Assembly (NCBI GenBank): GCA_003559215.1
Contig: PWMF01000202.1
Coordinates: forward strand, 1-38,836
Origin: Natrialbaceae archaeon
GTDB lineage: Archaea > Halobacteriota > Halobacteria > Halobacteriales > Natrialbaceae
Reading direction: 5' to 3'
Length of the DNA stretch: 38,836 bases
The notes under the pieces are model-generated. The model did not search any database. It saw nothing but the letters and a program-made list of their open reading frames with translations, and was not told the DNA's origin. The first letter of the stretch is position 1; each line of letters starts with the position of its first letter. The position numbers were made by a program, and so were the translations under genes. Shown piece by piece: positions 1 to 38,836 of this stretch.

Positions 1-98
1 ACCTCCCGTACCCATCCCGAACACGGAAGATAAGCTCGCCTGCGTTTCGGGGAGTACTGGAGTGCGCGAGCCTCTGGGAAATCCGATTCGCCGCCACC
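1..98 (+). rRNA. rrf: 5S ribosomal RNA, 3' part
   Basis: The window opens inside a 5S rRNA. The text from the first base matches the archaeal 5S loop B/C and helix III-V signature (CCATCCCGAACACGG, then GGAGTACTGGAGTGCGCGAG and CTCTGGGAAATCC), ending near CGCCGCCACC. The 5' quarter lies outside the window. It should be the last gene of an rRNA operon, but the 16S and 23S are not visible here. The exact 3' end (about 98) is estimated from the usual pairing of the terminal stem. Confidence 0.93.
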
Positions 99-116
99 AC
101 TCATACTCAGTCTTTC

Positions 117-144
117 AGCCCACACAGCAGCCGCTGTGTGGGCT
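117..144 (+). terminator. Hairpin after 5S rRNA, probable terminator/processing stem
   Basis: A perfect 12-bp inverted repeat (117-128 with 133-144, AGCCCACACAGC against its complement) with a 4-nt loop, followed by TT. It starts about 19 nt after the 5S 3' end. It is a good candidate for the end of the rRNA operon transcript, although the T run is short. Confidence 0.6.
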
Positions 145-265
145 TTCCACCGTTACTGATGACGAACAGTCATACGTAGAGCACAGTGTATAATATCAAC
201 ACGTATTCATTGATCAAACATGTTTGGACCCGTTCTTATGCGAGAGCGGTAACAAGACCGTACGT

Positions 266-682
266 ATGTCGAAGTCATCCCACAACGATGTTACCTCAGT
301 TTTTGAGCTGTTGTCGCGGACGCGATGTCGGTACGTTACCTATTACTTCTTGAAGAATCAGCAGACGACCGTCGAGCAATTAAGCCGTCAAATAACCGCC
401 TGGGAGCGGGAGTGTTCGTCGGAGGCGGTGACTGAAGCGGAGCGACGCGCCGTGAAGGCATCCTTGGTGCACCACTACCTTCCGCGACTCGCCGATCAGG
501 GGCTCCTCGAGTACGATCGTCGAAGCGGAGACGTCACGAGCACGGCGACGTTCGAGTCGATGCGCGAGGAGATCAGACGTACTCGCGCGCTCGACGACGG
601 ACCAGTTCCAAACGAGGAACCGGTCGATTCGGTCCTCTACACGGAACCGCTGACAGAAGGATCTACAACCCCGAGCAAGTAA
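266..682 (+). CDS. Winged-helix (DUF7344-like) DNA-binding protein
   Basis: A 138-residue protein. Residues about 7-95 have the layout of the haloarchaeal winged-helix domain found in many small regulators: 'VFELLSRTRCRYVTYYFL', a helix with 'TTVEQLSRQI', a charged segment, then 'LVHHYLPRLADQGLLEYDRRSGDV' as recognition helix and wing. The C-terminal 45 residues are acidic and probably disordered. I chose the ATG at 266 because the domain begins directly after it. A TTG at 224 is in frame but adds an unrelated leader. A TATA-like GTATAATAT lies near 187-195. The protein is related in type to the gene at 29611-30018. Its target and signal are unknown, and nothing next to it indicates a pathway. 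Confidence 0.75.
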   Translation: MSKSSHNDVTSVFELLSRTRCRYVTYYFLKNQQTTVEQLSRQITAWERECSSEAVTEAERRAVKASLVHHYLPRLADQGLLEYDRRSGDVTSTATFESMREEIRRTRALDDGPVPNEEPVDSVLYTEPLTEGSTTPSK

Positions 683-1102
683 CCTCTCGGCGATTCGGAC
701 CGGTATGATCGCCGAATACAGCGTGTCCTGACGCGTCCGATTCGCTCAGTTCCACCGTTCTCGGTGGTTGCTGCTCGGCGGTGCGGTCGCTCGAGAGAAC
801 TGAACTGTCGCCCGGAACACTAACGTCCAGCGTCATTCCGTGGCGGCATGCCGCGTCGGCTGGCTAACCCTCGTGCCGGGCGGGGGACTCTGTCCCCAAG
901 TGTGACGGGTGTCCGTCACGGTCGGAATGTCACGTGCCCGGGTTCGCCGTACTGTCATCGCACCCGAATGGGTTCGCTCGGACGGGGACTAAAGGCACGC
1001 GTTCGTAGTAGGTTGGTCGGCCGTTTAAGTCTTGTTTGCGATTCCTTCTGGCGGTTACTGGACAACTCGGTCCCGAAATAGGACGGGGTATATCGAGAGC
1101 GC
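683..1102. other. Intergenic region with clustered hairpins, no convincing gene
   Basis: Open frames here have arginine/proline-rich shadow compositions and no recognisable family. The notable content is a nested set of hairpins at 876-941: outer stem 876-881/936-941, then 883-888/892-897 with a 3-nt loop and 902-908/913-919 with a 4-nt loop. It does not match the tRNA, SRP RNA or RNase P RNA signatures that I know. See the finding on a possible structured RNA. Confidence 0.4.
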
Positions 1103-1270
1103 TTACTCGTCTCCCACCTCCGGGATATTGTACGTGCTCGGCTCCGGCGGGATTCCGGACCCATTGCCTGGCTGTTCGGAGTGGTAGGAGAACTCGCCCT
1201 TGCTGTCCGGGGCCGCTCCCTGCGTCCACGGCGTTTCCGGATCGGGCTGCGAATCGCGTCTGGTCGACAT
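1103..1270 (-). CDS. Short Pro/Glu-rich ORF, possible small protein or gene remnant
   Basis: An ATG at 1270 opens a 55-codon frame (MSTRRDSQPDPETPWTQG..., ending YNIPEVGDE and TAA at 1103-1105). AGGAGGT lies about 12 nt upstream of the ATG. The composition (acidic, Pro/Gly/Ser-rich, hydrophilic) is that of a real haloarchaeal C-terminus rather than an Arg-rich shadow. The same frame stays coding-like for about 25 codons upstream of the ATG (ending 'FPQGEENQEVNYAF'). This could mean that the ORF is the tail of a longer gene whose 5' part has been lost. I do not recognise the family. Confidence 0.4.
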   Translation of the reverse strand: MSTRRDSQPDPETPWTQGAAPDSKGEFSYHSEQPGNGSGIPPEPSTYNIPEVGDE

Positions 1271-1707
1271 GAACGCGTAGTTGACCTCCTGGTTCTCCTC
1301 TCCTTGCGGGAAACTCGCTGGTACCGGGACCGGCTCGAGGGGACGCAGATACCGGACGGACCGCGCTCGAGGAGGGCATCATAGCCCCTTATCAGCTCGT
1401 TCCCGGAGCCGAGCTGACGGTCTCGAACGGGATATCGGATGGCGACCGCAGGGACTCGACTCGTACGACCGGGCGAGCGTGGTTAGCTACGACCACGCCC
1501 CGTCGTTGCGAGCGGTGCTGTTGACCGACAGCCCGCTTCGCGCGGACCGATCGGTCGCGTCGGCACCCCTCGAGAAGCGGTGTCAGAGACGACTCGGTCC
1601 CTCGTTACCGTCGGTCTCGATCCCCGAGCGTCGGCGGGTTCCGAAACGGAGTGAGCCGCTCGTCCGAGAGCCGTCGCGGTTGCACGGAGTCGACGGTCGG
1701 TCGTCGC
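1271..1707. other. Non-coding or decayed stretch
   Basis: There is no frame with convincing composition over these 437 bases. The minus-strand 100 nt next to the small ORF at 1103-1270 look coding-like without a start, and the rest shows nothing identifiable. It may hold debris of a lost gene. Confidence 0.35.
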
Positions 1708-3093
1708 TCAGTAGAAGTACTCGTCCTCGGAGAGCTGGACGTACCGACCGTCGCGGTAGGAGAACTTGCGTTTCTTGTAGGCTGCGAGCAGTTTCGTCGC
1801 GCCGATGCCGGCGGAGTAGGTCTGCTCGAGGATCGCCGTATCCGTTCCGGAGCCCTGCATCCCGTTGATGACATCGAACGCTCGGTCCCAGTCGTCGGGC
1901 TCGTACTCGGCGACGATGTCGGCGAAGGCGACGTTGCGGACGATTTCGTCGCCGATCGCACGCTTCCAGACGTCGTTGTAGTTCTCGAGGGAGTCGGTCG
2001 CGGCGAGTCGACCGGCGATCTTGCCCGTCCGCACGGCGACGTGGTAGCCGCCCTCGTGGAACGCCGACGTGGTTCCCATCGCGCCGCCGACGACGGCGAT
2101 GTTCGCGCCGACGGGGGAGTCGATCGGCCGCGTCGAGGAGATCGGATACGTCTCGGTCCCCTTCGATTTCCCACGGTCCTCGACGATCGGGATGTCTGTC
2201 TCGATGTCGTACTCGTCGCCGTACTCGCGTTCGAGCAGCCGACGGATGTACTCAGCTCCCGAGGGAAGCTGGTCGTCGGTCGGATCCAGAAGCGCGTAGG
2301 CAGCGGGGTCCGGGACGTCATTGAGGTTCATCCCGATCGGCATCGTCAGGCCGACGCGGGCGACGGTGCCGTCGTTGGGGAACACCCACGGGTAGGCGGT
2401 CTCGCCCGGCATGTACCCCCACCAGAACTTGAGTCGGTCCTCCTCGAACAGTTCGGGGGGAAACTCCCGGTACTCCTGGTAGGCGATGTGGTTCGCTTCC
2501 GGCGGCGAGAGGTGATCCGAAACGCTCCGTCCGGGCGGGGTGAACTGATCTAATGCCTCGAGGGTGATCCGGCGCTGGGGACCGTCCGCGAGGACGACGT
2601 ACTGGGCCTCGAGCTGGCTCCCGTCCGAGAGGGTCAGCGTGTGGGTCGGCCCCTTCGGACTCGAGGCCCGAAGGTCAGTTTCGAGGGACTTGACTCCCGT
2701 TCCGATCCGCAGATCGGCGCCAGCGTCCACGGCTCGCTCGTGGAGCCAGTCGTCCATCCGGGTGCGGTTGAAGGTGTAGCCGAACCGGGGGTAGTCGGCC
2801 TCCATCCCCGTCGTCGTCAGCTCGAGCCGACTCGACGGCCCGACGAACTCGGTGGCCTCGAGCTCCTGGTGGATAACGTCGTCGGGAATCTCCCGATAGT
2901 CGAAGTCCATGATATCGATCCAGTAGTCGAGCATGCCGGCCGCGTCGGTCGAGTCCGGACCGAGTTCGTCGCGGTCCTCCCGCGGGACACCCTGTTCGAA
3001 CAGCACCGTCTCGGCGCCGTGTGCGGCGGCTCGTTCCGCCGAACAGGCACCTGCGGGCCCGCCGCCGACGATCGCGACGTCAACGCGTTCCAT
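1708..3093 (-). CDS. Geranylgeranyl reductase-like FAD-dependent oxidoreductase
   Basis: A 461-residue flavoprotein. The N-terminus 'VDVAIVGGGPAGACSAERAA' is a dinucleotide-binding fold with GGGPAG at residues 10-15. A second FAD motif follows at 'VVLADGPQRRITLEAL', and the third at 'NIAVVGGAMGTTSAFHEGGYHVAVRTGKIAG', where the usual GD is replaced by GG. The substrate-domain segment 'KFWWGYMPGETAYPWVFPNDGTVARVGL' is characteristic of the geranylgeranyl reductase/GlcD-like flavoprotein superfamily. Family members saturate isoprenoid chains of archaeal lipids or act as quinone-linked dehydrogenases. Which applies here is inferred only. The gene is divergent from 3208-4176, with 114 bp between the starts. 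Confidence 0.8.
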   Translation of the reverse strand: MERVDVAIVGGGPAGACSAERAAAHGAETVLFEQGVPREDRDELGPDSTDAAGMLDYWIDIMDFDYREIPDDVIHQELEATEFVGPSSRLELTTTGMEADYPRFGYTFNRTRMDDWLHERAVDAGADLRIGTGVKSLETDLRASSPKGPTHTLTLSDGSQLEAQYVVLADGPQRRITLEALDQFTPPGRSVSDHLSPPEANHIAYQEYREFPPELFEEDRLKFWWGYMPGETAYPWVFPNDGTVARVGLTMPIGMNLNDVPDPAAYALLDPTDDQLPSGAEYIRRLLEREYGDEYDIETDIPIVEDRGKSKGTETYPISSTRPIDSPVGANIAVVGGAMGTTSAFHEGGYHVAVRTGKIAGRLAATDSLENYNDVWKRAIGDEIVRNVAFADIVAEYEPDDWDRAFDVINGMQGSGTDTAILEQTYSAGIGATKLLAAYKKRKFSYRDGRYVQLSEDEYFY

Positions 3094-3207
3094 ATGTCGT
3101 TGGGACTGGACGGGCCGTATTAAACTGTCTGAAGTTCGGATCGATCACCGGCGGCGGTACTCCCCGCGAACTGAACGCTTTTGAGGACACCGCTCGAGGC
3201 ACCTGAC

Positions 3208-4176
3208 ATGCCCGCCACCGACGAGACGGATCTTCTCGTCCTACGCAAGGGGACTCACGGAACGCCGATCGAACAGTATGCCGAGACGCTTCGGGATCGG
3301 CTTCCCGACCGAACCGTCGAACTCGCCCGCACGCCGACCGCCGAGCGGGAGCTGATCGAGGACGCCCGGTTCGTCACTGGGATGACCCTCGAGGAGGAGC
3401 TGCTCGAGGCCGCCTCGAGCCTCGAGGTGTTCGCCTGCGCCTACGCGGGGACCGGTCACCTGCCCCTCGACCGGCTTCGAGAACGGGGCGTCGCGGTGAC
3501 CAACGCCTCGGGCGTCCACGGACCGAACATGGGCGAACACGTCCTCGGCGCGATCCTGCATTTCACCCGTCGGTTCCACGTCGCCGAACGAAGACAGCGC
3601 CGTCGCGAGTGGCGTCACTACAAGGCCCACGAGCTCCAAGGGTCGACGGTCACGATCGTCGGCCTGGGCGCAATCGGACGGGCGACCGCCGAGCGCCTCG
3701 AGCCGTTCGACGTCGAGACGATCGGTGTCCGCTACAGCCCGGAGAAGGGCGGCCCCACCGACGAAGTCGTCGGCTTCGACGACGAGCCTTTCGAGGACGC
3801 CCTCGCCCGGACCGACTACCTCGTGCTCGCCTGCCCGCTTACCGACCTCACTCGGGGGCTGATCGACCGCGACGTCATGATCACGCTCGATCCCGAGGCC
3901 GTGATCGTCAACGTCGCCCGGGGGCCGGTGATCGACACCGACGCGTTGCTCGAGGCGCTGCGCTCGAGCTGGATCCGCGGCGCCTCGCTCGACGTTACGG
4001 ATCCCGAGCCGTTGCCCGAGGACCACCCGCTGTGGAACGTCGGGAACGTTCAGATCACGCCCCACAACGCCGGACAGACGCCCCGATACTACGATCGACT
4101 GGCCGACATCGTCGCCGAGAACGTGCGCCGGGTCGACGACGGTGCCGACGAGCTCCGGAACCAGGTCGTTCCTTGA
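3208..4176 (+). CDS. D-2-hydroxyacid dehydrogenase (NAD-binding)
   Basis: A 322-residue soluble enzyme that interconverts D-2-hydroxyacids and 2-oxoacids with NAD(P). The Rossmann motif 'VGLGAIGRATAERL' has G152, G154 and G157. The catalytic triad of the family is complete: Arg238 in 'NVARGPVIDTDALLEAL', Glu267 in 'DVTDPEPLPEDHPLW' and His286 in 'ITPHNAG'. The length is normal for the family. I took the ATG at 3208 because an in-frame TTG at 3181 adds residues with no family match. The substrate cannot be told from sequence. Phosphoglycerate dehydrogenase is less likely because the C-terminal ACT domain is missing. Confidence 0.88.
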   Translation: MPATDETDLLVLRKGTHGTPIEQYAETLRDRLPDRTVELARTPTAERELIEDARFVTGMTLEEELLEAASSLEVFACAYAGTGHLPLDRLRERGVAVTNASGVHGPNMGEHVLGAILHFTRRFHVAERRQRRREWRHYKAHELQGSTVTIVGLGAIGRATAERLEPFDVETIGVRYSPEKGGPTDEVVGFDDEPFEDALARTDYLVLACPLTDLTRGLIDRDVMITLDPEAVIVNVARGPVIDTDALLEALRSSWIRGASLDVTDPEPLPEDHPLWNVGNVQITPHNAGQTPRYYDRLADIVAENVRRVDDGADELRNQVVP

Positions 4177-4400
4177 TACGGTCCGCTGTAACGAGTACCC
4201 GGTGCAACCGCAGGCGGATCGCGGTCGCACCGAAACCGACTTCCAGTAGTCCATGCGAATCGGTTCGCGGACCTCGCGAGTTCCGACTGTACCTTTTTGA
4301 CTCGCGGGCTCTCAGGTTCGGGTATGGTATCTCGAGCGACCGCTCGATCCGCACGGCCGATTCGATCCACGAGAGATCGTTCGGAACGGGGGAGCCGCCG

Positions 4401-4832
4401 ATGACGCTGACGCTCGACGGGACGGTTATCGTTCCCGCGGCGGATCCGGACGACGGCGAACGAACCGCCCGAGCCCTCGGCGGACACCTCGAGCCGTCTA
4501 GCACCGTGATCGCCGTCAACGTCATCGAGAAAGCCGGCGGCGGGATCGACAAGGCTCCGATGGAACAACGCAAGGAGCATGCCGACGAGATTTTCGAACA
4601 AGTCAGAGACGCCCTCGACGACGCGCCGGGTGCGGTCGAAACACAGGTGCTGTACGGCACCGACGTGGTCGAGCGGATCTTCGAGGCTGCCCGCGAGGAA
4701 CGCGCCGACGCCGTCGTCTTCAACGCTCGAGAGGGGAACCGTCTCTCGGAGCTGCTCACCGGCGATGTCGCGCGGCGACTCGTCAAGGAAGCCTCGATTC
4801 CGGTCGTTGCGCTTCCGGATCGATCCCCGTAA
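4401..4832 (+). CDS. Universal stress protein, UspA family
   Basis: A 143-residue single-domain protein. It has the Usp fold pattern: beta1 'GTVIVPAADPDD', a middle 'TVIAVNVIEKAGGG', then 'VETQVLYGTDVVERIFEAAREERADAVVFNARE' and the last strand 'ASIPVVALPD'. The C-terminal nucleotide-binding glycine loop is degenerate (a lone 'TGDVARRLV'), so it may not bind ATP like classical members. An ATG follows GGGGGAGCC at 4388-4396. The stop is only 4 bp from the convergent asd stop. Confidence 0.85.
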   Translation: MTLTLDGTVIVPAADPDDGERTARALGGHLEPSSTVIAVNVIEKAGGGIDKAPMEQRKEHADEIFEQVRDALDDAPGAVETQVLYGTDVVERIFEAAREERADAVVFNAREGNRLSELLTGDVARRLVKEASIPVVALPDRSP

Positions 4833-4836
4833 GCGG

Positions 4837-5871
4837 CTACAGGTAGCCGTTCTCGAGCAGCAACTCGCCGTTCAGGACGCTCGCACCCGCGGCGCCGCGG
4901 ATCGTATTGTGCGCGAGGCAGTTGTACTGCAGGCCGAACGACGACTCGCGCAGCCCGCCCGCGGCGACGGCCATCCCGTCGCCCAGCGACCGATCGAGGC
5001 GGGGCTGTGGGCGGTCGGGTTCTTCGAAGACGTGGATGAGCTGGTCGGGTGAGGAGCGAAGTTCGAGCGAGGGGTACTCCCGCATCGCGTCGGCCGCGTC
5101 CTCGGGCGAGAGGTCCTCGGCGGTTTCGACCCAGACGTTCTCGAGGTGGCCGTCGATCGTCGGGATACGGTTACAGGAGGCGGCGACCTCGACGCCGTTG
5201 TGGCTCAGCTCGGCGCCGTCGAACTCGCCGAGCAGCTTGCGGGACTCGGTCTCGAGTTTGTCCTCCTCGCTGCCGATGTACGGAATCGCGTTGTCGATGA
5301 TCTCCATCGAGGAGACGCCGTCGTAGCCCGCACCGGAGACGGCCTGCAGGGTCGCGACGTGGACCTTCTCGAGGCCGTACTCCGCCAGTGCGGCCAGCGT
5401 GGGGACGAAGGTGATGGTCGAGCAGTTCGGGTTCTTGACCATCGCGCCGTCCCAGCCGCGCTCGTCGCGCTGGACCTCGAGTAAGTCGAGGTGGTCGGCG
5501 TTGACCTCCGGGATCACGAGGGGGACGTCGTCGGCCATTCGAGCGTTCGAGGAGTTCGAGGACATGACGTAACCCGCCTCGCAGAACGCGGGCTCGACCT
5601 TCGCGCCAACGCTCGAGGGGAGCGACGAGAACAGCAGGTCGACGTCGTCGGGGACCTCGTCGGGGTCGGTCGCCGAGACGGTCGTCTCGGCGACGTCCTC
5701 CGGAATGGGTCCCTCGACGCGCCACTTCGCGGCCTGCCGATAGCTCTTTCCGGCGCTGTTCTCGCTCGCGGTTAGTGCAGCGATCTCGAACTCCGGGTGG
5801 GGGTCGAGAAGCTGAATCAGTCGCTGTCCGACGGCTCCGGTTGCGCCAAGTACGCCTACTCGTACTGCCAT
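4837..5871 (-). CDS. asd: Aspartate-semialdehyde dehydrogenase
   Basis: A 344-residue enzyme that reduces aspartyl phosphate to aspartate semialdehyde with NADPH, the branch point to lysine, threonine and methionine. The N-terminal dinucleotide loop is 'VGVLGATGAVGQRLIQLL'. The nucleophile Cys150 sits in 'KNPNCSTITFVPTL'. The substrate segment is 'SCNRIPTIDGHLENVWVE'. The 'SSNSSNARM' segment and the length fit the archaeal/fungal type. The ATG at 5871 (MAVRVGV) directly precedes the NADPH fold. Longer upstream frames only read through the promoter region. It stands alone, with no other lysine or threonine genes nearby. Confidence 0.95.
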   Translation of the reverse strand: MAVRVGVLGATGAVGQRLIQLLDPHPEFEIAALTASENSAGKSYRQAAKWRVEGPIPEDVAETTVSATDPDEVPDDVDLLFSSLPSSVGAKVEPAFCEAGYVMSSNSSNARMADDVPLVIPEVNADHLDLLEVQRDERGWDGAMVKNPNCSTITFVPTLAALAEYGLEKVHVATLQAVSGAGYDGVSSMEIIDNAIPYIGSEEDKLETESRKLLGEFDGAELSHNGVEVAASCNRIPTIDGHLENVWVETAEDLSPEDAADAMREYPSLELRSSPDQLIHVFEEPDRPQPRLDRSLGDGMAVAAGGLRESSFGLQYNCLAHNTIRGAAGASVLNGELLLENGYL

Positions 5872-6115
5872 TTTCCCGTCTCTCGGAGTCGTGCCCGCAA
5901 AACGGTTTGGATTTCCGCGACTGCTGCCGTCCGTTGGAGGCTGTCGGCTCGGAGACGGCCGCATAGAAGAAATTAAGAAAACGGAGTCGCTCGTATCGAC
6001 CGATGCAGTTCCACCGACGCCGACGCGATGCAGGTACCGCCCCGGTCGAATCCCCGGCGGCCGACGACGCCGCCGGAATCGGCCAGTCCCGATCCCCACA
6101 CTCGAGGTGGTCGCG

Positions 6116-6370
6116 GTGACGAACTCGACGGCCGGCCTCGGCGGCCTGTTCGAGACCCGATTCAGTACCGGTGCGACGGTCGTCGCGGTGCTCGCCGTGG
6201 TGCTCGGGATCGCCCTCGGCGTGATGGGCTATCAGGAGATGAGCCTCCCGCTCGCCGGAGAGCTCTCGATCGTCACCGGAATGGTCGGGCTGCTGTTCGG
6301 GCTTTTCTTCGGGATCGTGGCGTTCGTCGCCGCGGCTTACATGGACTACGGCGACGACCACGGCCACTGA
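6116..6370 (+). CDS. Small two-helix membrane protein
   Basis: About 84 residues with two hydrophobic segments, 'TVVAVLAVVLGIALGVMGY' and 'IVTGMVGLLFGLFFGIVAFVAAAYM', and a short acidic/His tail (DYGDDHGH). GTG at 6116 is taken as start; a GTG at 6107 is an alternative. The frame is open further upstream but becomes Arg/Pro-rich and overlaps the promoter side of asd. It is probably an integral membrane protein of the haloarchaeal hypothetical class, with unknown function. Confidence 0.65.
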   Translation: MTNSTAGLGGLFETRFSTGATVVAVLAVVLGIALGVMGYQEMSLPLAGELSIVTGMVGLLFGLFFGIVAFVAAAYMDYGDDHGH

Positions 6371-6457
6371 ACCGACCTCGAACCGACGACACCTCTTCGA
6401 CCGACCGACGCGACGCTATCGACGCTCTCTATCGGAGTTTCCGGGTAAGAACTCGAG

Positions 6458-6649
6458 TTATGCCGGGACTTCGGCGCCTTTCTTCCGCGTGACGTAGCCG
6501 GCGATGCGGTTGCGAACGCCCTTGGACTCGACGTTCGTCAGCTTCGTGACGCTGTCTTTGTTCTGTTCGAAGTCGGTCGTGAACGCCTCCGGGTACCGCT
6601 CCAGCAGGAGGTTCCCGGTCTTCTTGACGTAGGCCGGTTTGATTGCCAT
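6458..6649 (-). CDS. rps17e: 30S ribosomal protein S17e
   Basis: A 63-residue basic protein starting 'MAIKPAYVKKTGNLLLERYPEAF' and continuing 'KDSVTKLTNVESKGVRNRIAGYVTRKK'. This is the full archaeal S17e pattern at the usual length. It is a component of the small subunit, found in archaea and eukaryotes only. It is monocistronic here, downstream of the DUF447 gene on the same strand with an 88-bp gap. Confidence 0.96.
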   Translation of the reverse strand: MAIKPAYVKKTGNLLLERYPEAFTTDFEQNKDSVTKLTNVESKGVRNRIAGYVTRKKGAEVPA

Positions 6650-6737
6650 ACAGGTGGGTTTTCCGAGCGCGCCCTAAAGCCATTCGTTCTCGGACGGGGT
6701 GACGGGTGCGCCGCGAGCGACGGAACCGGACGCGTCG

Positions 6738-7373
6738 TCACCACTCGGCGTGTTCGCGCACGCGCTCGAGAGCTTCCCGCTCGCGGGGGCTCCCCGCACG
6801 ATCGACGACCGAGGCGCAGTACTCGAGACGGTCCCCGAGGGCTTCCTGATCGTACGCCGGCACGCCCAGACGGGAGGCGGCGACGGTGGCCTCGATCACG
6901 GCGCCGAACCCGCGATCGATCGTCGGCACCGTCTCCGCGACGATTTCGGCCTCGAGGGGGCGAAGCGTCCACTCCTCCCACTCGGTTTCGCCCTCGGTTC
7001 CCGACTCGACCCGCTCGACCGCGACGCGTGTCCAGGCGTTTGCCGACTCGAGCACCGGCTCGTCGAACTCGTTGATCGAGAGCGCGGCGTCGGCAAAGGT
7101 GACGGGGTCGACGGTGAACTGGACGTACCCCTCGCCCTGGCGGTGGAAGTTCCGTCGGGTGCGGGTGTTCCCCCAGGTCCTCGCGGTGACGGGGTCGTCG
7201 TTTTCGCCGCCGTCGCCGGCGAACAGCCCGAGCGGAGCAGCGTTCCACCGCTCGTTCGGTCCCAGCGTCGTCACGACGGACTCCGTGACGCCCTCGAGCG
7301 AGACGGGCCACTCCACGGTTTCGGGACCGGTGCTCGCGTTCGTGTCCGCGGTCCGATTCGAGCGGTCTGTCAC
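6738..7373 (-). CDS. DUF447 flavin-binding-like protein
   Basis: A 211-residue soluble protein of the archaeal DUF447 family (split-barrel, FMN-binding-like). Typical stretches are 'ERWNAAPLGLF', 'ARTWGNTRTRRNFHRQGEGYVQFTVDPVTFADAAL' and 'EWTLRPLEAEIVAETVPTIDRGFGAVIEATV'. It starts with GTG at 7373 inside the stop of the CitG-like gene (GTGA overlap, 7370-7373), so the two are translationally coupled. From memory, DUF447 and CitG-like genes are neighbours in many archaea and in methanopterin/C1 gene sets. The biochemical role here is inference. Confidence 0.82.
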   Translation of the reverse strand: MTDRSNRTADTNASTGPETVEWPVSLEGVTESVVTTLGPNERWNAAPLGLFAGDGGENDDPVTARTWGNTRTRRNFHRQGEGYVQFTVDPVTFADAALSINEFDEPVLESANAWTRVAVERVESGTEGETEWEEWTLRPLEAEIVAETVPTIDRGFGAVIEATVAASRLGVPAYDQEALGDRLEYCASVVDRAGSPREREALERVREHAEW

Positions 7374-8227
7374 AGTGGCACCATTTCGTGCTCGAGGGCG
7401 ATGAACAGTCCGGCCGCGGTCAGATCGGCCGTTGTCCCCGGGTTGATTCCACGGTCGACGAGTTCGTCGGCGAACGCCTCGACCGTCTCACGATCGGTCT
7501 CGAGCGCGTCGCGCTCGACCAATGCAGCCGCTCGCTCGGTTACCTCGGCCGCGACGGCCTCGCCGCTCCGATCCGCGACGAGCGTATCGGGTCGCTCCGC
7601 GAGCAGGGAGAGGAAGACCGCGGCGGTTCGCTCGAGGATCGGTCCCTCGGCCGCGGCGAGCCGTTCGGCTGCCGCGAAGGAGCGTTCGAACCCGGTTACC
7701 CACTCCCGGGCGACGTCGTCCCCGGGGACGCTGCGGTCCATTATGTCGAGTAGCGTGAACCCGCGCTCCTCGAGGGTCGGAATCGCCGCCGCACCGCGTC
7801 GGACGTCGAGCGGTGCCATCCCCTCTGGCGGGTCGGCGACGAAGACGTCGACGTGTTCGAACGACCGGTAGAACGCGGCCGCGTCGGCGACGGTCGTCCC
7901 CTCGAGAACGTTCTCGACGACGGGCTGGGAGAGGTCGTCGCGGGCCGCCCGCACCAGCGGGACGAGCAACAGCAACGCGCCGAACTGGGTGTTGTCGCCC
8001 TCCTGGGCTGCCATCCCTTCGACGGCCCGCTCGAAAGCGGGGCCGACGGCTGCGCCGTTCGCGGCCGACTCGAGCCCGTCGCGGGTGCCGACGGCTCCGG
8101 CGAGGAAGTGTTCGAAGCGCAGGTCCTCGAGGTCGCGGTGTCGGTCGACGTTGCCCGGTTTGGGCGTCCCCGCGACCTCGAGTAACAGTGCGAGTTCGGC
8201 GGTGCGATCGGGCGCGGCTCCGTACAT
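7370..8227 (-). CDS. Triphosphoribosyl-dephospho-CoA synthase (CitG)-like protein
   Basis: A 285-residue protein of the CitG/MdcB fold. Family signatures include 'LLLEVAGTPKPGNVDRHRDLEDLRFEHFL', the metal/ATP site 'DNTQFGALLLLVPLV', 'FVADPPEGM' and 'DIMDRSVPGDDVAREWV'. In bacteria CitG builds the prosthetic group of citrate lyase. No lyase subunits are nearby, and archaeal members occur without them, so the true reaction in haloarchaea is probably different. It is the first gene of a two-gene unit with DUF447. The ATG at 8227 is 27 bases from an AT-poor leader with no clear TATA. Confidence 0.82.
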   Translation of the reverse strand: MYGAAPDRTAELALLLEVAGTPKPGNVDRHRDLEDLRFEHFLAGAVGTRDGLESAANGAAVGPAFERAVEGMAAQEGDNTQFGALLLLVPLVRAARDDLSQPVVENVLEGTTVADAAAFYRSFEHVDVFVADPPEGMAPLDVRRGAAAIPTLEERGFTLLDIMDRSVPGDDVAREWVTGFERSFAAAERLAAAEGPILERTAAVFLSLLAERPDTLVADRSGEAVAAEVTERAAALVERDALETDRETVEAFADELVDRGINPGTTADLTAAGLFIALEHEMVPL

Positions 8228-8308
8228 ACCGTCGTCTACGATGTCCGGGGATAGAAGTACGTACGCTTCGTCGCTGCGAGATCGATCTCGGCTCGGAGTT
8301 GCGGGCGA

Positions 8309-9540
8309 CTACGACGGCCGAACGGCGGTAAGCTGACCGTCCCTGTCGACGTAGATCGTCTCGCCGTCGACGACGGCGTCGATCGGGAACCTGTCGCTCC
8401 AGTGGGTGTCGTCGAACGCGAACGTCCAGCGCTCGCTCCCGTCCTCGAGATCGAAGCCGACGAGTTCGTCGGGCGAAGACCGCCCGCGACGGCTGTGGGC
8501 GACGACCACGAGGTCACCGACGATCGTCGGCTTGCCGTAGGCGTGGGTTTCCCGATCGTTCCACGGCGCGTCCGCACCGGTGCTCGAGAGCGTGTATCGG
8601 CCGTGAGTGACCGCCGTGTCGCCGACGGCTGCACTGTCGAAGGCGTCGCTGACGGTCTCGACGATCTCCCGAGAGGCGACGTCGAAGACGACGATCCCCT
8701 CCTCGCTTGGCGTTTCGACGAACAGGGCGTCTTCGGTGGCCGCCAGCCCGTTCGCGGTCCGACCCGACTCCAGATGGTCCGTCCACAGAACCTCGCCCGT
8801 CGTCGGGTCGAGCGCGGCGACTCCGTCCGCACCCGCACCGGACTCGCTCCGGCGCTTGTCGAGCAGCGCCCAGACCGTTCCGTTGGCGACGGCGATCGTT
8901 CCGTTCGTCGAGTGGAACCCGTAGGCACCGTCGCCGGCCTCGCTCTCGACGTCGACCGTCTCGTGCTCCCAGCGGAGCGATCCGTCGGCCGCGTCGTACG
9001 CGTGGAGAGTGCTCTCGACGCTCACGTAGACCGTCTCGAAGGCGACGACTGGCGAGAAGACGGATTCGGCGTCGCCGAACGCCTCGCTCCAGCGCACCTC
9101 GCCGGTTTCGGCCTCGAGCGCCGCGAGCCCCCGCCCGCGACGTAGACACTGTCGCCGGCGACCGCCGGTGTTCCGGACGCCTCGACCGCATCGGCCGTCC
9201 ACCGGAGACTGCCGTCTGCGGCGTCGAGCGAGTGGATCTCGCCGTCGGTCTGCAAGAAGACGGCGCCCTCGACGACCGAAGCCGGGCCGCTGTGTTCGTA
9301 CTGCCAGGCGATCGTGTCGGGCCGCTCGAGCCCGTCGCTCGAGGGGATGTGTCGACAGTTTCCGATCGTCCCGCCGTGTGAGGACCAGCCGTCCGGTTCG
9401 GCTCGGTCGGGGGTCGCGGGAGCGTCAGGGGATTCGTTCGCGCTACTTGTTCCGGCTGCGGCGAGGGCGGTTCCGGTTGCGAGCGCCGCACTCGAGACCA
9501 TCACCGATCGTCTATTCCATTCACCCATACACACTTTCAT
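8309..9540 (-). pseudogene. Tat-exported PQQ-type beta-propeller protein, frameshifted
   Basis: Two overlapping frames join into one protein. The first (9540 to about 9137) begins with a Tat-type leader ('WNRRSVMVSSAALATGTALAAAG', start 9540 or 9528). It then has propeller blades 'IHSLDAADGSLRWTADAVEASGTPAVAGDSVYVAGGG'. The second frame continues with 'GLAALEAETGEVRWSEAF' and at least five more blades ('AYDAADGSLRWEHE', 'ALDPTTGEVLWTDHL', 'FDLEDGSERWTF', 'TIYVDRDGQLTAVRP') to a TAG at 8309-8311. The break lies near 9130-9140 in a G-run on the minus strand (GCGGGCGGGGGCTCG), where one base appears missing. Everything else is intact, so this is either a very recent mutation or a homopolymer sequencing error. 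If intact, it would be an extracellular, probably lipid- or wall-associated propeller of about 410 residues. Confidence 0.85.
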
Positions 9541-9663
9541 ATCTTCTAACCATATGGTCTTTATGGAATTTTGAAATTACAGATTAACTTGATTGTTTGG
9601 AAGTTGGTAATATGGTCGTGAGCGCGAGTCCCGTTCGCCCGTGGTTACGGGCTGAACGCGGGC

Positions 9664-10416
9664 TCAGGAGTCGGAGCCACCGGCCGTCCCGTCATCCCGG
9701 TGTCGGACCAGCGCCTCCTCGATCGTCAGTTCACCCGCGGCCACTCGTCGGGCCAGTTCCTCGTCGATCGCTCGGTTCGTCTCGCTGTGCTCGCGGGCCC
9801 GATCCTTGATCATCTGTAGCTCGCCCGCGGTCGGCTCGATCTCGCGGCGCTCGACCGGATCGCCCTCGAGACGGGCGATATTTACCGCCGCGAGCACGTC
9901 CCCCATCCCGCGCGCGCCGGTGCCGAGGTAGGGAGTCGTCCCCGTCTCGTCGACGAGTTCGACGCGGACGTCCTCGAGGTCGTTTATCAGCGTCGAGCTC
10001 TGCAGGCGGGCGCCGTCGCCGATCCGAACGACGGGTGAGGCCGCCTCGGCGACCTCCCGCTGGACGACGTCGACGGCCTCGGAGAGGGGCACCTGGAAGG
10101 CGGCAACGACCATCTCGCCCGCCAGCACGGCGATGCCGGGTTTCCGTCCGGGGTCGACGCCGACGATCGTCCGTCCGCCCTCGCCGCGGGCGGTCGTCAG
10201 CGCCTGATCGACCGCCCGGCGAGGTGCGTCCGGGTCCGCGACGACCGTCGTCACGTTCGGGAACGTCTCGGCGTAGTCGGCGCCGGTGACGACGACGGCC
10301 GTTCCCTCCGGTAGCGGCTCGTCGGGTTCGACGGTCGTGAACGCGGCGCCGCGCTCGCGCAGCTCGTTGACGACGCCGTGGTACACCTCGAAGTCTGACG
10401 TGGCGACGACGATCAC
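9664..10416 (-). CDS. RNase H/RuvC-like fold protein, divergent from radB
   Basis: A 250-residue haloarchaeal protein. Residues 82-100 'RTIVGVDPGRKPGIAVLAG' are the first strand-turn of an RNase H-like/RuvC fold, with the metal-ligand-type Asp88 in GVDPG. 'VVRIGDGARL', 'VELVDETGTTP' and 'RGMGDVLAAVNIARL' supply further acidic residues at the expected places. This is a Holliday-junction-resolvase-like arrangement. The N-terminal 80 residues form a separate alpha/beta domain, and the C-terminus is a charged helix 'EHSETNRAIDEELARRVAAGELTIEEALVRH'. GTG at 10416 is taken because upstream sequence is the divergent promoter. It shares a 99-bp divergent promoter region with radB, which hints at a DNA-repair role (inference). 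Confidence 0.7.
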   Translation of the reverse strand: MIVVATSDFEVYHGVVNELRERGAAFTTVEPDEPLPEGTAVVVTGADYAETFPNVTTVVADPDAPRRAVDQALTTARGEGGRTIVGVDPGRKPGIAVLAGEMVVAAFQVPLSEAVDVVQREVAEAASPVVRIGDGARLQSSTLINDLEDVRVELVDETGTTPYLGTGARGMGDVLAAVNIARLEGDPVERREIEPTAGELQMIKDRAREHSETNRAIDEELARRVAAGELTIEEALVRHRDDGTAGGSDS

Positions 10417-10515
10417 GGTTTCACTTCGACGCCGATTCGAATAAACGTACGCGAACCCCCGTCGGAACGGGGCGGATTTCAGGAGGTTTTTGCGCGGTGG
10501 CGAGCAATATCGCCC

Positions 10516-11226
10516 GTGAACGACGAGCCGATTTCGACCGGCTGTGGGCCGATCGACGAGCTGCTGGGCGACGGGTTCGAGCGCGGGACCGTCACGCAGC
10601 TGTACGGACCGCCGGCCGCCGGCAAGACGAACCTCGCGCTGTCGGCCGCGGTCGAGACCGCCGTCGCGGGCGAGACGGCCGTCTACATCGACACTGAAGG
10701 ACTCTCGGTCGACCGCTTCGAGCAGTTGCTCTCCGCGCGCGTCGACGGGGCCGAGGACGTCGAACGCGTCGCCTCCCGGATCGTCGTCGAGGAGGCGCTC
10801 GATTTCGAACAGCAGGAGGAGGCCGTCCGGGACGCCGAGGAGTTCGCCGATCGGGCCTCGCTGATCGTTCTGGACAGCGCGACCGGCTTCTACCGCCTCG
10901 AGCGAACCGGTGAAGGTGACGACGGCGAGGCGCTGCGCGGGGTCGCCCGGCAGATCACCCACCTGCTCTCGCTGGCGCGCAAACACGACCTGGCGGTCGT
11001 GCTCACGAACCAGGTCTTCTCGGATCCCGACAGCGACCGAACTCGTCCGCTCGGGGGCAACACCTTAGAGCACTGGACGGGAACCGTGCTCCGGATCGAG
11101 CGCTTCCGCGGGGGCAACCGCCGGGCAACCCTCGAGAAACACCGCTCGAAGGCCGCCGGCGACTCGGTCCAGTTCCGAATCACGGAGACGGGCCTCGAGG
11201 GAGGCGACGGCGACGGGCTTCGCTGA
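10516..11226 (+). CDS. radB: DNA repair and recombination protein RadB
   Basis: A 236-residue RecA-family ATPase, the archaeal RadA paralogue that assists homologous recombination. The start is GTG (VNDEPISTGCGPIDELLGDGFERG). Walker A is 'YGPPAAGKT' (residues 30-38), and Walker B is 'ASLIVLDSATG'. The C-terminal 'RPLGGNTLEHWTGTVLRIERFRGGNRRATLEKHRSKAAG' is the L2/ATP-cap region typical of RadB. It lacks the N-terminal HhH domain found in RadA, as expected. It is divergent from the RuvC-like gene at 9664-10416. Confidence 0.93.
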   Translation: MNDEPISTGCGPIDELLGDGFERGTVTQLYGPPAAGKTNLALSAAVETAVAGETAVYIDTEGLSVDRFEQLLSARVDGAEDVERVASRIVVEEALDFEQQEEAVRDAEEFADRASLIVLDSATGFYRLERTGEGDDGEALRGVARQITHLLSLARKHDLAVVLTNQVFSDPDSDRTRPLGGNTLEHWTGTVLRIERFRGGNRRATLEKHRSKAAGDSVQFRITETGLEGGDGDGLR

Positions 11227-11316
11227 GCCTACGGAGGCCGCGAGCGGCTCCGTGCCGATCTCGAGCCGCGGCTCGAGGGGATATCGGCTCGAGGCCGCGA
11301 ACCGGGCCAGTAAGCG

Positions 11317-11642
11317 TCAGGCACGACTGCGACGGAACCCAGACACGAGGACGCGCGAACTCCTGTAGAGGACGACGACTCTGGCACTCCCGACCAGGAG
11401 CCCGAGCGCGACGATACCCCAGCCGAATCCGCCCAGCGCCGCCGACAGACCTGCCCACGTAGCCACCGCCAGCGCGGCGAACGCCAACGCCGTAAACAGC
11501 GCGTATCGAGCGAGCGCGACGCGGGGCGACCCCCGTCCGAGCGCCTCGAGGCCGCCCAGCTGAACGGCGGCGGCCTCGACGGCGATCTGGAGTCCGGACT
11601 GAGCTGTACCGCACTACTGGGAACGCGCGTCGCCTGTGCCAC
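11317..11642 (-). pseudogene. Small two-helix membrane protein with an apparent frame break
   Basis: A minus-strand frame ending at TGA 11317-11319 encodes about 98 residues of clear membrane-protein character: 'SGLQIAVEAAAVQLGGLEALGRG', then 'ALFTALAFAALAVATWAGLSAALGGFGWGIVALGLLVG', then a basic tail 'RSSRVLVSGFRRSRA'. In its own frame a TAG stands at 11614-11616 and there is no ATG or GTG before the first helix. A GTG at 11642 in the neighbouring frame supplies a plausible start (VAQATRVPSS). The frame change near 11610-11620 equals one missing base. It is either a pseudogene or a sequencing error. The family is not recognised. Confidence 0.5.
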
Positions 11643-11713
11643 GAGATCCCGCTCATAGACGGCGAGCGTATCGAAAAAAGGTCCGTGATCGGAACCGCCG
11701 CGGTCGGACCGGT

Positions 11714-12871
11714 TTACAGCTCGTTGAGCTTCCGCAGCAGCTGTCCGCGGTACTCCTCGTCGCTGGTGACGCCCTTCAGCTCGAGGACGTTGCGCTCGAG
11801 CTTATCGAGTGCGACGCGGAAGGCGTTCTCGGCGCCGTACCCCTCGCCGGTGCCGGCGACCTGGCCCTTGTTCGTTCGCAGGCGGATCTGACACTGAACG
11901 AGCGGGGTTCCCCGAAGTTTCTCCTTGTGTTCGGTGAACCGGACGTGAGCGTGCATCACCTGCATATCGGCGTACTTCTCGGAGACGTCCTGGATGCTCT
12001 CGGTGATCCCCTCTCGGGTGATCGTATCGAGCATCGAGATGTTGGTGATCTGGACGTCCATGTGCTCCTCCTCGGTGAAGGTGAGCGCTCGCAACACGTC
12101 GGTCTTGGTGATGACGCCGATGACGACGCGGTCGTCGTCCTCGGGGGTGACCATCAGCCCCGCGTAGTCGTCGTCGAGCATGGTCTCGATGGCCTCCTTC
12201 GCGGTTTTATCCAGGGAGGTCGTTCGGACGGGACTGTTCATGATGTCGTAGATCGGGACGTCGAGCATCCGATCGGTGTCGCCGACGCGGTCGCCGACCG
12301 TCGTCTTGTTGTTCTCCCGGATGACGAAGTCGGCGATGTCGTGAGTCGTGACGACGCCCGTGAGGAAGCCGTTCTCGTTCAGGATGGGAAGCCGCGAGAC
12401 GCCGTGTTCCCGCAGGTGGTTGATCGCCTTTCCGATCCCGTCTTGCTCCCGGAGCGTCACGGGGTCGGAGGTGTAGACGTCCTCGACGGTGAGCGCGTCG
12501 AGGTTTTCGAGGACCGCCTCCAGAATAGCATCGTCGGTGATGACGCCCCACAGCTCCTCGTTTTCGAAGACGGGCGCGACCTTCGAGTTGCTCTCGATGA
12601 GCATTCGGGCGGTCTCCCGGACGTCCTCCTGGCGGTCGATCTTCGGCGCCGGCGAGTTACGGCTCGGCTTGATCAACGCCGCTACCTTCGCGTCGTCCTC
12701 GACGTGGGACTGGAGCACCTCGCGCTCGCTGAGAACGCCCTCGTACTCTCCGTCGTCAGTAACGATAATCCCCTTCGGGTTGCCGTCCTCGAACGTCGAA
12801 CGGACCTTACCCATCCGCGTGCCAACGTCGACTTCGATAAACTCCTTCGTCGCGATATCAGCGATATTCAT
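11714..12871 (-). CDS. Four-CBS-domain protein with C-terminal hibernation-factor-like domain
   Basis: A 385-residue protein. Four CBS repeats lie at about residues 1-60, 70-125, 133-190 and 205-270 (e.g. 'VSRLPILNENGFLTGVVTTHDIADF' and 'VVIGVITKTDVLRAL'). CBS pairs usually bind adenine nucleotides. The last 115 residues have the beta-alpha-beta pattern of HPF/RaiA ribosome hibernation factors: 'DVQITNISMLDTITREGITESIQDVSEKY', 'MHAHVRFTEHKE', 'CQIRLRTNKGQVAGTGEGYGAENAFRVALDKLERNVLELKG'. The final 'A...ALDKLER' helix is especially close. I take the ATG at 12871; the frame extends to 12937 but with an unrelated leader. An energy-sensing ribosome-associated role is inference. Confidence 0.75.
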   Translation of the reverse strand: MNIADIATKEFIEVDVGTRMGKVRSTFEDGNPKGIIVTDDGEYEGVLSEREVLQSHVEDDAKVAALIKPSRNSPAPKIDRQEDVRETARMLIESNSKVAPVFENEELWGVITDDAILEAVLENLDALTVEDVYTSDPVTLREQDGIGKAINHLREHGVSRLPILNENGFLTGVVTTHDIADFVIRENNKTTVGDRVGDTDRMLDVPIYDIMNSPVRTTSLDKTAKEAIETMLDDDYAGLMVTPEDDDRVVIGVITKTDVLRALTFTEEEHMDVQITNISMLDTITREGITESIQDVSEKYADMQVMHAHVRFTEHKEKLRGTPLVQCQIRLRTNKGQVAGTGEGYGAENAFRVALDKLERNVLELKGVTSDEEYRGQLLRKLNEL

Positions 12872-12974
12872 CGTTCGGGTCGTTCTACTCACGCCGGCGT
12901 ATTTAACGTACTGCACGGTGCTGCCGGCTGGGATCATGGTTACTATTTTTTGATACGGGGTCCGTAGACTGCGT

Positions 12975-13277
12975 ATGGTACCCGATATCAGCGTTTTCGG
13001 ACGATACACCTACCTCGCGACCGAGCTGTTCTGGGGCGCGATCGCCGTCCTCCTGCTCCGTCGCGCGAACGCGCTCCGGCGGGCGGGCGCGACGATCCTC
13101 ACACTGTACCCCATCGCCTACGTCTGGGACCGCTACACCCTCGCCGTCGGCGTCTTCGACATCAAGCTTCGGACCGGGATCGACGTCGCCGGCATCCCGC
13201 TCGAGGAGCACCTCTTTATGGCGGTCGTGCCGGGACTCGTGATCGCCTTCCACGAGACGCTGTTCGGCTCGGAGTAG
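12975..13277 (+). CDS. Single-domain lycopene cyclase-like membrane protein
   Basis: A 100-residue protein with three hydrophobic segments: 'YLATELFWGAIAVLLL', 'AGATILTLYPIAYVWDRYTLAVGVF', 'HLFMAVVPGLVIAFHETLF'. It also has the hallmark 'IDVAGIPLEEHLF' of the lycopene cyclase domain (CrtYc/CrtYd type). Full haloarchaeal lycopene beta-cyclases carry two such domains in one chain of about 250 residues. This protein has only one, so it would need to dimerise or pair with another chain, or have another function. No carotenoid genes flank it. Confidence 0.75.
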   Translation: MVPDISVFGRYTYLATELFWGAIAVLLLRRANALRRAGATILTLYPIAYVWDRYTLAVGVFDIKLRTGIDVAGIPLEEHLFMAVVPGLVIAFHETLFGSE

Positions 13278-13340
13278 GCTCGCCATACGGGGTGTGTGCA
13301 ACCGCGAAGCTCTTGGTTCCCTACCACTTGAAGAGGAACG

Positions 13341-14108
13341 ATGGGAGACCCCCGCTCCGCGAGTCCGACCGCGGAGCAAGGAGAGACCGACCGAGGGCTG
13401 TTGCGCGGACTGGTTAGATTCGCCGTCGTCGCGGCGCTGCTCGGTGCGATCGTGCTGGCCGGCGCCGCGTACGGCCCGGCGCTCGTCGACGACCTCGAGC
13501 AGTTCGACGACGTCGACGAGATCGAGGTCGGGAACCAGCCTTCGCCCAGTTCGGAGCCGCCGCCGACGGGCGAACGCGACCCCGAGACGACGGACCCGAA
13601 CGATCCGAACGAGTCGTCCTACGAGACCGGCGTCGAGACGGTCGCCTCCGATGACGTCGAGGACTTCGTCCACGCCGAGGTCAACGACCGTCGGGCCGAA
13701 CACGACCTCGAGTCGATCGAGTGGGACGGCACCGTCGCGTCGGTCTCGCGGGCCCACAGCGCTGACATGGCGGATCGGGAGTACTTCTCGCACACGAACC
13801 CCGACGGCGACCAGCCCTACGACCGATTCAGCGACGTCGAGGACTACTGCCAGGGGTACGGCGAGAACATCGCGATGACCTGGGTCGACAGACCGGTCGA
13901 ACAGTCGGGCGGCGACGGCACCGTCGAACACCAGACTGCGGAGGGGCTCGCGGAGGGACTGGTCAACCAGTGGATGAACTCCACCGACCACCGCGAGGCG
14001 ATCTTAGAGGAGAACGTTCCCTACGGCTGGGACCGCGGCGGTGTCGGCATCTACGTCGCCGACGACGGCCAGGTGTTCGCGACGCACAACTTCTGTCACG
14101 AGTGGTAA
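13341..14108 (+). CDS. CAP (SCP/PR1)-domain protein with membrane anchor
   Basis: A 255-residue protein. It has a short cytoplasmic N-terminus, one helix 'LVRFAVVAALLGAIVLAGAAYGPAL' (residues about 28-52), and an acidic Pro-rich linker. A CAP domain follows from about residue 105: 'EDFVHAEVNDRRAEHDLESIEWDGTVASVSRAHSADMADREYFSHTNPDG', 'YGENIAMTW', 'GLVNQWMNSTDHREAILEENVPYGWDRGGVGIYVADDGQVFATHNFCHEW'. The cavity residues of CAP proteins are present: His in 'AHSADM', Glu in 'GENIA', His in 'STDHREAIL'. It is likely extracellular. The function of haloarchaeal CAP proteins is not settled. Confidence 0.88.
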   Translation: MGDPRSASPTAEQGETDRGLLRGLVRFAVVAALLGAIVLAGAAYGPALVDDLEQFDDVDEIEVGNQPSPSSEPPPTGERDPETTDPNDPNESSYETGVETVASDDVEDFVHAEVNDRRAEHDLESIEWDGTVASVSRAHSADMADREYFSHTNPDGDQPYDRFSDVEDYCQGYGENIAMTWVDRPVEQSGGDGTVEHQTAEGLAEGLVNQWMNSTDHREAILEENVPYGWDRGGVGIYVADDGQVFATHNFCHEW

Positions 14109-14157
14109 CGCCCGCGGCAAGTCCCACACTCTTGATGCACCCGTCCATAGTACGGGT

Positions 14158-14973
14158 ATGGATACGACGCGGCTCTCGACGGTCCTGCTCTCGATCTACC
14201 AGACGGCACAGGACCGTGAAATCACCTTTCTCGCGGCCGGCTTCGCTTACTACGCGTTCGTTTCGCTGATCCCGATGGTCCTGCTCGCGCTGGTCGTCGG
14301 CTCGCTGTTCGGCGGCGAGGATGCCGCTGAGCGGTTGGTGCTGGTCACCGGGGACTTCCTCCCGCCGGCCGGTGAGGACCTGGTCGCGGAGGCGCTGACG
14401 ACGGAGTCGGGGCGCAGCCAGGCGACGGTCGTCGCGCTCGCGGTCGCCGCCTGGGGAGCGCTCAAGGTCTTTCGCGGACTCAGCCGGGCGTTCGACATGG
14501 TCTACGACGAGGTCGCGGAGGACACGTTCCTCGACGAGGTTCGAGACGGGTTCACGGTGATTCTGGCCGGGACCGGCGCGATCGTGCTGATGATCGTCAT
14601 CGGGGCGATGCTGGGGATCGCTGCGGACGTGATCCCGCTGGCGGGTCTCGCGAGCTGGATCACGCTGCTGGCCGGTCTGTTTCTGGTCTTCCTGCCGATC
14701 TACTACGTCCTGCCTCCGATCTCGGTTACGGTTCGGGAGATCCTTCCCGGGACGGTCGTCGCCGCCGTCGGCTGGACGATCCTGCAGGTCGGCTTCCAGC
14801 TCTACGCCGCCAACGCCGCTCAGTACGCGGCCTACGGCGCCGTCGGCGCGGTCATCCTCTTCGTCACCTGGCTCTACTTCGCCGGGATCTTGATCCTCCT
14901 CGGGGCGGTAGTCAACGTCGTCCTCTCGAGCCCGACCCTGGCCGAGGAGGGGGAAGTTCCGAATCCTCTTTGA
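14158..14973 (+). CDS. YihY/BrkB-family inner-membrane protein
   Basis: A 271-residue protein with six hydrophobic segments. The family signature 'DREITFLAAGFAYYAFVSLIPMVLLALVVG' is at the N-terminus. 'FRGLSRAFDMVYD' follows, and the end pattern is 'GWTILQVGFQLYAANAAQYAAYGAVGAVILFVTWLYFAGILILLGAVVNVVL'. The family was once called ribonuclease BN in error; its members are transporters or envelope proteins of unclear substrate. ATG at 14158. It lies 49 bp after the CAP gene on the same strand, so possibly in one transcript. Confidence 0.9.
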   Translation: MDTTRLSTVLLSIYQTAQDREITFLAAGFAYYAFVSLIPMVLLALVVGSLFGGEDAAERLVLVTGDFLPPAGEDLVAEALTTESGRSQATVVALAVAAWGALKVFRGLSRAFDMVYDEVAEDTFLDEVRDGFTVILAGTGAIVLMIVIGAMLGIAADVIPLAGLASWITLLAGLFLVFLPIYYVLPPISVTVREILPGTVVAAVGWTILQVGFQLYAANAAQYAAYGAVGAVILFVTWLYFAGILILLGAVVNVVLSSPTLAEEGEVPNPL

Positions 14974-15034
14974 GCCGGCGGGCCGTGCAGCGAACGGACA
15001 TCTGGTGCTCTAACCCGGGTCAGCGAGCGCTCAC

Positions 15035-15943
15035 TCAGCCGACCAGCGTGATGAGCACGAACAGGGTGCCGACGGAGGCGACCGTCGTCGCGAAGACGTT
15101 CAGCGAGGCGAACTCGGCGTCGCCGCCGAGCTCGTTCGCGTAGACGTACGTCGACACCGCGGTCGGCATCCCGAGCATCACAACGCCCGCGGTGAAGGTG
15201 GCGCCGTCGACGGCGAGCAGCGAGAACATCGCCCACGCGAGCAGCGGCATACAGCACAGCTTCAGCGCGACGACCGAGCCAACGGCCTCGAGATCGACCG
15301 CGCCGGCGTCGATCTGCAGGGCGGCGCCGACACACAGCAGCGCCAGCGGGAGCGCGAGCGATCCAAGCGCGTCGAGGCCGACAACGATACCCCCTGGAAA
15401 CGCCACACCGAGCGAACCTACCGCAAGGCCGGCGACCAGCGCGAGCAACACGGGATTCGTCGCGAGGTTCCGGAGTTCGCGACCGATCGCGGCCTCGGCC
15501 GCCCCGAACGCGCTGAGCACGACGATCGTCAGCGGAAGCTGAACGAGGGTGACGAATCCCAAAATTACGCTCGCGATAGCGGTGACCTGCGCGTCGAACG
15601 TCGCGGCGACGAGCGGAACCCCGAGGTAGCCGAGGTTCGAGTGGTACGATTGGATGATCGCGACGCTCTGTCGGTCGGTCGAGAGTCGGTTCCGGTAGGC
15701 GACCCAGGCGATGGCGGCCGTCGCGAAGAGCACGACCAGCGAGCCCACGAACAGCTCCGCCGAGAGCAGGTCGCCGATCGACTGATCGTAGGTCGCGACG
15801 AACACGAGCGCCGGGAGGGCGACGTAGTAGGCGGTCGCGTTGAGACGGGCGGTTCTGGCGGCGTCCAATACGCCAGAGGACCGAAGCCCGGTACCGACCA
15901 GCAACACCGCGAGCATCGCCAGTAACCGGCCGAGAACCTCCAT
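15035..15943 (-). CDS. AEC family transporter (auxin efflux carrier-like permease)
   Basis: A 302-residue, about ten-helix membrane protein. It has the two-halves layout of the AEC family, 'MEVLGRLLAMLAVLLVGTGLRSSGVLDAARTARLNATAYYVALPALVF' and 'NLGYLGVPLVAATF' (the conserved N-x-G/P crossover). The second half repeats 'KLCCMPLLAWAMFSL' and 'MLGMPTAVSTYVYANELGGD'. Members export or import organic anions such as malonate or malate. The substrate here cannot be inferred. It is convergent with the YihY gene, with 61 bp between the stops. Confidence 0.88.
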   Translation of the reverse strand: MEVLGRLLAMLAVLLVGTGLRSSGVLDAARTARLNATAYYVALPALVFVATYDQSIGDLLSAELFVGSLVVLFATAAIAWVAYRNRLSTDRQSVAIIQSYHSNLGYLGVPLVAATFDAQVTAIASVILGFVTLVQLPLTIVVLSAFGAAEAAIGRELRNLATNPVLLALVAGLAVGSLGVAFPGGIVVGLDALGSLALPLALLCVGAALQIDAGAVDLEAVGSVVALKLCCMPLLAWAMFSLLAVDGATFTAGVVMLGMPTAVSTYVYANELGGDAEFASLNVFATTVASVGTLFVLITLVG

Positions 15944-16006
15944 ACGCGCTCGAGTCGATCCCGACTTTTCTACCGTTCGATCCGGATTCAGGTCGTCGCC
16001 CGCTCG

Positions 16007-17020
16007 TCAGTTCGTTCGCAGGAACTGATCCTCGTACGCCGGCTCGTCCGCCCGGAGGAAACACAGCGCGAGCGATCGCGGCGGAAGGTCCGCGAACCGC
16101 TCGGCGACCGTCGAGAGTTCTGCGTCCCAGCCGATCTCGTCCTCCCGGACCGCGAGCGTCACCAGCAGGTCCGCGGGATCGGCGCGCGCTTCGAGGGTCG
16201 ATCCCAGCTCGTCCCACGAGCGGACCGATCGGAACTCGGCGAGGACGTCGATCTCGACGAGATCGAAGAGGGTTCGGTAGTGATCGACGTTCCGTTCGAA
16301 GACGTACACCGTGATCGGGAGCTCGAGCTGCGCCGACAGCTGCTTGACGTTGTAGACGGCCTCGTAGAACCCCTCGTGGTGGTCGACGTGTCTGGGGATC
16401 ACCAGCCGAAGTCGGGCGAGCTCCGAGGGCGGGCGGGAGAGCCGAAACTGGTAGACCGGGAGCGGCGTCCGGGCGACGGCTTCCTCGGCCGTCCCGCGGT
16501 CCGTCGTCCCGTCGCCCTTGGGGTTCCACTCGGTCACCAGCAGATCGGTGTTCGGTTCCGGGGCGGCTCGCAGGACCGCGGCGGTAACGTCGTCGGTCTC
16601 GACGGTCTCGGTCCGGATCGCGGTGTTCGTCGCGATACCGTGCTCGCCGAGCCGCTCGTCGATCGGCGGTCGGTCGCGTCCGTCGTCGGCCTCGCCGTCG
16701 ATCGACAGGAGGACGAGCGGTTCGTCCCCGTACCGGTGTTTGAGCGCGCATGCGACGGTCGCGAGCCGAAGGGCGCGCTCGCCGCCGTCGACCACGGGAA
16801 GCAGGATCTGCGGGTCGATCGTCCTGTGGTCGCTCTCGTCGGCCAGTTCGAAGAAGGGAAGTCGACCCGAACCGCTGCCGGCGTCGGCGCCGGTTTCCAA
16901 CTCCGCCGACCCGCTCTCTCGGTCGCGCCGCCGGGACAGCAGCCAGTAGCCGGAGATCGCAGCGAGGACGGCTCCGGCGGTGACGGCGCCGACAACGGCG
17001 GACGGTGCTGTCTCTATCAT
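16007..17020 (-). CDS. Membrane-anchored Usp-like protein (antiporter C-domain type)
   Basis: A 337-residue protein. One N-terminal helix 'AVVGAVTAGAVLAAISGYWLLSRRRDRE' anchors two Usp-like halves. The first ('QILLPVVDGGERALRLATVACALKHRYGDEPLVLLSID' ... 'NTDLLVTEWNPKGDG') keeps the Usp strand order. The second starts 'LRLVIPRHVDHHEGFYEAVYNVKQLSAQLELPITVYVFE' and ends 'PPRSLALCFLRADEPAYEDQFL'. This tandem is what follows the transporter part of some CPA-type cation/proton antiporters, but no antiporter domain is present here. It is read in the same direction as the membrane protein at 17101-17745, 80 bp downstream of it. Confidence 0.65.
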   Translation of the reverse strand: MIETAPSAVVGAVTAGAVLAAISGYWLLSRRRDRESGSAELETGADAGSGSGRLPFFELADESDHRTIDPQILLPVVDGGERALRLATVACALKHRYGDEPLVLLSIDGEADDGRDRPPIDERLGEHGIATNTAIRTETVETDDVTAAVLRAAPEPNTDLLVTEWNPKGDGTTDRGTAEEAVARTPLPVYQFRLSRPPSELARLRLVIPRHVDHHEGFYEAVYNVKQLSAQLELPITVYVFERNVDHYRTLFDLVEIDVLAEFRSVRSWDELGSTLEARADPADLLVTLAVREDEIGWDAELSTVAERFADLPPRSLALCFLRADEPAYEDQFLRTN

Positions 17021-17100
17021 CGGGTACACTCCGGGTGGGGACGGATGGGATCGACCGTTTCGCTCGAGAGTGATTCCTGGCGGCGAATAAGTGTACCCAC

Positions 17101-17745
17101 TCACGGCTCGAGCAGCCGCTGGAACCGTCGCCGATGTGCGAACACCGCGAGAACGCCGAACCCGAGCGGACCGAGCTGGAGGGGCTCGATCCGGACGACG
17201 ACCGTCGCGACGCCGAGCGGAAGCGCCGGCGTGCTGATCGTCCAGCCGGGAACCCAGGCCGTCCAGAGCAGAAGTCCCCCGCCGAGGGCGAGCAGGAGGC
17301 CCGGAACGACCGCGGCCAGTCGATCAGCATCGGCCGACCGGGACTGACATGCGGCCTGCTCGAGGGCGAACTGCGCGGAGAGGACCCCGCCCAGAAGAAC
17401 CGTCGCGACGATCGGCCCCGACGGCGGATCGAGGGCTTCGGCGAGCAACAGCCAGCAGATCCAGGCGGCGGCGACCGCGAGCGAGAGCCCGATCCACCGC
17501 GGTCCGTGGCGGACCCGACGGGTACCGACGACCGCGGCGACGAGACGGGTCCGCAAAAGCGTGCCGCCGACCAGGACGGCGACCCCGAGCAACGCCGTCG
17601 GCGTCGTCCGCGAGCCGACCGCGAGGACGAACCAGACGCTGACCGAGACGGTCTCGACCGCGCCGGCCGAGAGGGCGGCGATCGCACCGAGGACGTGTCG
17701 GCGTCTGGTTCGTCCGAGCACGCCCGGCTGTCGGAGCACGCTCAT
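17101..17745 (-). CDS. Polytopic membrane protein, unknown family
   Basis: A 214-residue protein with about six hydrophobic helices (such as 'VLGAIAALSAGAVETVSVSVWFVLAVG', 'WIGLSLAVAAAWICWLLLAEAL', 'LAAVVPGLLLALGGGLLLWTAWVPGW'). It has a basic first loop 'RQPGVLGRTRRRHV' and a basic end 'HRRRFQRLLEP', predicting a cytoplasmic C-terminus. I do not recognise the family. It probably forms an operon with the Usp-like protein downstream (80-bp gap), and the two could work as a split membrane/regulatory pair. Confidence 0.65.
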   Translation of the reverse strand: MSVLRQPGVLGRTRRRHVLGAIAALSAGAVETVSVSVWFVLAVGSRTTPTALLGVAVLVGGTLLRTRLVAAVVGTRRVRHGPRWIGLSLAVAAAWICWLLLAEALDPPSGPIVATVLLGGVLSAQFALEQAACQSRSADADRLAAVVPGLLLALGGGLLLWTAWVPGWTISTPALPLGVATVVVRIEPLQLGPLGFGVLAVFAHRRRFQRLLEP

Positions 17746-17952
17746 ACACCTCCGTTCGTCGGCACCCGTTTCGTTATGCGATCGTTATGTTCGGTTTCGG
17801 GGGGATCTCTTTTGCCCCCATAGGTTGGGCGAATATGTTCGACACCCTCCCGGAATCACCGGCGAATCCTTCCCCTTGTGGTCCGTTACTCCCCGGCACG
17901 ATACGTCGATTCGTTGGATAAACCTATGTATCGTGATGTAGTTGACCAGTGT

Positions 17953-18543
17953 ATGGAAGAGACCGAATCTGATAGGACGCTGTCGGAACTCGTCGTCAAG
18001 GAACTAGTCGAGCAGGGACTCGACTCCTCGATGCGAGACTCGATCCTCGAGGCAGTCGAGGACTCCGAGGGCGACACCGACGGCTCGCGCAACCTGCCGA
18101 TCGCGGGCGCGCTGGTCGGCGTCGGCGCCGCGCTCGGCTACCTCGCGGGTCGGGAGTCGACCGACTTCGATGACGTCTCCCTCGACGACGTCGAGGAGCC
18201 CGAGATCATCGACGATGTGACGGGTGGCGACGAAGAGGAGGACGAGGACGCCGAAAGCGAGGCCGAGGAGGCCGAGGCCGAAGCGGTCGAGGCCGAGACC
18301 GAAACCGACGCTGAGGACGACGGCTCGTCCGGCGTGCTCGGTCGGCTGCTGCTGGCCGCCGGCCTACTCGTCGGCATCGCAGTCCTGCGTCGTCGCTTCG
18401 GCGGCGACGCCGACGAGGAGTGGGAGCCGATCGAAGAGTTCGAGCCGGCGACCGAGATCGACGCCGACGAGGACGACGACCTCGAGGGCGTCGACGAGGA
18501 CGAGGAGCTCGAGGCCGAGACGGGCGACGACTCCGAGGAGTAG
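17953..18543 (+). CDS. Highly acidic membrane protein with two helices
   Basis: A 196-residue protein. An acidic N-terminus (MEETESDRTLSELVV...) is followed by a helix 'NLPIAGALVGVGAALGYLAG' at about 47-66. Then comes an Asp/Glu/Ala-rich stretch of about 50 residues, a second helix 'GVLGRLLLAAGLLVGIAVLRRRFGG', and an acidic tail. A TATA-like GGATAAAC at 17915-17922 sits 31-38 bp before the ATG at 17953. This suggests a nearly leaderless transcript and supports this start over 17926 or 17878. It is typical of haloarchaeal envelope hypotheticals; the function is unknown. Confidence 0.7.
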   Translation: MEETESDRTLSELVVKELVEQGLDSSMRDSILEAVEDSEGDTDGSRNLPIAGALVGVGAALGYLAGRESTDFDDVSLDDVEEPEIIDDVTGGDEEEDEDAESEAEEAEAEAVEAETETDAEDDGSSGVLGRLLLAAGLLVGIAVLRRRFGGDADEEWEPIEEFEPATEIDADEDDDLEGVDEDEELEAETGDDSEE

Positions 18544-18646
18544 CGCCGACGTCCCTTCTTCGCCGTTCTGCTGTTTTCCCTTCCGGTAGCGGCGCCGTCG
18601 CCTCCGACGAAGGAGCTAAGGGGGCGACGCCGACACACTCCACTCG

Positions 18647-19705
18647 ATGGAGACGACTCACCGCGTCGTCGTCGGCGATGCTCGCGAGCTCTCGGCGGTC
18701 GACGACGACTCCGTCGAACTCGTCGTCACCTCTCCGCCGTATCCGATGATCGAGATGTGGGACGACCTGTTTGCCAACCTCGATCCCGCCGTCGGCGATG
18801 CTCTCGAGTCCGGCGACGGCCGGGCGGCGTTCGATGCGATGCACGCCCAGCTCGAACCCGTTTGGGACGAGCTCGAACGCGTCCTCGTCGACGGCGGCAT
18901 CGCCTGTATCAACGTCGGAGACGCGACTCGGACGGTCGACGGCAGCTTCCGCGTCTACCCCAACCACGCCCGGGTGCTCGAGGCGTTCGAATCCCGCGGG
19001 TTCGACCCGCTGCCGGACGTGCTCTGGCGCAAGCCGGCAAACAGCGCGGCCAAGTTCATGGGCAGCGGAATGATCCCGCCCAACGCCTACGTCACGCTCG
19101 AGCACGAGTACGTCCTAATCTTCCGCAACGGCGGCGACAGCCGCTCGTTCGAGCCGGGGGCGGACCAACGCTACGAGGCCGCGTACTTCTGGGAGGAGCG
19201 CAACCGCTGGTTCAGCGACGTCTGGACCGACGTTCGGGGCGAGCTTCAGACCCTCGAGGACGGCTATGAGGAGCTCCGGGAGCGCTCGGCGGCCTACCCT
19301 CTCGAGATTCCTTACCGGCTGATCTGTATGTACTCGACCTACGGCGACACCGTCCTCGACCCGTTCTGGGGGACCGGGACGACCTCGCTGGCGGCGCTGT
19401 GTGCCGGACGAAGCTCGATCGGCTACGAACTCGAGGACGCCTTCCGAGAGGTCTTCGCAGACCGGATCGAGGCCGCGCCGGAGCTGTCGCGGACGATCGG
19501 CCGGCGACGGCTCGAGCGCCACCGCGAGTTCGTCGAGCGGCGTCGAGCCGAGGGTGACGAACCGGCCTACGACGCCGTCCACTACGAGACGCCCGTGATG
19601 ACGAAGATGGAACGCGAGATCCGGTTCCGGGAGGTCAGCGGGATCGACGCCCTCGAGTCGGTCGACGGCTACCGGGCCGTCCACGAACCGCTCGCCCTCG
19701 AGTAG
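18647..19705 (+). CDS. Orphan SPPY-type DNA methyltransferase, probably CTAG-specific m4C (Zim-like)
   Basis: A 352-residue adenosylmethionine-dependent DNA methylase. Catalytic motif IV 'VVTSPPYPMIEMWDDLF' (TSPPY at 28-32) comes before the AdoMet-binding 'VLDPFWGTGTTSLAALCAGRSSIGYELE' (DPF at 238-240). This is the order of beta-class N4-cytosine enzymes. No restriction endonuclease or specificity gene lies nearby, so it is a solitary methylase. The conserved stretch 'GMIPPNAYVTLEHEYVLIFRN' matches what I remember of the near-universal haloarchaeal CTAG methylase Zim. CTAG is strongly depleted in this window, which fits. The specificity is inferred, not proven. Confidence 0.8.
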   Translation: METTHRVVVGDARELSAVDDDSVELVVTSPPYPMIEMWDDLFANLDPAVGDALESGDGRAAFDAMHAQLEPVWDELERVLVDGGIACINVGDATRTVDGSFRVYPNHARVLEAFESRGFDPLPDVLWRKPANSAAKFMGSGMIPPNAYVTLEHEYVLIFRNGGDSRSFEPGADQRYEAAYFWEERNRWFSDVWTDVRGELQTLEDGYEELRERSAAYPLEIPYRLICMYSTYGDTVLDPFWGTGTTSLAALCAGRSSIGYELEDAFREVFADRIEAAPELSRTIGRRRLERHREFVERRRAEGDEPAYDAVHYETPVMTKMEREIRFREVSGIDALESVDGYRAVHEPLALE

Positions 19706-19794
19706 CTCGCGTCGGGCGGGACGCGCGCGTCGTCGGCAAAGGTGCTTTCAGGTGGAGGGGTGGCGGTCTTGTCCTCGCTTGCCGAACGCCAGCT

Positions 19795-20226
19795 ATGAGC
19801 CGACACGTCCTCGTCGCGATCGACGACTCCGAGGCCTCCAGAGCAGCTTTCGAGTACGCCCTCGAGGAATACCCGGCCGCGACGATCACCGCGCTCCACG
19901 TCTTCGATTCGACCCATCCCAACATCTACGCCGACGCCACGGGCGGCTCGGCCGACCGGTACGAGGAATACGAGCAGGCCAACCGCGAACGCGGCAGCGA
20001 GTTGCTCGCGGACGCGACGGAGTGTGCGGCCGATCGGGGTCGAGGGGTGCGGACCGCCCTCGAGGACGGGCGACCGGTGCGGACGATCGTCGAGTACGCC
20101 GCCGACCGCGACGTCGATCACCTCGTCCTCGGCTCCCACGACAGCTCCGTCTCGAGTCGCATCTCCTTCGGGACCGTCTGTCAGCGTGTCGTCAAACGCG
20201 CGTCCGTCCCCGTGACGGTCGTCTGA
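19795..20226 (+). CDS. Universal stress protein, UspA family
   Basis: A 143-residue single Usp domain: 'HVLVAIDDSEASRAAFEYAL' (strand 1 with the conserved Asp), 'ATITALHVFDS', and 'HLVLGSHDSSVSSRISFGTVCQRVVKRASVPVTVV'. The nucleotide-binding loop is G-SHDSSVSSRISF-G, slightly divergent from the ATP-binding consensus GxxGx9G(S/T). It is more canonical than the Usp at 4401-4832. It is a separate gene, 67 bp before the ggt start, and possibly co-transcribed with it. Confidence 0.88.
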   Translation: MSRHVLVAIDDSEASRAAFEYALEEYPAATITALHVFDSTHPNIYADATGGSADRYEEYEQANRERGSELLADATECAADRGRGVRTALEDGRPVRTIVEYAADRDVDHLVLGSHDSSVSSRISFGTVCQRVVKRASVPVTVV

Positions 20227-20292
20227 CGACACAGCGTGACGTCGCCGACGAACCCGCCAGGATTTTTATCGCAGCCGTCCCGTACACGATCG

Positions 20293-21960
20293 ATGGACAC
20301 CGACGTCGATCCGGACCGATTCGACTCGAGACGTTCGACGGCCTACGCCAACCGCGGGATGGTCGCGACCAGCCAGCCTCTCGCAGCGGAGGCCGGCGTA
20401 TCGATCCTCCGCGAGGGCGGGAACGCCTTCGACGCGGCGGTCGCGACGGCAGCCGCGCTCAACGTCGTCGAGCCGACGTCGACGGGGTTGGGCGGCGACG
20501 TCTTCGCGCTGTATCGCACCGCCGACGGCGAGGTCGGCGCGATGCGCTCCTGTGGCCCCGCGCCCGCCGACGCGACCATCGAGAACGTGCGAGGTGCCCT
20601 CGAGGAAGCTGACGACATCTCGCAGTACTACCCCGAATCCCGCGGGTACGCCGTCGACGGCGACGCCGGCGGCGACGACCTCGAGATGCCGTTTCTCGGC
20701 CCCCACGCCGTGACTGTCCCCGGGACGGCCCGCGGGTGGGAGGCGACGGTCGAGGAGCTTGGGACGCTCTCGCTCGCCAAGGCGCTCGAGCCCGCGATTC
20801 ACTACGCGACGGAGGGGTACCCCGTCTCGCCGATCATCGCGGGTCACTGGGCGGGCGCCGAGGAGCTCTTCACCGACGAGAACGCCCGCGAGGCGTACCT
20901 CTTCGACGGCGAGGCGCCCGACGTCGGGCAGACGGTCACGCTGCCGCGGCTGGGCGACTCCCTTCAGCAGATCGCCGACGAGGGCGCGGACGCCTTCTAC
21001 GAGGGCGAAATTGCCGACGCGATCGTCGAGGAGATCCAGTCCGCGGGCGGCTTCATGACCCACGAGGATCTCGCGGAGTTCTCGCCCGAGTTCGTCGAGC
21101 CCGTCAGCACGACCTACAACGGCACCGAGGTGTACGAACTCCCGCCGAACAACCAGGGACTGGTCGCGCTCGAGGCGCTGAACATCGCCGAGGAGATCGA
21201 CGCGGGCGAGCACGACTACGACTCGCCCGAGCGCGTCCACGCCTTCGCGGAGGCGATGAAGCTCGCGTTCGTCGACGGCCACCACTATATTACGGATCCC
21301 GAGTTCGAGGAGACCCCGCCGCTCGCCTCCAAGGAGTACGCCCGCGAGCGGGCCGCGGCGATCGGCGACGCGCCGATCCAGGATCCCGAGGTCGGCGTCC
21401 CGACGCGGGCGGCCGAGGACGCCGACACCGTCCTGCTCACGGTGGGCGACGAGGAGGGGAACCTCGTCTCCTACATCAACTCCCGCTTCGCCGGCTTCGG
21501 CAGCGGCCTGGTCGCGGGCGACACCGGTATCGCGCTCCAGAACCGGGGCGCATCGTTCTCGCTCGATCCCGACCACCCCAACAGTCTCGAGCCGGGCAAG
21601 CGACCGTTTCACACGCTGGTTCCGGCGATCGCGAAACTCGACGAGGACGACTGGCTCGCCTTCGGCGTTATGGGCGGCTACATGCAGCCCCAGGGACACG
21701 TACAGGTACTTTCCAACCTCGTCGACTACGACATGGATCTCCAGGAGGCCCTCGACCGACCGCGCTGGCGCTACCGCGAGGACGGCAGCCTGGGAATCGA
21801 GGATCGCCTGCCGAACTCCGCGAAGCTCGCCCGGAAGGGCCACGACGTCGGCGTCCTTCCACCCGTGATGTTCGGCGGCGCACAGGCCGTTCGTCGGCGG
21901 GGCGAGACGCTTTCGGGTGCGACCGAGCCGCGCAAGGACGGAACGCCGATCGGCTACTGA
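20293..21960 (+). CDS. ggt: Gamma-glutamyltransferase
   Basis: A 555-residue N-terminal-nucleophile enzyme that transfers or hydrolyses gamma-glutamyl groups (for example gamma-Glu-Cys, the haloarchaeal thiol). The large-subunit part has 'MVATSQPLAAEAGVSILREGGNAFDAAVATAAALNVVEPTSTGLGGD'. The processing site is Thr379 in 'DADTVLLTVGDEEGNLVSYINSRFAGFGSG'. The small subunit has 'NRGASFSLDPDHPNSLEPGKRPFHTLVPA' and 'GVMGGYMQPQGHVQVLSNLVDYD'. There is no signal peptide, so it is probably cytoplasmic. I used the ATG at 20293, which follows a TATA-like ATTTTTATC at 20262-20270. Autocleavage into two chains before Thr379 is known for the family. Confidence 0.93.
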   Translation: MDTDVDPDRFDSRRSTAYANRGMVATSQPLAAEAGVSILREGGNAFDAAVATAAALNVVEPTSTGLGGDVFALYRTADGEVGAMRSCGPAPADATIENVRGALEEADDISQYYPESRGYAVDGDAGGDDLEMPFLGPHAVTVPGTARGWEATVEELGTLSLAKALEPAIHYATEGYPVSPIIAGHWAGAEELFTDENAREAYLFDGEAPDVGQTVTLPRLGDSLQQIADEGADAFYEGEIADAIVEEIQSAGGFMTHEDLAEFSPEFVEPVSTTYNGTEVYELPPNNQGLVALEALNIAEEIDAGEHDYDSPERVHAFAEAMKLAFVDGHHYITDPEFEETPPLASKEYARERAAAIGDAPIQDPEVGVPTRAAEDADTVLLTVGDEEGNLVSYINSRFAGFGSGLVAGDTGIALQNRGASFSLDPDHPNSLEPGKRPFHTLVPAIAKLDEDDWLAFGVMGGYMQPQGHVQVLSNLVDYDMDLQEALDRPRWRYREDGSLGIEDRLPNSAKLARKGHDVGVLPPVMFGGAQAVRRRGETLSGATEPRKDGTPIGY

Positions 21961-22132
21961 TACGGACCGCCGTCCGTCGGCTCCGGCGCACCTGCGATTC
22001 GTCCTGCGGGCGTGTCGGGACGCAGTTCCGGCGGACCGTACGAGCCGTTTTCCGCCGTTCCGGGGCGACCCCGTCGCCCCCTCTCGATTGAACCGTCGCG
22101 ACGTTTTTACCCGCGCCGACCCCAGCGAGGGT

Positions 22133-25100
22133 ATGGATTCCGGACTCGAGGTCGCCGGGGCGGGGCCGGTCCGCGTGCTCGTCGTCGGCACCGAGACCTG
22201 GGCCGAGACCGTGACGACCGCCCTCGAGGATCGGGACGGGCTTCGAACGGTTACCGGGGCTGACTCCGAGCTCGTACCCGCTCGACCAGACGATGTCGAC
22301 TGTGTCCTGACGAACGATCGAACCGCAGTCCAGGAGATCGACGGACGAGCCCCCGTCGTCTACGTCGCCGCCGACGTCCTCGAGGCCGACGTCGAGGGAT
22401 TGCTCGCCGACGGCGCGACCGACGTCGTCGGTGCGCGTGCGAGCGAGCGACCGGCGCTGCTCGAGCGACGGCTCCGACTGATCTCGGAGGACTCGCCGGA
22501 CCGGGTGCCGACCGGCGAGAAGGGTGCGTGGCACCGATCGCTGCTCGAGTGCGCGTCCGATCTGTTGCTCGTTTTCGACCGATCGGGCGAACTCACCGAC
22601 GCCAGCTCCGATCTCGAGCGCGTCACCGGATTCGAGATTTCCGAGTTCGGGCGCGACCGGCTGTTCGAGGGGATCCATCCCGAGGACAGGGCGGTCGTCA
22701 ACGACTCATTCGACGCCGTCCGGACCGATCCACCGGGCGAAACGCGAACCGTTACCTACCGCTACCGCGGCGAGGACGGCTGGCGAGTTCACGACGCGAT
22801 CCTGACGAACCTCCTCGAGGATCCCGTCGTCGGCGGCGTGGTCACGTCGATACGGGAGGTGACCCGCCCCCACCGCGTCGAGCAGGAACTCTCCGAACCG
22901 TTCGAACGGGTCAGCGACGCCTTCTACGCGCTCGATACGGACTGGCGGTTCACCTACGTCAACGGCCGGGCTGAGGAGCTGCTGGGCCGGCCGCGATCGG
23001 AGCTACTCGGCGCCGACGTTCGGGAGCTGTTCCCCCACGGGTTCCGATCGGAGCTGTTCGACCGGTTCGCCGACGCTATGGAGTGCCAGGAGCGGGTCTC
23101 GTGGGAGCGGTACTCCGAGTCGCTCGACATCTGGATGGAGATCCACGTCTACCCCTCCGAAACCGGTCTCTCGGTGTACTTCAGGGACATCACCGCTCGG
23201 ATCGAGCGGGAGCAGAAACTGGCCGAGCAGACCGAACGGCTGCGGATGGTCGTCGAGAACGCGCCGGTCATCCACTACGTTATCGACGCCGAGGGGACGG
23301 TCACGCTCTCGGAGGGGCGGGGACTCGAGAACATCGGTTTCGAACCGAGCGAAGCCGTCGGCGAGTCGTTCTTCGACCTCTTCGAGGAGTACCCCGCGAT
23401 CCGCGCCGACGCCCGTACGGCTCTCGAGGGCGAGTCCGTCCACGGCCAGCGTCGGATCCTCGATCGGATCTTCGAGTCGTGGTACCGTCCGATCGTCGAG
23501 GACGGCGAGGTCACACGGGTGATCGGCGTCGCGATCGACGTCACCGAACGGGTTCAGTATCGGGACGCGCTGAGCGCCCTCCACGAGGCGACCAGTCACT
23601 TACTCACCGTTGACTCGAAAGACGACGCCTGCGAATACATCGTTACCGTCGCCGACGACGTGCTCGATCTCGACAGTATCGTCTTCCGGTTCGACGAACA
23701 GCGCAACGAGCTCGCGCCGGCCGCGTACTCGAGCGACCTCGAGCGAGCGGTCGGCACTCCCCCGCACTTCGAGCCTGACGAGGGGATCACGTGGGAGACG
23801 TTCGTCACCGGCACGCCGTCCGTCTTCGAGGACGTTCGGGACTCCGAACGGGTCTACGACGAGTCGACGAACATCAGAAGCGGGCTCTACATCCCGCTCG
23901 GGGAGCACGGCGTCTTCGCCGCGGTGTCGACCGCTCCCGATCAGTACGACGAGGACACCGTCGAGCTGGTGAAGCTGTTTGCGACGACGGCGAAGGCGGC
24001 CCTCGACCGGATCGGACGCACCCGTCGGCTCCACGACAGCGAACGGGAGCTGAAACGACAGAACCGGGATCTCGAGCGGGTGAACACCTCGAAACAGATC
24101 CGACAGGATATCGAGGAACACCTGCTGCGGGCCGACTCGCGCGAGGAGATCGAACGCGGGGTCTGTACCAGACTCACCGAAACGGAACACTGCTCGTTCG
24201 CCTGGATCGGCGAGCCCGATCCGAGCGGCAGCCGGATCCAACCCCGGAGCCACGCCGGCCTCGAGCGGGGCTACCTCGAGGTGATCACGGCAACAGCCGT
24301 CGATGACTCCGCCGCGGAGCCAGCCGGTAGAGCGGTCCGAACCCGTCGTCCGGTCGCCGTCGACAACGTCGCCGACAGCGTGGGGGACGGGACGTGGCGA
24401 ACCGACGCGCTCTCGAGGAGCTTTCAGTCAGTGATATCGGTCCCGCTCATCTACGACGGTCACCTCTACGGTGTCCTCTCGGCGTACGGTGACGACCCGA
24501 ACGCCTTCGACGATCCGTTCGAGTCGATGCTTGCGGATCTCGGCGAGACTATCGCCTACACGATCGACGCCGTCAAGCGAAAGAACGCGCTGCTCGAGGA
24601 GAGCGTTACCGAGATCGAACTCGAACTGGGGGCTGAGTCGCCGCTGTGTCGGTTCGCGGACCGACTCGACCGTCGCGTCGCGTTCAAGGGGGCGACGCTG
24701 CAGGACGACAGCGCGCTCGCGTTCGTCTCCCTCGAGCCCCCGATCGACGGCGACGGCATCGAAGCGACCGTCGACGGGATCGACGACCTCGTCGTACTCG
24801 CGTCGTCGGATCGGGGGACGCTCATCCAGCTCCGCGTAACGGGGCCGTTTCTCGGCCGCATCGTCGCCGACCACGGCGCCACGCTACGGGAGCTCGTCAG
24901 CGACGAGTCGGGCCACCGGGCGGTCGTCGACCTCCCGGCGGGGCTCGAGCTCCGAACCGTCCTGGCCGACATCAACCGTCGCGGCCTCTCAGCGTCGATG
25001 CTCGCTCGCCGGAATCGACCGTCCGGAGACGGCGCGCTCGGGGGGCCGGCGCGAAAGGCGATACTCGACCAGCTCACCACTCGACAACAGGAGGTCGTTC

Positions 25101-25264
25101 GAACGGCGTACCACAGCGGGTTCTTCGAGTGGCCTCGACCGACGACGGGCGAGGCCGTCGCGGACTCGCTTTCGATCTCCCCGCCAGCGTTTCACAAACA
25201 CGTCCGCTCCGCCGAACGGAAGCTTTTCGCGACGCTGTTCGACGGCGTAACGATCGACGGTTAA
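22133..25264 (+). CDS. Bacterio-opsin-activator-type regulator with PAS and GAF domains
   Basis: A 1043-residue regulator. It begins with a receiver-like segment ('VRVLVVGTETWAETVTTAL'). Three PAS domains follow from about residue 130 ('DLLLVFDRSGELTDASSDLERVTGFE', 'DAFYALDTDWRFTYVNGRAEELLGR', 'PVIHYVIDAEGTVTLSEGRG'). Next come a GAF domain ('HEATSHLLTVDSKDDACEYIVTVADDVLDLDSIVFRF'), a linker coiled coil, and a second GAF ('EEIERGVCTRLTETEHCSFAWIG'). The BAT domain has 'ESVTEIELELGAESPLCRF', and the C-terminal HTH-10 is 'LTTRQQEVVRTAYHSGFFEWPRPTTGEAVADSLSISPPAFHKHVRSAERKL'. The layout matches Bat/DhpR-type proteins. ATG 22133 follows a TTTTTAC at 22113. It has no histidine kinase domain; the signal is unknown. 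Confidence 0.9.
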   Translation: MDSGLEVAGAGPVRVLVVGTETWAETVTTALEDRDGLRTVTGADSELVPARPDDVDCVLTNDRTAVQEIDGRAPVVYVAADVLEADVEGLLADGATDVVGARASERPALLERRLRLISEDSPDRVPTGEKGAWHRSLLECASDLLLVFDRSGELTDASSDLERVTGFEISEFGRDRLFEGIHPEDRAVVNDSFDAVRTDPPGETRTVTYRYRGEDGWRVHDAILTNLLEDPVVGGVVTSIREVTRPHRVEQELSEPFERVSDAFYALDTDWRFTYVNGRAEELLGRPRSELLGADVRELFPHGFRSELFDRFADAMECQERVSWERYSESLDIWMEIHVYPSETGLSVYFRDITARIEREQKLAEQTERLRMVVENAPVIHYVIDAEGTVTLSEGRGLENIGFEPSEAVGESFFDLFEEYPAIRADARTALEGESVHGQRRILDRIFESWYRPIVEDGEVTRVIGVAIDVTERVQYRDALSALHEATSHLLTVDSKDDACEYIVTVADDVLDLDSIVFRFDEQRNELAPAAYSSDLERAVGTPPHFEPDEGITWETFVTGTPSVFEDVRDSERVYDESTNIRSGLYIPLGEHGVFAAVSTAPDQYDEDTVELVKLFATTAKAALDRIGRTRRLHDSERELKRQNRDLERVNTSKQIRQDIEEHLLRADSREEIERGVCTRLTETEHCSFAWIGEPDPSGSRIQPRSHAGLERGYLEVITATAVDDSAAEPAGRAVRTRRPVAVDNVADSVGDGTWRTDALSRSFQSVISVPLIYDGHLYGVLSAYGDDPNAFDDPFESMLADLGETIAYTIDAVKRKNALLEESVTEIELELGAESPLCRFADRLDRRVAFKGATLQDDSALAFVSLEPPIDGDGIEATVDGIDDLVVLASSDRGTLIQLRVTGPFLGRIVADHGATLRELVSDESGHRAVVDLPAGLELRTVLADINRRGLSASMLARRNRPSGDGALGGPARKAILDQLTTRQQEVVRTAYHSGFFEWPRPTTGEAVADSLSISPPAFHKHVRSAERKLFATLFDGVTIDG

Positions 25265-25362
25265 TCAGTTAACCCCCTCCGATCAGCCGCCGTTACACGG
25301 TTAACGAGCAGACTCTTTGCTCCCAGTCGAGAAGGATCGTCGACTACTCACAGTGGGCTACC

Positions 25363-25662
25363 ATGACTGAAACGACACCACAACCGCTCTCCGAATCGAC
25401 GAACGACTGCTACGTCGTCCAGTACGACCGACTCGGTACCAGCCCGCTCAGCGTCGCGATCGCCGAGGCGGTCGCGACCTACCGCGGGACCGACGCGACG
25501 GAACTCGAGCCGCTGCACTACGCCGTCAACGCCGACGCCCTCGAGCGACTGTTCGAACCGCGAGCCGACGGTCTCCGAACCGGCGGCTCGGTAACCTTCG
25601 AGTACAGCAATTGTTTGATCACCGTTACGGCCGACGGCGAGATCCGCATCACGAGCGCGTAG
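25363..25662 (+). CDS. HalOD1 output-domain protein
   Basis: A 99-residue protein consisting almost wholly of the haloarchaeal output domain: 'SPLSVAIAEAVATYRGTDATELEPLHYAVNADALERLF', then 'GGSVTFEYSNCLITVTADGEIRI'. Such domains occur alone or behind response-regulator and PAS modules. It follows the Bat-type regulator by 98 bp on the same strand, so a shared signalling role is plausible. It resembles the HalOD1 protein at 27616-27966. Confidence 0.85.
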   Translation: MTETTPQPLSESTNDCYVVQYDRLGTSPLSVAIAEAVATYRGTDATELEPLHYAVNADALERLFEPRADGLRTGGSVTFEYSNCLITVTADGEIRITSA

Positions 25663-25704
25663 CCTCTCACTTCCTGGCTCTTCGGGTACGGATGACACTG
25701 CGTA

Positions 25705-25720
25705 CTATGGTGTATAAACA
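25705..25720 (-). promoter_or_regulatory. Half-conserved dyad site upstream of small gene at 25758
   Basis: CTATGGTGTATAAACA. Read on the minus strand it is TGTTTATACACCATAG. It shares the core TACACCAT with the sites at 28732-28747, 28827-28842 and 29559-29574. One arm is conserved and the other is not. It ends 37 bp before the ATG at 25758, and a TATA-like ATTATATTG follows at 25722-25730. Its orientation is opposite to the other three relative to the gene, but the full consensus is palindromic. Confidence 0.4.
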
Positions 25721-25757
25721 CATTATATTGTAATTATCCCTCTCCCGGAAGAGCTAT

Positions 25758-25886
25758 ATGTACTCGATCGGAAGGGCCGATACCATGTCAGAACACACCA
25801 CCCAGACCATGAAAGACGTCAATCACACGCCACCCGCCGGCGAGTCCGTGACGAACGTCTGGAACCGCGGTCGAGACGACGAGTAG
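25758..25886 (+). CDS. Very small hydrophilic protein (42 or 33 residues)
   Basis: The frame from ATG 25758 runs to TAG at 25884-25886; a second ATG at 25785 gives 33 residues (MSEHTTQTMKDVNHTPPAGE..., ending NVWNRGRDDE). A TATA-like ATTATATTG lies at 25722-25730, about the right distance for a leaderless start at 25758. CGGAAGGG before 25785 could be a ribosome site for the shorter form. The composition is non-repetitive and coding-like. The family is unknown. It marks the left end of the accessory segment. Confidence 0.5.
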   Translation: MYSIGRADTMSEHTTQTMKDVNHTPPAGESVTNVWNRGRDDE

Positions 25887-25909
25887 TCGATCCCTTCTGG
25901 CGGTCGCTC

Positions 25910-26125
25910 TCAGTCCGTTCGAGTTGCGACGCCTTCTCGAATCGTCTCCTCGAGCGGCGCAACCGCTACCCGATAGGAATCGGTTTCTGAAGTAAACAGG
26001 AGGGTCGGAACGAGCGTCGCCTCACACGCCGTGCAGCCCCGACCAGGTGGACGGTTCCGCCGGTTCGATATCTGTTTTGTGGTTCGCAGTCGCTCGAGAT
26101 CACTACTATTGACTACCGCTACCAC
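25910..26125 (-). CDS. Possible small CxxC protein
   Basis: A minus-strand frame with a GTG at 26125 (71 residues) and stop at 25910-25912. The end 'GRGCTACEATLVPTLLFTSETDSYRVAVAPLEETIREGVATRTD' has balanced, protein-like composition and a CTAC pair. The N-terminal half is weaker, and no ATG is in frame nearby. It could be the surviving tail of a larger gene. The family is not recognised. Confidence 0.3.
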   Translation of the reverse strand: MVAVVNSSDLERLRTTKQISNRRNRPPGRGCTACEATLVPTLLFTSETDSYRVAVAPLEETIREGVATRTD

Positions 26126-26464
26126 ATCCTGTGTGCAAAGTGAAACTCGGCCTCCTACCCGTTCGCATACAGGACTGATATGCAAATTAAACGATTCACG
26201 CCTACGACCGACGATGACGCTGTCGAGACCGACGAGTGTCCGTCCTTCGACTGTTCGAGGCCGGTTCCAGCCTGACGAGACGATGCACAAGCTATCGCTG
26301 GAGAACGGAGCAGTTCCGGAAAACAGCGAGCCGAATCGAATCGGCTGCACCTTTCGTTGTCACACGCTCCCTGCAGAAAATAATGTGGAGGGTTCCGGTA
26401 TAAGCTTTGTCACTCTGAGACACTGACCGCCTCGGTCCCGACGACACACTGCACGAACCATCGT

Positions 26465-26640
26465 AGAGCTGGCGTTCGGTGTCGGATATCTCGACCGGCA
26501 GTGCTTCGATGTTTTCTTCGGGGAACATCGGCGTGCCGTCGGTATCATGCATATCGTCCTTCCGAGCGGCGTACGGGTCGACAACGAACGGATCGCTGCC
26601 GTCGGCGCCGAAGATCGCGGCGAGCCCTCAGCGTTGTTCG
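26465..26640 (-). pseudogene. Gene fragment, C-terminal-like piece of an unknown (virus-like) protein
   Basis: In the minus frame, coding-like text runs from a TGA at 26628-26630: 'LAAIFGADGSDPFVVDPYAARKDDMHDTDGTPMFPEENIEALPVEISDTERQLYDGS'-type sequence (positions about 26627 to 26465). It has no start except the internal ATG at 26552. It has normal acidic composition and then runs into random-looking residues. About 24 bp of it (GATGTTCCCC...GAAAACATCGAA) recur at 30224-30247. I read it as debris of an integrated element. Confidence 0.4.
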
Positions 26641-26670
26641 TCAGTCCGTCGCCGCCGTCGCCGACGGTAG

Positions 26671-27145
26671 CTACTCCAGTCTCGGTGCCTTCGCCGCGTT
26701 CTTGATCGGTCCGCCAGGTTTCGAGAGTCCCTTCGACTCGGCTTCGATGTACAGCGTGTTCGTCCCCGAGAGCACGAGGGCCGCCGGGTACTCGTCCTCG
26801 AGGCGCGAGGAACGATCTGCTTGCACTCGTCTTCCGAGAGGTCGCCATCGGGGGCGATTGCTAGCGGGACCTTACCGACCGCGTCGGGCAGTTCATCACC
26901 GTCTCGAGTCGGCAATTCCATCTCGTAGCCGGCGCGGGTTCCCCGCTCGTAGCCGGCGCGGAGCATGTGCCGGTGCTTGCTCTTCCCGCCCGACCCACCC
27001 GAGCCAGTCTCGAGGCCGATCTGACTGCGGTCATCCGGCGTGACGGCGATCTCCAGGGCGTCGCTCGTGCTCCGCTGCTCGAGGGCGCCGACCGCCTCGA
27101 GACGCTCGCCGGTGTTCGACGCCTGCGTGTACTTAGGACGTGAAT
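26671..27145 (-). pseudogene. Decayed gene of unknown (possibly proviral) function, one clear frameshift
   Basis: Two frames join. The first, from about 27145 to 26808, reads 'RPKYTQASNTGERLEAVGALEQ', 'RSQIGLETGSGGSGGKSKHRHMLRAGYERGTRAGYEMELPTRDGDELPDAVGKVPLAIAPDGDLSEDECKQIVPR'. The second, 26802 to a TAG at 26671-26673, reads 'LEDEYPAALVLSGTNTLYIEAESKGLSKPGGPIKNAAKAPRLE'. Two extra bases (GC) at about 26803-26804 separate them. Both halves are acidic and well composed, so the gene was functional not long ago. A start codon is not evident. I cannot assign a family; a virus or plasmid origin is inferred from its company. Confidence 0.5.
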
Positions 27146-27433
27146 CTGAACTGGTCAATTCGTTGCGCAGAGGGTGCATACGTACCTTTTTCGTCGGGTT
27201 CGCTCGCAAGACTCGCTCACCGCTCTCTGCTCATGGGCGCGAAGCGCCCGTTCGCGTGGTCAGCGGGACCTTCGGTCCCGATCGACTCCAAAAATCTACA
27301 TCGAAAAGCCCCCTCGGCGGGCTTCGCCTGCTTCGGCGGGGAGCCGCTCACTTCGCTCGCGGATGCTGGCGGTGAACTCTGCTTCACCTAACGGGTGCTT
27401 CATCAAAATCTCGACCGGTACCCTCGCCGTCGG
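27146..27433. repeat. Hairpin-rich non-coding stretch
   Basis: There is no coding frame. Two perfect hairpins stand side by side: GGGCGC-GAA-GCGCCC (27235-27249) and GGGACC-TTC-GGTCCC (27265-27279). Further GGCGGGCTTCGCC- and CACTTCGCTCGCGG-type GC pairs follow to 27370. Such runs are common in degraded haloarchaeal intergenic DNA. They may terminate transcripts from either side. Confidence 0.45.
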
Positions 27434-27619
27434 TCACTCTGAATGCTCGTTCTTTTCGACCTCCGTGACGATCACGTCCCAGTCAGGATGTTCGACCCCA
27501 TTCCGACACTCGAATCCGCCTTCCACATTGATTCCACTCTCGTAGGCCCTCCGAAGGAGGGCTTTCAACTCTGCGTTCAATTCCTCCTTCGACGTAAGCG
27601 ATGTCTCTTCAGAAGTCAT
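27434..27619 (-). CDS. Small acidic protein coupled to HalOD1 gene
   Basis: A 61-residue protein 'MTSEETSLTSKEELNAELKALLRRAYESG...' ending 'PDWDVIVTEVEKNEHSE'. An amphipathic helix is followed by a short beta segment with a single Cys (FECRNG). Its ATG overlaps the stop of the HalOD1 gene (ATGA, 27616-27619), so translation is coupled. This small-partner arrangement is seen with HalOD1-type genes in haloarchaea. The function is unknown, perhaps a binding partner of the HalOD1 protein. Confidence 0.7.
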   Translation of the reverse strand: MTSEETSLTSKEELNAELKALLRRAYESGINVEGGFECRNGVEHPDWDVIVTEVEKNEHSE

Positions 27620-27966
27620 CTTCCCTCGCCCATTTCGTATTTCTCCGCTGTGGGTTCGTGTTCTGGTGTGATGGTGATCACACCGTAGCTGTGTACGGTT
27701 ATCGCGTGCCCTTCGTGCGTGAACGTGACCTTGGAATCTCCGTTTATCCCGTTTCGAACGCGGACGAGCGCATCTAATTCGTCGGGGTCAACAGTAGAAT
27801 GGAGCGGATCGAGTTCAACCGGATCAGTCCCCATTAGGTCCGCCAGCGTTGCGATAACAGCCGTGCTCGCGGGTGTCTTCTCTTGATCAAATTGGGTGCG
27901 AACAGTCCCAAATTTCTGAAAGTACTCGATCACTTCAACTCCAACCCCAGATACCGTTGTGTCCAT
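27616..27966 (-). CDS. HalOD1 output-domain protein
   Basis: A 116-residue protein starting 'MDTTVSGVGVEVIEYFQKFG'. The HalOD1 domain is 'TPASTAVIATLADLMGTDPVELDPLHSTVDPDELDALVRVR' followed by 'DSKVTFTHEGHAITVHSYGVITI'. I use the ATG at 27966; a TTG at 27999 is in frame. A TATA-like GTATAATC on the minus strand (about 28010-28017) is placed well for a transcript beginning near 27985. It is the first gene of a coupled pair with 27434-27619, and a paralogue in type of 25363-25662. Confidence 0.82.
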   Translation of the reverse strand: MDTTVSGVGVEVIEYFQKFGTVRTQFDQEKTPASTAVIATLADLMGTDPVELDPLHSTVDPDELDALVRVRNGINGDSKVTFTHEGHAITVHSYGVITITPEHEPTAEKYEMGEGR

Positions 27967-28050
27967 CTTGCCCGATTCTAGCCGTCTGAGTTGGTTCAAT
28001 AGGGGTACTGATTATACAGGGGGTTTAACACAAAGAACCTATCCGAACGA

Positions 28051-28695
28051 TTATACCGAACTACTGAGTGTCGCTCTAATGAGGCGTCGATGCCCGCGTC
28101 GAAGGCGTGACGATAGTGATTGCTGGGTGATGTCGAGTTCGTCAGCGATCTCTTCAAGCGACGCCTCGCGTGGGGTGTCGAAGTAGCCCCGCTCGTATGT
28201 CAGTATCAGCGCCTCACGTTGGGTCTCGGTCAACTCGTAGCCTTCCCCCTGGATCGGAAGCATGGCATGGACGGCCGTAATCGCTATCGGAATGTCGTTT
28301 TCCTGGCAGTACTCTCGAAACTCGGCGATCCCCTCCTGGCTCTCGGCGCGCACCTCGAATCGCCACTCGTCTTTTGTTCCGATTCCAGAGAGCACAACGA
28401 CGTTGGCCTCGGCAAGCGCACTCAGGATGCCGAAATACTCTTGCTCCCACTCGGCACGCATGAGATACTCGTCTTCGATGCTATCGACCAGCCGGATGTT
28501 GCTCACGCCGGCGTGTTGTTCGAACGCAGCTTCGATGTCCTCCGTTTCCGCACCGCGTACCCAGAAGTACGGGATAATCAGCGTCTCGTGTGGGATGAGT
28601 CGCTCCAGTTCGACCGCCGCACCCGGCAAGTTCTCGAACACACTCCCCAGTGGAAACTCCGCTACCGGGCTCGTAAACTCCATCACAGTCGCCAT
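28051..28695 (-). CDS. HTH-10 (bacterio-opsin activator type) transcription regulator
   Basis: A 214-residue regulator. The N-terminal about 140 residues form a sensor-like domain ('VFENLPGAAVELERLIPHETLIIPYFWVRG', 'DEYLMRAEWEQEYFGILSALAEANVVVLSG', 'WRFEVRAESQEGIAEFREYCQENDI'). The C-terminus is the HTH-10 domain 'LTETQREALILTYERGYFDTPREASLEEIADELDITQQSLSSRLRRGHRRLI'. ATG 28695 (or 28683). It is paralogous over its full length to the divergent gene at 28887-29552. A TATA-like GTTATTCG lies at 28717-28724 on the minus strand, and the dyad site lies at 28732-28747. It may bind its own promoter (inference). Confidence 0.87.
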   Translation of the reverse strand: MATVMEFTSPVAEFPLGSVFENLPGAAVELERLIPHETLIIPYFWVRGAETEDIEAAFEQHAGVSNIRLVDSIEDEYLMRAEWEQEYFGILSALAEANVVVLSGIGTKDEWRFEVRAESQEGIAEFREYCQENDIPIAITAVHAMLPIQGEGYELTETQREALILTYERGYFDTPREASLEEIADELDITQQSLSSRLRRGHRRLIRATLSSSV

Positions 28696-28731
28696 GGAGA
28701 AGCCTTCGTCTAGCAGACGAATAACTGGAAT

Positions 28732-28747
28732 GGGTGGTGTACCATGG
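28732..28747 (-). promoter_or_regulatory. Dyad operator/UAS candidate upstream of the 28051-28695 regulator
   Basis: On the minus strand CCATGGTACACCACCC, ending 36 bp before the ATG at 28695. Thirteen bases (28735-28747) are an exact inverted copy of 28827-28839. It is one of four sites with consensus CCATGGT-AC-ACCATGG. Confidence 0.6.
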
Positions 28748-28826
28748 CTTCGAGACGAGCCAACGCACCGTTGATAGCCGGGATAGTGTGTGCTGCGAGC
28801 GGGGAATCCGTTTGGCAGCTGAAAAC

Positions 28827-28842
28827 CCATGGTACACCATGC
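28827..28842 (+). promoter_or_regulatory. Dyad operator/UAS candidate upstream of the 28887-29552 regulator
   Basis: CCATGGTACACCATGC, a nearly perfect palindrome with arms CCATGGT and ACCATGC around AC. It ends 44 bp before the ATG at 28887. The orientation relative to its gene is the same as at 28732-28747 and 29559-29574. Confidence 0.6.
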
Positions 28843-28886
28843 CGCCTCCTTTTGTACGACCGACCAATATAGTCTCACAACCGAGC

Positions 28887-29552
28887 ATGAGTGTAATAAC
28901 GGAGATTCGTGTCCCACCCGATGATTTCGAACTCGGACAAATCCTCAGTCTAGAGCACGCGTCGGCAGTCGAACTCGAAACGCTCGTTCCGAGTGGGGGC
29001 GCGACTGTGCCGCTCTTCTGGGTCTACGAACCGGTCGAAAACGGCTTTCTCGATACCGTCGAACGTTATCCGACTGTCAACAGCGTCACGGAGATGGACG
29101 TGTTCGAAGACCGGACGTTGTTCAAACTCGACTGGGATGCGACCCAGGACCACCTTTTTGAGTGCGTCTTGGAAAACGACGGGCAAATACTGGGTGCGAC
29201 TGGATCAGCGGAAGGGTGGAATTTCGAGATACGATTCTCAGACCGCGAGGAATTGAGTCAGTGCCAGGATTGTTGTGAGGACGCGCGCATCTCCCTGAAA
29301 ATAACCCGTATATACAATCCAACGGATCCCGAGGCTGGTCCGTGGTACGGCTTGAGTGAGCCCCAACGAGAAGCGCTGACGCTCGCCGTTCAAATGGGAT
29401 ACTACGACATACCACGGGGCTGTACGACCGCGGAGTTAGCTAACGAGTTCGGAATTTCTGATCAGGCAGTAACGGAGCGACTGCGTCGTGCCGTTGGTAC
29501 GTTCGGGAGGTACGCACTTCTTACTCCCGAGCCAGCGACGCAAATGGACTGA
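28887..29552 (+). CDS. HTH-10 (bacterio-opsin activator type) transcription regulator
   Basis: A 221-residue regulator. The N-terminal sensor-like part is 'VPPDDFELGQILSLEHASAVELETLVPSGGATVPLFWVYEP' and 'TLFKLDWDATQDHLFECVLENDGQILGATGSAEGWNFEIRF', with a Cys pair (CQDCC) near residue 130. The C-terminal HTH-10 is 'LSEPQREALTLAVQMGYYDIPRGCTTAELANEFGISDQAVTERLRRAVGTF'. It is divergent from and paralogous to 28051-28695, with 191 bp between the starts. The ATG at 28887 follows an AATATAG at 28867-28873. The CQDCC cluster is absent in its sister and could be a metal or redox sensor (inference). Confidence 0.87.
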   Translation: MSVITEIRVPPDDFELGQILSLEHASAVELETLVPSGGATVPLFWVYEPVENGFLDTVERYPTVNSVTEMDVFEDRTLFKLDWDATQDHLFECVLENDGQILGATGSAEGWNFEIRFSDREELSQCQDCCEDARISLKITRIYNPTDPEAGPWYGLSEPQREALTLAVQMGYYDIPRGCTTAELANEFGISDQAVTERLRRAVGTFGRYALLTPEPATQMD

Positions 29553-29558
29553 CTGTTT

Positions 29559-29574
29559 CCATTATACACCATGG
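29559..29574 (+). promoter_or_regulatory. Dyad operator/UAS candidate upstream of the winged-helix gene at 29611
   Basis: CCATTATACACCATGG. The right arm ACCATGG is perfect and the left arm has two changes. It ends 36 bp before the ATG at 29611. The embedded TTATAC could itself serve as the TATA box, in which case factor binding here would compete with TBP. Confidence 0.55.
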
Positions 29575-29610
29575 GGAAGGACCAGGCAGTTGGGCCCGCA
29601 TTAGGGGAGT

Positions 29611-30018
29611 ATGGATGAAAGTCGAAAGCTGGGGACACGTGATATCCAGTCAATTGATTCGGTTTCCGGTTCTTCGGGGCATGAGAGAGCGATTTCCCCC
29701 GATACGATTCTATCGGCAGTAGCGAACGAACACCGACGTGCCATCCTCAACGCAGTGACCAACGCTTCCGGGAAGACACTGGAAGACGATGTGCTCGTAG
29801 ATCGCGTTGCAGACCGGGTTCGAGACGAGGACGCGAAGCGGGAGTCAGACGAACATCGACAACGCGTCCGGATCGCACTTCACCATACTCATCTTCCAAA
29901 ACTGGAGGAGGCTCGGATGATCGACTATGAGACTGAAACGGGTCACATCCAGTTTGTTGGCGGTGAACTGGAACAGAAGATCCTGGGGCTGGTCGAGCCG
30001 TACGACATCCACGAGTGA
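29611..30018 (+). CDS. Winged-helix (DUF7344-like) DNA-binding protein
   Basis: A 135-residue protein. A disordered N-terminus is followed by a winged-helix domain: 'SPDTILSAVANEHRRAILNAVTNASGKTLEDDVLVDRVADRVRDED', then 'RQRVRIALHHTHLPKLEEARMIDYETETGHIQFVGGELEQKILGLVE'. The ATG at 29611 follows AGGGGAG, a plausible ribosome site. It lies 58 bp after the HTH-10 gene stop, but has its own dyad site at 29559-29574. It is similar in type to 266-682. It is likely a member of the same local regulatory unit as the HTH-10 pair (inference). Confidence 0.8.
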   Translation: MDESRKLGTRDIQSIDSVSGSSGHERAISPDTILSAVANEHRRAILNAVTNASGKTLEDDVLVDRVADRVRDEDAKRESDEHRQRVRIALHHTHLPKLEEARMIDYETETGHIQFVGGELEQKILGLVEPYDIHE

Positions 30019-30353
30019 GAGATGGGTGTGATTGAGGATGAGTACCTCTCGTTTCAAACTCGTTTCACCCACTCCACGTGATGATGTTATTCACCAAATG
30101 AAGAGGTGTAGCACCATTCAGTGAGTCGTTCCGATTCAGGATGGGTGGGTGTTGGGGGTCGTGTTTCCTGACTTTGCAACAACTCGTGGGCTTTTCGAAG
30201 GTATCCTGGACCAGACTGTCGGTTTCGATGTTTTCTAGTGGGGAACATCTCTGCTCTGAATGGTGAGTACGAGCGATCTGTTACCCCTTACATCCGATGT
30301 ACTCCTGTCCGCACCGTCACAAACAATGTGTGGCTTCAGGTTGTAAAAATCCC
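30019..30353. other. Non-coding stretch with a short repeat of an upstream gene fragment
   Basis: There is no convincing gene. The minus strand of 30224-30247 (GATGTTCCCC, gap, GAAAACATCGAA) repeats part of the fragment at 26465-26640. A minus-strand ORF of about 55 codons starting at this repeat has unremarkable composition and a TAA near 30100; I do not call it. Confidence 0.4.
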
Positions 30354-30632
30354 TCACTCAATTGTGAGGTCACCGGTCTCGGTTGCGTTTTCGTCCCATT
30401 CCAATTCGAACTCGAGTTCGATCTCCGGCGAACCCCCCGATCGCGATGTCTCGCGTTCGACCTCAACCTCGAACTCAACGCGTCCCGGTGGAGCGAGTGT
30501 TACCGACTCGCTGCCGGACTCAAGAGTGAATTCGTCGCCCGATTCGAGATGTTCTGCGACCGTTCGAAGGTACTGTGCGACTTCCGTTGTGTCCATATCC
30601 CGCTCGGACTCAAACAGTGTTTCTTCGGGCAT
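30354..30632 (-). CDS. amphi-Trp domain protein
   Basis: A 92-residue protein beginning 'MPEETLFESERDMDTTEVAQYLRTVAEHLESGDEFTL', then 'ESVTLAPPGRVEFEVEVERETSRSGGSPEIELEFELEWDENA'. This is the full amphi-Trp domain, usually at this length. I use the ATG at 30632 (MPEETLF is the family's normal start); the frame continues upstream to 30770 without family match. The function of the family is not established. It is a single-gene unit inside the accessory segment. Confidence 0.88.
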   Translation of the reverse strand: MPEETLFESERDMDTTEVAQYLRTVAEHLESGDEFTLESGSESVTLAPPGRVEFEVEVERETSRSGGSPEIELEFELEWDENATETGDLTIE

Positions 30633-30844
30633 CCCTCTGGTTACGATGTCCAGGCTATTAATGTGAAGGGGATGATAAAACGCCATCAAGACGCTACGCG
30701 CCTGAGGCCGCGTCCACGCACGAGCACACGTGTTCCTTGTACTGAGTCTATGCCCCGTCATCGCAACCACAGACTATGAACGTGGGGACAGTCCGGGAAG
30801 CACACTCATCACGGTATGAGAAGAGTTCTATGACGCCCTAACTG

Positions 30845-31520
30845 TTACAATGAACCGTTCAGCGTCACATCCTCTAGCGTCGGCGTTTGGCCGTCAATCA
30901 CGTCTGTCGGCGATGATCCAGCATCCCAGCCCTCAGCGCGATATCCACGTTCCGAAGCGTTACCGGCGCTGACGTCCCTGAGTAGAAAGCGCCCGCCGAT
31001 GCCTGAAATGTAATCTGACAGTTCTCGATCGTCGACTCGGTCACCCCCGACTGCGTTCCGATCGCGAAGTTGCCTCCGGGCCCGCCAGCGTCGCCCTCAC
31101 GTAAAATCATCGTCTCGCAGTCGCGGATCAGGCCCTCGCCCGAGTAGTGCCAGATCGACCGGCCGCTCGAGTACGTCCCCGATGGCTGCCGGTCGACGGT
31201 CGCGATCGAGTTCTCGACTGCCGACGTCGGGTACCTCCCGTTCCGAGTCAGCTCGCTATCCTCGTTTTCGTCGAGCTCCGTCGGAACTCCTGGATCATCT
31301 TGTACTCCACCTGCGGAAAGACGATCCGCGTGCCGTCCTCCCACGGCATCGACAGCGCGTCGCCTATCGGCTCCTCTCCCGACGGGTCCGCGTTGTACGA
31401 ATCGTCGGTGACGTCCACCCCGTTGCTGAATCGGTTCTCGTAGGCCGATGGATCCAGCGCCGTCGCGACGTCGGTGTCGATACTCACCGCCCCGCATTGG
31501 CCGGGTTCCCCTCACCTAGC
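30845..31520 (-). pseudogene. Decayed beta-helix (pectate-lyase-fold) type gene, several frame breaks
   Basis: At least four coding-like pieces in changing minus frames share one theme. 'LGEGNPANAG' is near 31515-31490. 'VSIDTDVATALDPSAYENRFSNGVDVTDDSYNADPSGEEPIGDALSMPWEDGTRIVFPQVEYKMIQEF' runs from 31487 to about 31285. 'PTELDENEDSELTRNGRYPTSAVENSIATVDRQPSGTYSSGRSIWHYSGEGLIRDCETMILREGDAGGPGGNFAIGTQSGVTESTIENCQITFQASAGAFYSGTSAPVTLRNVDI' runs from about 31290 to 30940. 'GYRAEGWDAGSSPTDVIDGQTPTLEDVTLNGSL' ends at a TAA at 30845-30847. The repeated '...IENCQITF...VTLRNVDI' pattern and 'DGTRIVFPQ' entry are typical of right-handed beta-helix proteins, secreted or virus-borne. It is non-functional as written. 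Confidence 0.6.
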
Positions 31521-31913
31521 GAGGACGAACGTCACGACGTGGGTATGAGGGTCGGATAAGTGTCCATCATGGCTTCGAGAGATATTGTTTCCGGGAATCC
31601 AACTGATTTGTGACGCCGGAGATCGCGACGGCCACCTAGCCCGATCCAGCGACTGCGCCTCGAGTCGACTGTCGATGCCGATGACCCGTTGGGGACGCTC
31701 ATCGGCTCCCGGTCGTTCGTGGCGGAACCATCCACCGGCTCGCTTTGGCTTCGTCGCCCCGGTCAGCTCACGGTTCCGATGACGGGCGGTGGTTCGGACG
31801 CCGACGACGGGCAAGGTACGAACGCAACACGGGGTCGGTGTCGATGCGAGGGCGGCACTCGACGAAGTACCGTCGCGCGTCGACAGCAGACCGAGAGCGA
31901 CTCGAAGCGTCGG
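31521..31913. other. No identifiable gene
   Basis: Several short frames on both strands are of mixed composition, and none has a family signature or clear start. They may be further debris upstream of the decayed beta-helix gene. Two CTAG sites (31516 and 31636) lie in or next to it. Confidence 0.35.
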
Positions 31914-32144
31914 TCACCACAGAAGGAGTAAGCCGACGAGAAGGAGTGCCAGCTTCAACGACGAGAACGCCGCCTCGTACCCCTCGAGCAGCGACCGGAC
32001 GCGGGCCGAGTCGTATTCAACCGCCGTCAGTATCGAAAACTGGATCAAACACGCCGCTGCGAGCCAGTTCGTGGCCGCGACCGAGAGGCCGTACGCGAGT
32101 GCCAGCATCGCCACGAACAGGCTGAGAGCGCGACCGAGTTCCAT
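31914..32144 (-). CDS. Small two-to-three-helix membrane protein
   Basis: A 76-residue protein: 'LGRALSLFVAMLALAYGLSVAATNWLAAACLIQFSILTAVEY', then 'AAFSSLKLALLLVGLLLLW'. ATG at 32144; longer frames upstream are not membrane-like. It lies 80 bp after the small membrane protein at 32225-32434 on the same strand and is likely in its operon. The family is not recognised. Confidence 0.65.
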   Translation of the reverse strand: MELGRALSLFVAMLALAYGLSVAATNWLAAACLIQFSILTAVEYDSARVRSLLEGYEAAFSSLKLALLLVGLLLLW

Positions 32145-32224
32145 ACAACACCTCAGGTCACAGCCGGTATTGGCGGTTCTGATCGGTGGGTCACCCGTGG
32201 TGAGTAGTCCGCCTCGGCGGTCGC

Positions 32225-32434
32225 TCACCGGAAGTAGAGAACGTATATCATGATCGCAAGGCCGAACGCGACGCTTCCGCCAACGACGACGACCAGTGCG
32301 ATCGACTGATCGACGCGCAGGAGGGCAAGGATGAGTATCGTGTATGCCGCGTATATTATGGTAAGAGCGACGCCAAACCAGAGCCACCGGGTCCGTTCCG
32401 AGGCATCCGTCTCCTCCATCTCGTCAGTGCTCAT
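32225..32434 (-). CDS. Small two-helix membrane protein
   Basis: A 69-residue protein. The acidic start 'MSTDEMEETDASERTRW' is followed by helices 'LWFGVALTIIYAAYTILILALLRV' and 'SIALVVVVGGSVAFGLAIMIYVLYF'. Its ATG overlaps the stop of the upstream frame 32431-32670 (ATGA), suggesting coupling. The function is unknown. Confidence 0.72.
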   Translation of the reverse strand: MSTDEMEETDASERTRWLWFGVALTIIYAAYTILILALLRVDQSIALVVVVGGSVAFGLAIMIYVLYFR

Positions 32435-32670
32435 TCGTAGCGTACTGTATTCGCGCCCGACCCTCGTGTAGCTTCCCCACCACAGCGGGTGCCCTGACCC
32501 GGCTGTGACGCACGGACTGCGATGCCGCCGCCGCTATATTCCCACACGACGACCGGCTCGAGACGCTCGCGTCGGCCGCGGTCATCAGCAATCGGTTTGA
32601 GAGACCACTGACTGCAGCTCTCGTCTTCGACGTCGAGGCCGCGATCGCGGTTGTCGGCGACCGACGTCAT
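32431..32670 (-). CDS. Possible small hydrophilic protein
   Basis: A 79-residue frame from ATG 32670 ('MTSVADNRDRGLDVEDESC...WSLKPIADDRGRRERLEPVVVWEYSGGGIAVRAS') with a 4-nt ATGA overlap with the next gene. The first 55 residues look protein-like. The last 25 are Gly/Arg-rich and less convincing, so the end could be frameshifted. The family is not recognised. Confidence 0.42.
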   Translation of the reverse strand: MTSVADNRDRGLDVEDESCSQWSLKPIADDRGRRERLEPVVVWEYSGGGIAVRASQPGQGTRCGGEATRGSGANTVRYE

Positions 32671-32758
32671 GCTTCCACCTCCGCTGCCGCCGCTCGAGGA
32701 CGGTGAAAACCGCTATCTGTTATAAAATTGGTACTACCGGAATTCGAGGAATGACCGC

Positions 32759-32782
32759 AAACACCCGTCTCTCGGGGTGTTT
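32759..32782. terminator. Hairpin with flanking A/T runs downstream of tRNA-Met
   Basis: An 8-bp stem AAACACCC/GGGTGTTT (32759-32766 with 32775-32782) with an 8-nt loop, followed by more T on the plus strand (to 32784). It lies 30 bp beyond the 3' end of the minus-strand tRNA, so it may end that transcript or mark the edge of the accessory segment. Confidence 0.5.
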
Positions 32783-32811
32783 TTACGCGAACATACAAAG
32801 AATTTTATGAG

Positions 32812-32964
32812 TGCCCGGGGAGGGCTCCGAACCCTCGATCTCCGCATGTCCCAGGTCCGAGGCTCGGCAGTCCTCTAGAGGGACACGGAGGCTTCCAAGG
32901 CGAAACCGCACCGAATCTCTGAACCCTATGAGTGCGGCGCTATGTCCAGCTAAGCCACCCGGGC
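32812..32964 (-). tRNA. Elongator tRNA-Met (CAU) with intron
   Basis: On the minus strand the acceptor stem GCCCGGG pairs with CCCGGGC plus discriminator A. The D arm is GCTTAGCTGGACATAGC. The anticodon stem CCGCA/TGCGG holds loop CT-CAT-A-A (anticodon at 32928-32930). The T arm is GAGGG-TTCGGAG-CCCTC. A canonical intron of about 79 nt (about 32848-32926) sits one base after the anticodon, as usual for archaeal elongator tRNA-Met. No CCA is encoded. The anticodon CAU with an intron argues for elongator Met rather than initiator; lysidine/agmatidine-type Ile-tRNA is less likely. The segment left of it is accessory, so its 3' end is a candidate integration site. Confidence 0.87.
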
Positions 32965-33065
32965 TCGTTTTCGAGTAGTGCGGTCTGTTTCTTTAACCTT
33001 CCCTTTCGCGTCCGCCGTGCAAGCAGAACCCACGCATTTATCACCGAATCTACCCAACGCCGGAT

Positions 33066-34040
33066 ATGACCGTTCCCGTCATCGTTCGATCCGCTCTCGG
33101 CGACGAGGAGGTCCGGACCCGGGTTTCGCTCGGCGGTGACGACGAGCTCTTCGTCGCGGACTCGAGCAGCATCGTCTACCGCGCGGAGGGGTTACTGACC
33201 GACGAGTCGATCGAGGAGCTCACGTACGACGCCGATCGGCTCACCGTCTCGGCGGGGCGCCGGAAGACGTCGCTCGCGCTCGAATATCACCTCTCTGGCA
33301 CCGCCGAGGTGACCGTTCCCGCGAGCAAGACCGACGACGTCCTCCGACCCGTGCTGGCGGGCGTGTTGCGAACTAACGGGGTCATCGATCCCGACGAGTC
33401 GCTCATCGAGGTCTACCGGTTCAGCGAGCTCACCCTCATCCTGACCGAGCGACGGCTGATCGAACACGTCGGCACGGCGGTCTGGGACGATGACTACGAG
33501 GCCTACCACTTCCGCGACGTGACGAACCTCGCGTTCGAGGACGGCGACGTCGCGACCCGCATCGTCCTCGAGGTCGACGGGCGGCCCCAGCGGATCAAGG
33601 CGCCCAACGACGCGGCCGACGACCTCCGGGAGCGGCTCAAGCGGGCGCTGGTCGACTACTACGAGCGCACGTCGGAAACCGATCCCGACGAGGAACCGGA
33701 CCCGCTCGAGGAGTCCCAGGAGCGTGGCGAGGAGCAGACCGGACGGGCCTCCCAGTCGAGGCGGGCCGTCCGTTCGGAGCCGACACGAGCCGACGGCCAG
33801 CGGGCCGCGGTCGAGTCGCGACCGCCGATGACCGGCACCGTCGACGGCGCGCCGGCCGACGCGACCCAGGACGTCGCGCGGGCGGCAGCTGCCGGCTCCG
33901 ACGGCGACGACGCGGCGAGTCAGGAGGTCCTCGAGCGGCTCGAGGCTCTCGAGGACGCCATCGAGCGCCAGAACGAACGACTCGAGGCCCAGCAGCAGAC
34001 GATCGAGCGACTCATCGGCGAACTCCGGCAAGGACGATAG
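33066..34040 (+). CDS. Haloarchaeal protein with PH-like N-domain and C-terminal coiled coil
   Basis: A 324-residue protein. Residues 1-200 form a beta-rich two-part domain ('ELFVADSSSIVYRAEGLLTDESIEELTYDADRLTVSAGRRKTSLAL', 'ELTLILTERRLIEHVGTAVWDDDYEAYHFRDVTNLAFEDGDVATRIVLEVDGRPQRIKAP') that looks like PH/bPH-type repeats. A disordered acidic linker follows, then a coiled coil from about 285 ('QEVLERLEALEDAIERQNERLEAQQQTIERLIGEL'). An AT-rich CATTTATC at 33035-33042 is a fair TATA for a near-leaderless start at 33066. The function is unknown, and I cannot name the family with certainty. Confidence 0.75.
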   Translation: MTVPVIVRSALGDEEVRTRVSLGGDDELFVADSSSIVYRAEGLLTDESIEELTYDADRLTVSAGRRKTSLALEYHLSGTAEVTVPASKTDDVLRPVLAGVLRTNGVIDPDESLIEVYRFSELTLILTERRLIEHVGTAVWDDDYEAYHFRDVTNLAFEDGDVATRIVLEVDGRPQRIKAPNDAADDLRERLKRALVDYYERTSETDPDEEPDPLEESQERGEEQTGRASQSRRAVRSEPTRADGQRAAVESRPPMTGTVDGAPADATQDVARAAAAGSDGDDAASQEVLERLEALEDAIERQNERLEAQQQTIERLIGELRQGR

Positions 34041-34044
34041 CCGG

Positions 34045-34428
34045 CTACTCCCGGCCAGTTACCTTTCGGATACAGGAGGAGCCGTACGGGCCGAGCTCGC
34101 CGCTGTCGAGGTCGATGAAGTAACCAGTCGAGAGCCCCGAGCCGCAGCGCCGACAGGAGAACTCGCCTTCTTTCGTGATCACGTCCCGATCAAACCGCAC
34201 GTACTGGCGGCTCTTCGGTCGGACGATCCCGTCCTCGCGCTCGATGATCCCGCGGAGTTCGGCCTGATCGAGGATCGTCCTGGCGACCGTCGGATCCGTA
34301 GTGACGGTCTCGATCCGGTCGACGACGTCCGGCAGGGGCAGCGACTCGTGCTCGAGTCGCTCGAGCAGCGCCAGCCCGAGTTCGACGCGGTCGTCGGTCG
34401 GGTCGACCGCGCGCTCGTCGCCGTTCAT
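34045..34428 (-). CDS. Helix-turn-helix/zinc-ribbon protein (possibly DUF5830)
   Basis: A 127-residue protein. The N-terminal helical part is 'VELGLALLERLEHESLPLPDVVDRIETVTTDPTVARTILDQAELRGIIEREDGIVRP', of winged-helix type. The C-terminal zinc-ribbon-like part is 'EFSCRRCGSGLSTGYFIDLDSGELGPYGSSCIRKVTG', with CRRC and a third Cys. ATG at 34428. It lies 4 bp from the convergent stop of 33066-34040. It may be a nucleic-acid-binding protein (inference). Confidence 0.75.
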   Translation of the reverse strand: MNGDERAVDPTDDRVELGLALLERLEHESLPLPDVVDRIETVTTDPTVARTILDQAELRGIIEREDGIVRPKSRQYVRFDRDVITKEGEFSCRRCGSGLSTGYFIDLDSGELGPYGSSCIRKVTGRE

Positions 34429-34633
34429 CGACGGAAACTGGTCCGCCGGAGCGAATAAACGTTGTGTTGAGGGACACCTCGACGCCGACGGCCGCGGCCG
34501 TCCGACGCGACTGTGGGTACGTTTCGCGGAAGACGCGTTCGCATCAGTGCGCGGAAGATACGTTGGCATCGGTGGTTTTGTCGCCTCGAGCGGACTCGAG
34601 GAAGGAGTGTATTACTACCGTGACTGTCGCGGA

Positions 34634-34786
34634 CTAGCGGAACGGATCGCTGCAGTCGATCACCACACCGTGTTGCGGACAGACGTACTTGCAGTGGCGC
34701 TTGAACATCGGCGCCTGACAGTGCGGGCAGGTGGGCGCGCCCGCAGCTCCGCTCGTCGGCTCCGGACTCCCGGTGTCGTCGCTCAT
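34634..34786 (-). CDS. Small zinc-finger protein
   Basis: A 50-residue protein 'MSDDTGSPEPTSGAAGAPTCPHCQ...' continuing 'APMFKRHCKYVCPQHGVVIDCSDPFR'. Cys and His at CPHC, HCKYVC, HG and DC give a complete zinc-binding set, as in the one-domain haloarchaeal micro zinc fingers. Its stop codon TAG overlaps one of the rare CTAG sites (34634). It lies 38 bp downstream of 34825-35142 on the same strand. Confidence 0.82.
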   Translation of the reverse strand: MSDDTGSPEPTSGAAGAPTCPHCQAPMFKRHCKYVCPQHGVVIDCSDPFR

Positions 34787-34824
34787 ACGGTTTCGTTCGC
34801 TCGACCCCCTCAAGTAGCTCCCGC

Positions 34825-35142
34825 TCACTCGGAGCAGGCGGCGATCCGGCGTACCCGCTGTGCCATCGCCGGTTTCGTGACTGCCCGGATCAGTGTCGTC
34901 GTCGGCCGATACGTGAGCTCTCCCTCGCTGGGTTTGGTCACGGTAAGCGACCACAGTCCGGGCGCGTGAAAGGTAAGCTGACAGCGTCCCGTCTCGTCCG
35001 TTCGGACGGCCTTGTGTCGACTGGAGACGGTGACGCCCTCGACCGGGTTCTGCAGTCGGTCCCGAACGCGGACCGTCACGGGTTCGCCGAGCAGTACCTC
35101 GTCGGTGTCGACCTCGATAACGAGCGATCGTGTCGTTCTCAT
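34825..35142 (-). CDS. Ig-like/carboxypeptidase-regulatory-like domain protein
   Basis: A 105-residue beta-sandwich-type protein: 'RSLVIEVDTDEVLLGEPVTVRVRDRLQNPVEGVTVSSRHKAVRTDETGRCQLTFHAPGLWSLTVTKP'. This is the bacterial Ig/CarboxypepD_reg pattern (structural rather than enzymatic), followed by a basic tail 'TLIRAVTKPAMAQRVRRIAAC'. There is no signal peptide. ATG at 35142 (a GTG at 35157 is in frame). It is perhaps a module lost from a larger surface protein, but it looks like a free-standing gene. Confidence 0.7.
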   Translation of the reverse strand: MRTTRSLVIEVDTDEVLLGEPVTVRVRDRLQNPVEGVTVSSRHKAVRTDETGRCQLTFHAPGLWSLTVTKPSEGELTYRPTTTLIRAVTKPAMAQRVRRIAACSE

Positions 35143-35258
35143 GCTGAACGTTCGCACGCCACGATGAAAATGGTATCACCTGAACATGATGGGGCGCAGG
35201 TTCGGTTCGCTCGAGCCGCCGAAAAGTCGAAACGGCAACCGCGCTCAGCTACCGACCG

Positions 35259-38200
35259 TCAGCACTCGCTCCAGCCACAGGATTCGCAGGTCTTGCAGCC
35301 TTCGGAGTAGTACAGCGACAGCGAGCCACACTCGGGACACTCGGGGGACTCGCCGGCGTCGATGAGATCCTGAACCGCGTCGTCGTCGCTCGCCGCGCTC
35401 GCGGCGGCGGCGCCGCCGTCGGTCTTGGGCCCGTCGACGTTATCCGCGTCCGCGTCGGCCGCGTCCTCTAAGGTCTGCTGGGTCGGGTACGGTTTGTCAA
35501 TCTCCTCCTCGAGGTACCGACGCATCGCGGTGCCGATAGCGTCGGGGATCGACTGGATCTGCTCGCCCTTATCCCAGGCGACCTTCGGGCTCCGGGTGCC
35601 ACAGAGTTCGTCGACGATCTCCTCGGGGTCGACGCCCGACCGCAGCGAGGTCGAGATGACCTTCGCCAGCGCCTCGGTAAAGGAGTTCGTGAACCCGCCC
35701 GAGTGGCCGATGTTCGCGAACAGTTCGAACGGCTGGCCGGTCTCAGGGTCCTCGTTGATCGTCACGTAGACCTTCCCGTAGCCGGTGTCGATGCGCTGGC
35801 TGACACCCTGCAGGGCGTCGGGTCGCTCGCGCTTCTCGGTGAAGTCGACTTGGACGGGTTCGCGGTCGTCCGCTTCATCGGCTAGCGAGTCGAACTCGTC
35901 CTCGAGGATCTCCTGGACGTCCTCGCTCTCGAGGAACGCCTCGAGGCCGCCGAAGATCTCGTCGATCTGTTCGACCAGCGCCTCGGCCGCCTCGGTCTCG
36001 TCGGCGAAGTCGGCGTTGTCCGCGCGCGTGGTCAGCACCTGCTTCGAGCGGGTACCGTCGCGGTAGTAGGTGACGCCCTTGCCGCCGTGCTCGTAGATGT
36101 ACTCGAAGACGTCCTTGGCGTCCTCGAGCGTGGAGTCGTTGGGTGCGTTAACCGTCTTCGAGATCGCGGAGTCGACTCCTTCCTGACAGGCGACCTGTAC
36201 GCCGGCGTGTGCTTTCGCCGAGAGATCGCCGGTCGTGACAAACAGTTCGCCGATCGCGTCGGGCACCGTCGAGAGGCCCTCGACGCCGTTGAACTGGTTG
36301 GTCGCCATCTGCTCTTGGGCTTCCTCCTTGACCGCGTCGACGTCGATGTCGTTGTCTTCCAGCACACGCAGGAAGTAGTCGTCGAACTCGACCAACATCT
36401 CGTCGCCCTGGACGTCGTCGGAGACGTTCTTGTAGTAGGCGACGTTGTAGATCGGCTCACAGCCGCCGGTGGTGTTGCCGACCATCGAGGTCGTTCCCGT
36501 CGGCGCGATGGTCGTCGTGTTGTGGTTCCGGATCGGGAATCCGTCGGCCCAGTCGTCGGCGTCCTCGCCCGTCTGGTGCTCGAACCATTCGCGGTACTCG
36601 GTCGGGTTCGCGTACTTCGACTTGTCCCACTCGTCGAAGCTCCCCCGCTGCTCGGCGAGTTCGTGGGAGGTCCACTTCGAGGTGTGGTTGATGTGGGTCA
36701 TCAGCTGGCGGGCGACCTCGTTGGAGGTCTCGCTGCCGTACTCCATGCCCAGCTGGATGTACAGCTGCGCCAGGCCCATGATACCCAGCCCGATCTTGCG
36801 CATCTCCCGGACCTTCTGCTCGATCTTCTCGACCGGGAAGTCGCTCATCGTGACGACGTTCTCCAAAAAGCGCGTGCCCATCTCGATGCGCCGGTCGAAC
36901 TCCTCGAAGTCGACGGCTTCCTCGAGGAAGGCATCGACGGCCGCCTCGAGGTCGTCGTACTCGTCGCCGTGCTCGTCGTACCAGACGCGCCAGTCGGGGG
37001 CCTCGAGATCGGCGAGCGTCGAGAGATTGATGTGGCCGAGGTTACAGGCCTCGTACTCCTCTAGGGGCTGCTCGCCACAGGGATTCGTCGCGAGGATTCG
37101 GTGGTCGGGGTGTTTCTCGACGTCGAAGGAGTGTTCCTTGTTGACTCGCTCGAGGTAGATGACGCCTGGTTCGCCGTTCTCGTGGGCGCCCTCGACGATG
37201 TCGTCCCAGAGCTCTTCTGCGGGAATCGACAGCTCCTCGCCGACCTCGACGTACTCGCCGAGGCCGAACATCTCGTACAGTTCCTTCGTCTCCGCGGTCG
37301 CGATATGCGGTTCGTCCGTCCGGGGGTTCGTGAACGTGAACTCCTCGCCCTCTTGCAGGGCCTCCATGAAGTCGTCGGTGACGCCGACGGAGATGTTGAA
37401 GTTCGAGAGGTGGCCCTCGACAGCGTTCCGAAGGTGTTTCGGAACGCGGCCTTCGTCGTCGATGAGTTCGCGGGCCTCCTCGAGAGCCGCCTGGAAGGAG
37501 GTGTGGGTGTAGTCGTCGGGGTCGTTCAGCCGGAGCGTCTCGGCCAGCGAGACGTCCTTGTTCTTGGCGTGGATGAACTGGATGACGTCGGGGTGGGAGA
37601 CGCGCATGACGCCCATCTGGGCGCCCCGTCGGGCGCCGCCCTGGGCGATCGTCTCGCACATCTGGTCGTAGGTCCGCATGAACGTGATCGGGCCGCTGGC
37701 GATGCCGCCGGTGCTCCCGACCGCGTCGCCGTAGGGCCGGAGCCGCCAGAAGGCGTAGCCCATGCCGCCGCCGCTCTGGAAGACCTGGGCGGCCTCCTTG
37801 GCGGTCTGGTGGATGTCGTCGATGTCGTCCTCGGGGGAGTCGACGAAACACGCCGAGAGCTGCTGGAGCTCGTCGCCCGCGTTCATCAGGGTCGGCGAGT
37901 TCGGCATGAAGTCGAGGTTCGCCATCATTCCCTGGAACTCCTCGGCGACGTCCTCGACGTGTGTCCGTACTTCGTCGGGGAGTTCGGGGACGACGGTGTC
38001 GTAGGCGAACTTGTTGACGTTGTAGATAGAGAGCGCGGCCTCGCTGTCGTCGTTCGCCGTGGTGCCCGCCCCGAAGACCTCGGCGGCGAGTTCGTCCCGT
38101 CGCGGGTGGTCGGGCTTGAGCTGGTCGGGCGTGACCGTGATCTCGAGGTTGCGCTTCTCGGCCTCGAAGACAGCCTCGGCCAGCGCGATGTTCTTGCCGA

Positions 38201-38378
38201 CGCGGTCGAACAGGTCCTCCTGGCTCTCGACGAGCTCGCCGTCGGCGTCCTTGCGGAGGTATCGGGCTGGGAGAATGTTGTGATAGGCGTTGTCGGTCAG
38301 GCGCTGCTCGAGGGTCTCCCCCTCGGTGCGCTTGATCGGGAGGGTAAGCTCCTCCGCGGAGAGGTCGGATTCGCTCAT
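35259..38378 (-). CDS. nrdJ: Adenosylcobalamin-dependent ribonucleoside-diphosphate reductase (class II)
   Basis: A 1039-residue enzyme that makes deoxyribonucleotides using coenzyme B12, oxygen-independent. Key residues are Cys177 in 'LSACFVDSPEDD', Cys434 in 'NPCGEQPLEEYEACNLGHINLS' (with Cys445 close by) and the 'GGGMGYAFWRLRP' substrate loop. A B12-dependent C-terminal part is 'GYGKVYVTINEDPETGQPFELFANIG', and the tail is a Cys-rich redox/zinc motif 'CPECGSLSLYYSEGCKTCESCGWSEC'. There is no intein. The length is normal for haloarchaea. The ATG at 38378 is preceded by a long, AT-rich leader region. No cobalamin riboswitch-like structure is visible. Confidence 0.96.
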   Translation of the reverse strand: MSESDLSAEELTLPIKRTEGETLEQRLTDNAYHNILPARYLRKDADGELVESQEDLFDRVGKNIALAEAVFEAEKRNLEITVTPDQLKPDHPRRDELAAEVFGAGTTANDDSEAALSIYNVNKFAYDTVVPELPDEVRTHVEDVAEEFQGMMANLDFMPNSPTLMNAGDELQQLSACFVDSPEDDIDDIHQTAKEAAQVFQSGGGMGYAFWRLRPYGDAVGSTGGIASGPITFMRTYDQMCETIAQGGARRGAQMGVMRVSHPDVIQFIHAKNKDVSLAETLRLNDPDDYTHTSFQAALEEARELIDDEGRVPKHLRNAVEGHLSNFNISVGVTDDFMEALQEGEEFTFTNPRTDEPHIATAETKELYEMFGLGEYVEVGEELSIPAEELWDDIVEGAHENGEPGVIYLERVNKEHSFDVEKHPDHRILATNPCGEQPLEEYEACNLGHINLSTLADLEAPDWRVWYDEHGDEYDDLEAAVDAFLEEAVDFEEFDRRIEMGTRFLENVVTMSDFPVEKIEQKVREMRKIGLGIMGLAQLYIQLGMEYGSETSNEVARQLMTHINHTSKWTSHELAEQRGSFDEWDKSKYANPTEYREWFEHQTGEDADDWADGFPIRNHNTTTIAPTGTTSMVGNTTGGCEPIYNVAYYKNVSDDVQGDEMLVEFDDYFLRVLEDNDIDVDAVKEEAQEQMATNQFNGVEGLSTVPDAIGELFVTTGDLSAKAHAGVQVACQEGVDSAISKTVNAPNDSTLEDAKDVFEYIYEHGGKGVTYYRDGTRSKQVLTTRADNADFADETEAAEALVEQIDEIFGGLEAFLESEDVQEILEDEFDSLADEADDREPVQVDFTEKRERPDALQGVSQRIDTGYGKVYVTINEDPETGQPFELFANIGHSGGFTNSFTEALAKVISTSLRSGVDPEEIVDELCGTRSPKVAWDKGEQIQSIPDAIGTAMRRYLEEEIDKPYPTQQTLEDAADADADNVDGPKTDGGAAAASAASDDDAVQDLIDAGESPECPECGSLSLYYSEGCKTCESCGWSEC

Positions 38379-38777
38379 GCGCGGGTCACCTCGAGGGTAG
38401 CCCGCCGACGCGTGCGGATTCCGTCGCGGGTCCGGGTCCTGGCGTGGGTCATTTGTAGCGAAGAATCGGTATTCATCGGCGCCTCATAATTGTAGTGGTA
38501 TTCTTCCATTCTTATTGTAATAGTACAACCGTGGTTGCGTAGCTGGTCCTGTACTCAATCAGGGGGTTGTGGTGCGAGGGTGAAACGGCTCTCTTCGCGC
38601 TTACCAGAGGGTAGTACGGCAACGGCCTTAATGATTTTCAGAGCAGACTGAAAGTAAACTTGCAGACGATGAGGTTGCTCATCCACGGGTCGAATTGTAC
38701 GCAATGGAAACTGTTATTCTACCGTGTCTTTCAGAATATCCAGAAAGACTACATAGTTGCCGTGCGGGATGGAACGT
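38379..38777. other. Intergenic region before nrdJ and the last gene, with several dyads
   Basis: There is no gene. It holds promoter-type AT-rich tracts (about 38485-38525). Inverted repeats are CAACC-GT-GGTTG (38526-38537), TTTCAG-AGCAGA-CTGAAA (38636-38653) and GTCTTTC-N10-GAAAGAC (38726-38749). The last is 28 bp upstream of the ATG at 38778 and is a candidate operator for that gene. Confidence 0.45.
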
Positions 38778-38836
38778 ATGCTCGATCCACTGACGTCCAG
38801 TACGGGCGTGCTGCTCGCTCTGGCCGCCCTCGTCCT
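38778..38836 (+). CDS. Start of a hydrophobic (membrane) protein, cut by window end
   Basis: The ATG at 38778 opens 'MLDPLTSSTGVLLALAALVL', a first hydrophobic helix, before the window ends. A GGGATGGAACG precedes it. The short length gives no family. It is probably a transporter or other integral membrane protein. Confidence 0.5.
   Translation, partial: MLDPLTSSTGVLLALAALV

Follow-up and report, generated by a model that had tools for sequence, protein, structure and literature searches.

What does a short palindrome, repeated before neighbouring small genes of a Natrialbaceae archaeon, do there, and which protein would read it? The window, by which we mean the whole 38,836-nucleotide stretch analysed here, had been predicted to carry this element at four places, among them the upstream regions of two HTH-10 regulators. 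We find it likely that the dyad is the autoregulatory operator of one of these, the HTH-10/BAT regulator B, which would act as an activator at the two arms that lead to its own gene and to the divergently oriented gene of the second regulator, A. The earlier remark that no description of the element is known agrees with the open-licence literature searched, in which we found none.

The dyad and its cassette

A search of the window with CCATGGTACACCATGG, allowing up to three mismatches, returned four matches versus 0.02 expected from shuffles: 28732-28747 on the minus strand, 29559-29574 on the plus strand, and 28827-28842, which is near-palindromic and therefore matches on both strands. The consensus, CATGGT-NN-ACCATG, pairs two half-sites across a centre of 2 bp and is genuine at these three of the four places originally claimed, where the reported gaps to the start codons (36, 44 and 36 bp) also hold. 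The features discussed below are as follows.

27434..27619, minus strand: gene for a small conserved 61-aa protein, at the end of the proposed A operon
27616..27966, minus strand: HalOD1-domain gene, likely to share a transcript with A; start placed as in annotated relatives of 351 bp (the longest ORF begins at 27999)
28051..28695, minus strand: gene A, encoding a regulator of the BAT + HTH_10 type whose helix is TQQSLSSRLRRG; proposed target
28718..28725, minus strand: TATA-like box of gene A, GTTATTCG; conservation not outstanding (rank 50 among same-length windows)
28732..28747, minus strand: site 1, CCATGGTACACCACCC; putative operator for the A operon
28827..28842, plus strand: site 2, dyad CATGGTACACCATG, 14-mer at 28828-28841; proposed operator of gene B
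28850..28857, plus strand: TATA-like box of gene B, TTTTGTAC; rank 2 in aligned conservation among same-length windows, at fixed spacing to the dyad
28887..29552, plus strand: gene B, encoding a regulator of the BAT + HTH_10 type whose recognition helix is SDQAVTERLRR; the dyad's proposed reader
29559..29574, plus strand: site 3, CCATTATACACCATGG, upstream of gene D
29611..30018, plus strand: gene D, encoding a DUF7344 protein

The fourth place, at 25705, belongs to a different conserved promoter block and was rejected as a copy of the dyad. For the small gene assigned to 25758 we examined 14 of the 30 fetched loci: a block like GTGTATAAACACATTATATTGTAATTAT is kept in 13 of these 14 relatives, three of them more changed, while the ATGGT letters are kept in five, all from the genus of the window. 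Three close relatives have no ATG at the codon of 25758, which makes 25785 the probable start of the gene; it does not count among the genes associated with the dyad.

The three remaining sites are conserved in different ways. Among the 178 windows of the A-B intergenic region, no 14-mer is better conserved than site 2 (rank 1), and site 1 ranks 9. The intergenic alignment has 27 rows and omits locus L012 because of an insertion, which splits its site 1. At up to four mismatches, site 1 is present in 27 of 30 loci, with an intact left half and a right half that reads ACCACCC in 22 of those 27; it was not found at this threshold in two loci examined at 62% identity (L036 and L037). Site 3 is present at up to four mismatches in all 30 loci and is the best-conserved 14-mer of its own intergenic region (rank 1 of 48); its right half is nearly invariant and its left half is altered, reading TTATAC in 13 loci out of 28 and TTATGC in another 6, so that TATA-like letters lie within the dyad.

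As originally predicted, the two regulators are related HTH-10 proteins: both combine BAT and HTH_10 domains and are about 31% identical, with different recognition helices. In B the two domains score above their Pfam gathering cut-offs (HTH_10, 64.1 versus 23.1 bits; BAT, 34.1 versus 25.8 bits), and no PAS or GAF sensor domain was detected in A or B at E<=0.001. A conserved CxxCC motif of B was considered as a possible sensor and dismissed, as it is kept in most close orthologues and absent at <=63% identity. A search of solved-structure sequences gave no convincing relative. With a pLDDT of 39-57 by blocks, the HTH is poorly modelled by AlphaFold; the lone fold match of this weak model at E<=0.001, Ta1207 of Thermoplasma (5m86), was set aside. 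The operator is part of a five-gene cassette, composed of the small protein, HalOD1 and A genes on one side and the B and DUF7344 genes on the other, which is patchily distributed across haloarchaeal families and partly located on plasmids. One copy lies on plasmid pR1SE2 of strain HLS1 of Halorubrum lacusprofundi, a species with a described genetic system (PMC10102395). Locus L117 might have been taken for a cassette with a swapped B, but its translation reveals a decayed copy that still carries the dyad. No relatives of B were found in a phage collection at E<=1e-10.

Co-occurrence of the dyad with the helix of B

Among relatives of B at >=46% identity (lowest 45.8%, own copy included), all 52 have a dyad within 200 bp upstream, exact in 38 cases, with one mismatch in 10 and with two in 4, as opposed to none of 38 relatives at <=44.5% identity, a sample drawn from the best-matching relatives listed per genome, in which even three mismatches were allowed. 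The helix SDQAVTERLRR is distributed identically (52/52 versus 0/38), so that the promoter dyad tracks the regulator's own clade, and the two co-occur without exception across the 90 relatives examined. The clade at 46-49% identity carries a second dyad, proximal to the TATA-like box. Exact dyads also adjoin three further relatives above 46% that lie outside the 52 (G111:C19, G033:C5:382531 and G078, the last split over contigs). On a tree in which the 40 rows labelled as having no dyad comprise the 38 dyad-free relatives and protein A twice, the dyad label changes once, and none of 500 shuffles was as low; the dyad/helix clade has a support of 87/63. Common descent explains part of this correlation, because dyad and helix track one clade.

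Could descent explain all of it, the dyad being functionless and retained only through common ancestry and recent transfer? The patchy cassette and its presence on plasmids mean that copies may indeed share recent ancestry. Nevertheless, sites 2 and 3 are better conserved than the intergenic sequence around them, the symmetry is kept while the two centre letters vary, the 10-nt spacing described below is fixed, and at 46-63% protein identity dyads persist although the upstream flanks are largely different, which makes this reading very improbable.

The dyad is not a motif scattered through the genome, as equal frequency at random positions would have it. In the window's own 3.94-Mb genome, the 16-mer at up to three mismatches gave 8 matches versus 12 for the reversed control, and half of the 8 come from the three places in the window, with site 2 counting double; each of the remaining four is a single match on another contig. 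In 121 genomes of the family we found 46 exact dyads versus 5 for the reversed pattern; 43 of the 46 adjoin a relative of B, and the other three compare with the 5 of the control. Exact dyads occur in 40 of 49 family genomes with a B relative and in 2 of 72 without one. HTH-10 relatives of B as such number from 3 to at least 24 per family genome (E<=1e-10, among the matches scored). Outside the family, where the background is higher, 39 of 290 genomes contain 43 exact dyads versus 18 in the control; 30 of these 43 loci were fetched, and 16 hold a B relative with SDQAVTERLRR or a near variant, while 14 do not, 5 of the latter holding another HTH-10 gene. With the leftovers near control levels, neither the 16-mer at up to three mismatches, nor the exact dyad, nor a composite of dyad and TATA-like box revealed a wider regulon. 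The earlier expectation that the element would stand before HTH-10, DUF7344 and HalOD1 genes in general thus gives way to a tie with one HTH-10 clade and its cassette.

These distributions bear on the identity of the reader. A itself, an A/B heterodimer or an unlinked host regulator might bind the dyad, leaving B merely a target; the adjacent genes A and B both encode BAT/HTH_10 proteins, and A has a site too. Yet the helix of A differs and none of 16 A relatives from other loci has a dyad at up to three mismatches, so that A looks like a target; moreover, in four loci of the clade at 46-49% identity (L072, L073, L075 and L085), no separate A relative was found in the roughly 1.5 kb around the dyad. 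That only 2 of the 72 family genomes without a B relative contain an exact dyad makes a host regulator of broader function unlikely. We therefore regard a reader other than B as distinctly unlikely, A being disfavoured by its helix and its dyad-free relatives. Autoregulation of the gene at 28887-29552, part of the original prediction, draws strong support from the clade-exact co-occurrence, the shared helix and the presence of the pair in other families. For the 28051-28695 operon, cross-regulation is favoured by a site at the same TATA-like spacing and weakened by the two loci at 62% identity that have none.

Promoter geometry and the sign of control

Sites 1 and 2 are each followed, exactly 10 nt downstream (counted from ACCA to TTWT), by a TATA-like box called by sequence only, and the end of site 2 is 8 bp upstream of TTTTGTAC. 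A composite pattern of the dyad followed by N9-11 and TTWT gave 53 matches versus 2 in the control; 48 are cassette promoters, and all 48 have N10, though 9 to 11 were allowed. Four matches are unlinked, versus 2 in the control, and two of these four are inside long ORFs. Looping between sites 1 and 2 in strict helical phase was rejected, since their starts are anywhere from 92 to 97 bp apart; it seems to be the distance to each promoter that is constrained. The predicted placement just upstream of TATA consequently stands for the A and B genes and fails for the DUF7344 gene, before which the alignment of loci contains no TATA-like box downstream of site 3.

Such a placement of sites 1 and 2 would be as expected for an activator site, while site 3 does not fit activator geometry. 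We propose that a dimer of B would bind CATGGT-NN-ACCATG with one SDQAVTERLRR helix per half-site. At site 2 it would sit 8 bp upstream of the TATA-like box of its own gene; at site 1 an equal distance would separate it from the box of the divergent A-HalOD1-small-protein operon. Bound at these two sites, B would most likely help TBP/TFB to start transcription. Positive autoregulation would result, with the two arms firing together, similar to Bat at the bop UAS; at site 3, B may instead modulate an internal start or block it. The sign of control, the transcription starts and the operons are what we infer from this arrangement.

With the same operator and the same reader, B could instead be a repressor that, bound next to the BRE/TATA region, exerts negative autoregulation and keeps both arms off until a signal reaches the BAT domain. 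HTH autoregulators are often repressors, the TATA-like letters within site 3 would suit such a role, and another HTH-10 clade has dyads flanking its TATA-like box on both sides. On the other hand, the A and B dyads lie fully upstream of the TATA-like box at fixed spacing, no CGAAA-type BRE is seen in the alignment between dyad and box at either promoter, and activation is the role described for the related proteins Bat and DmsR. Repression by B is accordingly possible but rather unlikely.

Known relatives and wider reading

Bat of Halobacterium is described in a review as an activator that contains PAS and GAF sensor domains, its regulatory site lying 5′ of bop and also near brp and crtB1; in Halobacterium sp. 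NRC-1, DmsR, with a Bat-like HTH, is a positive regulator of an anaerobic respiration operon; HVO_1357 of Haloferax volcanii is a receiver-HalX-GAF-BAT-HTH-10 protein; and the HalOD1 protein DdfA of the same species is required for disk shape. B resembles Bat in its HTH domain and in the activator role proposed for it, but neither A nor B has the PAS and GAF domains, and Bat targets retinal and opsin genes, whereas the dyad stands before regulatory genes, the cassette neighbours of B. The bop UAS reads ACCcnactagTTnGG, which is not CATGGT-NN-ACCATG; it is, to our knowledge, the only known operator of HTH-10 proteins, and we know of no mapped operator for DmsR. DmsR and B, likened here by description, share the Bat-like HTH, the target of DmsR being the respiration operon. 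HVO_1357 has BAT and HTH-10 domains in common with A and B, but is a multidomain response regulator; the account consulted gives no operator for it. The cassette HalOD1 protein shares its domain with DdfA, but at 50.2 bits against the DdfA model it falls under the cut-off of 70 and is not called DdfA. DUF7344 was not mentioned in the open-licence literature searched.

Two observations point to a possible broader rule. In a second HTH-10 clade, whose helix reads SDSALSQ, the dyads TTCGANNTCGAA occur in tandem. Outside the family, L133 has the near-variant helix TDQAVTERLRR, one residue different, and a changed palindrome, CCTGGTATGCCAGG, 60 bp upstream of its B relative, with no dyad at up to two mismatches in the 169 bp available upstream; L140, which like L133 is from outside the family and holds a B relative at 46-53% identity, has two dyads upstream of that relative, with one mismatch each. 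In both loci the dyad first listed is not upstream of B. On the strength of the SDSALSQ dyads and the changed palindrome of L133, we tentatively suggest an HTH-10 code, in which each clade's promoter would have its own palindrome with a 2-bp centre matched to the helix, the cassette being a self-contained, horizontally moving five-gene switch. If this were so, the cassette operator would occur almost nowhere else in the host, and the cassette would sense its signal and commit as a unit. The dyad and SDQAVTERLRR form a directly testable protein-DNA pair, and their pairing offers a route to the operators of other HTH-10 clades. The cassette promoter may also serve haloarchaeal genetics as a natural portable autoregulated promoter, and the HalOD1 and DUF7344 proteins would be tied to one regulatory circuit.

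The dyad and the genes it accompanies

A search of the window for the 16-mer form of the dyad CATGGT-NN-ACCATG at up to three mismatches gave four matches, as opposed to 0.02 expected in shuffles, and an identical search of the whole genome (3.94 Mb, 222 contigs) gave 8 matches versus 12 for the reversed pattern, so that the motif is concentrated at this locus rather than scattered. Three of its four proposed places hold the dyad: 28732-28747 on the minus strand (site 1, before regulator A), 28827-28842 (site 2, before regulator B, matching on both strands) and 29559-29574 on the plus strand (site 3, before gene D), while the fourth, at 25705, belongs to a different conserved block. In some relatives the palindrome is perfect (CATGGTGCACCATG). 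The genes concerned form the following cassette.

27434-27619, minus strand: gene for a small 61-aa protein
27616-27966, minus strand: HalOD1 gene
28051-28695, minus strand: regulator A, BAT/HTH_10
28887-29552, plus strand: regulator B, BAT/HTH_10, divergent from A
29611-30018, plus strand: gene D, DUF7344

By domain content both A and B belong to HTH_10/BAT; a domain search found neither PAS nor GAF in them, placing them outside Bat proper. Open-licence literature on HTH-10, HalOD1, palindromes and the dyad letters yielded no description of the element, in agreement with the earlier claim, and DUF7344 was not found in the same literature.

Of the 121 family genomes, 54 have a relative of the small gene downstream of 25705. 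A block like GTGTATAAACACATTATATTGTAATTAT is kept in 13 of 14 upstream regions examined (more changed in three of the 13), and the ATGGT letters in five, and this place was rejected as a fourth copy of the dyad. The conserved promoter block at 25705-25735, GTGTATAAACACATTATATTGTAATTATT, contains the palindrome GTGTATAAACAC, and the gene that it precedes probably starts at 25785, not at 25758. Nearby, the small HalOD1 protein encoded at 25363-25662 scores barely above the cut-off of the DdfA (disk-determining factor) model (70.3 versus 70 bits).

Among the other 120 family genomes, 28 have a relative of B with 76-89% identity (divided between two contigs in G078); the spread of these relatives is patchy, including only two of eight other genomes of the same genus. 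At 19 loci (L098-L116) from Natrialbaceae genera, Haladaptatus (plasmid), Halovenus, Halorubrum, Halorientalis, Halorussus, Halapricum, Natronocalculus, a Haloarculaceae archaeon and a Salinarchaeum bin, the small protein, A, B and D were always present and HalOD1 was found in 18, with A and B about 2.6 kb apart in L112; four other window genes tested did not consistently recur beside the cassette. B relatives of 77-89% identity are also found on seven plasmid records, including pR1SE2 of Halorubrum lacusprofundi, in which dyads precede both A and B. The five-gene cassette is plasmid-borne on pR1SE2 (L264) and in Halostagnicola larsenii (L263). By its name, pR1SE2 is akin to pR1SE, which spreads in plasmid vesicles (PMC10818511, in passages that do not mention pR1SE2). 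Phage records contained no B relative at E<=1e-10. Haloterrigena sp. H1 carries, in addition to two copies with full-length matches (L102, L115), a decayed one at a contig end (L117), with B broken and the dyad intact.

Conservation of the sites and the protein that probably reads them

At four or fewer mismatches, the B- and D-proximal sites are present in 30/30 loci and the A-proximal site in 27/30, own locus included. When 27 A-B intergenic regions are aligned, no 14-mer is better conserved than the B dyad (rank 1 of 178 windows), and the A dyad ranks 9th; the predicted TATA-like box of B, TTTTGTAC, is second among 8-mers, and that of A only 50th among 7-mers. The D site ranks first of 48 windows in 28 B-D regions. 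A further conserved stretch, around CAGGCAGTTGGG, lies at 29575-29600, in the gap that separates site 3 from the beginning of gene D. In L012, the A-B intergenic region has an insertion of about 200 bp, apparently two tandem copies with N between, which splits site 1 and leaves site 2 intact. L033, L034 (also L257), L035 and L256 have a second copy of A close to A; the B-adjacent copy has a full or near-full dyad, and the other, where seen, the ACCACCC form.

We examined 90 B relatives, own copy included: 52 at 46-100% identity and 38 sampled at 32-44.5%. Each of the 52 has the dyad no more than 200 bp upstream, in exact form in 38, with one mismatch in 10 and with two in four, as opposed to none of the 38 more distant relatives at up to three mismatches, and the recognition helix SDQAVTERLRR is likewise found in 52/52 and 0/38, the nearest misses being SAQAVTERLRR (L173) and SDQAVSERIRR (L202). 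In the tree, the dyad group occupies one side of a branch (87/63; none of 500 shuffles was as low), indicating a single clade rather than repeated gains. Dyads come in tandem pairs in the 46-49% branch of this clade, and the second of the pair adjoins a box like TATTTAC. The helix of A (TQQSLSSRLRR) differs from that of B, and A relatives near 50% identity are widespread; none of 16 examined (49-56%) has the dyad at up to three mismatches. These results make B the most likely reader of the dyad, and A its target.

Occurrence beyond the window

The exact dyad has 46 copies in 42 of 121 family genomes, compared with five for the reversed control, and 43 of them adjoin a B relative (the exceptions are in G026, G091 and G087). 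It occurs in 40 of the 49 genomes with a B relative of at least 46% identity (G027 being counted via a partial relative) and in two of the 72 without one. Class-wide, 75 of 391 genomes have a match; outside the family, the matches listed comprise 43 dyads, spread over 39 of the 290 genomes, versus 18 control sites. Of 30 such loci fetched, 16 have a B relative bearing the helix or a near variant, and the listed dyad is upstream of it in 14. The two exceptions are L133 and L140. In L140, the listed dyad is found where a DUF7344-like gene begins, and two further dyads, each with one mismatch, precede B itself. The remaining 14 loci lack a B relative with the helix, and five have another HTH-10 gene. 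The dyad of L124 and L134 separates B from a divergently oriented gene resembling, by eye, the window's small protein. In L147 (1501-1802), a HalOD1-like gene neighbours an HTH-10 gene whose helix is different, and the start of the HalOD1-like gene is overlapped by an exact dyad, which may represent chance or a further target.

The dyad was then combined with a spacer of 9-11 nt and, after it, TTWT, which PMC4983044 quotes as the TATA motif of haloarchaea; this composite pattern gave 53 matches versus two for the control. Forty-eight are cassette promoters (38 of B, 10 of A), every one with exactly 10 nt; the others are one B dyad read backwards and four unlinked matches. Judged from these sequence counts and the 43 of 46 dyads beside B, the proposed operator is close to private to its cassette.

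Possible mode of action and other HTH-10 clades

At both B and A, the 14-mer dyad stops 8 bp short of the box, counted to its TTTT or TTAT, so that it clears the box, in a position from which an upstream activator could contact TFB/TBP; no CGAAA-type BRE is seen in this spacer in the A-B alignment. Bat, an HTH-10 protein, acts on the bop promoter, which has a UAS 5′ of the gene according to PMC1447603; a title cited there reports the absence of a TFB recognition element at that promoter. Taken together, the position of the dyad, the spacer and the bop parallel suggest, as the likeliest reading, positive autoregulation of B with coupled firing of the divergent A arm. Repression by B through the same dyad is a less likely but serious alternative. 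At site 3, the right half is nearly invariant, the left half is altered (TTATAC in 13 and TTATGC in six of 28 loci) and no box follows in the B-D alignment; our guess is that this site may overlie a box belonging to D or influence transcription that reads through from B.

Beyond the B clade, the HTH-10 clade with the helix SDSALSQ has two TTCGANNTCGAA dyads in five of seven members examined (L182, L183, L189, L194 and L196; one copy in L189 has a single change). The two lie 41-43 bp from each other on either side of a box like GTTTTTGG, and they too have a 2-bp centre. In the other groups tested, any excess was mild at best, with palindromes unlike one another: half-sites of at least 5 with a 2-bp centre occur in 6/14 members of the SDSAVSQ group versus 2.5 in shuffles, and in 0/6 of the sister clade (L170-L175). 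In L133, in which the helix reads TDQAVTERLRR, CCTGGTATGCCAGG is found upstream of the B relative (1-169) instead of CATGGTNNACCATG, and helix and operator have possibly changed jointly. The SDSALSQ dyads and the changed palindrome of L133 make it a plausible, if tentative, hypothesis that the operators of HTH-10 regulators form a code in which each clade has its own.
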